A program made the translations under genes and the position numbers. From Bacillota bacterium (GTDB lineage: Bacteria; Bacillota; Clostridia; Oscillospirales; Feifaniaceae): 45,606 nt of DNA. Below, in pieces: positions 1-45,606 of the stretch (position 1 is the stretch's first letter; every line of letters begins with the position of its first letter). Under the pieces are notes generated by a model, which was given only the letters and a program-made list of their open reading frames with translations, searched no databases and was not told the origin of the DNA. The stretch covers positions 1 to 45,606 of the forward strand of contig JAUZPM010000010.1 of the NCBI GenBank assembly GCA_030705925.1, read 5' to 3'.

Positions 1-428
1 ATTGACAGCTTGTCCATGCCTGTTGTTGCAATCAAAAGAAGAGCAGCAGTCACTGTTAACAGACATTTGAACATTATTGACAAAAATGCAAACCAGCCTT
101 TAGAAAAGCTGATTCCATAAAAAACAACCATTTGTTTATCTAAAATTGGGCTGAAGATGCCAATAAAAAAAATGAAGGGAAAAACGAATAATACACGATT
201 TAAAACCGGGCGGATAGGTATATCTCCGAGCGAAAACAGCAAAATAGGATAAATAATAAACGGTACAAGTCTAGAAATCTCGTACTTGCCAAAAGAAACT
301 ACGATAATAAGGTATACCACTGTTGTTAATAGTTTCGACAGTGGATGGATGTCATGTATGAAAGTTTTTTTGCGAGACAAATCATCAAAAAGCCTTAGGC
401 TATATAGCGAATCTGATACCTTAGACAT
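1..428 (-). CDS. cbiQ: Energy-coupling factor transporter transmembrane protein CbiQ (partial, 3' end outside window)
   Basis: The frame opens at an ATG at 428 and stays open to the window edge, about 142 residues. It begins MSKVSDSLYSLRLFDD and has the family's early segment HDIHPLSKLL, followed by hydrophobic stretches. This matches the membrane T component (EcfT/CbiQ) of cobalt or nickel ECF importers, which links the substrate-binding CbiM to the ATPase CbiO. The start has a GGAG just upstream (four-base spacing, short). It lies 30 bases after the cbiM stop on the same strand, so the two are almost certainly cotranscribed. A cbiO ATPase would be expected next, beyond the left edge; I cannot see it. 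Family call is firm; cobalt versus nickel is not decided. Confidence 0.88.
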   Translation of the reverse strand, partial: MSKVSDSLYSLRLFDDLSRKKTFIHDIHPLSKLLTTVVYLIIVVSFGKYEISRLVPFIIYPILLFSLGDIPIRPVLNRVLFVFPFIFFIGIFSPILDKQMVVFYGISFSKGWFAFLSIMFKCLLTVTAALLLIATTGMDKLS

Positions 429-457
429 GGCGCTCCTATAATGGCAGAATTAGTGCC

Positions 458-1468
458 CTAATGTGTTTTTTTGTTTTTAGATTTGCTTAGAACTATTCCA
501 ACACCCGCCGCTAGGGCAAGAGTGAGCCCGCCTCCTATAAGACCGGAAGCACTGGCACCAGCATTTGAGGAGGCTTCAGATTTATCAGATGTCTTAAAAC
601 CGTAATCAGGCAATAAAACGGTTTTTTTCTGTGCGTCTTCAAGCTTTTTGTGTACAGAATCGGTTGCCTGAATTTCTGTGGAACCTGTTATTTTCTTTAT
701 AGACCATTCAAGTCCGTCAGGATTTTTAGAGGCGAACCAAGAGAAAACTCCGCCTGTTATAACAACTAGTAAAGCAAAAGCTATCATTACATTTTTTATG
801 CTTGTTTTTCCCATCAATTTTCCTGAAACCGAACTTTCTATAATCTCAGGTCTTGCTTTCCAAACGAATGAAACAACGGCGCCTGTAATAATACCTTCAA
901 TCGTTCCGATAATAAGGTGGACAGGCTGCATCAAGGCAACAAAGGTTCCAAAAGGAAGCTCAGTTTTCCCGGACAGCAAAGTTTCAAGAACAACGCTGAA
1001 AGCGCCAAGCTGAAGTCCGACTATACATGAAGCGATTGTAGCAGTAAATATTCGTTTTGTCGACATGCCCTTTTTAGTTATCCATTTATATATAAACGGA
1101 TAGGCTATAAAGCATGCATAAAAACCCATATTTATAACATTGCATCCGTAAGACAGAAGTCCGCCGTCGGCAAAAAACAGCGCTTGTATAATCAAAACTG
1201 CTGATAAAGTCAAAAAGCCTGCATAAGGCCCGAGAAGCGCCGCAAGAAGGATGCCTCCTCCTATATGTCCGCTTGAGCCTGTCCCGGGAATAGTGAAATT
1301 GATCATTTGGGCAGCAAAAACAAAGGCCCCCACCACTCCCATCAAAGGAGCCTTTTTCTCGTCCATTTCTTTTTCTATTTTTTTTACGGAATATGCTATT
1401 ACTCCCGCAGATGCGGCCCACATAACGCCGCCGACTGCCGGAGAAATCAATGAATCGGCCATATGCAT
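458..1468 (-). CDS. cbiM: Cobalt/nickel ECF transporter S component CbiM with C-terminal PDGLE (CbiN-like) domain
   Basis: This multi-pass membrane protein captures Co2+ or Ni2+. The longest frame starts at 1477, but I choose the ATG at 1468. That start gives an N-terminus MHMADSLISP, and in this family the processed N-terminal Met-His is itself a metal ligand at residue 2. AGGGG lies nine bases before it, whereas the upstream ATG abuts the AGGGG directly. Conserved His68 sits in GTGSSGHIGG, the expected position of the other core ligand. Residues about 250-262 carry PDGLEWSIKK, the PDGLE domain that replaces a separate CbiN, and the protein ends in one more hydrophobic helix and a Lys-rich tail. 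It is first in an operon with cbiQ. Metal specificity cannot be read with certainty; NikMN-type nickel uptake is possible. Confidence 0.9.
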   Translation of the reverse strand: MHMADSLISPAVGGVMWAASAGVIAYSVKKIEKEMDEKKAPLMGVVGAFVFAAQMINFTIPGTGSSGHIGGGILLAALLGPYAGFLTLSAVLIIQALFFADGGLLSYGCNVINMGFYACFIAYPFIYKWITKKGMSTKRIFTATIASCIVGLQLGAFSVVLETLLSGKTELPFGTFVALMQPVHLIIGTIEGIITGAVVSFVWKARPEIIESSVSGKLMGKTSIKNVMIAFALLVVITGGVFSWFASKNPDGLEWSIKKITGSTEIQATDSVHKKLEDAQKKTVLLPDYGFKTSDKSEASSNAGASASGLIGGGLTLALAAGVGIVLSKSKNKKTH

Positions 1469-1499
1469 GTTTAACATCCCCTAGATATAAACAAACTAA

Positions 1500-1524
1500 A
1501 TTATCAGTCTCTCATTCTGATAAT
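1500..1524. repeat. Perfect 8-9-8 inverted repeat in the cbiM leader (possible metal-regulator operator or RNA hairpin)
   Basis: ATTATCAG and CTGATAAT are exact inverted copies separated by nine bases. The repeat lies 28 bases downstream of the -10 box of the cbiM promoter and 32 bases before the start codon. It could be an operator for a metal-responsive repressor or an RNA stem; nothing here identifies a regulator. Confidence 0.6.
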
Positions 1525-1551
1525 TATTACGTTTTATTTATCTTAAACAAA

Positions 1552-1580
1552 AATATAGCATAATGTATCATTTAAGTCAA
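1552..1580 (-). promoter_or_regulatory. Sigma-A type promoter for cbiM-cbiQ
   Basis: On the minus strand TTGACT (1575-1580) and TATATT (1552-1557) are spaced by 17 bases. The predicted start lies near 1545, leaving a leader of about 77 bases that contains the inverted repeat. This separates the metal transporter from the upstream proS-glyA-mrp group. Confidence 0.72.
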
Positions 1581-1616
1581 TCAAATTGAACAAATGTTAA
1601 TAAACAAACATTATTA

Positions 1617-2222
1617 CTATTCCGAATAATGGCGTACTCTTAAAATTGCGCCGCAGTTTTTGGCAACTGCTTTGCACTTTTCAATATTATCAGGGCTTAT
1701 CACGTCAACAACGCTCATTATAACCTTTGGAACAAAACGAGTTGCCTTTTTTGTGAAATCGAGCATTTCATAGAATCCGTCTTCGCCATATATACATTTA
1801 CATATATCATTATAGCTTTTGGCATCAGGCGCATTTAGACTTATGGATACTATGTCGACAAGTCCTTGCATTTCAGGGGTGACATCCCGCCCAGCGATAC
1901 GGTTTGCATGGCCGTTTGTATTTATCCTTATCGGTATCTTGCTAATTTTACGAACTTCGCTGCAAATTTCCATGCAGTCTTCGAAGCGCATCATCGGCTC
2001 TCCGTAACCGCAGAATACAAGTTCATCATATTTATCAAGCCCGGCATTTGTTATCGCCGCCAGCATCTCTTTCACTGTCGGTTCGTGAGTAAGCCATAGG
2101 TCGACATCGCCGACCCCTGAGGGGGTATTGCGTATACAGAAAGTGCATCTGTTGGTACAGCGGTTGGTCACATTTACATATAATGAGCTGCCTAAAGGGT
2201 AGGCAATAGTAAAAGCAGACAT
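1617..2222 (-). CDS. Radical SAM protein, TatD-associated type
   Basis: A 201-residue radical SAM protein. Cys22, Cys26 and Cys29 in NRCTNRCTFC form the CxxxCxxC motif that binds the 4Fe-4S cluster, and FCGYGEP is the SAM-binding GGE-type segment. Length and N-terminus (YPLGSSLYVNVTNRC) match the small subgroup usually linked to TatD-type nucleases. No tatD is adjacent here, so the substrate is unknown. It follows mrp after 13 bases with a GAAGG ribosome site and is probably cotranscribed with it. Mrp is an Fe-S carrier, so the pairing with a cluster enzyme is sensible, though this is inference. Confidence 0.85.
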   Translation of the reverse strand: MSAFTIAYPLGSSLYVNVTNRCTNRCTFCIRNTPSGVGDVDLWLTHEPTVKEMLAAITNAGLDKYDELVFCGYGEPMMRFEDCMEICSEVRKISKIPIRINTNGHANRIAGRDVTPEMQGLVDIVSISLNAPDAKSYNDICKCIYGEDGFYEMLDFTKKATRFVPKVIMSVVDVISPDNIEKCKAVAKNCGAILRVRHYSE

Positions 2223-2235
2223 GTTATTAATCCTT

Positions 2236-3078
2236 CTAATTTTTAATTAAAGCCTCAACGGCATTTACTGCATCCGGGAGTTTATCGCTGTCAAGTTTTT
2301 CGATTAAACCTCTGTCACAAAGGCTTGCAATTGCCGGGTCAATAGGCAATTTTCCTAAAACCTTGGTGTTAAGGCTTTTTGCAGTGTCTTCTATGTGGCT
2401 TTCGCCAAATATTTTTATTTCTTTGCCGCAGTCAGGACATTTGACATAGCTCATATTCTCAACTATGCCAAGAACAGGGATATGCATCTGTTCGGCCATG
2501 TTATATGCTTTTTTGACTATCATAGATACAAGTTCCTGCGGGGAGGTAACGATAACGATACCATCAAGCGGAATAGACTGGAATACTGTTAACGGAACAT
2601 CTCCGGTTCCTGGCGGCATATCGATGAACATATAATCCACATCGCCCCATAGAACATCAGTCCAAAACTGCTTTACAGTATTTGCAATAATGGGGACTCG
2701 CCAAATCACAGGAATGTCCTGTTTAGGCAAAAGAAGATTTATTGACATAACGGATATGCCTGTTTCGGTGCGAGCCGGTAACAAACCAAGTTCGTTACCC
2801 TCTGCATTTTTTGTGATGCCGAACATTTTAGGCACAGACGGGCCTGTAATATCAGCATCAAGCACGGCGACGTTATAACCTTTTTGTCTTGTTAAAACGG
2901 CAAGCATCCCGGTGACAAGAGATTTTCCGACACCGCCTTTGCCGCTGACAACGCCTATTACTTTTTTAACAGTGCTGTAAGCGTTGACTTTTTCTATAAA
3001 ACTTTCTGAATTTTTTTTGCAGTTTTCGCATGAGGATTTATCACAGCTGCCGCTGCCACATTTTCTTTCCTCCGGCAT
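2236..3078 (-). CDS. mrp: Mrp/NBP35-family Fe-S cluster carrier ATPase
   Basis: A cytosolic P-loop ATPase of the MinD/Mrp/Nbp35 class that carries Fe-S clusters to client proteins. The deviant Walker A SGKGGVGKS is at residues 45-53. The CxxC pair Cys214/Cys217 (VKCPDCGKE) is the dimer-interface cluster site. An N-terminal extension with Cys7, Cys12, Cys17 and Cys20 resembles the extra cluster motif of Nbp35-type members. The open frame begins at 3087, but that ATG touches the AGGAG. The ATG at 3078 lies nine bases from AGGAG and begins MPEERKCGSG, so I use it (280 residues). It sits between glyA and the radical SAM gene, just downstream of a hairpin. Confidence 0.9.
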   Translation of the reverse strand: MPEERKCGSGSCDKSSCENCKKNSESFIEKVNAYSTVKKVIGVVSGKGGVGKSLVTGMLAVLTRQKGYNVAVLDADITGPSVPKMFGITKNAEGNELGLLPARTETGISVMSINLLLPKQDIPVIWRVPIIANTVKQFWTDVLWGDVDYMFIDMPPGTGDVPLTVFQSIPLDGIVIVTSPQELVSMIVKKAYNMAEQMHIPVLGIVENMSYVKCPDCGKEIKIFGESHIEDTAKSLNTKVLGKLPIDPAIASLCDRGLIEKLDSDKLPDAVNAVEALIKN

Positions 3079-3099
3079 AAAAATCATCTCCTAATCAAA

Positions 3100-3127
3100 A
3101 ATGCGCTTTGGCATTCCAAAGCGCATT
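3100..3127 (-). terminator. Intrinsic terminator or attenuator hairpin between glyA and mrp
   Basis: AATGCGCTTTGG and CCAAAGCGCATT are perfect 12-base inverted arms around a four-base loop. On the minus strand the stem is followed by a short T run (CATTTTTGATT). The mrp ribosome site begins only a few bases later, so mrp is either read through this hairpin or served by a weak promoter in the glyA tail. Confidence 0.8.
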
Positions 3128-3132
3128 GTATT

Positions 3133-4371
3133 TTAATATAACGGATGCTTTGCGCACAATATGCCGACTTCGTCTTTTATATATTGTTTCTTTTCAAAGA
3201 ACTCGTCGGTTGCAGTAATTTTCATAAGCTCTGCAATCTTGATCATATCGTCTTCCTTAAAACCTCGTGATGTGACTGCCGGTGTTCCAATTCGAATGCC
3301 GCTTGTTACAAACGGGCTTTGCGGATCTGCAGGTATGGTGTTTTTGTTAACAGTTATATAAACCTCATCGAGCCTGTTAGCCATTTCTTTGCCTGTGATA
3401 TTTAAACGCCTCAAGTCAGCCAGCATCAAATGGTTATCTGTTCCGCCACTTACAAGGTCAAAACCCTGGGTGAGAAGCGCATTTGCGAGTGTTGCTGCAT
3501 TTGAAACGATCTGTTTTTGATATTCCTTGAATTCAGGCTTTAAAGCTTCGCCGAAAGCAACCGCTTTTGCGGCGATTATATGCATAAGCGGACCACCCTG
3601 TGTGCCTGGAAATACGCTTTTATCAATAGCTTTTGCATATTTTTCCTTGCACATTATCATGCCGCCGCGGGGGCCACGAAGAGTCTTATGTGTTGTGGTC
3701 GTTACAATATCAGCATATGGAACAGGGTTTTCATGAAGCCCCGCCGCAACAAGCCCGGCAATATGAGCCATATCAACCATAAGATAAGCGCCGACTTCAC
3801 TTGCAATTCCAGACAGGCGTTTGAAGTCGATTGCTCTTGGATAAGCGCTTGCGCCGGCAACGATAAGTTTTGGTTTGCATTCTTTAGCGGTGCTGAGCAG
3901 CTTGTCATAGTCTATTCTATGAGTTACAGGGTCTACGCCGTAAGAAACAAAGTTGAAATAAAGCCCGGAAAAGTTGACAGGGGAGCCGTGTGTTAAATGC
4001 CCACCTTCTGACAAGGACATTCCCATTACAGTGTCACCAGGCTTTAAGAGTGCAACATATACTGCGCTGTTTGCCTGAGCTCCGCTGTGTGGCTGAACAT
4101 TCACATGGTCTGCGCCGTAAAGAGCTTTAGCACGTTCGATAGCGACGTTCTCAACTTCATCAACATGTTCGCAGCCGTTATAATAACGCTTTCCGGGATA
4201 ACCTTCCGCATATTTATTAGTAAGCGGTGATCCAGCGGCAGCCATTACCGCTTCGCTTACGAAGTTTTCACTTGCAATCAGTTCTATATTGCGCTGCTGT
4301 CTTTTCAGTTCACGCTCTAATATACTGCCTACTACGTCGTCATACTTTTTGACTGTATCAATACACTGCAT
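3133..4371 (-). CDS. glyA: Serine hydroxymethyltransferase
   Basis: This PLP enzyme interconverts serine plus tetrahydrofolate with glycine plus 5,10-methylene-THF, the main source of cytosolic one-carbon units. At 412 residues it has the normal bacterial length. Lys229 in [14 protein letters not shown] is the PLP Schiff-base lysine. Other family signatures are ELIASENF at about 30, the EGYPGKRYY loop at 56-64 and SGAQAN near 96. An AAGGG ribosome site lies about ten bases upstream of the ATG. It lies 26 bases after the broken propeller gene and ends at the hairpin before mrp. A folate transporter under a THF riboswitch elsewhere in the window serves the same cofactor. Confidence 0.96.
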
Positions 4372-4397
4372 TTTTCTACATCCCTTATATTTATTTT

Positions 4398-4985
4398 TTA
4401 CTTATGGATAGTAAAAATTTTATCAAAATTATAATATCCGTATTCATAATAATTTGTGAGTGCCTTTACGTTATCAGCAATTTTTTTCGGCTCTCCGCCT
4501 TTAGTCGTCCAGATACTCAGACTCATATCTTTTGCCTGACGGGCAAACAGAACAGAGCCGTTTACAGGAACTGGCGCATAGTCGCTGAAATCGCTGTCCT
4601 GAGTGAATTTATCGGATTTTCCGCCGGCAGCAGGGACTTTATAAAGCCTTGTTCCCTTAAATTCGTTAGCTTTGGCAGAACCTTTTTGCATTGCGGAGTA
4701 ATAAAATGTTTTTCCGTCGGCAGAGGTTGCAGGATATGCACTGACTAGATTAGTGTCAGATATTGGATTAAATGCTTTTTTCTCAGTATCATATATCCCG
4801 GCTTTCTTATCCTCGCCGATATTTTTGCCGAATCCGGCGGAAACTGCAACTTTAGTTGTGCTGTTTTCAATAATGCGGACGTTGCCGTCAAATGGCAATA
4901 AGGCAAAATCAGTTCTCGGTATGATGGTGGATTTAGAAGTCTTGACATCGACCCATCCTAGAGATACTCCGTCTGCCGCCATAGC
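4398..4985 (-). pseudogene. 3' part of an interrupted membrane-anchored beta-propeller-like protein
   Basis: This frame is the exact in-frame continuation of the segment at 4986-5645 and is cut from it by one TAA codon (4986-4988). An ATG at 4982 would give a 194-residue piece, but no ribosome site precedes it (GAATTTTAAGCT). The sequence keeps the blade-like rhythm of the first part (TADRRRIYFF before the stop; TSADGKTFYY and VNGSVLFARQ after it), so the whole was probably a single protein of about 415 residues. Function is unknown; it resembles periplasmic TolB/WD40-like propellers. Either it is a nonsense pseudogene, or the downstream part is made by stop-restart or readthrough. A sequencing error is also possible. 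Confidence 0.65.
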
Positions 4986-5645
4986 TTAAAATTCAGGATA
5001 ATCAAAGAAATATATACGTCTTCTATCGGCAGTAACGCCAATAATTTTCGGAGCGACTCCGGGATCGCTTGCAGTCGCTGCCTTGAATGGCACAAGTATC
5101 TTTTCATTTTTCTGCTTAAGATTATATCCGGAAATACTTGCCTCAGTAAGTTTTCCTGTTACATTATCCTTAATATATTTTTCTGCGCAAAGAAGATTGC
5201 CGGCAAAATGCATGTTCTGAACAATAAAACCGCTTGGCTTAATCTCTGTAACCGGTTTTTTATCCTTACCGATCCTTATAGAAAAAATACCTTGACCTTG
5301 ATAAGGCGCATAATATACTGTACTGCCATTTTGGGACACTGTGAAGGAGCCGACAGTATCTACAAGTTTCACAGCTTTGGCTCCGCCTTTAGTCCGGAGA
5401 GCATAAAGAGTAAATCCGCTTTTATACACGACGTATCTTTTATTAGCTGTTATTACAGGAGAATCTGCATTGGTGTCTTTTGCCTTAACAATTACTTTGC
5501 CGCTTTTTGAGTTTGCAACTACCATCCCGTCGTTTGACGCATAGGCAAGCAGTTCGCCGCCGCCGGCAAACAGTGATATTATTGCAACAATCAAGATAAC
5601 TGCAAGGGCCAGCGCTGCAATTTTTATTTGCATTTGCTTATCCAT
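4986..5645 (-). CDS. 5' part of an interrupted membrane-anchored beta-propeller-like protein
   Basis: A 219-residue frame that starts MDKQMQIKIAALALAVILIV, one signal-anchor helix at about residues 7-28. Short repeats typical of propeller blades follow (AYASNDGMVVANSKSG, YVVYKSGFTLYALRT). The bulk should lie outside the membrane. It ends at TAA 4986-4988, and the same frame then continues for 195 codons with similar blade-like sequence, so this is the first half of a larger protein. The ribosome site AAAGGAAG precedes the ATG, 18 bases after proS. I do not recognise a specific family or function. Truncated, it would lack about half of the blades needed to close a propeller. Confidence 0.7.
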   Translation of the reverse strand: MDKQMQIKIAALALAVILIVAIISLFAGGGELLAYASNDGMVVANSKSGKVIVKAKDTNADSPVITANKRYVVYKSGFTLYALRTKGGAKAVKLVDTVGSFTVSQNGSTVYYAPYQGQGIFSIRIGKDKKPVTEIKPSGFIVQNMHFAGNLLCAEKYIKDNVTGKLTEASISGYNLKQKNEKILVPFKAATASDPGVAPKIIGVTADRRRIYFFDYPEF

Positions 5646-5663
5646 TTATTAACTTCCTTTCGA

Positions 5664-7100
5664 TTAATATGCTTTTCCCCAATATACAAGCTTATCAGCG
5701 GGCTTCCCACAACAGACACAAGTATTGCCGATAGGCTTGCTGTCAAACGGGATACACCGCGAACTTACGCCCGCTTTTTCTTTAAGTGTTTCTTCGCATT
5801 CCTTATTTCCACACCACATTGCACGGATAAATCCGTTTTTAGTGTTGGCAATCTCAATCATCTCGTCTAATGTTGAAGCATCAAATGTGCGGTTTTTCCG
5901 GTTTTCAAGGGCGCTGTTATACAGTCTGTCACGGACACCTTTAAGCAGATCAGGTATAGCTGCTTCGAGAGTATCAAGTGAAACAAAATTCTTTTCGCGG
6001 TTGTCACGGCTGACAATGACGCAGCTGTTTTTCTCTATATCTTTCGGACCTATTTCAAGGCGCAATGGAACGCCCTTCATTTCGTATTCTGCAAACTTCC
6101 AGCCCGGAGAATTATCGCTTGCATCCATTTTAACGCGTATGCCGACTTTTTTCAGACGGTCTAACACTGCTGTTGCCGCCTCTAATACGCCGTCTTTATG
6201 CTGAGCGACCGGAATTATTATTACTTGAATAGGAGCGACGGCAGGGGGAAGAACAAGCCCGTTGTTATCTCCGTGAGTCATTATTATTCCGCCGATTATA
6301 CGAGTAGACAATCCCCATGAAGTTTGGAATGGGTTTGTGAGTTTATTTTCACGGTCTGTAAATTTAATATCGAATGCCTTTGCAAATCCGTCGCCAAAAT
6401 AGTGAGAAGTTCCACTTTGCAAAGCTTTTCCGTCATGCATAAGAGCTTCTATGGTATATGTTGCGACAGCGCCTGCAAATTTTTCTTTTTCGGTTTTTTG
6501 ACCTTTAACTACAGGGATCGCAAGGTAATTTTCTGCAAAGTCTGCATACACGTTAAGCATTTGCTCTGTTTCATGTATTGCTTCTTTCGCCGTTTCATGC
6601 ATCGTATGTCCTTCCTGCCAATGAAACTCAACAGAACGGAGGAATGGACGTGTGGTTTTCTCCCATCTTACGACAGAGCACCATTGGTTATAAAGTTTGG
6701 GAAGATCACGATATGAATGTATTATATTAGCATAATGCTCGCAAAATAGTGTTTCACTGGTTGGACGGACACATAAACGTTCTGTAAGCTTTTCGTTTCC
6801 GCCCATTGTAACCCATGCAACTTCCGGGGCAAAACCGGCAACATGGTCTTTTTCCTTCTCAAGAAGGCTTTCCGGAATAAACATAGGCATAGAGACGTTT
6901 TCATGTCCCAGCTCTTTAAATTTATCATCTAAGATTTTCTGAATGTTTTCCCATATTGCATAACCATAAGGTCGGATAATCATACATCCTCGGACAGATG
7001 AATATTCAATAAGCTCTGCTTTTTTAACTACATCTGTATACCATTTGGCGAAGTCTTCCTCCATTGAGGTAATCTCACTTACCATTTTTTCCTTTGCCAA
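5664..7100 (-). CDS. proS: Prolyl-tRNA synthetase (archaeal/eukaryal-type, ProS type 3)
   Basis: Class II aminoacyl-tRNA synthetase that charges tRNA-Pro. It is the short form without the editing insertion, about 478 residues, and has a C-terminal zinc-type domain (Cys pairs in WCGNKECEE and TCVCCGKP) ending in a Tyr. Motif 2 region [10 protein letters not shown] and motif 3-like [12 protein letters not shown] are present. The open frame begins with ATG 7121, but that codon has no good ribosome site. A TTG at 7100 preceded by AGAGGA at six bases gives the family's usual N-terminus (M)[11 protein letters not shown], so I take TTG. It heads the group with the propeller gene, glyA, mrp and the radical SAM gene. 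I saw no T-box in the 76-base leader region. Confidence 0.93.
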
Positions 7101-7143
7101 TGCAATTCCTCTTTTCAGCATTTTTATTAACTCATAATTAAAA

Positions 7144-7173
7144 ATTATAATGTATGGACAGTATAAAAGTCAA
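7144..7173 (-). promoter_or_regulatory. Sigma-A type promoter for proS and the downstream genes
   Basis: On the minus strand TTGACT (7168-7173) and TATAAT (7144-7149) are spaced by 18 bases. The -35 box sits three bases after the ABC exporter's stop codon. The predicted start, near 7137, leaves only a short leader before the TTG start of proS. Confidence 0.75.
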
Positions 7174-7176
7174 TTA

Positions 7177-9054
7177 TTAGATTGCATCAAAATCCTCATA
7201 AATGCCCTTATAAAGCTGAGCATAAAGACCATTTAATTCTACAAGCTCATTTTGTGTTCCGCGCTCCACTATTTCACCATCGTTTAGGACTAAAATCATA
7301 TCACAGTCTTTTATTGTTGAAAGTCTATGAGCAATAATAAAACAGGTTTTGCCCTGCATAAGGGTTTTCATGGCGCTTTGTATCTGAACTTCAGTTCTTG
7401 TATCTACGTTGGAAGTTGCTTCATCAAGGATTAACATTGGCGGATCGATCAAAAATGCCCGTGCAATGTTTATAAGCTGCTGCTGTCCCTGGCTTAACGT
7501 TGTACCGCTGCTTTGAAGGGGCGTATCATACCCGTTTGGAAGTTGGCGTATGAACCTGTCCGCATTTGCAAGCTGAGCGGCTTTTATGACTTCATCATCT
7601 GTAGCTTCAGGTTTACCGTAACGAATATTTTCTTTTATGCTCATTGAAAAAAGGTGCGTGTCCTGAAGAACTATGCCGAAATTTTCACGGAGGCTGTGCT
7701 TTTTGATTTTTTCCAGCGGGATTTCATCAACTGTAATCATACCAGATTCAGTATCGTAAAAACGCATAAGTATATTGGCAATTGTAGTTTTTCCCGCACC
7801 GGTAGGACCTACAATAGCGATTCTCTGACCGGCTTTTACGTTAATATCAATACCCTTTAGTATAGGTTTCCCATCAATATACGAAAAGTTGACATTTTTG
7901 AACATAATGTCGCCATTTATATTATTTATCGGGATGGCGGCTTCTTCATCTTCATATTCATTTGGAAGATCCATAGTTGCAAAGACACGCTCTGCTCCCG
8001 CAATTGCGCTTTGAAGTGAATTAAACTGATTTGCGATTTCGTTTATTGGATGACCGAACTGGCGGGCATATTTCATAAATGAGCCTATCCCACCGATGTC
8101 GATTTTTCCTGAAATAGCGAGAAGACCGCCCGCAAAAATCGTCAGTGCATAAAAAAATGTGTTTATTGTTCTTACAAACGGCATTATAAGACCGGCATAT
8201 ATCTGTGCCTTTGAGTTGCTTTTTCGAAGCTCTTCTATATAGTTTTCAAATGAGCCGATCATGCGATCTTCCTGAGTAAACATCTGAATAGCGTACTGAC
8301 CGGATATCGTTTCCTCTGTAAAGCCGTTCACCTGCCCAAGCGCTGAAAGATAACTTCCGAATATTTTTCGTGTCTTTTTCGCGATTATTGACGTCACGAA
8401 GCTGATTAGTGGTATCGAGACAAATGAAATAAGCGCCAAAGGGGGACTTATGACCAGCATTAGTATTATGGTGCCTACAGTATTGAGGATACCTGATAAA
8501 AGCGCGGATATGCTCTGGTTCAGCGCTGAATTTACACCTTCAAGATCATTTGTAAAGCGGCTCATTATATCGCCGACAGAATTGTTGTCAAAGAATTTTA
8601 CGCTCATAAGCTCTATCCTTGAAAATAAATCTTTGCGCATCTCATTTGTTGTGCGTTGAGAAATTCGAATGAGCATACGGTTTGAAATAAGAGTGCTAAT
8701 TGATCCTATGACATAGACCCCTGCCATGACAAGGCACATGTTTGCAAGACCCTTTAAGTCGCCGGGTATGATGTAGTCATTTATAATCGGACGGATAAGA
8801 TAGGAGCCTCCGAGCGATGTCGCTGACGCTACTACTACTAAAAATAGTGCTGTGAATAACGGAAGCTTTCTTTTGCTTAAATAGGTCATTATTCTATAGA
8901 TCGTCTTCCAAGCGTTTTTAGGCTTTTCGACCGTGAGCCTTGGCGAATTAAGCCCGCCGCGACCGCCGCCTCGTCCGAAACCCTGACGCACGACTTTAGA
9001 AAAATCCTGTTGTCCTGAAGCACTGTTATATTTTTCAAATTTCTTCTCTACCAT
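7177..9054 (-). CDS. ABC exporter half-transporter, catalytic Walker B subunit (heterodimer partner)
   Basis: A 625-residue fusion of a six-helix exporter domain and a nucleotide-binding domain. Walker A GPTGAGKTT is near residue 415, the signature is LSQGQ (degenerate) near 518, Walker B plus catalytic Glu is LILDEATS near 540, and the H-loop is IIAHRLST. The first ~45 residues are a Gly/Arg-rich cytosolic tail. It starts 23 bases after its partner with an AGGGGG ribosome site. With the partner (LSGGQ but Asp for Glu) it makes one full ATP site and one degenerate site, as in BmrCD/YheIH or TM287/288-type exporters. The family covers drug, peptide and lipid export; the substrate cannot be read. 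Confidence 0.92.
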   Translation of the reverse strand: MVEKKFEKYNSASGQQDFSKVVRQGFGRGGGRGGLNSPRLTVEKPKNAWKTIYRIMTYLSKRKLPLFTALFLVVVASATSLGGSYLIRPIINDYIIPGDLKGLANMCLVMAGVYVIGSISTLISNRMLIRISQRTTNEMRKDLFSRIELMSVKFFDNNSVGDIMSRFTNDLEGVNSALNQSISALLSGILNTVGTIILMLVISPPLALISFVSIPLISFVTSIIAKKTRKIFGSYLSALGQVNGFTEETISGQYAIQMFTQEDRMIGSFENYIEELRKSNSKAQIYAGLIMPFVRTINTFFYALTIFAGGLLAISGKIDIGGIGSFMKYARQFGHPINEIANQFNSLQSAIAGAERVFATMDLPNEYEDEEAAIPINNINGDIMFKNVNFSYIDGKPILKGIDINVKAGQRIAIVGPTGAGKTTIANILMRFYDTESGMITVDEIPLEKIKKHSLRENFGIVLQDTHLFSMSIKENIRYGKPEATDDEVIKAAQLANADRFIRQLPNGYDTPLQSSGTTLSQGQQQLINIARAFLIDPPMLILDEATSNVDTRTEVQIQSAMKTLMQGKTCFIIAHRLSTIKDCDMILVLNDGEIVERGTQNELVELNGLYAQLYKGIYEDFDAI

Positions 9055-9077
9055 GATGCACCCCCTGACTTATCGTA

Positions 9078-10808
9078 TTATAATTCCATCTCAAGCTGAG
9101 AACTGTATATTTCTTTATAAATTGAGCTGTTTTTCAAAAGCTCGTCATGCGAGCCTTCAGCGGCTAGCTTTCCGTTATCAAGGACAAAAATCCGGTCTGC
9201 ATTTTTAGCAGAAAGTATACGCTGTGTTATTATAATACATGTAATATCTTTATAGTTTTTCTTAATGCCTGCTCTTATTTTTGCATCAGTTGTGGTGTCT
9301 ACAGCGCTTAGCGCATCGTCAAATATAATAATCTTGGATTTTTTAACAAGTGCGCGGGCTATACACAGACGCTGCCGCTGACCTCCGGATAAGTTGCGTC
9401 CGCCGCGTTCGAGAAGAGTGTCTAGTCCTTCAGGAAGCTGATTTATAAATTCTTCTGCACAGGCGGTTTCACACGCCTTGAAAAGGTCTTCTTCAGTTGC
9501 GTTTTCATCACCTTTTAACAGGTTTTCTCTAATAGTATCTGTAAAAAGGATTATTGACTGCATAACCATTGATATGTTTTCACGCAAGTGCTTAATAGAA
9601 TATTCTTTTATATCGTGACCTCCGACTTTTACTATGCCTTTTACGGGGTCATATAACCGTGGTATAAGATTAATAAGTGTTGATTTTCCGGCTCCTGTTC
9701 CGCCGAGTATTGCGACTGTTTCTCCGCTTTTGATATTTAAATTTATATCTGTTAAAACATCCTCGTTTGTTCCGGCGTTATAAGTGAAACTGACGTTTTC
9801 AAACTTTATTTCTCCGCTTTCGACTTTAGGCAGGTTAAATGATTGAAGAGAAGGGCCTTCAATAGATGGGTCTGTATCTAGTACTTCTATTACACGATTA
9901 ACGGATACTTTGACCCTTGATATGTTAATAAGAATCATAGACAGCATCGTGAGTGCTGAAAGGATCTGAGTTATATATGTAATAAATGATATTATTGAGC
10001 CGGACATTATTAAATGGCTTTTAAATAGATACCCGCCGAACCATAAAACTGCAACGATGGTAATGTTCATAACCAAATTCATTACAGGGCCGATAAGCGC
10101 CATGATCTGGTTTGCATGTATATTTATATTTGCAAGTGAGTCAGCCTCATCCGCAAACCGGGCTGTTTCCTTATCTTCCTTGACATAGTTTTTAACAACA
10201 CGTATGCCAAGCAGATTCTCACGGATTATATTATTTAATCCGTCAAGCTTGTTCTGGACCTGTTTAAAAAAAGGAAAACCTCGCATTATTGTTGAACGTA
10301 TCACTAACACAAGAACAGGAACTGAAAACAGCAAAACAAGCGCCAACCTGTAATTGATGGTAACTGCCATGATAATTCCGCCTATAAAAAGCAGCGGAGC
10401 TCGTACCATCATTCTTAGCGCTTGCATTAATATATCCTGAAGTGCAACCACATCGTTCGTCATTCTGACAATCAATGAAGATGTTCCAATTTTATTTATA
10501 CTTTTAAAGTCGAATGACTGAATCTTTTTAAATAGATCAAGCCTTAAATTATAAGAGAAATGGGTAGAGGCTAGGGTTGCCAGAATAACACAAACAAGTC
10601 CGCTCACCATTCCGGCGAGGGCTAGAAGAATAAGCAGAAGCCCCTTATCATAGACATATGCAATATCATGGTTTGCGACCCCGACATCTATTACACCTGC
10701 AAGAATCTTTGGCTGCATAAGGTCGCACAGCACTTCAATGACCATTACTAAAGGACAGAGTATGACAATAAGCCATACCCCTTTAAGGTATCGCAGTAAT
10801 CTTTTCAC
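9078..10808 (-). CDS. ABC exporter half-transporter, degenerate Walker B subunit (heterodimer partner)
   Basis: A six-helix exporter domain followed by an ATPase domain. Walker A GGTGAGKST is near residue 368, LSGGQRQR near 471, and Walker B reads IIIFDDALS near 492, where Asp replaces the catalytic Glu. That change with a canonical signature is the mirror image of the next gene, so the two form an asymmetric heterodimer. The open frame extends to ATG 10838. I choose GTG 10808, which gives MKRLLRYLKG, because GAGGG precedes it by seven bases and because the promoter places the transcript start almost on 10838. Size is then 576 residues. It is first gene of a two-gene operon. Confidence 0.9.
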   Translation of the reverse strand: MKRLLRYLKGVWLIVILCPLVMVIEVLCDLMQPKILAGVIDVGVANHDIAYVYDKGLLLILLALAGMVSGLVCVILATLASTHFSYNLRLDLFKKIQSFDFKSINKIGTSSLIVRMTNDVVALQDILMQALRMMVRAPLLFIGGIIMAVTINYRLALVLLFSVPVLVLVIRSTIMRGFPFFKQVQNKLDGLNNIIRENLLGIRVVKNYVKEDKETARFADEADSLANINIHANQIMALIGPVMNLVMNITIVAVLWFGGYLFKSHLIMSGSIISFITYITQILSALTMLSMILINISRVKVSVNRVIEVLDTDPSIEGPSLQSFNLPKVESGEIKFENVSFTYNAGTNEDVLTDINLNIKSGETVAILGGTGAGKSTLINLIPRLYDPVKGIVKVGGHDIKEYSIKHLRENISMVMQSIILFTDTIRENLLKGDENATEEDLFKACETACAEEFINQLPEGLDTLLERGGRNLSGGQRQRLCIARALVKKSKIIIFDDALSAVDTTTDAKIRAGIKKNYKDITCIIITQRILSAKNADRIFVLDNGKLAAEGSHDELLKNSSIYKEIYSSQLEMEL

Positions 10809-10843
10809 GATTGTTCCCTCTCTTACACTAACATACATAAAAA

Positions 10844-10872
10844 ATTATATTACAATTATATACTTAATGCAA
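10844..10872 (-). promoter_or_regulatory. Sigma-A type promoter for the heterodimeric ABC exporter
   Basis: TTGCAT (10867-10872) and a perfect TATAAT (10844-10849) are separated by 17 bases on the minus strand. The predicted transcript start near 10837 rules out ATG 10838 and supports GTG 10808 as the translation start. Confidence 0.75.
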
Positions 10873-10894
10873 CGTTTCTAATTTTAAAAATAAA

Positions 10895-10924
10895 AAGCGC
10901 TGCCTCCGGGGCGGGGCAACGCTT
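10895..10924 (-). terminator. Intrinsic terminator of folT
   Basis: On the minus strand AAGCGTTGCC and GGCAGCGCTT form a ten-pair stem with one G-U pair and a ten-base loop, followed by TTTTTATTTTT. It stands 16 bases after the folT stop and isolates the exporter promoter. Confidence 0.88.
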
Positions 10925-10939
10925 TGCGAATATTTCTTA

Positions 10940-11479
10940 TTAAACTTTGATTTTAAGTTTTTGCAAAACTTGTTTATCCATTTCATAAATAAGGAACACT
11001 TGTATTGGGAACATAATAGCGATTTTTACTATTCTCAAACCTAAAAATGCTGCAGCCGCTTTACCGGTAAGCATCGTAAGCCAGACGGTATTTAAATACA
11101 AATCAATCAGCAGTGTGATTATTAAAGTCACAAGTGTAACATTTAATACTGTTACTTTTCGTTTATAAAGAAAAAGGCCATAAAGAATTCCGCTGATAAA
11201 GGCACTGAGAGTAAATCCTGGGAAAAAAGCACCCTTTGAGAACAGAAAAACACCAACAAGATCTCCAATTGCAGCGGCAAAGGCACCAGGGATAGCCCCA
11301 AACATCATAGAGTATAATGCCACCGGCAAAAAGCCGAGGCTAAAACGCACAAACTGGTTTTCAAATGATAAAAAGCGTGTAAGTATCACATTCAATGCGA
11401 TAAATAATGCCCCAAACACAAGCGATCTTGTGTTGGTAAGGTTTTTAAAAGAGTTTTTAAAATTGATCCAGACAGACAT
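10940..11479 (-). CDS. folT: Folate-family ECF transporter S component FolT
   Basis: A 179-residue, highly hydrophobic six-helix protein with the ECF S-component N-terminal segment (RSLVFGALFIALNVILTRF) and the GxFPGFTLSAF-like loop. FolT binds folates and docks with a shared EcfA-EcfA'-EcfT energising module encoded elsewhere. The assignment to folate is supported independently by the tetrahydrofolate riboswitch directly upstream. The start has GGAGG seven bases before the ATG. It is monocistronic: promoter at 11691-11720, terminator at 10895-10924. Expression is expected to fall when THF is plentiful. Confidence 0.93.
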   Translation of the reverse strand: MSVWINFKNSFKNLTNTRSLVFGALFIALNVILTRFLSFENQFVRFSLGFLPVALYSMMFGAIPGAFAAAIGDLVGVFLFSKGAFFPGFTLSAFISGILYGLFLYKRKVTVLNVTLVTLIITLLIDLYLNTVWLTMLTGKAAAAFLGLRIVKIAIMFPIQVFLIYEMDKQVLQKLKIKV

Positions 11480-11485
11480 AAAAAT

Positions 11486-11548
11486 ACCTCCACATAAATT
11501 GTTACAAATTGACCCTGCAATTTGCTACATGTAGAGGTTAAATCCTCT
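11486..11548 (-). promoter_or_regulatory. Candidate expression platform: mutually exclusive anti-SD hairpin for folT
   Basis: On the minus strand ACCTCTAC (11531-11538) can pair with the ribosome site GTGGAGGT (11486-11493), eight pairs with one G-U. The same bases can instead pair with AGAGG (11544-11548) to form a small hairpin directly after the aptamer. This would be a translational switch; the pairing choice is inference. Confidence 0.5.
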
Positions 11549-11554
11549 TAATGC

Positions 11555-11655
11555 AGCAGCGGGATGCGAAATTTGCACCGCAAGCCATTAGGCTTTTCGT
11601 TCAGAAGGCAACTCCCCGTCCATCTGACACTTGACGCGCAAAATTCTACTCTGCT
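11555..11655 (-). promoter_or_regulatory. Tetrahydrofolate (THF) riboswitch aptamer
   Basis: On the minus strand the RNA shows the conserved THF-I elements in order: AGCAGAGUAG at the 5' side of P1, GCGCGUCAAGUG, a central GGGGAGUUGCCUUC arm, GCGGUGCAAAUU and a closing GCAUCCCGCUGC. The ends GCAG and CUGC pair as P1. It lies between a strong promoter and folT, the classic target of this RNA class. Confidence 0.92.
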
Positions 11656-11690
11656 ATCCCAAGAGATATAGCTATTCAATTTGCATATCT

Positions 11691-11720
11691 ATTATATACC
11701 ACATTAGGTAGTTCAATCAA
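11691..11720 (-). promoter_or_regulatory. Promoter for the THF riboswitch and folT
   Basis: TTGATT (11715-11720) and a perfect TATAAT (11691-11696) are spaced by 18 bases on the minus strand. The aptamer begins about 28 bases after the predicted start. Confidence 0.72.
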
Positions 11721-11743
11721 CATAATTCTTATTATTACTTTAA

Positions 11744-11772
11744 TTGACAGAAAATTCATGGTGTGATAGCAT
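11744..11772 (+). promoter_or_regulatory. Divergent promoter for the thpR-UbiD-UbiA-UbiX-ABC operon
   Basis: A perfect TTGACA (11744-11749) is followed after 17 bases by TAGCAT (11767-11772), a weak -10. It faces away from the folT promoter 24 bases to its left. Confidence 0.55.
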
Positions 11773-11800
11773 AAAACTTAATATAAAATGGAGGGCATAA

Positions 11801-12337
11801 ATGAGGCTTTTTATTGCAATAAATTTTAATGAACAGACTAAGGATTCTCTTTGCGGAATAATGGAACACCTAAAAGGTGAAAAAGTTTCCGGCAATTATA
11901 CAACACGTGACAATCTTCATCTAACGCTTGTGTTCATCGGAGAGGTTCCTTCTTCGAAAATTATTGATATTGAAGAAGCAATAAATACTATTGATGCTCT
12001 CACGTTTGACATTAAAATCGGGGGCATAGGAACTTTCAAACAGAAAGACGGCGGTATTTTATGGACAGGCATAACGTTAAATGATAGCCTTATATCTGTA
12101 TATAATAAATTAACTGGTGAACTTGAAAAAAGAGGGTTTGAAATAGAGAAAAGAGCTTATAAGCCGCATTTGACGCTTTGCCGCAGAGCGAAAATGCCAC
12201 CTGAGTTTGATATAAAAAAATATTCAAATACAGCGCCGGAGCAAAACTTTTCAGTAGAAAAAATAAGTCTTATGAAGTCAGAACGGATTGGCGGGAAATT
12301 GATATATACGGAAATTTACTCTAAAATATTAAAATAA
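11801..12337 (+). CDS. thpR: RNA 2',3'-cyclic phosphodiesterase (LigT/2H family)
   Basis: A 178-residue 2H phosphoesterase. The two catalytic HxTx motifs are His40-Leu-Thr42 (NLHLTLVFIG) and His123-Leu-Thr125 (KPHLTLCRR), with the spacing expected of ThpR/LigT. The enzyme opens 2',3'-cyclic phosphates on RNA ends. GGAGGG precedes the ATG by a few bases. It is the first gene after the plus-strand promoter and is followed by UbiD after 28 bases. Its functional link to the quinone genes is not obvious and may be only positional. Confidence 0.92.
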   Translation: MRLFIAINFNEQTKDSLCGIMEHLKGEKVSGNYTTRDNLHLTLVFIGEVPSSKIIDIEEAINTIDALTFDIKIGGIGTFKQKDGGILWTGITLNDSLISVYNKLTGELEKRGFEIEKRAYKPHLTLCRRAKMPPEFDIKKYSNTAPEQNFSVEKISLMKSERIGGKLIYTEIYSKILK

Positions 12338-12365
12338 TATCTCGTCACTTAATAAGGAGGCTTGC

Positions 12366-13802
12366 ATGGCATATAGGAATATTCGTCATTTTATTAATGC
12401 CCTTGACAAGAAAGGGCTTTTAAAAAGAATATCTTGTGAAGTAGATCCTGAGCTTGAGATAACTGAAATTACTGATAGGGTATCGAAAGCTTTTGGACCT
12501 GCGCTTTTATTCGAGAAAGTAAAGGGCTCTGATTTTCCGGTTCTGATAAACACATTCGGCACTTTTGAACGGATGAGTATGGCGCTTGGAGTTCAAAAAC
12601 TTGATGATGTCTCATCGAGGATTACCGAGCTTCTCGATATAAGCAATTATATTACGCTTGCAGATAAGATCAAATCAGTGCCGCAGCTTGCCTCTCTTAT
12701 TTCCGTTTTCCCGATAAAGGTTTCGCATGGTGCGTGCCAGGAAGTTTCGGAAGAGCCGGATCTGTCAAAACTTCCGATTTTAAAATGCTGGCCTGAAGAT
12801 GGGGGGCGTTTTATTACACTGCCACTGGTGTTTACAAAAGATCCGGAAACCGGAGCGCAGAACGTGGGGATGTATCGACTTCAAGTATATGACAATAAAA
12901 CTACTGGCATGCACTGGCATCTTCATAAAGATGGCAGAGCAATATATGAAAAATACCGCAGGATAGGGGGCAGAATGCCTGTTTCTGTTGCAATTGGTTG
13001 TGACCCGGCGACTATATACGCCGCGACTGCTCCGCTTCCCTCGATGATAGACGAAATGATGTTTGCCGGATTTTTAAGAAAAGCGCCGGTGTTAATGACA
13101 AAGTGCCTTACGAACGATATTTTTGTGCCGGCACAAAGCGAGTTTGTGCTTGAGGGTTATGTCGATGCAAACGAATTAAAGGAAGAAGGGCCTTTCGGAG
13201 ATCATACCGGCTATTATTCTGAAAAAGATATGTACCCGGTTTTCCATCTAACAAAGATAACACGAAAGAAAAACCCAATTTATATGGCTACGGTGGTAGG
13301 AAAGCCGCCAATGGAAGACTGTTATTTAGGTAAGGCGACTGAACGGATATTTTTGCCACTGCTTCGGCTGACGGCACCTGAAATAGTAGATATGAGCTTT
13401 CCGCTTGAAGGCGTATTCCACGGCTGTGTAATAGTTTCAATAGACAAGCGATATCCTGCTCACGCGAAAAAAATAATGAATACTCTCTGGGGCACGGGGC
13501 AAATGATGTATACAAAAATGATCATCGTTGTGGACAAGGATATAAATCCTCATGACTATTCTACTGTCGCTTGGAAAGTGTTCAATAATATAGACGCTAA
13601 AAGGGACATGGTTATATCAGAGGGACCTCTAGATGCTCTAGATCATGCATCACCTATGCGATTTGTAGGAAACCGGCTGGGCATTGACGCAACTAAGAAA
13701 TGGCCTTCAGAAGGTTATATGCGGGATTGGCCTGATGATATTGAGATGAGTGAGGGGATAAAAAGACAGGTAGACAAAAGGTGGACAAGCTATGGTATTT
13801 AA
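12366..13802 (+). CDS. UbiD-family prenylated-FMN decarboxylase (menaquinone-type)
   Basis: A 478-residue cytosolic UbiD-family enzyme that uses prenylated FMN, supplied by UbiX two genes downstream, to decarboxylate an aromatic or prenylated-aromatic acid. The conserved block EEGPFGDHTGYYS is at about residues 272-284, and the C-terminal WKVFNNIDAKRD plus WPSEGYMRDWP segments match the family. AAGGAGG precedes the ATG by six bases. It overlaps the prenyltransferase by 11 bases. With UbiA and UbiX here and no ubiquinone genes in sight, the most likely role is decarboxylation after prenylation of 1,4-dihydroxy-6-naphthoate in the futalosine menaquinone route. Another aromatic acid cannot be excluded. 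Confidence 0.9.
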   Translation: MAYRNIRHFINALDKKGLLKRISCEVDPELEITEITDRVSKAFGPALLFEKVKGSDFPVLINTFGTFERMSMALGVQKLDDVSSRITELLDISNYITLADKIKSVPQLASLISVFPIKVSHGACQEVSEEPDLSKLPILKCWPEDGGRFITLPLVFTKDPETGAQNVGMYRLQVYDNKTTGMHWHLHKDGRAIYEKYRRIGGRMPVSVAIGCDPATIYAATAPLPSMIDEMMFAGFLRKAPVLMTKCLTNDIFVPAQSEFVLEGYVDANELKEEGPFGDHTGYYSEKDMYPVFHLTKITRKKNPIYMATVVGKPPMEDCYLGKATERIFLPLLRLTAPEIVDMSFPLEGVFHGCVIVSIDKRYPAHAKKIMNTLWGTGQMMYTKMIIVVDKDINPHDYSTVAWKVFNNIDAKRDMVISEGPLDALDHASPMRFVGNRLGIDATKKWPSEGYMRDWPDDIEMSEGIKRQVDKRWTSYGI

Positions 13803-14661
13803 TAAATTAAAGGAATACGGCGGTCTCGTCATGTTTTCTCATACGGTGTTTTCACTTCCGTTCGGACTTATGGCAATGATTTGGGCGGCAAACGGCTTGC
13901 CTGAGCTCAGGGTGTTTTTTTGGATACTTATTGCGCTCATAGGCGCGCGTAACGGTGCAAACGCGTTTAACCGAATCGCAGACCGTGATATTGACAAAAA
14001 AAATGAACGAACAAAAGAAAGACACCTTCCTGCAGGAAAAGTCAAGCTATCAGAAGCTTATGGGGTCATGATCTTTTGTTTTGCAATTTTGGCGCTAGCG
14101 GCATATGAACTCAATATCCTATGTCTTATACTTTTACCTTTCGCAATTGCACTTTTTATTTTTTACTCATATACAAAACGCATAACATGGCTATGCCATT
14201 ACATACTTGGCGCAGCCTGCGGAGGAGCACCCGTCGGCGCATGGATAGCTGTGACCGGAAAGATTACTTTCCCTTCTCTTCTACTAGGAGCAGCGGTATG
14301 CATGTGGGTTGCCGGATTCGATATTCTATACGCTACTCAGGATATTGATTTCGACAGACAAGAGGGACTCCATTCAATACCTGCTAAATTTGGGCTTAAT
14401 GGTGCCCGCATTATTGCGGCATTATCTCATATTGCTGCTGTATTGTTGTTACTGATATTTTGTTTTGCACTAAAGCGCGGAGTTTTTTATATATTAGGTC
14501 TTGCGGTTGTTTCTATGCTGTTATTTATTGAACATAAAGGAGTCAAACCTGAAAACAGAAGCAGGATGAATTTTATCGCATACCATATAAACCAACTAGT
14601 GAGCATTATTTTCTTTATTTTTGCACTGACAGACTTTTTTGTTATGGGAGGACGTTTATGA
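13792..14661 (+). CDS. UbiA-like polyprenyltransferase (MqnP-type)
   Basis: A 289-residue integral membrane prenyltransferase with eight to nine hydrophobic helices. The first Asp-rich motif is N60xxxD64xxxD68 (NRIADRDID). The second is D182xxxD186 within YATQDIDFDRQ. These bind Mg2+ and the polyprenyl diphosphate. It transfers the isoprenoid tail onto a hydroxylated aromatic acid. It overlaps the UbiD gene by 11 bases and UbiX by 4 bases (ATGA), so translation is coupled. The set UbiD-UbiA-UbiX points to the late futalosine branch of menaquinone synthesis. A MenA role is less likely because MenA acts on DHNA without needing UbiD/UbiX. Confidence 0.9.
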   Translation: MVFNKLKEYGGLVMFSHTVFSLPFGLMAMIWAANGLPELRVFFWILIALIGARNGANAFNRIADRDIDKKNERTKERHLPAGKVKLSEAYGVMIFCFAILALAAYELNILCLILLPFAIALFIFYSYTKRITWLCHYILGAACGGAPVGAWIAVTGKITFPSLLLGAAVCMWVAGFDILYATQDIDFDRQEGLHSIPAKFGLNGARIIAALSHIAAVLLLLIFCFALKRGVFYILGLAVVSMLLFIEHKGVKPENRSRMNFIAYHINQLVSIIFFIFALTDFFVMGGRL

Positions 14662-15224
14662 AACGACTAATTTTGGGAATAACCGGTGCAAGCGGTGCTG
14701 TACTTGCAAAAAGATTCATTGAGTGTGCTAAGGAATACCGCGAACTGCATATCATTATTACAGATAACGGTTTGCGGGTATTTGAGTTTGAAACAGGGAT
14801 CTCCTTTAAGGATTTTATAGAGTCTCAAAATGGAATTATAGTTCATGACAACCGAGACATGTTTGCATGTGTTGCAAGCGGTTCATTTGACACCGAAGGT
14901 ATGGTGATTATTCCATGTTCGATGGCGTCAGCGGCGAAACTTGCAAATGGAATTGGGGATACACTGCTTTTGCACGCAGCAGATATTTGCTTAAAGGAAA
15001 AACGCAGGCTTGTTATTGTGCCGCGTGAAACACCGCTTCACGCAATACATTTGAAGAATTTGCAGACGCTTGCTGAAACAGGTGCTTATATCGTGCCGCC
15101 AATGCCGATGTTTTATTCAAAACCTGCTTCTGCTGACGATATTATCAACAGTCTTGTGGGCAGAATATTAAAATATGCAGGGGTTGACAACACATTATAC
15201 ATGAAATGGGGAGGGCAGAAATGA
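14658..15224 (+). CDS. ubiX: Flavin prenyltransferase UbiX
   Basis: A 188-residue flavoprotein that attaches a dimethylallyl group to FMN to make the prenyl-FMN cofactor required by UbiD. The FMN-binding GITGASGA is at residues 7-14, SMASAAKLANGIGDTLL is the central conserved helix, and VPRETPLHAIHL is the phosphate-binding segment. Normal length for the family. GGGAGG lies before the ATG. It overlaps UbiA by four bases and its own stop overlaps the next gene's start (ATGA). Confidence 0.95.
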   Translation: MKRLILGITGASGAVLAKRFIECAKEYRELHIIITDNGLRVFEFETGISFKDFIESQNGIIVHDNRDMFACVASGSFDTEGMVIIPCSMASAAKLANGIGDTLLLHAADICLKEKRRLVIVPRETPLHAIHLKNLQTLAETGAYIVPPMPMFYSKPASADDIINSLVGRILKYAGVDNTLYMKWGGQK

Positions 15225-16129
15225 AGAGAAAAATATCATTGTTTCTTTTCGCAGTAATTATTATTGGTATATTAAGTGGATGTGAGGCACAAAAAAGCAA
15301 ACAAACTTTAACTGTCGGGATAATGCCTGATTTTGATTCTATACCGATAATTGTTGCAAAAGAACAGGGCTTTTTTAATCAGAATGTGAAAATCGATATA
15401 TATAAAAGCCCGGTTGACCGTGACAGTGCTCTTATAAGCGGAAATATGGATGGCTGCATATCGGATGTATTAGCCGTTTGCCTTGAACGTAACGGGGGCT
15501 TCGAAGCTTATATTACCTCAAAAACAAACGGCAAGTATGGACTTGTTGCTTCACAAGCTTCCGGCATAAAAACCGCTCAGGACCTTAAGGGAAAAGAAAT
15601 AGGACTCAGCATCAATACGATAATTGAATATGTAACAGACAGCATTTTGACAAAAGAGGGGGTAGACCCTTATTTTGTGCAGAAAACTGCCGTTCCTAAA
15701 ATCCCGTCCCGGCTTGAACTTTTGATGAATAACCAGATAGCTGCGGTTACTCTTCCGGAACCTTACGTCAGCTCGGCTGTCTCTGCGGGAGCCACATTAA
15801 TTGGAACTTCATCAGATCTCGGTATCAACCCTGGTGTTATTCTTTTCACTAAAAACGCAATCGATAATAAAAGTGAAGATATAAGGGAGTTTTATAGAGC
15901 ATATAACAAAGCGGTGGAGTATATCGCAAAAAACCCTAAAGAGAATTATATTAATAAAGTTATAAGTGAACTTGGACTTCCGGATTCAGTCGGAAATGCA
16001 GAACTTCCAAAATATGAAAAATCAAAGCTGCCGGAAAACCAGGAAGTTGAGAGAGCAATGCAATGGCTTTTTGATAAGAAGATGATTCAAAAACAGTATT
16101 CATACAAAGAACTTGAGAAAGAAATATAA
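15221..16129 (+). CDS. NMT1/SsuA-like ABC transporter substrate-binding lipoprotein
   Basis: A 302-residue lipoprotein. The longest frame starts at 15206, but ATG 15221 is preceded by GGGAGGGC, overlaps the UbiX stop as ATGA, and gives a proper signal MKRKISLFLF followed by lipobox LSGC with Cys21. The mature part has the NitT/TauT/ThiY fold features: TVGIMPDFDSIPIIVAKEQGF, then GKEIGLS and a LPEPYVSSA hinge region. Families of this fold bind sulfonates, nitrate, pyrimidines or aromatic acids. Encoded in a translationally coupled series with UbiD, UbiA and UbiX, it may bind a naphthoate or other precursor fed to those enzymes; that is inference. Confidence 0.85.
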   Translation: MKRKISLFLFAVIIIGILSGCEAQKSKQTLTVGIMPDFDSIPIIVAKEQGFFNQNVKIDIYKSPVDRDSALISGNMDGCISDVLAVCLERNGGFEAYITSKTNGKYGLVASQASGIKTAQDLKGKEIGLSINTIIEYVTDSILTKEGVDPYFVQKTAVPKIPSRLELLMNNQIAAVTLPEPYVSSAVSAGATLIGTSSDLGINPGVILFTKNAIDNKSEDIREFYRAYNKAVEYIAKNPKENYINKVISELGLPDSVGNAELPKYEKSKLPENQEVERAMQWLFDKKMIQKQYSYKELEKEI

Positions 16130-16734
16130 TGATTCATATAAATATAGATGAGGCATATTATTATCCGGATACGCCTGTTTTAAAGGATTTTAAACTCGAT
16201 ATAGAAAAGGGCGAAATAATAACGGTTATCGGACCTTCCGGCTGTGGAAAATCGACGCTGTTAAAAATTATTGCGGGATTGCATAATGGCGTAAAAGGAA
16301 GGGTCGATGTGGGGATAGGTGCACGGATTGGCTTTATACCTCAGAATAAATGTCTTTTACCATGGAAAACGGTATATGAGAACATTGTATTGTTAACTAG
16401 TGCCGATCGCAGACCAGTTGATAAAAATGCAGCACTAGAACTTATTAAACAGCTGGGTTTAGAAAGATATTCGGAGGTTTATCCCTTAAACCTTTCAGGC
16501 GGACAGTATCAAAGGGTTTTGCTTGGCCAGGTTTTCTTTTTCAATCCTGATATAATTTTGATGGACGAGCCGTTTTCCGCACTCGATACAGATACAAAGA
16601 ATGAAATAATAGAGCTGTTTTTAAAGATGCAAAAGGATAAAAACATAACTACAGTATTAGTAACGCATAATCATGATGAAGCACGCGCAATAAATGGCAG
16701 GGTAATAAACCTTGCGGATAGAGGCGCTGTGTGA
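16129..16734 (+). CDS. ABC transporter ATP-binding protein (SsuB/TauB-like)
   Basis: A 201-residue ATPase with Walker A GPSGCGKST at about residue 34, signature LSGGQYQR, Walker B ILMDEPFSALD and an H-loop LVTHNHDEA. It lacks the C-terminal stretch of typical 250-residue SsuB/TauB proteins but keeps every catalytic motif, so it should be active. Its ATG shares one base with the upstream stop (TAATG) and its stop overlaps the permease start (GTGA). It powers the importer whose binding protein and permease flank it. Confidence 0.92.
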   Translation: MIHINIDEAYYYPDTPVLKDFKLDIEKGEIITVIGPSGCGKSTLLKIIAGLHNGVKGRVDVGIGARIGFIPQNKCLLPWKTVYENIVLLTSADRRPVDKNAALELIKQLGLERYSEVYPLNLSGGQYQRVLLGQVFFFNPDIILMDEPFSALDTDTKNEIIELFLKMQKDKNITTVLVTHNHDEARAINGRVINLADRGAV

Positions 16735-17456
16735 AAAAAACAATCGGTTGGGTTTTGATTATATTAGTATGGCAGGCTTGCGCGGCTTTGGTAAATAAAT
16801 CGGTTTTCCCTGCACCTACATCGGTTTTTATGGCATTATTTAACGGCAGCAATTTTTTGTTTGAACACTGTGCTTTCAGCATATTAAGGATTTTTACCGG
16901 TGTTGCGATTTCTTTACTTATCGGCGTTCCAACAGGGATACTTATGGGGTACTTTAATAAGGTGGATAAAGCGTTATCACCGATCGCATATTTTGTAAGC
17001 CCAATTCCTAAAATCGCGCTGCTTCCTTTAATAATGCTTATTTTCGGGATTGGAGAGTTTTCTAAAATTTTTATTATTGTTATTATTATGATCTTTCAAG
17101 TAATAGTGACTGTTCGCGATTCCGTCAAGACTATTCCTGAAGAATATTTTATTCCCTTTTTTACAGTTAGGGCACCTAAGAGGCGGATAATATCAGATAT
17201 TATACTGCCTGCATCTTTGCCGGAGATATTTACATCTATAAGAATTGGACTTGCAACAGCAATTTCGGTTTTGTTTTTTACCGAAACATTCGGAACCAGA
17301 TATGGAATGGGATTTTTTATAATGGATATGTGGATGCGTCTGGATTACCCGCATATGTATCTTGGCATAATACTTCTTGCGTTTATTGGTTTTGTACTTA
17401 CAGCTTTGCTTGATTATATGGAAAAGTTACTTTGTCCATGGAAGAAAACTAAATAG
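16731..17456 (+). CDS. ABC transporter permease (SsuC/TauC-like)
   Basis: A 241-residue permease with six hydrophobic segments, starting at GTG (GTGA overlap with the ATPase stop). The EAA-like loop reads TIPEEYFIPFFTVRAPKRR...DIILPASLPEIF in positions ~136-168, typical of the NitT/TauT permease family. It completes a three-gene importer and is last in the operon, followed by a strong terminator. The operon contains no mqnA-D and no methyltransferase, so upstream steps must be elsewhere or replaced by import. Confidence 0.9.
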   Translation: MKKTIGWVLIILVWQACAALVNKSVFPAPTSVFMALFNGSNFLFEHCAFSILRIFTGVAISLLIGVPTGILMGYFNKVDKALSPIAYFVSPIPKIALLPLIMLIFGIGEFSKIFIIVIIMIFQVIVTVRDSVKTIPEEYFIPFFTVRAPKRRIISDIILPASLPEIFTSIRIGLATAISVLFFTETFGTRYGMGFFIMDMWMRLDYPHMYLGIILLAFIGFVLTALLDYMEKLLCPWKKTK

Positions 17457-17457
17457 T

Positions 17458-17500
17458 AAAAGGTCTTCTGATGTTCTACAATTCATCAGAAGACCTTTTT
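17458..17500. terminator. Bidirectional intrinsic terminator between the quinone/ABC operon and the SLH gene
   Basis: AAAAGGTCTTCTGATG and CATCAGAAGACCTTTT are perfect 16-base arms around a ten-base loop, followed by a T on the plus strand. Read on the minus strand the same stem ends in TTTTACTATTT, so it can also stop transcripts from the SLH gene. Confidence 0.9.
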
Positions 17501-17569
17501 ATATGAGAGTATGTCTAACGCCGGATGTTATTGTTATCAAAAAACGGGGCCGATAAGCCTGTTCAGAGA

Positions 17570-19324
17570 TTAATTGTAATCAATAGTAGATCTATCGGGT
17601 TTATATGCCGGATCAACTTTATATTTGCCGTCATCACCGGGAACAGGTGAGAACCCTAGTGATGCAAGCATGATGTCGTTATAATACCATGATCCTTCTA
17701 CAAGATCCGGGAATGGAGACGACTGATTGGATATATCATAAAGCGCAGTTGTTCTGCCGATAAGCCTGTTTATCATCGTTACATATTCAGCTCTTGTCAT
17801 ATACTCTTCCGGCGCAACAGTTGTTGCTGTTCTACCATAGAAAACGCCCGAATCATATAGAGCTTTTATATAAATGTAGTTCGGGTTTGATGTATCTATA
17901 TCGGTAAAAGGCATGGATACACCCATGTTAGGCTGTAACCCAAGGGTCAAAGAAACCATTTTTGCAATTTCGCCTCTTGTTATCGGCTGATACGGATTTA
18001 CTTTTTTATTACTTCCGAAAACCCCCTGCGAGCCCATATATTCCATTGCGTTATATGACCACGTTCCAAGCCCAACATCGGAAAATGTCGGAACAGACGG
18101 AGGAACAAAATCGCCAAGCTGATCGTTTTGCTTTAATATTCTATATAATATAGCGGCGGCTTCTTCACGCTTGATTTCATCATTTGCGCCTACTTCACCA
18201 TATGAATATCCGTAAAGATAAGCATAGTTAAACGAAAGAACTATATCCTTTTTAGGAATGGTTGGAAACTCGGGATCAGGTTCGTCTGGAGTTGCATTTG
18301 GGTCTTTGACTGATAAATTAAAATTAACTGTGCCAGCGGGAGCGCTTGCCTTGCGAACACTGGAACTACCCTGCATAGCAAGTGATGCTGCATACACTGA
18401 ACCATATATTGTTGAACTGCCGCTCAGTACAACATTGGTATTAGGAAGGTATAGACTGCCGACAACGCATATATTAGAACCGATTGACGCCGGCTTATCT
18501 GAATAAATATCTCCAAAGATATGGATGCTCTGACCGTTATAACTTCCGATTGGGTTATTTCCATCTAAAGTAATGGAAGCATTAGGGGCATACAGAGTAC
18601 CCTTCATTCCGAAATTATTAAGGCTTAATGCTGTTGACTGAGCAAAATATGCAAATAATTGACTGGGGTTGCCGCTTTTGTTGAATGATATTGTGCCTTT
18701 ATTCTTACCTGATGTAACTTGAGTTATATTGCCAACATATAAAACAACATTTCCGTCGCCTACAATGTTTAAGAAAGAGTTGGAATCAAGTGTCAATTGG
18801 TCAATTACCACATAAGTTGTTGAACCTGACGGGGCTGTTATATTCAATGTAGGATTGTTGCCGCTTAAAGATACCGTACCATAATAGGCATTCCCAGGAA
18901 CGCTTACAGCGGTGTTTTTTACGTCGAGTGTTTTAGAAGTAAGCGGGATGCCGGTAGGAGCCTCGACGTCCTGCGAATATGACGGAACAGAAACGCTAGA
19001 ATTTGGCTTGATAACCCCAGTTCTAACATATGCCTCTAACGGAGATTCGTAATAAGCATTTCCGTTATCATAATTAAAAGAAACTCCTGAGTTGATATAT
19101 GTGGTTCCGCTTTTTAAAGCATCGGCTTTCCAATCAAGAAACTTGGCTGAGCCTCCACTTACAATAACGTTTCCTTCAATATAACCGTTTCCAACAGTCA
19201 TATCAAGACCGTTACTTACATACACGGCATAATCGTCGATTTGAGTTGATGAAGCAAAGGCAGAAATAGGAGAAATAGAAACCACCAAGCATAAAACGAG
19301 GATAAAGCTAATTAATTTTCGCAT
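17570..19324 (-). CDS. Secreted SLH-domain surface protein with polymer-like beta-rich N-terminal region
   Basis: A 584-residue exported protein. The signal peptide MRKLISFILVLCLVVS...AFAS ends near residue 25. Residues ~30-340 are beta-rich with repeated Ser/Asn/Gly motifs (LTLDSNSFLNIVGDGNVVLYV, MKGTLYAPNASITLDG, CVVGSLYLPNTNVVLSG) resembling the DUF7305-like region of pilus-associated surface proteins. A Pro/Asp linker follows. From ~360 come three SLH-type units (FSDVGLGTWSYNAMEYM, FTDIDTSNPNYIYIKALYDSG, FPDLVEGSWYYNDIMLAS), which tether proteins to pyruvylated wall polymers. It is controlled by its own promoter, a c-di-GMP riboswitch and a terminator. The ligand or role of the N-terminal region is unknown; adhesion or matrix formation would fit c-di-GMP control. 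Confidence 0.88.
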   Translation of the reverse strand: MRKLISFILVLCLVVSISPISAFASSTQIDDYAVYVSNGLDMTVGNGYIEGNVIVSGGSAKFLDWKADALKSGTTYINSGVSFNYDNGNAYYESPLEAYVRTGVIKPNSSVSVPSYSQDVEAPTGIPLTSKTLDVKNTAVSVPGNAYYGTVSLSGNNPTLNITAPSGSTTYVVIDQLTLDSNSFLNIVGDGNVVLYVGNITQVTSGKNKGTISFNKSGNPSQLFAYFAQSTALSLNNFGMKGTLYAPNASITLDGNNPIGSYNGQSIHIFGDIYSDKPASIGSNICVVGSLYLPNTNVVLSGSSTIYGSVYAASLAMQGSSSVRKASAPAGTVNFNLSVKDPNATPDEPDPEFPTIPKKDIVLSFNYAYLYGYSYGEVGANDEIKREEAAAILYRILKQNDQLGDFVPPSVPTFSDVGLGTWSYNAMEYMGSQGVFGSNKKVNPYQPITRGEIAKMVSLTLGLQPNMGVSMPFTDIDTSNPNYIYIKALYDSGVFYGRTATTVAPEEYMTRAEYVTMINRLIGRTTALYDISNQSSPFPDLVEGSWYYNDIMLASLGFSPVPGDDGKYKVDPAYKPDRSTIDYN

Positions 19325-19351
19325 AATATTCCCTCCAAATAACCTTTAAAA

Positions 19352-19390
19352 TAAAAAAACCGCAATTTTGACACAAGTTCAAAATTACGG
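19352..19390 (-). terminator. Intrinsic terminator acting as riboswitch expression platform
   Basis: On the minus strand CCGTAATTTTGA and TCAAAATTGCGG form a 12-pair stem (one U-G) with a seven-base loop and then TTTTTTT. It follows the aptamer immediately, and its first bases overlap the aptamer's 3' end, so ligand binding can influence its formation. The direction of control is not decided. Confidence 0.85.
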
Positions 19391-19465
19391 CAGCTGGCTG
19401 TCATACCCTATGGGTTTAGACCCTTTAGCTTTGCGTCGCTATTTTTCAATAGCTCTGCTATTAAC
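19388..19465 (-). promoter_or_regulatory. Cyclic di-GMP-I (GEMM-I) riboswitch aptamer
   Basis: On the minus strand the RNA contains CUAUUGAAAAAUAG (P2 hairpin with GAAA loop), then the invariant GACGCAAAGCUAAAGGGUC, UAAACCC and UGACAGCCAGCUGCCG with its tetraloop-receptor-like part. Order and spacing match the c-di-GMP-I class. It lies between a strong promoter and the SLH surface-protein gene. Confidence 0.92.
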
Positions 19466-19481
19466 ATAATTATACATTAAT

Positions 19482-19510
19482 ATAATATCGTCTAATAAAT
19501 ATTTTGTCAA
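19482..19510 (-). promoter_or_regulatory. Strong sigma-A promoter for the c-di-GMP riboswitch and SLH gene
   Basis: A perfect TTGACA (19505-19510) and TATTAT (19482-19487) are spaced by exactly 17 bases on the minus strand. The aptamer begins shortly after the predicted start. Confidence 0.8.
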
Positions 19511-19523
19511 GAGATTTATTGTA

Positions 19524-20882
19524 TTATTTAGCAAATTTATTTTCAACCTGCTTATCCTTTATTCCACTTGAGGCATCCTTCTGAAAAATGACTTTTAAGG
19601 TTAACAGCAATATTTTGATATCCAGCCAAAATGAATATTCACGTATATAGATTAAGTCAAAAATCAATTTGTCTGATACATCGGTGTTATATTTTGCATA
19701 AACCTGTGCATACCCGGTAAGCCCAGGCTTAACGACATATCTTTTATCGTAATTTTTTATTGTACGACAAAACTGCTCAACAAAAAACGGGCGTTCGGGA
19801 CGCGGACCGACAAGACTCATATCTCCTTTAAGAATATTTATAAGCTGAGGAAGTTCGTCAAGGCGGGCTCGACGCAAAAATTTTCCGAACGGCGTTATTC
19901 TCGGGTCTGTTTCACATGCGAGAATGGGGCCGGAAAATTTCTCAGCATCCTTAATCATAGTCCTGAATTTATGAATCTTAAATATATGATTTCCCTTTGT
20001 AATTCTATCTTGAATATAAAAAATAGGCCCTGGTGATGAAATTTTTATTCCTAATGAAATTAAACCTATTAGGGGAGAAAGCAAAACTAACCCTGCAGAA
20101 GCCACAACGATATCAAAACCTCGCTTGATAATAGCTTGTCCGGCTGTAGGACCAAAATGTTTAATATGGAAAGATGGCGTATCATCAAACTGTACAGTTT
20201 CGTATTTAATCAGGTTGATGTCATACAATTCTGGCAGAAGATAGACTTCTTTCCCGGCAGCAATAGCCTCAGCCATCAGGTGTCTTTTATACCTTGACGG
20301 GAGTGTATTAGTTATAAATATGTTCTGATAATGTGTGAATTCGGTTTTCAAAAATTCCTCGAAAGCTTCAAAATCCTCAGTATCGATCTGAGTATACCAT
20401 GAGTCAAACATATCCAAGCAGGAATACTTTATTTTCCTTGCCATCTTGTTATCGACGTTTTTTGCTTCGATTACAAGCATCGTTTCTTTTCCTACAAACT
20501 TAATGAACATTTTAGAAAAAAGAATTCGCCAAATTAAAATTATAACAAAATTTACACAGCCGGTTAGTAGTATATAAAGATTTGAAAAATACTCCGGAGA
20601 TAATATCTTGCCGATGATTAAAGTAGATAAAATAGAAACCAGACTTGATAAAATCACTGATAAAAATATATCTATACGTTTCCGGTTTGTATTTCCGTAA
20701 AGCCCCATGGCGTGCATAAGGGGAAATATGATTATCCCATACACAACCGATAGCGTTAATATAGGCCCGTATAACCAGATTTTAAGGCATATTGCTGAAA
20801 CTGATGCACTTAAGAAAAGAATTGCTGCATCAGATATAAAGACAAGAAATTTTAATAATAATGAATTTCTGCCCTTGAGCAT
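19524..20882 (-). CDS. Exopolysaccharide polyprenyl-glycosylphosphotransferase (WcaJ/WbaP-like sugar transferase)
   Basis: A 452-residue membrane enzyme. Four to five N-terminal helices (about 10-130) and a CoA-binding-like middle region precede one more helix (~255-275) and the C-terminal bacterial sugar transferase domain. That domain has KRGFDIVVA, KFRTMIKDAE, the catalytic-region RRARLDELPQ, SLVGPRPERP and KPGLTGYAQV. It moves a sugar-1-phosphate onto undecaprenyl phosphate, the first step of polysaccharide assembly. It is upstream of the c-di-GMP-controlled SLH gene but has its own promoter. No other polysaccharide genes are adjacent, so the sugar and pathway are unknown. GGGGAG precedes the ATG by ten bases. 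Confidence 0.93.
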   Translation of the reverse strand: MLKGRNSLLLKFLVFISDAAILFLSASVSAICLKIWLYGPILTLSVVYGIIIFPLMHAMGLYGNTNRKRIDIFLSVILSSLVSILSTLIIGKILSPEYFSNLYILLTGCVNFVIILIWRILFSKMFIKFVGKETMLVIEAKNVDNKMARKIKYSCLDMFDSWYTQIDTEDFEAFEEFLKTEFTHYQNIFITNTLPSRYKRHLMAEAIAAGKEVYLLPELYDINLIKYETVQFDDTPSFHIKHFGPTAGQAIIKRGFDIVVASAGLVLLSPLIGLISLGIKISSPGPIFYIQDRITKGNHIFKIHKFRTMIKDAEKFSGPILACETDPRITPFGKFLRRARLDELPQLINILKGDMSLVGPRPERPFFVEQFCRTIKNYDKRYVVKPGLTGYAQVYAKYNTDVSDKLIFDLIYIREYSFWLDIKILLLTLKVIFQKDASSGIKDKQVENKFAK

Positions 20883-20913
20883 ATAAGTTACTCCCCAAGA
20901 ATTTTATATTCAC

Positions 20914-20942
20914 ATAATACCATATTTAAATGTACACTACAA
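20914..20942 (-). promoter_or_regulatory. Probable promoter for the sugar transferase gene
   Basis: TTGTAG (20937-20942) and TATTAT (20914-20919) are spaced by 17 bases on the minus strand. The -35 box overlaps a 15-base palindrome. Confidence 0.5.
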
Positions 20943-20952
20943 TAATATTGTA
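20938..20952. repeat. 15-base palindrome over the -35 box of the sugar transferase promoter
   Basis: TACAATA and TATTGTA flank a single A, giving a perfect 7-1-7 palindrome. Its position over the -35 box suggests an operator for an unidentified dimeric repressor. A/T richness makes chance occurrence possible. Confidence 0.45.
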
Positions 20953-20983
20953 TTTGGGGCGTAGAAGCGTTTAAATATTTACA

Positions 20984-21814
20984 CTATTTGCGAAGATAAT
21001 TATGTAACAGAGAAGGCCAGTCGGTTTGGATGATGTCAAAGCCCTTCTTTACAAAATAGCCCCATCCTTCATCAGGATTTTTTAAAATAGACGAATCATC
21101 ATCATGACCCGCTGCAAGCTGTGTAAATTCGTCAAGTGTTATTGCATTTCCCCAAATCAGAAGACCACGCTTTTTTTGCTCAAGTAGGAACGTATCGTCA
21201 ACGAGTGGATTATCCTCCGTTTTAAATACTAATTCCAAAGCAACAAGGTTTACCCCGGCATTATTAACGACTTCTAAATCTTCTGTCTTTTTTAGGATCG
21301 GCATGTACATAAAAGGAACATCACAAGCTGACAAAATATTAAGATAATCAGGTTTTGGCGGGCTTTTTAAGATGATTTGTTCATTCATCCCGTGCTTTTT
21401 CAAAGTTTTAAAAACTGCGGGCCAGCAATACCAGCACCGATCAAGATTTATCAGGCACCGCCCCTTTAAATGCTCGAGTATTTCGTCAAACGTATTGAGA
21501 CCTTCAGCCATAACAGTGCAATTTTGGTTTATATATCTTAACTCGCGGGCCTCTTTAGTTGTCATTTTACGAATATTCTTATTAACACGAAACAACCTAT
21601 CCTCCATTGTATCATGAATTACAAACAGGTCGCCGTCCAAAGTTTGGGCGATATCAGCTTCGACAATATCTGTCCCCATTGCTATGGCAGCATCAAAGCC
21701 GCATGCCGTATTTTCTATAATATTACCGCCGGATGCTCCCCGATGGGTTGCAATCAAAATATTCTTTTTTGCTTTCTCTTCTTTAAGCATTTTTTTTATG
21801 GCTTCTTCATTCAT
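20984..21814 (-). CDS. Glycerophosphodiester phosphodiesterase family protein
   Basis: A 276-residue GDPD-fold TIM-barrel enzyme expected to release glycerol-3-phosphate from glycerophosphodiesters. THRGASGG and ENT hold the catalytic His-Arg and a Glu, VEADIAQTLDGDLFVIHD holds the E-x-D metal ligands and second His, and the C-terminal region ends GFDIIQTDWPSLL. No signal peptide is visible, so it is cytosolic. The open frame reaches 21871. I choose ATG 21814 because AGGGAG precedes it by seven bases. It is alone on this strand; a TTGAAT and TATAAT-like pair lies upstream but overlapping alternatives prevent a clear promoter call. Confidence 0.88.
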   Translation of the reverse strand: MNEEAIKKMLKEEKAKKNILIATHRGASGGNIIENTACGFDAAIAMGTDIVEADIAQTLDGDLFVIHDTMEDRLFRVNKNIRKMTTKEARELRYINQNCTVMAEGLNTFDEILEHLKGRCLINLDRCWYCWPAVFKTLKKHGMNEQIILKSPPKPDYLNILSACDVPFMYMPILKKTEDLEVVNNAGVNLVALELVFKTEDNPLVDDTFLLEQKKRGLLIWGNAITLDEFTQLAAGHDDDSSILKNPDEGWGYFVKKGFDIIQTDWPSLLHNYLRK

Positions 21815-22245
21815 TGTAACACTCCCTATTCTTATAACGATTAGTTTATATTTTATTATAACTGGATTCAACCCTAAAAGAAACTCTCAGCACATTCCCA
21901 ACATTTTTTATAAGATTTTTTCATGGGCTACAAGTCAAGCGGATACTCCGTAATGAGATCAGTCGGATGTAATATTGGTTTTCAATAAAAAGTCTCTGAT
22001 AATTCATTAAAATATGTGGTGTAACATTGAAAATATAGTCGATTGTGCTATTATTATAATATGAAATGGAAAAATAGGAAAAATCAACCGAATTTTGTTT
22101 TGCACGGGCGGTTTCAGCGTCTATTTGGGCACTGTCTGTAACGTGGATGATTCTCCGTTTAGCAATAATGTACGATTATATATAGAAATGTATTTGATTC
22201 TGTAGGATTAAGCAATCGAAGTTAAATTACTGGAGATGAACAATT
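21815..22245. other. Divergent intergenic region without a recognisable gene
   Basis: These 431 bases separate the GDPD gene from the small-protein/SMC-like pair. I see A/T-rich sequence, a likely plus-strand promoter at 22027-22054 and no convincing coding region. A 26-codon frame at 22061-22141 has no ribosome site. The leader of the small protein would be about 185 bases long, which leaves room for a regulatory RNA I cannot identify. Confidence 0.6.
22027..22054 (+). promoter_or_regulatory. Probable promoter for the small protein and SMC-like ATPase pair
   Basis: TTGAAA (22027-22032) and TATTAT (22049-22054) are spaced by 16 bases; a second TATAAT follows at once (22055 onwards). Moderately convincing. 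Confidence 0.5.
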
Positions 22246-22431
22246 ATGAGTGAAAAAAGCATACAAGAAAAAATAAAGGATAATTTCCTTAATATCATTT
22301 CAAAGTCCTCTAAATTCACTGCAGAAGAAGTTGAAGATATAGAAAATACAATAGATCTACCTCAAAAAGCGGATAAGATGGCTGAGAGCTTACTAAAAAA
22401 TATTGGAGGCATAGCTAATGAAGATACTTAA
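22246..22431 (+). CDS. Small acidic helical protein coupled to the SMC-like ATPase
   Basis: A 61-residue protein beginning MSEKSIQEKIKDNFLN, predicted mostly helical and acidic in the middle (FTAEEVEDIENT). GGAG lies nine bases before the ATG. It overlaps the next gene by 14 bases, and that gene's ribosome site (GGAGG) lies inside this coding sequence, so the two products are made together. I do not recognise a family. By position and size it resembles the small middle component of ABC three-component conflict systems described for SMC-like ATPases, but that is inference from layout, not sequence similarity. Confidence 0.7.
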   Translation: MSEKSIQEKIKDNFLNIISKSSKFTAEEVEDIENTIDLPQKADKMAESLLKNIGGIANEDT

Positions 22432-24847
22432 CCTCCATATCCAAAAGTTCCGTGGAATTATTGATCTTAATTTAAATCTCAATGGAAAAAATGCCGTTAT
22501 TTTTGGGCCAAACGGAGTAGGTAAAAGCGCTGTTGTTGACGCGGTTGATTTCCTTTTGCGTGGTGAGGTTTCGAGGTTAACTGGAGAAGGCACTGGTGAC
22601 GTGTCGACAACAAGGCACGGCCCACATATTGGAAGCCAACCTGAAGAAGCAAAAGTTTCGGCTACAATCCAGAGCATATCTGGTACAACATTCAACGTTG
22701 AGCGTACAGTAGCTCAAAAAGATAGAGTAACAATCGATCCTGCTTTTTCCACCTTGTTTAACGACATGGTTACTTATGCTCAAAGCGGAGCTCATTGCCT
22801 TGCGAGACGCGAATTATTGCGCTATATATTAACGACTCCCGCAACTAGATCTCAGCAAATTCAGATGTTACTTGACATCACGGATATAAAAACTATCCGT
22901 GACGCATTTACAAAACTTAAAAAGACTGCGGCAAGTAACTTGAAAGATACTACGGATTCGCTTAAACGCCATTCATCAGAGTTACTAACAAAAGTTGGTG
23001 CTGATTCTAGCGATCAATTACTTGAAAAAATAAATTCTTTAAGAGATACCCTAGGCGGTAACGCTCTCACGTCTCTTGTTGAAAGTTCTTTTACGAATGG
23101 TCTATTATATAGCGATACAAAAGAAAATACAGAGATAGCTAGCTGCATACGAGGATTAGAGGAACTTGAAAAATATATTTCAACACTTCAACCCGTACTT
23201 CAGGAAAAATTACAAAGTTTACGGGATGCCGTCCGGAAAATTGAAAATGAAAACACTTCTATTGAAGATATAGGTTATATTTCGCTTATAAAATCAGGAC
23301 TTGCGTTACTCGATGGCACAGGTCGTTGTCCGTTATGTTTACATGAGTGGGCGTCTGAGGCCGAATTACGTCAGATATTGCAGGATCGAAAAGATAAGAG
23401 TGAATCTCTATCTGCCATACTTGATACATATCAAAAATCTATAACCAGTTTATTAAATGAAGTTTCAACATATAAAGCTAAAATCGGCATACTTCCACAA
23501 CAGCTTAAAAAATGGGACAATGGTTGTGTAGCTGAATTAGAGAATAAGCTAAAGTCAATTTCGGATATATCTTTTCAGGACAATACCGCATATAAGAATT
23601 TCAACAAAGTTCAAGATCTGGTCGTCGCTGTTATAAAGCAGAGTCCTGATGCGTTTTTAGACCTTATTCAACAGCAGTTGGCGGTTTTACGTCCCTTAAT
23701 TGATCAAAACAGCAAAGCAAAAAGCGATGCTTGGCAAGCGCTTAATGCGGCAAATGAGTTGTATAATAAAATTGGAGAGCTGAATAAAAAGTTGCCAAAT
23801 ATTAAGTTGGCGGCTGAGAAGGCTGCGTTTTTACTTGAAACGTATGACGCTTCTCAAGCAACTGTATTGAACGATTTATTTGCTTCTATCAGCGACCGAT
23901 TTACAGAGTTTTACAGGGAAATGCATAATGATGACGAAAAGCAATTCTCCGCTGTATTAAATAATGATGGCGCGTCGGTGAATATGAGTGTGGATTTTTA
24001 TGGGCACGGTCAATTTCCACCAATGGCGTTTCATAGTGAAGGGCATCAAGATAGTATGGGTATTGCTTTGTTTTTTGCTTTGATGGAAAAACTTACGACA
24101 TCAGAATCAGGACTGGTGGTCCTAGACGATGTTGTGATGTCTGTAGATATAGAGCACAGAAAAAACTTCTGCAGGCTAATAAAAAAGTTTTTCCCAGAAC
24201 GGCAATTTATCATTACGACGCATGATACGGTATGGGCAAAAAATCTAGTCAATGAAGGCGTTGTAGAACGCAAAAACAGTATCCAATTTTTATATTGGAA
24301 TGTTACAGAAGGCCCTATAATGGTAGTTGGGCAAGATGTTTGGAGTACAAGCCGTTTGAAGGCTGACGTGGATATCCATGGAGCATCAGCATTTTTCAGA
24401 AGAGAGATGGAATGCTTTTTTGAAAATGTCTGCGACAAATTGCACGCACGCATTCGTTACAATAACGTTCATAAGTGGGATTATGGTCAATATATGAATG
24501 CCGCATACAAAGAACTGCAAGACCTAATAAAGAAAGCAGAGCAGCAAGCACATGTTTTTCAGAATACAGAGGGACTTAAAAAACTAAGCTCGCTTTCCAA
24601 CGCCTTAAAAGCCCAAATTACAGCGGTTACAGCTGACAATTGGGTAACGAATTCGCTTATACATTTTAATCCAGATTATGAAATATCAAAATCAGAGTTT
24701 TTGGCGGCGGTGGACGCGTTAGAACAATTAAGCCACAGTTTTGAATGTCCTAAATGTAGCGCAATATTATCAGTAACGTATAACGGAGAGACTCCCGTTG
24801 CTTTAATGTGTAAATGTGGCAACTACGCATATCCTCTCAAACAATAA
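22418..24847 (+). CDS. SMC/Rad50-like ABC ATPase with CPLC hook motif and C-terminal zinc ribbon
   Basis: An 809-residue ATPase of the RecN/Rad50/AAA_23 group. N-terminal ATPase half: MKILNLHIQKFRG, Walker A GPNGVGKS at 30-37. Helical arms run from ~160 to ~480, with CPLC at 304-307 in the zinc-hook position. C-terminal ATPase half: signature-like SEGHQDSMG at 540-548, Walker B VVLDDVVMSVD at 567-577 with Asp571 where most ABC proteins have Glu, and H-loop TTHD with His602. A helical domain follows (RREMECFFENVCDKL, ~661-675), then a zinc ribbon at 777-800 (CPKC...CKC). The arms are short compared with Rad50. Such proteins act on DNA or in phage-defence and conflict systems. No nuclease domain is visible in it. 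I rate a defence role plausible, unproven. Confidence 0.85.
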   Translation: MKILNLHIQKFRGIIDLNLNLNGKNAVIFGPNGVGKSAVVDAVDFLLRGEVSRLTGEGTGDVSTTRHGPHIGSQPEEAKVSATIQSISGTTFNVERTVAQKDRVTIDPAFSTLFNDMVTYAQSGAHCLARRELLRYILTTPATRSQQIQMLLDITDIKTIRDAFTKLKKTAASNLKDTTDSLKRHSSELLTKVGADSSDQLLEKINSLRDTLGGNALTSLVESSFTNGLLYSDTKENTEIASCIRGLEELEKYISTLQPVLQEKLQSLRDAVRKIENENTSIEDIGYISLIKSGLALLDGTGRCPLCLHEWASEAELRQILQDRKDKSESLSAILDTYQKSITSLLNEVSTYKAKIGILPQQLKKWDNGCVAELENKLKSISDISFQDNTAYKNFNKVQDLVVAVIKQSPDAFLDLIQQQLAVLRPLIDQNSKAKSDAWQALNAANELYNKIGELNKKLPNIKLAAEKAAFLLETYDASQATVLNDLFASISDRFTEFYREMHNDDEKQFSAVLNNDGASVNMSVDFYGHGQFPPMAFHSEGHQDSMGIALFFALMEKLTTSESGLVVLDDVVMSVDIEHRKNFCRLIKKFFPERQFIITTHDTVWAKNLVNEGVVERKNSIQFLYWNVTEGPIMVVGQDVWSTSRLKADVDIHGASAFFRREMECFFENVCDKLHARIRYNNVHKWDYGQYMNAAYKELQDLIKKAEQQAHVFQNTEGLKKLSSLSNALKAQITAVTADNWVTNSLIHFNPDYEISKSEFLAAVDALEQLSHSFECPKCSAILSVTYNGETPVALMCKCGNYAYPLKQ

Positions 24848-24895
24848 GTTCAGAGGATATTGAGAAAAGTAATCTGAAGCCGGAAGGAGCCAAAC

Positions 24896-25170
24896 ATGGA
24901 GATAACTGATTCGAAACTATATGCCATCCTTGTCGAAAGAAAAAGCGATTTTCTGCCGAACATAAAAAAAGTATACAATTATGTGAAAGACTTACCAGAA
25001 TGCAAGGAACAGATATAATACTAGATTTAGACCAATTCACTGAAGTGTTTCCTGATGTGGTGAAAACAAAAATGTTTTTGGAGCGTGCAGAAAAATATGG
25101 AAATGGAGAGGTGTTCTCCTTACAAAAAAACGCTGTCTGGATTAAACAGGCAGCGGTTTTGATTTTGTAA
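24896..25170 (+). pseudogene. Probable frameshifted small gene downstream of the SMC-like ATPase
   Basis: A 40-codon frame (24896-25018, MEITDSKLYAILVERKSDFL) has a good GGAGG ribosome site. It ends at TAA just where a second frame (from 25000, MQGTDIILDLDQFTEVFPDV) takes over with coding-like sequence. Joining them would need a net shift of two bases (or minus one) near 24990-25010. The second frame then runs into the terminator, whose hairpin yields the tail KNAVWIKQAAVLIL, so its true stop seems lost. I read it as a decayed third gene of the module. Two unrelated short frames are the alternative. Confidence 0.5.
25131..25160 (+). terminator. Intrinsic terminator closing the SMC-like ATPase operon
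   Basis: CGCTGTCTG and CAGGCAGCG form a nine-pair stem with one U-G and a seven-base loop, preceded by AAAAAAA and followed by GTTTTGATTTTG. It stands 25 bases before the promoter of the next gene. Confidence 0.82.
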
Positions 25171-25184
25171 TACCTTGCGCTTTT

Positions 25185-25214
25185 TTGACAAAAATAGTAC
25201 AATAAAAATATTAT
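25185..25214 (+). promoter_or_regulatory. Promoter for the HAD phosphatase gene
   Basis: A perfect TTGACA (25185-25190) and TATTAT (25209-25214) are spaced by 18 bases. The -10 box covers the first in-frame ATG (25213), which therefore cannot be the translation start when this promoter is used. Confidence 0.65.
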
Positions 25215-25233
25215 GTTTAAAAGGATTGATTAT

Positions 25234-25893
25234 TTGTTCAAATTATGTGTTTTTGATTTAGATGGAACGCTTATGGATTCTCTAGAAGATCTTGCGAACA
25301 GCGTAAATTATTCACTGAAGCAAAATGGTTTTCCAGAACATGATCTTAACAAGTATAAATATTTCGTAGGAAATGGTATTAAGATGCTTTTGCATCGCGC
25401 ACTTGGTAAATACGACACTCCCGAGGCTTTTTTTAAAGTAGCCGATATTTTCTACCCGTATTATGATGAACATTATGCAGATAAGACTCGGCCTTATGAG
25501 GGAATTAAAGAACTTACCGAAAAGCTTAAGTCTCAAGGGTTAATGCTTGCCGTTTTATCAAATAAAGCTGATGAATTTGCAAAGGGCATAATAGATGAGT
25601 TTTTTGCAGCTAATTCATTTTCGGTGGTTTTAGGCACTACAGCTGAATTTAAACCGAAACCAGACCCTTCGTCTTTGCTGCATATTATGAAAACACTTTC
25701 AGTCTCCCCCCAAGAGACACTTTATGTAGGAGATTCGAATATTGATATTTTTACCGCTCATAATGCTGGGGTCAAAGCGGTAGGCGCAGAGTGGGGATTC
25801 CGCGGCAGGAGTGAACTAATTGAAGCCGGAGCAGACTTTCTTGCTGAAAAACCTGTTGATATTTTGAAGGTTATTGGACAAGAAGGGCTATAA
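25234..25893 (+). CDS. HAD-superfamily hydrolase, phosphoglycolate phosphatase-like
   Basis: A cytosolic HAD phosphatase of about 219 residues. With the TTG start, FDLDGTLMDS lies at residues 6-15 with the nucleophile and acid/base Asp pair. LSNKADEF is motif II, the Lys of EFKPKPDPS is motif III, and GDSNIDIFTAHNAG is motif IV. The helical cap follows motif I, as in Gph-like enzymes. Substrates of this group are small phospho-compounds such as phosphoglycolate or pyrophosphate. ATG 25213 lies inside the -10 box and has no ribosome site. TTG 25234 (AAAAGG nine bases upstream, MFKLCVFDLDGT) fits the family's usual N-terminus. Its 3' end overlaps the convergent DUF212 gene by 23 bases. Confidence 0.87.
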   Translation: MFKLCVFDLDGTLMDSLEDLANSVNYSLKQNGFPEHDLNKYKYFVGNGIKMLLHRALGKYDTPEAFFKVADIFYPYYDEHYADKTRPYEGIKELTEKLKSQGLMLAVLSNKADEFAKGIIDEFFAANSFSVVLGTTAEFKPKPDPSSLLHIMKTLSVSPQETLYVGDSNIDIFTAHNAGVKAVGAEWGFRGRSELIEAGADFLAEKPVDILKVIGQEGL

Positions 25894-26317
25894 CTATTCC
25901 TAAAAGAGCCCCCGCAATGACTTCAATCGGCTTATGTCCGAGAAGCTCTCTGAAAAGTTTTGAATTGAGCGGTTCTTCTCCGTTTAATGTGCTTAGTATC
26001 ATTTTGTTAAGCACTTTTGCATGATCCCCTGCGGCTTTTCTTATATTAAGAGAATCATAAATTACAACAGCTGACAGCACAAAAGAAAGGGCGAATTCAA
26101 CAGAATCCGCACCCGATATTATTGCAATTTCAGTTGTCAAAGCACATACCGATGCGGTGTGACCGCTTGGCATTCCGCCTGATCCTGTTATCCATTTTGC
26201 ATCAAAATGCTTTGTTTTGATAAAAGCGATTAATGTTTTTATAGATTGTGCAACGATCCAGCTTAACACAGCTGAAAGCAGCACTTTGTTTAAAAATAGC
26301 TCCTGTAGGAATTTCAT
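25871..26317 (-). CDS. Divergent PAP2/DUF212-family membrane protein (YuiD-like)
   Basis: A 148-residue membrane protein of the DUF212 family, related to acid phosphatase/vanadium haloperoxidase-like PAP2 proteins. It has the conserved blocks GGMPSGHTAS (residues ~47-56), IYDSLNIRKAAGDHA and LLGHKPIEV that carry the phosphatase-like residues, plus four hydrophobic segments. Phosphatase activity has not been established for the family. AGAGGA precedes the ATG by eight bases. It converges with, and overlaps, the HAD gene, so the 3' ends of the two transcripts are antisense. Confidence 0.9.
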   Translation of the reverse strand: MKFLQELFLNKVLLSAVLSWIVAQSIKTLIAFIKTKHFDAKWITGSGGMPSGHTASVCALTTEIAIISGADSVEFALSFVLSAVVIYDSLNIRKAAGDHAKVLNKMILSTLNGEEPLNSKLFRELLGHKPIEVIAGALLGIVIALLVQ

Positions 26318-26366
26318 AAGGGGTTCCTCTCGTAATTAAATGAACAATATTTTATAGGGGAGAGAC

Positions 26367-28613
26367 ATGTTTAAAAAATTTAAAATTTTCAATAAAATAC
26401 AATACTCCCGCTATTTGATGAGGACTTTATTTTCAACTATTCTGCTTGTACTTATAGTACTTACCGTATTCTGTATTGTAGCATACAGGTATTCATATAA
26501 TCAATATAAAAAAGATATAATAAGCACAAAAATGGCCAAAGCACGTGAAATGTCAGCTGAAGTAAGCAGTCATATGAATGAAATGCTGCGTATAGTAATT
26601 GGTATTGATGAAGATTACACATTTTCATATACGCCTTACAACAGCACATTTGAACAGGGAAACGACATGGTCAAACGTCTTGAAACATATCAGACGGCAA
26701 ACAGCTTTATAAACGACATCGCTTATTACAGAATGTCAGAGCCGGAAAAAATTTATACTACAAACGGTCAGACCCAGCTTGATCTGTTTTTCAAGCATTT
26801 ATATACATATGAAACATTGAATACTAAGAACTTCTACTCAAAAATTTCATCGGCCGGAAATCTATATATACATCCTGCTGAAGATGTATTAAGCCAATCG
26901 TCTAAAAATAATATTATCACTTTTTCTTACGCATTGCCTATGAATATGCCGAATCCCAAAAGATTTGTCATCTTTATGATAGGTAAGGAAAAGTTTGATG
27001 AAATGACGGCAAGCCTTTACGAAAATGACGGCGCTAAAACGTGGGTATACGATCACTTGGGAAAAATGGTTTACACAAACGATAGAGATAAAAACAATTT
27101 GCTGAATGACGATTATATTAAGCACAAGCTTAAAGGAAAACAAACGCAGTTTATTAATATAAAAGGTCAGAAATATCTGATTTTATCTTATCATGACGAT
27201 GCTAATAACTGGTCCTATCTGCATCTACTGAACGTTGAAAGGCAAATGAAGTTTTTTTATGTGGGCAGCAGCATATATGTGATAATATTCCTTATTGGGC
27301 TTATTATACTGTCTATTTTTGCTTTTTTGGTTGCGATATTTAACTACAGGCCTTTATATCAGCTTATAAATAAGCTTTCTACATATACAGATAAGCAGAC
27401 CGATGCAAATGATTATGATGAGATGAGATATATTGAAACGGTAATATCTCAGGCTATAAATAAGAAACGCGTTCTATCTGAAAGATTGTTCTTTTCAAAT
27501 CTGATCTGGGGACAGTTTGATGATATATCAAGTTTAAAAGCTGCAATGTCAGAAACTGACATACATATGAACTTCGATAGATTTTTGGCGGTTTTGATTA
27601 AGTTTAATAATTTAGGAAGTTTAAATAAAGAAATAAGCGTAGATATAGGCTCGGCTATTGAAAGCAGCTATATAAAAGGGTATTGTATTGAAATGTATGA
27701 CAAATCGAGCATTTGCATAATATTCAATTACCATAGTAAATATATAAATGAAGAAATGATTCCTATTTTAACATCAGAGCTAATTGATGGTTTCAGAGTA
27801 CGAAGCGGGCTTCAGTGCGTCGCGGGCATAGGGCTTGAATATAACACTCCGCTCGAAATAGTCACTTCATTTAGCCAGGCAAGGCAGGCGGTTTTATACA
27901 ACAGCTTTAATGATCAAAAATGTATTGCGGTTTTTGAGGATATGACAAACAGAATCGACATGGTGCTGACTGGAAACGTAAAAATGGATCTTGCAAAATC
28001 TGTAAGGCAGGGAAAATGCGATGCAGTAAACGAAAAGCTTAATAAACTTAAAGAACAAGTGATTGAAAAATCTTTTTCTCCGCTTGAATTAAAGAACCTG
28101 TGTTATATTTTGATGGAATATTTGCAGGGGTTAATAGAAGCATTGCCTGAAATTGATGAAAAGGTTCAAAATACATCGGATAGGTTATTCTCAATAGATA
28201 ATTTAACGGAAGAAATTTTATTTGCGGAATTTACAAATCTGTGTATAGATATTACAAAATATTATGGCGAAAACAAGCCACAGGGCAAAAATGAAAAAAT
28301 AACGAAAATATTTGAGTTTATTGAAAACAAATTATTCGATTACAGTCTGTCGCTTGAAAGCATTGCAGAGGCTTGCGGAGTTACACCGGCGTACCTTGGC
28401 AGGTATTTTAAGCAGCAAACAGGTGAAACGCCGATCCAGTATGTAGATAAAAGAAGGTTGGCGATTGCAAAAGAACTGCTTGCCAATACTGACTTGCCTC
28501 TAAAACAGATAATATCAAGGGTCGGATTTGTTGACGAGTCTAATTTCATAAGAAAGTTCAAAAAGCTTGAAGGGATTACTCCTATTTCATACAGGAGAAA
28601 AAACGCTGAATAG
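26367..28613 (+). CDS. Membrane-bound AraC-family transcriptional regulator with extracytoplasmic sensor
   Basis: A 748-residue one-component regulator. A first transmembrane helix at ~19-41, an extracytoplasmic region of ~250 residues and a second helix at ~295-325 are followed by a cytoplasmic region. The C-terminal AraC domain at ~646-745 has two helix-turn-helix units (SLESIAEACGVTPAYLGRYFKQ and PLKQIISRVGFVDESNF in part). This layout is typical of Paenibacillus and clostridial regulators placed beside LplABC-type sugar importers, which sense extracellular sugars. It precedes such an importer, and its own transcript ends at a terminator before it. GGGGAG precedes the ATG. Confidence 0.92.
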   Translation: MFKKFKIFNKIQYSRYLMRTLFSTILLVLIVLTVFCIVAYRYSYNQYKKDIISTKMAKAREMSAEVSSHMNEMLRIVIGIDEDYTFSYTPYNSTFEQGNDMVKRLETYQTANSFINDIAYYRMSEPEKIYTTNGQTQLDLFFKHLYTYETLNTKNFYSKISSAGNLYIHPAEDVLSQSSKNNIITFSYALPMNMPNPKRFVIFMIGKEKFDEMTASLYENDGAKTWVYDHLGKMVYTNDRDKNNLLNDDYIKHKLKGKQTQFINIKGQKYLILSYHDDANNWSYLHLLNVERQMKFFYVGSSIYVIIFLIGLIILSIFAFLVAIFNYRPLYQLINKLSTYTDKQTDANDYDEMRYIETVISQAINKKRVLSERLFFSNLIWGQFDDISSLKAAMSETDIHMNFDRFLAVLIKFNNLGSLNKEISVDIGSAIESSYIKGYCIEMYDKSSICIIFNYHSKYINEEMIPILTSELIDGFRVRSGLQCVAGIGLEYNTPLEIVTSFSQARQAVLYNSFNDQKCIAVFEDMTNRIDMVLTGNVKMDLAKSVRQGKCDAVNEKLNKLKEQVIEKSFSPLELKNLCYILMEYLQGLIEALPEIDEKVQNTSDRLFSIDNLTEEILFAEFTNLCIDITKYYGENKPQGKNEKITKIFEFIENKLFDYSLSLESIAEACGVTPAYLGRYFKQQTGETPIQYVDKRRLAIAKELLANTDLPLKQIISRVGFVDESNFIRKFKKLEGITPISYRRKNAE

Positions 28614-28636
28614 CATTTACATTTAAATATATCATT

Positions 28637-28670
28637 AAACGCTTATGACTGAAATCATGGGCGTTTTTTA
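28637..28670 (+). terminator. Intrinsic terminator of the AraC-type regulator gene
   Basis: AAACGCTTATGA and TCATGGGCGTTT pair over 12 positions (two U-G) around a six-base loop, followed by TTT and ATATT. It separates the regulator from the importer operon. Confidence 0.82.
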
Positions 28671-28699
28671 TATTCAATAATTGACCTTTAACGCATGTA

Positions 28700-28741
28700 T
28701 GTTATCGGAATATTGTACATAACACTATGCAAAAGTATACT
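28700..28741 (+). promoter_or_regulatory. Promoter and possible operator of the sugar importer/SLH operon
   Basis: TTGTAC (28713-28718) and TATACT (28736-28741) are spaced by 17 bases. An inverted repeat TGTTAT (28700-28705) with ATAACA (28719-28724) spans the -35 box, a plausible site for the AraC-type regulator. The -35 is weak, consistent with activation. The operator is inference. Confidence 0.5.
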
Positions 28742-28773
28742 AGGAACGTAAGAAAATTAGGGGGATATGAGTT

Positions 28774-30408
28774 ATGAGAAAAAACTGCAGGCTATTATCA
28801 CTGTTTATCGCTGCTGCGATTTCAGCCTCTGCTTTATCCGGATGCGGATCAGCAGATAAAAAAACGTCTGAGCCAGCCGCGGTTGTGCCGGACTATCTTA
28901 ACACTGAAGGATTTCCAATAGTGAAGCAGCCAATTAAAATTTCTGTAATGGTTGCAAATTCAGCTAACCAGCCCGATTTCAACACGATTGAAAATATGAA
29001 AGAATACGAAAAAATGACTGGTGTAGAAACTGATTGGATCAATATTCCAAACGGTTCAGCTAATGAGAAGATAAGTGTTGCATTTGCTTCTGACGCACTG
29101 CCTGACGCATTTTTGAAATGCGGAGCTGTTATCAACAACGTAAATCAGCTGCGCTTTGGTTCAGACGGAATGATAATGGATTTGAATAAGAACGGAATGC
29201 TTGAAAAATATGCTCCTAACTTTATGAAATACTACAATAAATATGATGACGTTAAAAGTGCGGTTACATTTCCAAATGGGGCAGTTTACTCATTCCCGCA
29301 GGGCATTGAGTCAAATGCGGTAAAAGTTGCCGGCAAGACTTTTTATAATCAAAAGTGGCTTGATAAGCTGGGAATGAAAGAACCTACTACCACAGATGAG
29401 TTTTATACATTATTAAAAGCTTTTAAAGATAACGATATGAACGGGAACGGCAAAAAAGACGAAATACCGTTATCAAGTTCAAATATTTCATATATCATGT
29501 ACGCATTGCAGGGAGCTTTCGGACTTTCCAACAGGGGGATGCATGACGAACTTGTCGATATGGACGAAGATTCAGGTAAACCAAGACTTATGGCAACGAG
29601 CAATGCTTATAAAGAATTACTCCAATATTTAAATAAGTTGTATTCCGAGGGGCTTCTTGACAATGAGATCTTTACGATGAAGTCACCTCAATATGTAGCC
29701 AAACATAGTGAAGGTCTGATTGGTGTATTTAACTATACTAATTTAACAACTATACCTAGCGATGCCGCTAAAAATTTCACAGGCGCAACTGTGGCCCTTA
29801 AGGGCCCGCATGGCGATCAGCTGTGGACACCAGTTCGTTCGCAACTTCATTCTACCGGAGCGTTTATTATTACAAAAGAAAATAAATATCCTGAGGCAAC
29901 CATCCGTTGGGTCGATTATTTCTACAGCGATGCAGGAAACTTGTTCTACAATTTCGGTATAGAGGGCAAGACTTACAATAAACAGCCGGACGGCAAATAT
30001 AAGTTTGTAGACAGCGTGTACGATCAGATCAATAAGGGGATACCTTATGATGCAGCTGTTGCACCTTTAGTACCTATTGGAGGAAGAAATCCGCTGTTTT
30101 CAAAAGAACCTTATTTTTACGGTGGAGAAGTTGAACCAATTCCGGCTAAGGCAGCAAACGATATGGTCAAATACTTCCCGAAGGATATTTGGCCGATCTT
30201 AAATTTCACATCAGAGGAAAACAGCGAGCTAACTGTTGTCAAAACTGACATAAAAAACTATATCGATCTTATGACTGCTGATTTTATAACAGGTAAAAAG
30301 TCACTAAGCGAATGGGACAATTATGTTAAACAGATAAATACAATGGGCGCTGACAGGTTGCTTGCCATATATACTAAGGCTTTAAAGAGAATAGGAAAAG
30401 TAAAATAA
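28774..30408 (+). CDS. LplA-like extracellular solute-binding lipoprotein (CUT1 sugar importer)
   Basis: A 544-residue lipoprotein. The signal is MRKNCRLLSLFIAAAIS and the lipobox LSGC has Cys24. The mature part has the long family-1 binding-protein pattern seen in LplA/YtcQ-like proteins: ITEIENMKEYEKMTGVETDW-like opening (here NTIENMKEYEKMTGVETDW), a DMNGNGKKDEIPLS calcium-type loop, and a long C-terminal half. It captures an oligosaccharide for the two permeases downstream. GGGGG precedes the ATG. First gene of a six-gene plus-strand group that lacks its own ATPase, as is usual when a shared MsmX/MsmK ATPase is used. Confidence 0.92.
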   Translation: MRKNCRLLSLFIAAAISASALSGCGSADKKTSEPAAVVPDYLNTEGFPIVKQPIKISVMVANSANQPDFNTIENMKEYEKMTGVETDWINIPNGSANEKISVAFASDALPDAFLKCGAVINNVNQLRFGSDGMIMDLNKNGMLEKYAPNFMKYYNKYDDVKSAVTFPNGAVYSFPQGIESNAVKVAGKTFYNQKWLDKLGMKEPTTTDEFYTLLKAFKDNDMNGNGKKDEIPLSSSNISYIMYALQGAFGLSNRGMHDELVDMDEDSGKPRLMATSNAYKELLQYLNKLYSEGLLDNEIFTMKSPQYVAKHSEGLIGVFNYTNLTTIPSDAAKNFTGATVALKGPHGDQLWTPVRSQLHSTGAFIITKENKYPEATIRWVDYFYSDAGNLFYNFGIEGKTYNKQPDGKYKFVDSVYDQINKGIPYDAAVAPLVPIGGRNPLFSKEPYFYGGEVEPIPAKAANDMVKYFPKDIWPILNFTSEENSELTVVKTDIKNYIDLMTADFITGKKSLSEWDNYVKQINTMGADRLLAIYTKALKRIGKVK

Positions 30409-30434
30409 TTTGCAGTTTGAACGGAGGTACCGGG

Positions 30435-31415
30435 TTGGCATCCAATACTACAATAAATATAGGCCGGGAAATTGCAGAAAATTCAATTAATACCCGGACA
30501 GTAAAAAAAAGGCATCCACTCGTGAAATCGGTAAGAAAATATTGGGACTTATATCTTATTTTTATACCCGTGGTGGCATATTTCATTATTTTTAAGTACA
30601 TACCCATGTATGGCGTCCAAATCGCGTTCCGTGATTTTAGTCCGTCAAGCGGGATTTGGCACAGCGATTGGGTTTGGTTTGAGAATTTCGAACGTTTTTT
30701 AAGAAGCTATCAGTTCACAAATACTTTAAAAAATACGGTATTATTGAGCTTTTATCAGCTAATTGCAAGCTTCCCAGCTCCAGTGATACTTGCTCTGCTC
30801 ATTAATGAAATGGGAAACAAGCAATTTAAAAGCCTTTTGCAGACAATTACATATGCACCGCATTTCCTTTCGACGGTCGTCCTTGTCGGAATGCTTGAAG
30901 CTTTTCTTGCACCGGGGTCAGGAGTTGTAAATAATGTGATTCAGTCAATGGGCGGCACTCCGGTAAGCTTTATGGCAGAGCCATCTGCATTCAGGCACGT
31001 ATACGTATGGTCTGAGGTCTGGAAAAATGCAGGGTGGGGTTCGATCATATACCTTTCAACCTTGACGAGCATAGATATCCATTTATATGAAGCAGCTACT
31101 ATCGACGGCGCAAACCGCTGGGGCAAACTGCGGCATATAACTCTGCCGCTTCTTATTCCTACTGCCGTTATAATTCTTATAATGGACAGCGGCAAGGTAA
31201 TGAATCTAGGGTTTGAGAAAGCATTTTTAATGCAGAATTCTTTAAACCTCAACGTTTCTGAAGTTATTTCAACATATGTGTATAAGATGGGTATACAGGG
31301 CATGCAGTACAGTTATTCTACGGCGGTTGATCTTTTCAATTCTGTTATTAATCTGATTTTACTGCTTTCTGTAAATAAAATATCTAAATCAATGACACAA
31401 TCAAGCCTTTGGTAA
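30435..31415 (+). CDS. LplB-like sugar ABC transporter permease
   Basis: A 326-residue permease of the CUT1 group with six membrane segments. LYLIFIPVVAYFIIFKYIPMYG is the characteristic first helix region (~37-57), and the EAA loop reads YEAATIDGANRWGKLRHITLPLL. The longest frame starts at TTG 30417. I choose TTG 30435 because GGAGG lies seven bases before it; the N-terminus is then MASNTTINIG. It pairs with the LplC-like gene 12 bases downstream. Confidence 0.92.
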   Translation: MASNTTINIGREIAENSINTRTVKKRHPLVKSVRKYWDLYLIFIPVVAYFIIFKYIPMYGVQIAFRDFSPSSGIWHSDWVWFENFERFLRSYQFTNTLKNTVLLSFYQLIASFPAPVILALLINEMGNKQFKSLLQTITYAPHFLSTVVLVGMLEAFLAPGSGVVNNVIQSMGGTPVSFMAEPSAFRHVYVWSEVWKNAGWGSIIYLSTLTSIDIHLYEAATIDGANRWGKLRHITLPLLIPTAVIILIMDSGKVMNLGFEKAFLMQNSLNLNVSEVISTYVYKMGIQGMQYSYSTAVDLFNSVINLILLLSVNKISKSMTQSSLW

Positions 31416-31427
31416 GGAGGGGATTTT

Positions 31428-32351
31428 ATGTCAAACAGTGAAGCAGTGTTAAAAATTAAAAGCAGAAAAATAAAGAACACAAAAGACGATGTAGTTTTTA
31501 CTGCAGTAACGGTGACCCTCTCAATTATTATCCTTGCCTGTGTATTATATCCTCTTTTATATGTTTTGGGCGCATCCTTCAGTTCGCCGATTAGCGTTGT
31601 AAAGGGCAAGTTTTGGTTAATACCTATCGATCCTACGATACAGGCATATATAAATGTGTTTAAAAACAAAACGATTATAACTGGCTACACCAATACTATT
31701 CTTTATACCACCGTCGGTACTTTAATCAACATCGTCATGACAACGGCGTGCGCTTATCCTTTGTCAAAAAAGGATTTTTACGGAAGAAATTTCTTCACGA
31801 TATTGTTCACGATAACGATGTTCTTCAGCGGGGGAATGATTCCAAGTTTTCTGCTTATAAAAGATCTGCATATGTACAATACTTTCGCGTCGATGGTGCT
31901 TCCGGGTGCAATCAGCGTTTGGAACATGGTCATTATGCGCAACTATTATCAGCATTCAATCCCGGAAGAGATTCTCGAAGCGGCAAATGTAGACGGATGC
32001 AGCAATCTGGGCGCTCTTCTGCGGATCGTAATGCCTTTATCAAAGTCGATCGTATCGGTAATGGTAATATTTTATGCAGTCGGACATTGGAATCAATATT
32101 TCAACGCTCTTCTGTACTTAAAAGATCCGAATAAGTTTCCGCTTCAGGTCGTTTTGCGCCAGATCCTGCTTAAGGGGACAGGCACAGACGGCACAGCCGC
32201 GGGTGTCGTTGATTCTGTCAACGAGTTACTTCAGTTTTCAACGCTTCAATATGCAATAATTGTTGTAGCAAGCCTGCCGGTTCTTATATTGTACCCTATG
32301 CTGCAAAAGTATTTCATTAAAGGCGTAATGGTCGGATCTATTAAAGGTTAA
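31428..32351 (+). CDS. LplC-like sugar ABC transporter permease
   Basis: A 307-residue permease with six hydrophobic segments and the EAA loop EILEAANVDGCSNLGALLRIVMPLSKS. The N-terminal cytosolic tail, the segment LYPLLYVLGASFSSP and the C-terminal QKYFIKGVMVGSIKG are typical LplC features. AAGGAGGGG precedes the ATG by six bases. With the LplB-like partner it forms the channel of the importer. No ATPase gene is present in the operon. Confidence 0.93.
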   Translation: MSNSEAVLKIKSRKIKNTKDDVVFTAVTVTLSIIILACVLYPLLYVLGASFSSPISVVKGKFWLIPIDPTIQAYINVFKNKTIITGYTNTILYTTVGTLINIVMTTACAYPLSKKDFYGRNFFTILFTITMFFSGGMIPSFLLIKDLHMYNTFASMVLPGAISVWNMVIMRNYYQHSIPEEILEAANVDGCSNLGALLRIVMPLSKSIVSVMVIFYAVGHWNQYFNALLYLKDPNKFPLQVVLRQILLKGTGTDGTAAGVVDSVNELLQFSTLQYAIIVVASLPVLILYPMLQKYFIKGVMVGSIKG

Positions 32352-32378
32352 TAATTTTAAAATAAAGAGGTTTGAGTA

Positions 32379-33248
32379 ATGAGGCTTTCAACATCAACTA
32401 ACATCATGGATCGTGTAAACAAAGTATCTGTCATCCCAATGGAGGATTGTATCGAACGTTGTTATAATGCGGGATACAGGGTTCTTGACATGAATTTCTG
32501 CGATATGTCGACACCAGGCATGCCAATGGCTCTTGACAACTGGCAGTCTTGGGTTGATAAAATAGGAAATCTCGCAGCAAAATTGGGCGTTGAATTCACC
32601 CAGTCACATTCGCACTTTTACAATGTCGCCAAAGCAGATGTCGAAGATAGAGAATGGCGCGAAGAATTGGTTCGCCGTGCAATAATAGGTTCAGGCATGC
32701 TCGGTACGAAGTGGATGGTTCTGCACTCCGGCACTGTTCGTGAAGAAGGGTACAGCATGAAGGAATCAAAGCGCAAGAATATAGAATATCTGAACAAACA
32801 TCTTGAACTTTCGAGAAAACATAATGTCGGCATCTGCGTTGAAAATCTTTTCGATAATACACCAAACTTTAGAAAATATACCGCAACAGCAGAAGAACTG
32901 ATCGATCTCGTCGACACCGTAAATGATCCATACCTCGGCATATGCTGGGATTTCGGGCATGGCAATCTTATGGGGGTCAGCCAGGCTCTAAACCTTAGAA
33001 AAGTCGGAAAGAGACTCAAAGCTATACATGCGGCCGATAATAATGGAATAAAAGATGAACATCTTTTGCCGCTTTACGGAAATATTGACTGGAACGAAAT
33101 GATGCATGTACTGAAAGAAATTGGGTACGAGAACGATTTTGCATTTGAAATAACACCATTCGTTGATAAGATACCCGCACATATCAGAGATACATTTTTA
33201 AGACATACAGTAGAAGTCGGAGAATATCTGTTAAGTCTTGCTATATAA
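32379..33248 (+). CDS. TIM-barrel sugar phosphate isomerase/epimerase (xylose isomerase-like)
   Basis: A 289-residue member of the AP endonuclease 2/xylose isomerase-like superfamily. Recognisable barrel segments include FTQSHSHFYN, KWMVLHSG, ICVENLFDN with the metal-binding Glu, GICWDFGHGN with Asp and His, and FAFEITPF with the last Glu. These are the usual divalent-metal ligands of the family. Members isomerise or epimerise sugars, sugar phosphates or inositol derivatives, and the exact reaction cannot be read. Together with the NanE immediately downstream it suggests catabolism of the imported amino sugar or its relatives. AAAGAGG precedes the ATG. Confidence 0.88.
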   Translation: MRLSTSTNIMDRVNKVSVIPMEDCIERCYNAGYRVLDMNFCDMSTPGMPMALDNWQSWVDKIGNLAAKLGVEFTQSHSHFYNVAKADVEDREWREELVRRAIIGSGMLGTKWMVLHSGTVREEGYSMKESKRKNIEYLNKHLELSRKHNVGICVENLFDNTPNFRKYTATAEELIDLVDTVNDPYLGICWDFGHGNLMGVSQALNLRKVGKRLKAIHAADNNGIKDEHLLPLYGNIDWNEMMHVLKEIGYENDFAFEITPFVDKIPAHIRDTFLRHTVEVGEYLLSLAI

Positions 33249-33259
33249 GGTGAGAATGG

Positions 33260-33946
33260 ATGAAAAATAAAGAAATTCTGAATAAGATTAAGGGCGGACT
33301 TATCGTATCTTGCCAGGCTCTTGAAAACGAACCGCTGTACAGCTCTTACATAATGTCCCGCATGGCATATGCAGCGATGCTGGGCGGAGCGAGTGGGATT
33401 CGCGCGAACACGGCTCAGGATATCATGGAAATAAAAAAGGCTATTCCGCTTCCCGTAATAGGCATTTGCAAAGCCGTCTATGCGGATAGCGATGTGTATA
33501 TCACTCCGACTATGAAAGAAGTGGATAGTATAGTCTCGTCGGGCGCTGAGATCATTGCTATTGATGCCACTATGCGGCTGCGGCCTGACGGCAAAATACT
33601 TGAAAGGTTTTTCAAAGAAGTTCGCAGTAAATATCCGGATCAAATTTTTATGGCGGATACTTCAGCATATGAGGAAGGCGTTTTTGCAGAAAAGATTGGA
33701 TTTGATCTTGTTGGTACAACCCTTTCGGGGTATACCGACTATACAAAGGGCAACGAGCTTCCTGATTATGAATTAATGAAGAGATATACCGAGAATCTTA
33801 AGATACCGGTTATTGCAGAAGGCGGCATATGGACTCCCGAACAGTTGAAAAAGTGTATGGACTGCGGCGTTTGGGCTGCGGTTGCGGGGACTGCGATAAC
33901 CAGACCAATGGAAATCACGAAACATTTTCTCAAGGCACTAGAATAG
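33260..33946 (+). CDS. nanE: N-acetylmannosamine-6-phosphate 2-epimerase NanE
   Basis: A 228-residue NanE enzyme that converts N-acetylmannosamine-6-phosphate to N-acetylglucosamine-6-phosphate. Lys71 in [10 protein letters not shown] and Glu187 in AEGGIWTP are at the family's catalytic positions. GGASGIRAN and [10 protein letters not shown] bind substrate phosphate. Normal length. GGTGAG precedes the ATG, 11 bases after the isomerase gene. NanE usually acts after NanA and NanK in sialic acid use. Neither is here, so the locus may handle N-acetylmannosamine from another polymer. Confidence 0.94.
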
Positions 33947-33973
33947 GAACAAATTTGGGCGGAGGATTTTGAT

Positions 33974-36900
33974 ATGTATAACAAATTGAAAAAATTGTTG
34001 GCATTAACCCTTGCGCTGTGTATTGTTATCGGGACGATGCCGGAAACACTGGCGCATTATCTTCCTGTTGCTGATTATGAAGTGTTGGATCCGACAAACG
34101 ATGATAAGGTAGTCGGAACCAGTGATCAGCAGGTAATCGATGATACGACTGAAGCCGAAAATGCGGCTCTTTTGGACAGTGAAAATACAGTACTTGGAAC
34201 AGGATTACCGCCTGTGGTCGTTACGGAAATCGATCCGCAGAATGTATCGCAAAGCGGTGTGCTTCCAAACATAGTCGTCACTGACAGCGTTTTCGAGGCT
34301 TTTGAACTGTACAATACGACAGACTCACCGATTAATATTACACAAAGCTATGACTTTAAATATATTTACGGCACAAAAAGCAAGACAGCAACTATAGGCA
34401 ATATTAACGGGGCTATCGGAAACGGAATTTCCGGTGAGGTTATCATACCGGCGAAAACGGCAATAGAAGTCTGGTCTTATCACAATAATTACGCAACTGA
34501 GCCGGGTGTCAAGGATCTTACCGTAGCCGATTTTAAAAATTATTATGCGGCACTTGGGAGAACGGATAAAAACTATACAGTCGTCGGCTGTAATGACATC
34601 CTTGGATGGAATAAAACTGCTGACCGTGGAATCTGCATCCTTAGTAAGGGAACGACAAATGTGGTCAGCCAATCTGTATACACAGGCAGAAGCAGTATGG
34701 CAGACAAAGGTGTCGATTTTAGATATATGGGCAACAATGCCCTTTCTATGTCTGATGAAAACGGAACTGTCATAACCACGGCTGGCAATGGCACAACCCC
34801 ATCTATAGCACAGGTCAGGTATTTTCAGAAACCCGCTGCAAGCAGCGATACAACAGCGCCTAATTTAACAGACAGCTCGCCGTCGACGGTTGCGAAGGAC
34901 AGCGACTATACATTTAATTTTGCGCTGACGGACAACACGGATTTAAGATACACCGCTCTTTATATAAAACCGAGCAATGCAACAGCCTACGTTAAAAAAA
35001 GCGACAAAGACTTTGTAAAAGATGCAGGAGAAAAGACGTCAGATACTTTATCGGCTAATTTTACATACACACTTTCCGCTGCAGATATAGCTGGGTGTGA
35101 TTATTTTGATTATTACACGGAAGTAGTAGATGCTTCCGGCAATACGACGCAAATTCCGTCATCGACCGTTCCAAAGCGAGTGACGGTGGCAAAACCCGCC
35201 GACACGACCGCTCCTACCGTTACTATCACAAGTCCAACTAACGGTCAGAAATTCGATTTAAAGTTTGACGGTGCTCTTAACGCGACACTCTCGGATGAAA
35301 GTGGAATCAATGCCGAAAGTGGAACCATTTCTATTGATGGAGCTGCACCGATTAAAATACCAGCAACTAATATAACTGATACTTCGCTTACCTATTCGTT
35401 CGCTTCATCACCGCTTTCGATAGGCAACCATACTATTACAGTATCCGTATCCGATACTGCTTCGGTTCCTAACGCTGGGTCGGCTACAGTAACTTTTATA
35501 GTTGAATCTCCAACCTCTGCTATGGCAGTGGATACAAGCGCTGGGTTTGTTTCTTTAAATAAAGCAGGTGATTTCAGCGCAGACGTATATGATACAGCAG
35601 CGTCAAGCAGTGCTAAATTATATTACAGGAGAATAGGTTCACAGGATTATGCCTCTGTTGATATGACTGTGAAATCAAACGATGCAGCAGGAAGCTTAAC
35701 TAAAACCAGTTTTGCTGTTTCGGTTCCATATAATACCTTGAACACACTCGGAAAAGTTGAATATTACATTGAAATTGGCGGCGGAAAATTCAAAACACCA
35801 GTAAAGACTGCAACCGTTCAAAAAACAGCCGATATCGTCTTTACGGACGTTGTTGCAAACTCAATCAATGTCGGCTCGCAGGATGGCTATGATTATGTAC
35901 AGCTTATAAACACAAGTAATAAGCCTATTGATCTTAAAAACTATAAGTTGGCATACAGAAGGAATACATCAGCATGGCTTAACGTCGGCTTAATGGGCTT
36001 TAATAATATTACGAAGTACCCCAAAGCTGAGAATCAGACGGAGCCTGACAGTATCATCGTTAAACCGGGTGAGATCTATGTTTTATGGGTTAAGATAACA
36101 ACCAGCTCAACAGCTCCACTGACAAGAAGCAATTTCGCAAGTGCTTATGGCAATACGATCGATGTTGACCATATACTCGTTGCGGAGCATGCAACAACAG
36201 GCAACCCGGTAAATCCCGGCGATAATTTTTATCTCGTAAATGTTACAGCTAAAACAGAGACAAACTCAATGTGGATTGTGCCGGGCACATCCACTTCCTC
36301 TAATTACGAACAACAGGCGATTGCAAAGCTGCAGTTTTCAGGCGACCAGGTTGCAAATGAGAATACCGCGGCAAAACTCTGGTACGATTCAAATCTCGGA
36401 TATTCGAACTCATTTGCCGGACTAAAAAAACTGACGCCCGGCTATCTTAATCAGTGGAAACAGATTGAAACTGATTATTCCGATTACTCAGCGCCTGTGT
36501 TTGGTGAATTTACACCGCAGGCTTCAATCGACAGGACAACAGATACCAGCACGCCATTTACTCTGACTGTGAACGTGTCAGATGATAAAGATTTGAGAGC
36601 GGGAAGACTTTATTACAGAAGTATAGGTGACTCCACCTACAAAATGCTTGAATCTGATTATGTTGAAGCACGTGATGGCAAAGGGACAACCTTAAATTCA
36701 TCTATTACATTTACCATCCCGGAAACTGATATTATTACAACAGGCAGGCTTCAGTATTATTTTGAGGCGCTTGATGCAGGCGGCAATATATCGACACTGC
36801 CGGCTGATAAAAACAAACCATTCGAAACGAAAGTGCTGTTGAAACCCTCAGCTTTTGAAATGCCTGAAATTATTATTACTGAGGTTGAACCAAATCCGAG

Positions 36901-39900
36901 CGGCACAGATGTTTTTGAGTTCGTCGAGATCTACAATACGACGGATCATGATATCGATATGACCAATTATCAGCTTAGGATTGCAAACAGCTTTGAAAAC
37001 AATACATGGTATACGAACAATTGGGCATGGGAAAGTACGGCAAGTAAAATGCTCGGCGCAAAAGAAATGATGACGATCTTCTTATATAATGCCGATGCAT
37101 ATAATGCGGGCTATAAATGGGCGACTGATGAAGACAAGTCAAATACATGGGAGGAATTCCAGACATTCTACACGTCTTCGATCCCAGTGGATAACCGAGT
37201 TCTTGCACCAGCATTCAGCGATACTACCGGAGCCGCTATATCGGGCGCAAATAACCTTACAAACGGCGCAGGGGTCAAAGCTGTTCAAATAGTTAAAAAA
37301 GTAAATGGAAATATCGACGTTGTATCTCAGGCAAAATACACAGCAACTGATAGCAGCAGCACTTCGCAGGTTGTCAACGGGTTTTCCATCAACTATATTA
37401 CCTTCCCCGGCTGCGATCCGATAAACAATTATGACGCGTTGATGATAGACTATAAAGCAATACCGTCTCCTAACGGACTGCTTGATGTACAGAAAATGTC
37501 AGACAGTGACGACACGACTCCTGTTGTTACTATGCAGGAACCGACGCAATACAGACAACCGGATGAGACGACATTCACTGTAACTGCGCAGGATAACAAT
37601 ATAAGATATGCCGCGCTGTTCTATAAAATGGATACCGACACTATGTATAAAACCGTCATGATGACAAAGGTTGACGGTACAAATGATTATACATGTGACG
37701 TTCCGGCTTCTGATCTGAAAAAATCCAAGAACATCAGATATTTCTATGTTGTTTCCGACGGCATAAATTACGCAACCGCGCCTTATGTTGCATTTGATCC
37801 ATATTACCAGCTGGTAGACGACACAGAAGGCCCACGCGTGACTTCGTTTAAGCCGGATGGATTGTTCGAAGGCGAATATTCAGGTTATGTTGAAGTCAAC
37901 TATACGGATAACGCCGGGGTAGACAAATCGTCGATAAAATTCATATTTGACGGTAAGGATGTTACCTCGAAATGTATAATCAGCGAAAGCCAACTGAAAT
38001 ACAAGGTGGATATTTCGGAAATCAGAAGATATGACATGACACTAACGATCGGCGATAAGTTTGGCGGACTTGTTGGTAGCACTTATCCCAAACAGAATAT
38101 TGCAACTCATAACTTAAGTTTTACGCTTACACCTGTAGGAGTAAATCTGGAACCTACTAAAGGGATCATTCATGCTCCAATGAAAAGTACGGTTAATACT
38201 CAGGATATGACTGTCGCTGCAGTGGTCACGGGAAGTGACGATGCACCTTCTCTGTTTTACGGATTAGATGACGAAGCACCTCACAACAGGGTGGCGATGT
38301 CTCTCGATAATATCAGAAAGGGAGATAACGCGAAATTCTATAAAGGTGTTATTCCTTCCGGTGCACTAAAAAATGCGACTAAGGTAAAATATTATATTAC
38401 CGCCGGTGAAATGCGCGCACCAACAAGTGAAGGCACGGTATATGAAACCAAGATATTTCCGAAATCACCTACGCCGGAGCTGATGATCACAGAGGCTTTT
38501 GTCAATCCGGAGGGACTCGACGATCACGAATATGTCGAGGTTTATAATACAAGCGATAAAGTGCTGAATCTTAAGGACTACAAGCTGATGTATCAGGGAT
38601 ATGTCAAAACCAATCCTAATGACATACGTGAAAATATAATTACTGACGATTGTTATCTCGATCCTGGCGAGGTTGCTCTTGTATCATTTATAACAACACA
38701 GGCAAAAGCGATCAATCTAGACGTTGATATGTTCAAAAAGAAACTTGGCATACAGAATTCCAATGTAAAAGTCGTCCAAGTTTATGCGGACAGTTCTGAG
38801 GTCAAGACACAGTTTAACCTAAACAATACAGGCATTAAGCTTATTATGCTTGCGAAAGCTAACGCCCATGCGGGTGATTATCTTTGCGTAGCAACATACA
38901 ACGATCAGGTAAACGAAGGCATCAATGACGCAATGAATGGGTGTACGGTCAACTGGGGACCACCTTCCGACGGTACTATCAACCTTACAAAAACCGATAC
39001 GGGAGTAAAACCGACTCCTGGAACAATAAACTATAAACAAAAAGTGCTCGATTACGATGATACTTTAGCGCCTTACCTGATACATCAAAATTTGGAAACC
39101 CAAGGTGAGGACACAAAGGATATAACCTTAAAAGCAAAGATATTTGACGAGAATGTTCTTCACTATTCCTCTGTTTTTTATAGGACATGGACTACAAAGG
39201 GTTTTGTCGAAAAACCGCTTACACCTGTTGAAGGCGAGGAGAACACGTATTCTGTAACGATACCTTATAAAGATGTTAAATATTCTAATACCCTTGAGTA
39301 CTATTTCACAGCGACTGACGGCTTGCATACAGTTACACTGAACAGCCAGTCGGGTCAGCCGTTCACTGTCAATTTCAGTGACAAACAGGCACCGCAGATC
39401 ACAGATTACAAGCCTGAGAATTACTATTATTATGAGAAGTCCTATACCCCGAATATAGACATTAAATACAAGGACGATTCAGGCGTAGACACAAGATCAG
39501 TTCGCCTGCTTGTAAACAATGAAGATGTCACTTCGAATGCCAAAATATCTGATACAGGCGTCACATATACACCTAACGGACCAATGCCTGCCGGAACATA
39601 TCCCATTCATTTCGAGGTTTGCGACAATTCTGCAAATAAGAATAAACAGGTCGTGGATTCACAGTTTACGCTGGGAGACGGAGCACAGCTTAACAGTTAT
39701 CACGGTGAGATGCACAGCCATACCGGATTTTCAGACGGAAAAGCAGACCCTTCAGTCGCTTTCCAGTATGCCAGGGACGTTGGAAAACTTGACTTTTTTG
39801 CCGTGACGGATCATAACGATATGACCTCGCCTGACGAACTTGCGCAAGGAATCCAGATGTCAAAAGACATCTATAATCCTGGACCGGGAGGATTTATAGC

Positions 39901-42583
39901 GTTTTACGGAATAGAGATGTCCTGGACAGGATGGTATGGGCATTTTAACACGTTCAACGTTGATTGGGTCGAAAACGATCAGGAAACAACGATGCGTGAC
40001 TATCTTGACCGGCTGCGTGAAAGTCCCGGCAGTTTCGCACAGTTTAATCATCCTGGCGTAGTATGGGGAGATTTCCTTGATTACAGCTATTTCACTCCTG
40101 AAAATGACGATAAAGTAATAATGTATGAAAACAAACGTGTACAGTCTGACAATGGCTATTATCGCGCTTTGACAAAAGGCTGGCACCTAGCTGTAATGAC
40201 CAACGAGGATAACCACTCCGCAAACTGGGGCATTGCAGATCCTGCAGTATCTGTTGCTCTTGCTCCTGCTTTGACAAAAGACAATCTTATTGAAGCATTC
40301 AGAAAGAGCCGCACATATATAACTTCAAATCCCAGTTTGTCTGTTGATTACCGTATAAACAACAATGAGATAGGATCTCGCCTAAAAAACCCGGACGCAT
40401 TGAATTTCAGCATAAAAGCCAGTGATGCTAAAGGCTTGGCTCTCGGAAGCATAAAGGTATACGCTGAAGATGTTGTACAGGTCTATAATCAGAACTTTGA
40501 TACCCCGACAGCAGATGTAAACTTTACGCTGCCTGCACAGTACAAATACTATAATGTAAGTATTACAACTAAAACGGGTCAGCATTTAATAACATCCCCG
40601 ATTTGGGTCGAACGTCAGAATGCAATTGAAGTCTCGAAAATGGATCTGAAGTTAAGCCCGAGCGCTGACACACCGCACCGTGTCATTACAACCCTCAGGA
40701 ATAACACGGATAATAAAATGACGAATATAAAGGTAACATATTACAGGGGCGACGATAACGGACTGACCTTAACGGGCGATCTGCCGCAGTATTATCAAGA
40801 TCTTAACCAAAACGGCTCATCAAGTGTAAAGCTTGCAGATCCGCTTGCAGTGATGAATGTTGACGGACTCGATTCTAAGCAGACAGTAGATGTAACAGCA
40901 GATATTCCCGAAGTTCAGGATAAACGGAGGATATATGCGGTTGTATCCGGAGAGTATAACGGAAAAACATATTATGACATCAGTTATGTTTTGACGTCGC
41001 AGCTCTATATCACTGAAATGCAGGTAACCAGCAAAGAACAGCAGTTTAGTAATTTCTCTTTAAAGGATGCGTTTGGTTTCTTTGAAGTTTACAATAACAG
41101 CCATACCGACATCAATCTGAAGGGATATAAATTCAATTATTGGGTATCGCAGGGCAATACTCCTACAGGATACGATATATATACAATAACCGGAAACTTA
41201 AGGCTGCCAGCTAAGACAGCAAAAGTAATCTGGGTCAAAGATTATAAATCCAAAGTGGCACCAAGTGTTACAATCGATGATTTTAATAAAAAATACGGTA
41301 CGAATCTAAAGCCAGTCGATGCTAACGGCGATGGAGACGTTTATGTAGTATACGGTACGCCGTTATCTACCGGATCAAAACGTCTTGATGTTGCAAATTC
41401 AAGCGGGTTTGTAATTTCAGCGGTTCAGTATGGATTCGGACCGGATGTAAACGGCGATAATACGGTCGACAGAAGTATAGATTTTAAATACAGCGTTGAT
41501 GGCAACAACACCTGCACGTCTACTAAATTAGACAACATGGCATTCCCGTCGCCAGGCAGTGTAAAACCGGAACAGGTTCCTAGCGATGCAAGCGATTACA
41601 GTTTGAAAGCCATAAAAGTATCCTACGGCAACGGCTCATCTAATGTTTCTATGAGCGACCTGTCAACAAGCTACAGGTTTAAAGTGCCGGAGGGGGCAAA
41701 GGCTGTTGCTGTTACGCCTGAAGCTGTGGATGCATCTCATAAACTACGGGTCAACGGGGTTGTTCAGAGCAGCGGTCAGACATCAAAAGAATATACGCTT
41801 TCAAGCACGTCCGGCTGTACTGTTTTGATCGAAGTACTCGATGAAAATAATAATCCTGCAGCAAACTATACGGTATCTATTGGTACAGGTGAACTCAATA
41901 CAGGATCTGACACAGGGACTGACAATGGCGCTGGTACGCCTGGCGGAGGATCATCAGGTGATACTGGGGGTGCTGATACCGGAACAGGCAATGGCACCGG
42001 GTCGGGCGGCGACAATAATCAAAGTCCAACCGACAAACCAAATGCTGAGTTTACTGATGTTTCAGGACATTGGGCGGAAACGGCAATAGGATATATGTCT
42101 TCAAAAGGCATTATTAAAGGCTATGCTGACGGGACGTTTAAGCCAAATGATAACGTAAAGCGCGGAGATTTCATATTAATGCTCATGCGCGCGTTTCCGA
42201 GCAATACCGCATCGACAGATAGTTTTGCCGATGTTCCATCTGACAGCTATTATTACGAAGCAATAACTCAAGCTAAAGCGCTTGGAATTGCAACAGGTTA
42301 TGACGGGAACAAGTTTGATCCGAATGCTGAGATCACCCGTGAAGATATGTTTGTATTATATGCAAGGGCACTTGAAAAGCTTGGCACTATCGACAAAACA
42401 AAGGTCAGCGGCAGTTTCGCGGACAAAGATAAAATAGCTTCATACGCTGTCGAGGCGATAGATTTGCTGAACGGTAACGGCATCATATCCGGCTCGGATA
42501 ACAGCATAGACCCTACAGGAGCCGCTACAAGAGCTCAAGTAGCTCAAATGCTTTATAATTATTTTAATTCGCTTGTTTCTTAA
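33974..42583 (+). CDS. Giant SLH-anchored surface protein with five lamin-tail-like domains and a CehA/McbA-like PHP metallohydrolase domain
   Basis: A 2869-residue secreted protein. Signal peptide at 1-28. Lamin-tail-like domains start near 79, 619, 965, 1501 and 2342 (e.g. EFVEIYNTTDHDIDMTNYQL, EYVEVYNTSDKVLNLKDYKL). Between them are Ig-like modules (DTTAPTVTITSP; LYYRSIGDSTY). A PHP domain spans ~1908-2120 with metal-ligand candidates His1914-Ser-His1916, Asp1946-His1947, Glu1981, His2026 and His2081, so the site looks intact. A Gly/Thr/Asp-rich linker (~2640-2690) leads to three SLH units (2691-2869; FTDVSGHWAETAIGYM). It should be a wall-attached phosphoesterase or related hydrolase. Last gene of the importer operon (28 bases after nanE, GGAGG site), suggesting it processes or binds the polymer whose product is imported. 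Substrate unknown. Confidence 0.88.
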   Translation: MYNKLKKLLALTLALCIVIGTMPETLAHYLPVADYEVLDPTNDDKVVGTSDQQVIDDTTEAENAALLDSENTVLGTGLPPVVVTEIDPQNVSQSGVLPNIVVTDSVFEAFELYNTTDSPINITQSYDFKYIYGTKSKTATIGNINGAIGNGISGEVIIPAKTAIEVWSYHNNYATEPGVKDLTVADFKNYYAALGRTDKNYTVVGCNDILGWNKTADRGICILSKGTTNVVSQSVYTGRSSMADKGVDFRYMGNNALSMSDENGTVITTAGNGTTPSIAQVRYFQKPAASSDTTAPNLTDSSPSTVAKDSDYTFNFALTDNTDLRYTALYIKPSNATAYVKKSDKDFVKDAGEKTSDTLSANFTYTLSAADIAGCDYFDYYTEVVDASGNTTQIPSSTVPKRVTVAKPADTTAPTVTITSPTNGQKFDLKFDGALNATLSDESGINAESGTISIDGAAPIKIPATNITDTSLTYSFASSPLSIGNHTITVSVSDTASVPNAGSATVTFIVESPTSAMAVDTSAGFVSLNKAGDFSADVYDTAASSSAKLYYRRIGSQDYASVDMTVKSNDAAGSLTKTSFAVSVPYNTLNTLGKVEYYIEIGGGKFKTPVKTATVQKTADIVFTDVVANSINVGSQDGYDYVQLINTSNKPIDLKNYKLAYRRNTSAWLNVGLMGFNNITKYPKAENQTEPDSIIVKPGEIYVLWVKITTSSTAPLTRSNFASAYGNTIDVDHILVAEHATTGNPVNPGDNFYLVNVTAKTETNSMWIVPGTSTSSNYEQQAIAKLQFSGDQVANENTAAKLWYDSNLGYSNSFAGLKKLTPGYLNQWKQIETDYSDYSAPVFGEFTPQASIDRTTDTSTPFTLTVNVSDDKDLRAGRLYYRSIGDSTYKMLESDYVEARDGKGTTLNSSITFTIPETDIITTGRLQYYFEALDAGGNISTLPADKNKPFETKVLLKPSAFEMPEIIITEVEPNPSGTDVFEFVEIYNTTDHDIDMTNYQLRIANSFENNTWYTNNWAWESTASKMLGAKEMMTIFLYNADAYNAGYKWATDEDKSNTWEEFQTFYTSSIPVDNRVLAPAFSDTTGAAISGANNLTNGAGVKAVQIVKKVNGNIDVVSQAKYTATDSSSTSQVVNGFSINYITFPGCDPINNYDALMIDYKAIPSPNGLLDVQKMSDSDDTTPVVTMQEPTQYRQPDETTFTVTAQDNNIRYAALFYKMDTDTMYKTVMMTKVDGTNDYTCDVPASDLKKSKNIRYFYVVSDGINYATAPYVAFDPYYQLVDDTEGPRVTSFKPDGLFEGEYSGYVEVNYTDNAGVDKSSIKFIFDGKDVTSKCIISESQLKYKVDISEIRRYDMTLTIGDKFGGLVGSTYPKQNIATHNLSFTLTPVGVNLEPTKGIIHAPMKSTVNTQDMTVAAVVTGSDDAPSLFYGLDDEAPHNRVAMSLDNIRKGDNAKFYKGVIPSGALKNATKVKYYITAGEMRAPTSEGTVYETKIFPKSPTPELMITEAFVNPEGLDDHEYVEVYNTSDKVLNLKDYKLMYQGYVKTNPNDIRENIITDDCYLDPGEVALVSFITTQAKAINLDVDMFKKKLGIQNSNVKVVQVYADSSEVKTQFNLNNTGIKLIMLAKANAHAGDYLCVATYNDQVNEGINDAMNGCTVNWGPPSDGTINLTKTDTGVKPTPGTINYKQKVLDYDDTLAPYLIHQNLETQGEDTKDITLKAKIFDENVLHYSSVFYRTWTTKGFVEKPLTPVEGEENTYSVTIPYKDVKYSNTLEYYFTATDGLHTVTLNSQSGQPFTVNFSDKQAPQITDYKPENYYYYEKSYTPNIDIKYKDDSGVDTRSVRLLVNNEDVTSNAKISDTGVTYTPNGPMPAGTYPIHFEVCDNSANKNKQVVDSQFTLGDGAQLNSYHGEMHSHTGFSDGKADPSVAFQYARDVGKLDFFAVTDHNDMTSPDELAQGIQMSKDIYNPGPGGFIAFYGIEMSWTGWYGHFNTFNVDWVENDQETTMRDYLDRLRESPGSFAQFNHPGVVWGDFLDYSYFTPENDDKVIMYENKRVQSDNGYYRALTKGWHLAVMTNEDNHSANWGIADPAVSVALAPALTKDNLIEAFRKSRTYITSNPSLSVDYRINNNEIGSRLKNPDALNFSIKASDAKGLALGSIKVYAEDVVQVYNQNFDTPTADVNFTLPAQYKYYNVSITTKTGQHLITSPIWVERQNAIEVSKMDLKLSPSADTPHRVITTLRNNTDNKMTNIKVTYYRGDDNGLTLTGDLPQYYQDLNQNGSSSVKLADPLAVMNVDGLDSKQTVDVTADIPEVQDKRRIYAVVSGEYNGKTYYDISYVLTSQLYITEMQVTSKEQQFSNFSLKDAFGFFEVYNNSHTDINLKGYKFNYWVSQGNTPTGYDIYTITGNLRLPAKTAKVIWVKDYKSKVAPSVTIDDFNKKYGTNLKPVDANGDGDVYVVYGTPLSTGSKRLDVANSSGFVISAVQYGFGPDVNGDNTVDRSIDFKYSVDGNNTCTSTKLDNMAFPSPGSVKPEQVPSDASDYSLKAIKVSYGNGSSNVSMSDLSTSYRFKVPEGAKAVAVTPEAVDASHKLRVNGVVQSSGQTSKEYTLSSTSGCTVLIEVLDENNNPAANYTVSIGTGELNTGSDTGTDNGAGTPGGGSSGDTGGADTGTGNGTGSGGDNNQSPTDKPNAEFTDVSGHWAETAIGYMSSKGIIKGYADGTFKPNDNVKRGDFILMLMRAFPSNTASTDSFADVPSDSYYYEAITQAKALGIATGYDGNKFDPNAEITREDMFVLYARALEKLGTIDKTKVSGSFADKDKIASYAVEAIDLLNGNGIISGSDNSIDPTGAATRAQVAQMLYNYFNSLVS

Positions 42584-42609
42584 TCTAGATAAAATCTCTC
42601 TCTTAACCA

Positions 42610-42647
42610 GCACAAAAGGAACGTCTTAAATGACGTTCCTTTTGTGC
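42610..42647 (+). terminator. Strong hairpin ending the importer/giant-protein operon
   Basis: GCACAAAAGGAACGTC and GACGTTCCTTTTGTGC are perfect 16-base arms around TTAAAT, 27 bases after the stop codon. There is no long T run after the stem, but the 3' arm itself holds TTTT. It is symmetrical and could also act against minus-strand transcripts. Confidence 0.75.
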
Positions 42648-42737
42648 GTCAACATGGTTTGCGGATCGTTTAATGATTTTCAAGTAATATAAATATGTTA
42701 TGTTATATATAAATAGATATAAGAGGGAGGGATTCTT

Positions 42738-42798
42738 GTGAAAAAAAAAAGAGTCGGCAAAATATCTTGCTGTCCTGAATGCGGTATTTTATATTATT
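42738..42798 (+). other. Out-of-frame 5' end of the TspO-family gene with an A10 tract
   Basis: AGGGAGG and, seven bases on, GTG 42738 look like the natural start. Directly after it is a run of ten A residues (42741-42750). With nine As the frame would read MKKKESAKYLAVLNAVFYII and join the TspO frame at 42799 without a break. With ten it stops after about 34 codons. This indicates one inserted A: phase variation, RNA polymerase slippage, mutation or assembly error. Confidence 0.72.
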
Positions 42799-43548
42799 AT
42801 GATAATAGTCAATACGCTTGCCAATACATTACCAATTAACGGCGTAAAAACAGGCGACGTATCAGAACGCTATCCTAACCTTTTTACCCCTGCCCCCTTT
42901 ACGTTTGTTATCTGGGGCATAATCTATCTGCTGCTTGCATGTTTTGTGATATATCAATTTATCGCTCTTAAAAAAGATAAAAACTTTGCAGATGTTCTTT
43001 ATGCCATAGGGCCATACTTCATTATTTCTTCGGCTGCAAACGCAGCATGGATACTTGCCTGGCATTATAATTTAATTCCTCTTACGGTGATATTGATGTT
43101 TGTAATTTTGTCTAGTCTTATTATTATATCATTATCGTTAAATAGACTTAAATTAAGTCCGACAGAGGCACTTTTGGTCAAAGTTCCTTTCAATCTCTAC
43201 TTTGGCTGGATAACTGTTGCCACTATTGCAAACATTACAGTCCTTCTAGTATACCTTAACTGGAACGGATGGGGGATTCCGGAACAGGTCTGGACGTCAA
43301 TAATTATCCTTGTGGGGCTAGTAATAGCTTCGCTTACTCTAAAACATAACGAGAGTATCGCATATGCTATTGCTGTTATTTGGGCATATCTAGGGATACT
43401 GCTAAAGCATACTTCTTCCAGCGGGTTTTCCGGAGAATATCCGATAGTTATCGTTATAACAATAATATCTTTAGCGGTTTTACTTTATGAATGCGTTTTT
43501 ATTTTACCTGATCCGTCAGAAAAGAAATGGAAAAAGCCGCTGTACTAA
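42799..43548 (+). CDS. TspO/MBR-family membrane protein (tryptophan-rich sensory protein-like), 5' end out of frame
   Basis: A 249-residue frame with seven or more hydrophobic segments. Conserved blocks TPAPFTFVIWGIIYLLLA, ANAAWILAWHYN, VPFNLYFGWITVATIAN and LNWNGWGI match the long TspO-related family of Firmicutes. TspO proteins bind tetrapyrroles or related compounds and have stress-related roles; the function of this subgroup is unknown. No ribosome site precedes ATG 42799. The likely start is GTG 42738 with a +1 frameshift in the A10 tract between. The stop codon lies inside the loop of the terminator shared with the convergent ABC exporter. Confidence 0.82.
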   Translation: MIIVNTLANTLPINGVKTGDVSERYPNLFTPAPFTFVIWGIIYLLLACFVIYQFIALKKDKNFADVLYAIGPYFIISSAANAAWILAWHYNLIPLTVILMFVILSSLIIISLSLNRLKLSPTEALLVKVPFNLYFGWITVATIANITVLLVYLNWNGWGIPEQVWTSIIILVGLVIASLTLKHNESIAYAIAVIWAYLGILLKHTSSSGFSGEYPIVIVITIISLAVLLYECVFILPDPSEKKWKKPLY

Positions 43549-43560
43549 GCGGCTTTTTTT
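43531..43560. terminator. Bidirectional terminator between the TspO-family gene and the ABC exporter
   Basis: AAAAAGCCGCT and AGCGGCTTTTT form an 11-pair stem around GTACTA, followed by TTTTTTT on the plus strand. The opposite reading ends in TTTTTCC. It overlaps the last codons and stop of the plus-strand gene and touches the stop of the minus-strand gene. Confidence 0.88.
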
Positions 43561-45341
43561 TAAACGCAGACTCCGTCATTTAGCTGGGACATATAAAGCT
43601 GCCAGTATAGCCCTTTTTTTATGATTAATTCACTGTGACTTCCGGATTCGGCTATTTCTCCTCCATCAATATACATTATTCGAGTGCAGTTTTTTATGGT
43701 CGAAAGGCGATGCGCAACAATAAAGGATGTCCTGTTTTTAAGCAGTTCTTGTATGCCACTTTGAACCATACGTTCGGTGTGAGTATCAATACTGGATGTT
43801 GCCTCGTCGAGTATCAGTATTTTTGGATCGGACAAAAGCGTGCGGGCAAATGAAATAAGCTGTTTCTGCCCGGCGGAGATGCCTTCGCCCCGCTCTTTTA
43901 CCTCCGTGTAATACCCTTTAGGAAGTTTTGATATGAACTCATGGGCATGCACTGTCTTTGCGGCCTCGATGCATTCTTCATCTGTGGCGTCAAGCCTTCC
44001 GTAACGGATATTGTCTATGATAGTTCCAGAAAAAATGAATGTATCCTGAAGCATTATCCCCATCTGCTTTCTTAGCGAATGTAAAGTAACATTACTTATG
44101 TCCTGCCCGTCTATGCTTACGGTTCCGCTTTTTAAGTTATAAAATCTGGAAAGCAGGTTTATAATCGTTGATTTTCCGGCACCGGTAGGTCCGACCAATG
44201 CGATGCTTTGACCTTCCGATACTTTAAAAGATACATCTTTCAAAACAGGCTGGTCTTTCTCATATTCAAAGACCACGTGATCAAATATAACGCTGCCTTT
44301 TATCCGCCTCATTTCGGCGGCACCGGCAATATCTGTAACTGTCACCGGTTCATCTAAAACCTGAAAGATGCGCTCAAGATAAGCGGCGGTATTAAGCAGG
44401 TTATTATAGATATTACCGAGGTTTTGAATAGGGCCCCAAAAGCGCCCGGCGTATCCTGCCATGGCGACTATTGTTCCTACTGTAATAGAGTCTCTGAAAA
44501 TATAAACTCCCGCCAAATAAATCGAGATGGTAACAAGGCGTGACAGAAAAGCGGTTACAGGCCACATTCCTTGTATTATGTAAATTGCGCGCATATAGTT
44601 GGAGCGCGTTTCTTCTAACAGACCATCGAAAATCTCTTCGTTGAAATGCTCACGAGTGAATGCCTTTGTGGTTTTAGCACCGTTAATATTTTCAGCAAGA
44701 TAAGCTGTCGTATTTGACTGTTTATTTGCATAACGCTGCCACGATTTGCGTTGAAGCGGTTTGGTGATCATTACATATACTGCAAAAATCGGCAGCCCCG
44801 ACAGAACTACTAGTGTCAGTTTCGGGCTGACGATAAGCATATAGCAGACGATGAAAACAAGATTCAATAGCTCTAGGATAGAGTTTATAAGTCCGTTTGA
44901 GAGAAAATCGGCGACTGAATTGATATAGTTGATTACTCTTACAAGAATTTTGCCGTGAGGTCGGCTGTCATAATAATCGAAGGGAAGTTTCTGAAGATGG
45001 ATGAACAGGTCAGAGCGCATGTCACTTATTATCGATTGCCCGTTTCTGACATTGAGCTTCGATCTCATTCTGTTGCATAAGACGATTACTACAATAATTG
45101 CAAGAAAGCAGATGCCAAGCAGCAATATGGCTTTGACGTTTTTCTGCGGGATATACTTATCGATAACTAATTTAGTTATAAGTGGAGTAAGAAGTCCAAG
45201 CAATGCCGAGGTTATACTGCACAAAAATGCTTTTAGAAAATTGAATTTATATTTTTTTACATAATGGAGACTTCGTCGGATATGCACCCAGTTGAAGGGT
45301 GCGTCCAACTCCTCGTCTATATTATATTTATTTCGTGCCAT
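43560..45341 (-). CDS. ABC exporter half-transporter, catalytic Walker B subunit (second heterodimer)
   Basis: A 593-residue fused membrane and ATPase protein. Walker A GPTGAGKST is near residue 383, signature ISAGQKQL (degenerate) near 486, and Walker B with catalytic Glu LILDEATSSID near 507; the H-loop is VAHRLSTI. GAGGAG precedes the ATG, and the start overlaps the partner gene's stop by 14 bases. The partner carries LDDTTS with Asp for Glu, so this too is an asymmetric heterodimeric exporter. Its sequence differs clearly from the pair at 7.2-10.8 kb, so it is not a recent duplicate. Substrate unknown. Confidence 0.92.
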   Translation of the reverse strand: MARNKYNIDEELDAPFNWVHIRRSLHYVKKYKFNFLKAFLCSITSALLGLLTPLITKLVIDKYIPQKNVKAILLLGICFLAIIVVIVLCNRMRSKLNVRNGQSIISDMRSDLFIHLQKLPFDYYDSRPHGKILVRVINYINSVADFLSNGLINSILELLNLVFIVCYMLIVSPKLTLVVLSGLPIFAVYVMITKPLQRKSWQRYANKQSNTTAYLAENINGAKTTKAFTREHFNEEIFDGLLEETRSNYMRAIYIIQGMWPVTAFLSRLVTISIYLAGVYIFRDSITVGTIVAMAGYAGRFWGPIQNLGNIYNNLLNTAAYLERIFQVLDEPVTVTDIAGAAEMRRIKGSVIFDHVVFEYEKDQPVLKDVSFKVSEGQSIALVGPTGAGKSTIINLLSRFYNLKSGTVSIDGQDISNVTLHSLRKQMGIMLQDTFIFSGTIIDNIRYGRLDATDEECIEAAKTVHAHEFISKLPKGYYTEVKERGEGISAGQKQLISFARTLLSDPKILILDEATSSIDTHTERMVQSGIQELLKNRTSFIVAHRLSTIKNCTRIMYIDGGEIAESGSHSELIIKKGLYWQLYMSQLNDGVCV

Positions 45342-45606
45342 ATCCTGTAAGCTCCTCTTCTGCCTGCCCGTACTGCAAGAGACAGGTCTGATAATAATAG
45401 CCTTTCAATGCCATAAGTTCGTCGTGAGTCCCTGACTCTGCGATCTTTCCCCGGTCGATAACGTATATGCGGTCGGCATGTCTTAGGGAAGAAACACGCT
45501 GTGCAATTATCAGCGTTGTAGAGCAGGAGTCGAGTTCTCTTAAATTTTTTTGGATAATGGCCTCGGTTTCCATATCAACTGCCGACGTTGTATCATCAAG
45601 TATAAG
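45328..45606 (-). CDS. ABC exporter half-transporter, degenerate partner (partial, 5' end outside window)
   Basis: Only the last ~92 codons are inside the window. They begin in Walker B, LILDDTTSAVD, where Asp replaces the catalytic Glu, and continue through IIAQRVSSL (Gln in place of the H-loop His) to the C-terminus EELTGYGTK. Loss of both the Glu and the H-loop His marks this as the non-hydrolysing half of the heterodimer. It overlaps the following subunit by 14 bases. Confidence 0.85.
   Translation of the reverse strand, partial: LILDDTTSAVDMETEAIIQKNLRELDSCSTTLIIAQRVSSLRHADRIYVIDRGKIAESGTHDELMALKGYYYQTCLLQYGQAEEELTGYGTK

Follow-up and report, generated by a model that had tools for sequence, protein, structure and literature searches.

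A sparse, mobile gene pair of bacteria and archaea encodes a small acidic protein and an LmuB-like ABC ATPase with a predicted RNase domain

What does a 61-residue acidic protein do when its gene runs into that of a large coiled-coil ATPase, and is the pair a unit in its own right? The locus lies in a Bacillota bacterium contig (JAUZPM010000010.1), of which the whole 45,606 nt stretch analysed is called the window. A sequence-only reading had proposed that the two genes, followed by a decayed third, make up an isolated module and a candidate conflict system. Both frames are present as read (Table 1), with a 14-base overlap between the end of the small frame and the start of the ATPase frame. 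The surroundings are likewise as described: the flanking genes encode a GDPD-family protein and a HAD hydrolase, and a terminator-like hairpin follows the unit. Terminator-like sites number five in the region against 2.0 expected. The claim that the unit has its own promoter fared less well, as the promoter scan gave 10 sites in the region against 12.2 expected by chance, and the match at 22027-22054 is no better than chance. No further defence gene was found among the window ORFs scanned. A further product of the window, encoded at 33974-42583, is an S-layer protein of 2869 aa that contains three Lamin Tail Domains (LTD) along with a cadherin-like domain.

Table 1. Features of the locus, in window coordinates.
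Feature	Position	Strand	Support
Small acidic partner protein, 61 aa, net charge -5	22246..22431	+	Equivalents in 22/22 loci
Coiled-coil ABC ATPase, 809 aa, SMC/Rad50/LmuB-like core	22418..24847	+	SMC_N, AAA_23, and LmuB matches
Zinc hook C304-P-L-C307	23327..23338	+	C304, P305, and C307 invariant in 20 homologues
C-terminal domain of the ATPase, residues 626-809, predicted RNase effector	24293..24844	+	Invariance of R, E, and H
Remnant 1 of HD-CE/Hsp90-like ATPase gene, residues 1-33	24896..24994	+	82% protein identity to L002
Remnant 2 of HD-CE/Hsp90-like ATPase gene, residues ~476-508	24994..25083	+	88% protein identity
Intrinsic-terminator-like hairpin, 9 pairs, then T-run	25131..25155	+	

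The larger protein has the Walker A, signature, Walker B, D-loop, H-loop, and hooked coiled coil of an SMC/Rad50-like ABC ATPase. It matches the Pfam families SMC_N (1.4e-18) and AAA_23 (6.8e-14), and PDB profiles of SMC and Rad50. The CPxC at 304-307 sits in a long helical insert. The signature position reads S540-E-G-H-Q-D-S-M-G548, and the Walker B is L569-D-D571. The motifs named in the sequence-only reading, i.e., the CPLC hook, SEGHQDSMG, LDD, and the CxxC/CxC cysteines, are all there and are kept in distant homologues; the hook, the SE, the LDD, and H602 are found in 20/20. Among the PADLOC defence profiles, LmuB is the closest in 20/20 family members (best 4.9e-33), and MAD3 is second in the same 20/20 (best 5.1e-32). 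For the window's protein the LmuB match covers residues 1-612 at 5.7e-27 and is remote (93 bits). AAA_13 (PF13166) is absent among the 18 Pfam families that match the ATPase at E<=1, and at E<=1e-40 nothing in the window's genome matches PF13166. The ATPase is 83-85% identical across all 809 residues to those of its closest relatives, L001 and L002, with dN ~0.08, dS ~0.7-0.95, and dN/dS ~0.1. That is, it is under purifying selection.

The small frame and the ATPase are a genuine pair, as an overlapping acidic frame is found in 22/22 homologous loci, drawn from Clostridia, Alphaproteobacteria, Haloarchaea, and one viral contig (L010). In every locus the frame encodes 53-75 aa, shares 4-20 bases with the start of the ATPase gene, and specifies a net acidic protein (-4 to -19). 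A small overlapping frame likewise occurs in a Desulfosporosinus contig. Compared with L001 and L002, the small protein shows dN ~0.25-0.29 with dS near saturation; it evolves faster than the ATPase, yet it is constrained too. Searches with PADLOC, Pfam, and NCBIfam profiles gave it no match beyond noise level. The acidic, helical character of the protein and its translational coupling suit either an inhibitor or a DNA-reading subunit. The ATPases of two haloarchaeal loci, L032 (657 aa) and L041 (654 aa), lack the C-terminal domain and are still paired with the small gene. The ATPase core is thus the most likely target of the small protein.

The proposal of a module therefore stands in that the two genes are conserved, mobile, and together in 22/22 loci; the sequence-only reading had counted non-conservation of the small frame in relatives, or core-gene status of the ATPase, as evidence to the contrary. 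The ATPase is not a core gene: in the phylum, 1/398 sampled genomes has a match at E<=1e-40, the window's own, and 1/83 in the class of Desulfosporosinus, the one already known, the phylum-wide search having scored two candidates per genome, so that the counts may be low. Among other relatives, 0/58 have a match at E<=1e-40. Homologues ~24-31% identical over the whole length are found on plasmids of Alphaproteobacteria and Haloarchaea (27 plasmid records), and one is on the viral contig L010; the phage records searched hold no homologue. A search for an empty site in family members gave no synteny in the short loci used. The pair is thus a sparse, mobile, two-gene module in bacteria and archaea.

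Within ~6 kb of the pair, 9 of ~20 loci adjoin restriction, BREX, Abi, or DarT genes, an uncontrolled raw count. The neighbours are a type IIG R-M gene (L002), an AlwI endonuclease (L050), BREX-5 pglX and pglZ, one on each side (L007), DUF499/DUF1156 genes (L031), AbiE (L033), a restriction helicase (L034), GmrSD (L035), DarT and RES (L036), and an N6-methylase together with a Cap4-like protein (L037). DUF499 is the domain by which BREX-related systems are defined (PMC12839542). In other loci the pair lies amid relaxase, T4SS, integrase, or transposase genes.

Several loci have particular arrangements. On the Halorhabdus tiamatea plasmid pHTIA (L007:2024-10667), the pair is set between pglX and pglZ inside a BREX-5 operon, on the same strand and almost touching pglZ, which suggests a BREX-5 add-on or alternative subunit. 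On a Pseudohalocynthiibacter plasmid (L009:8508-12230), a 1240-aa TPR protein with PIN-TPR-GreABC (PF20698) is encoded directly downstream of the ATPase. In Desulfosporosinus the AlwI-family restriction endonuclease gene is directly upstream of the small gene, and the ATPase gene is split across contig ends at residues ~509/510 (L050:1-1545, C85; L003:1-903, C88), which suggests an inserted repeat or an assembly break. A Phaeobacter copy (L044:5998-8421) has a frame change near the C-terminus and has lost the ribbon cysteines, and the plasmid copies H18 and H22-H24 look broken or partial; the ATPase gene may thus often be inactivated.

These data bear on whether the pair serves defence at all. 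A DNA repair or plasmid-maintenance ATPase of the Rad50/RecF kind, with a small regulatory subunit, would account for the Rad50/RecF/SMC profile matches and for the several copies in conjugative-plasmid backbones beside relaxase and T4SS genes. However, the sparse distribution, the high divergence, the defence-gene neighbours, and the broken copies on several plasmids argue for another role. An Mre11-like nuclease partner is also lacking: no Mre11/SbcD gene adjoins the ATPase in the window or recurs as a conserved partner in the other loci read. We consider a non-defence role quite improbable.

The third gene is next. In L001, L002, and L003 an intact gene for an 822-823-aa protein lies downstream of the ATPase, at ~50 nt in the first two and ~300 nt in the third; its product combines an HD-CE domain (PF24391, 5.2e-48) with a GHKL/Hsp90-type HATPase_c_3 domain (1.4e-10). 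The short gene of the window, previously taken to be frameshifted, is what two deletions have left of it, and a frameshift is ruled out as the cause of the decay. The stretch 24896-25083 consists of two pieces of the gene (reference L002:8477-10945), residues 1-33 and ~476-508 of the 822-aa protein. In blastn alignments the pieces join at base 24994, with ~1335-1338 bases lost relative to L002/L001, and a further ~0.9 kb is gone after the second piece. Elsewhere in the host genome there is nothing of the gene beyond the two remnants.

Could the system nevertheless be a three-gene one, with the HD-CE/Hsp90-like protein as effector or regulator and the window copy dead or dying? The position of the third gene close behind the ATPase in the relatives, and of its remnant here, would fit. 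Against this, the gene is missing from all alphaproteobacterial, haloarchaeal, and viral loci examined, and HD-CE/Hsp90 genes are found without the ATPase on other plasmids. Moreover, the window's pair is intact and under purifying selection, in a comparison that cannot date the deletion. Among loci with readable downstream DNA, the third gene was seen only beside the three close clostridial relatives. Since it is intact in these and absent from the other families, we take it to be an accessory, as judged from these sequences, and not part of the core. A three-gene system is improbable in our estimate. The third gene was also rejected as sole effector in general, since in loci with readable downstream DNA it accompanies only clostridial relatives, and HD-CE/Hsp90 genes are found elsewhere without the ATPase; the suggestion that the decayed frame had been the system's general effector falls with it.

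If not the third gene, what is the effector? The earlier view that the locus has no recognisable effector nuclease is probably mistaken, as the C-terminus of the ATPase has a RloC/PrrC-like R-x3-E...H pattern. The domain contains an R661-x3-E665 helix, N745-x3-H749-x-N751, and a zinc ribbon, C777xxC780...C798xC800. Across 19 C-terminal sequences a glycine, R661, E665, H749, and the four ribbon cysteines are invariant, and these R/E/H residues suggest catalysis. In RloC, the triad is Arg-X3-Glu-X36-52-His; anticodon nuclease activity depends on every one of these residues and is regulated by the zinc hook (PMC2610378). In HEPN domains, the residue right after the motif arginine, at H-4 in Rx4H, is typically N, D, or H (PMC3710099). 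In the ATPase family, N or H stands four residues ahead of the invariant His with no adjacent arginine; the RloC proteins compared likewise have N/D/H at H-4 with no adjacent arginine.

Attempts to align the two families were less telling. In an unguided hmmsearch, the best short match placed the R-x3-E helix on the R-R-x-L-E helix of RloC proteins L059 and L065, with LRRFLEYYAAETC (L038) opposite IRRILEYYFRQLC (L059), a suggestive position that is not significant. With hhalign, the C-terminal family scored 18.7 against RloC C-termini (probability 0.94%, not significant), barely above the highest score among 60 column shuffles (17.9). Pfam gave neither a significant match nor a HEPN hit for residues 626-809, and against PDB the C-terminal family profile found only weak zinc-ribbon and spurious matches. 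AlphaFold predicts helices at 646-675, 689-713, 717-738, and 758-773, with H749 preceding the last (pLDDT <50). This layout around R/E/H would be compatible, at low confidence, with HEPN, a superfamily marked by a four-helix fold with an Rx4-6H motif or the RloC-type variant; the pLDDT is 49 for the whole ATPase and 47 for the C-terminal domain. We infer that an RNA-cutting domain is probably part of the ATPase itself. Because the hhalign score is not significant, the E-to-H gap (65-87) is longer than that of RloC, and the AlphaFold models are poor, RNase activity is put forward as a hypothesis of moderate strength.

The module can also exist without this domain, since the two short haloarchaeal ATPases (L032:5995-7968 and L041:5995-7959) keep the small gene while the whole R-E-H domain and ribbon are missing; no remnant of the domain lies downstream of either. 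These copies bring in a further reading, a reduced Lamassu/ABC-3C system. Here an LmuB-like sensor and an LmuC-like small subunit would have lost LmuA or would borrow it in trans, and the C-terminal domain would serve docking or nucleic-acid binding. LmuB is, as noted, the closest defence profile throughout the family, and it is a protein of ~650 aa, exactly the size of the two short ATPases, that in many members bears a Zn hook (PMC10586767). Yet no LmuA-like gene adjoins the pair in the loci read, the small protein is only ~60 aa and has no PADLOC match, and the conserved R/E/H residues point to catalysis. In addition, the Walker B is LDD, whereas an E to Q change is reported for LmuB in a review (PMC10586767). 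We regard a reduced Lamassu as unlikely, if less so than the alternatives above.

What we favour is a mobile two-gene defence module made up of a DNA-sensing ATPase, a RloC/PrrC-like RNase in cis, and a small regulatory subunit; as a whole, we give this slightly better than even chances. An effector in cis is preferred because the invariant R-x3-E...H has the order and spacing type of RloC/PrrC. The mechanism is modelled on the Lamassu and RloC literature (PMC10586767, PMC2610378, PMC3710099), as follows. The large protein would be a dimeric, zinc-hook ABC ATPase of the RecF/LmuB type that senses aberrant DNA, i.e., ends or hairpins of invading or damaged molecules. Its C-terminal helical domain would be a HEPN-like RNase of the RloC/PrrC kind, with R661, E665, and H749 as putative catalytic residues and the zinc ribbon as a cap. 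When DNA is sensed, the heads would close, driven by ATP, and set free the RNase, which would cleave tRNA or other RNA and bring the cell to arrest. The small acidic partner, which translational coupling links to the ATPase and which is made before it, would bind the ATPase core and either keep it silent or aid DNA reading. Close relatives carry the HD-CE/Hsp90-like gene downstream, an add-on that has been deleted here with the two-gene core left intact.

In a broader form, the proposal is of a so far undescribed two-component defence system of bacteria and archaea that fuses an LmuB-type DNA sensor to a RloC-type RNase, places the fusion under a dedicated acidic 60-residue subunit, can plug into BREX-5 operons, and takes up HD-CE/Hsp90 as an option. 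This we consider plausible but somewhat short of an even chance. No description of the pair was found in the literature searched, a search outside which the chief survey of conflict systems with ABC ATPases falls. The module is likely to escape notice, since the profile libraries used rate the ATPase as no more than a distant LmuB or an ATPase of the repair type. If the proposal is correct, one family would link the DNA-sensing LmuB ATPases and the tRNA-cutting RloC proteins, which are usually treated apart, and a small cassette of bacteria and archaea would be at hand for testing the control of an SMC-like sensor by a tiny subunit. The loci also show a single conserved core that acquires and sheds an HD-CE/Hsp90 partner, with the loss caught here as a stub.

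How does the pair compare with known systems? It resembles the DndD/CxC ABC ATPase-DndE pairs in coupling a coiled-coil ABC ATPase to a small partner (PMC10853773). DndE, however, is larger and has two RHH domains, whereas no PADLOC profile matches the small protein here, and the hook motif differs, being CPxC here. The likeness to MADS lies in the second-best PADLOC match. MAD3 belongs to a multi-gene methylation-associated system, and its models are of 374-427 aa; no other MADS genes stand beside the ATPase in the window or the annotated loci read. The HD-CE and HATPase (GHKL) proteins, a remnant here and intact in three relatives, fall outside the conserved core.

With Lamassu/ABC-3C, the pair shares an LmuB-like zinc-hook core, a small companion gene, a sparse distribution, and a place in defence islands. 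It differs in having no LmuA effector gene beside the ATPase in the window or the homologous loci read, a companion of ~60 aa unrelated to known profiles, an extra C-terminal domain of 190 residues, and an LDD in place of the Q-substituted Walker B. ABC-3C membership, which had been suggested, calls for a third, effector component, and none was found in the loci read. With RloC/PrrC, it shares a CxxC zinc hook in the coiled-coil insert of an ABC ATPase (RloC), a DD Walker B, the C-terminal Arg-x3-Glu...His order with N/D/H at H-4, and a similar size (658-897 aa). On the other side, the window's ATPase is not matched by Pfam AAA_13, the E-H gap is 65-87 against 36-52 in RloC, the core is nearer LmuB, the C-terminal homology is not statistically proven, and there are an extra C-terminal zinc ribbon and an obligate small overlapping gene. 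By its sequence, then, the pair is neither RloC, as defined by Pfam AAA_13, nor Lamassu/ABC-3C as defined, for want of LmuA; by analogy, it may work like Lamassu/ABC-3C, like RloC, or like both.
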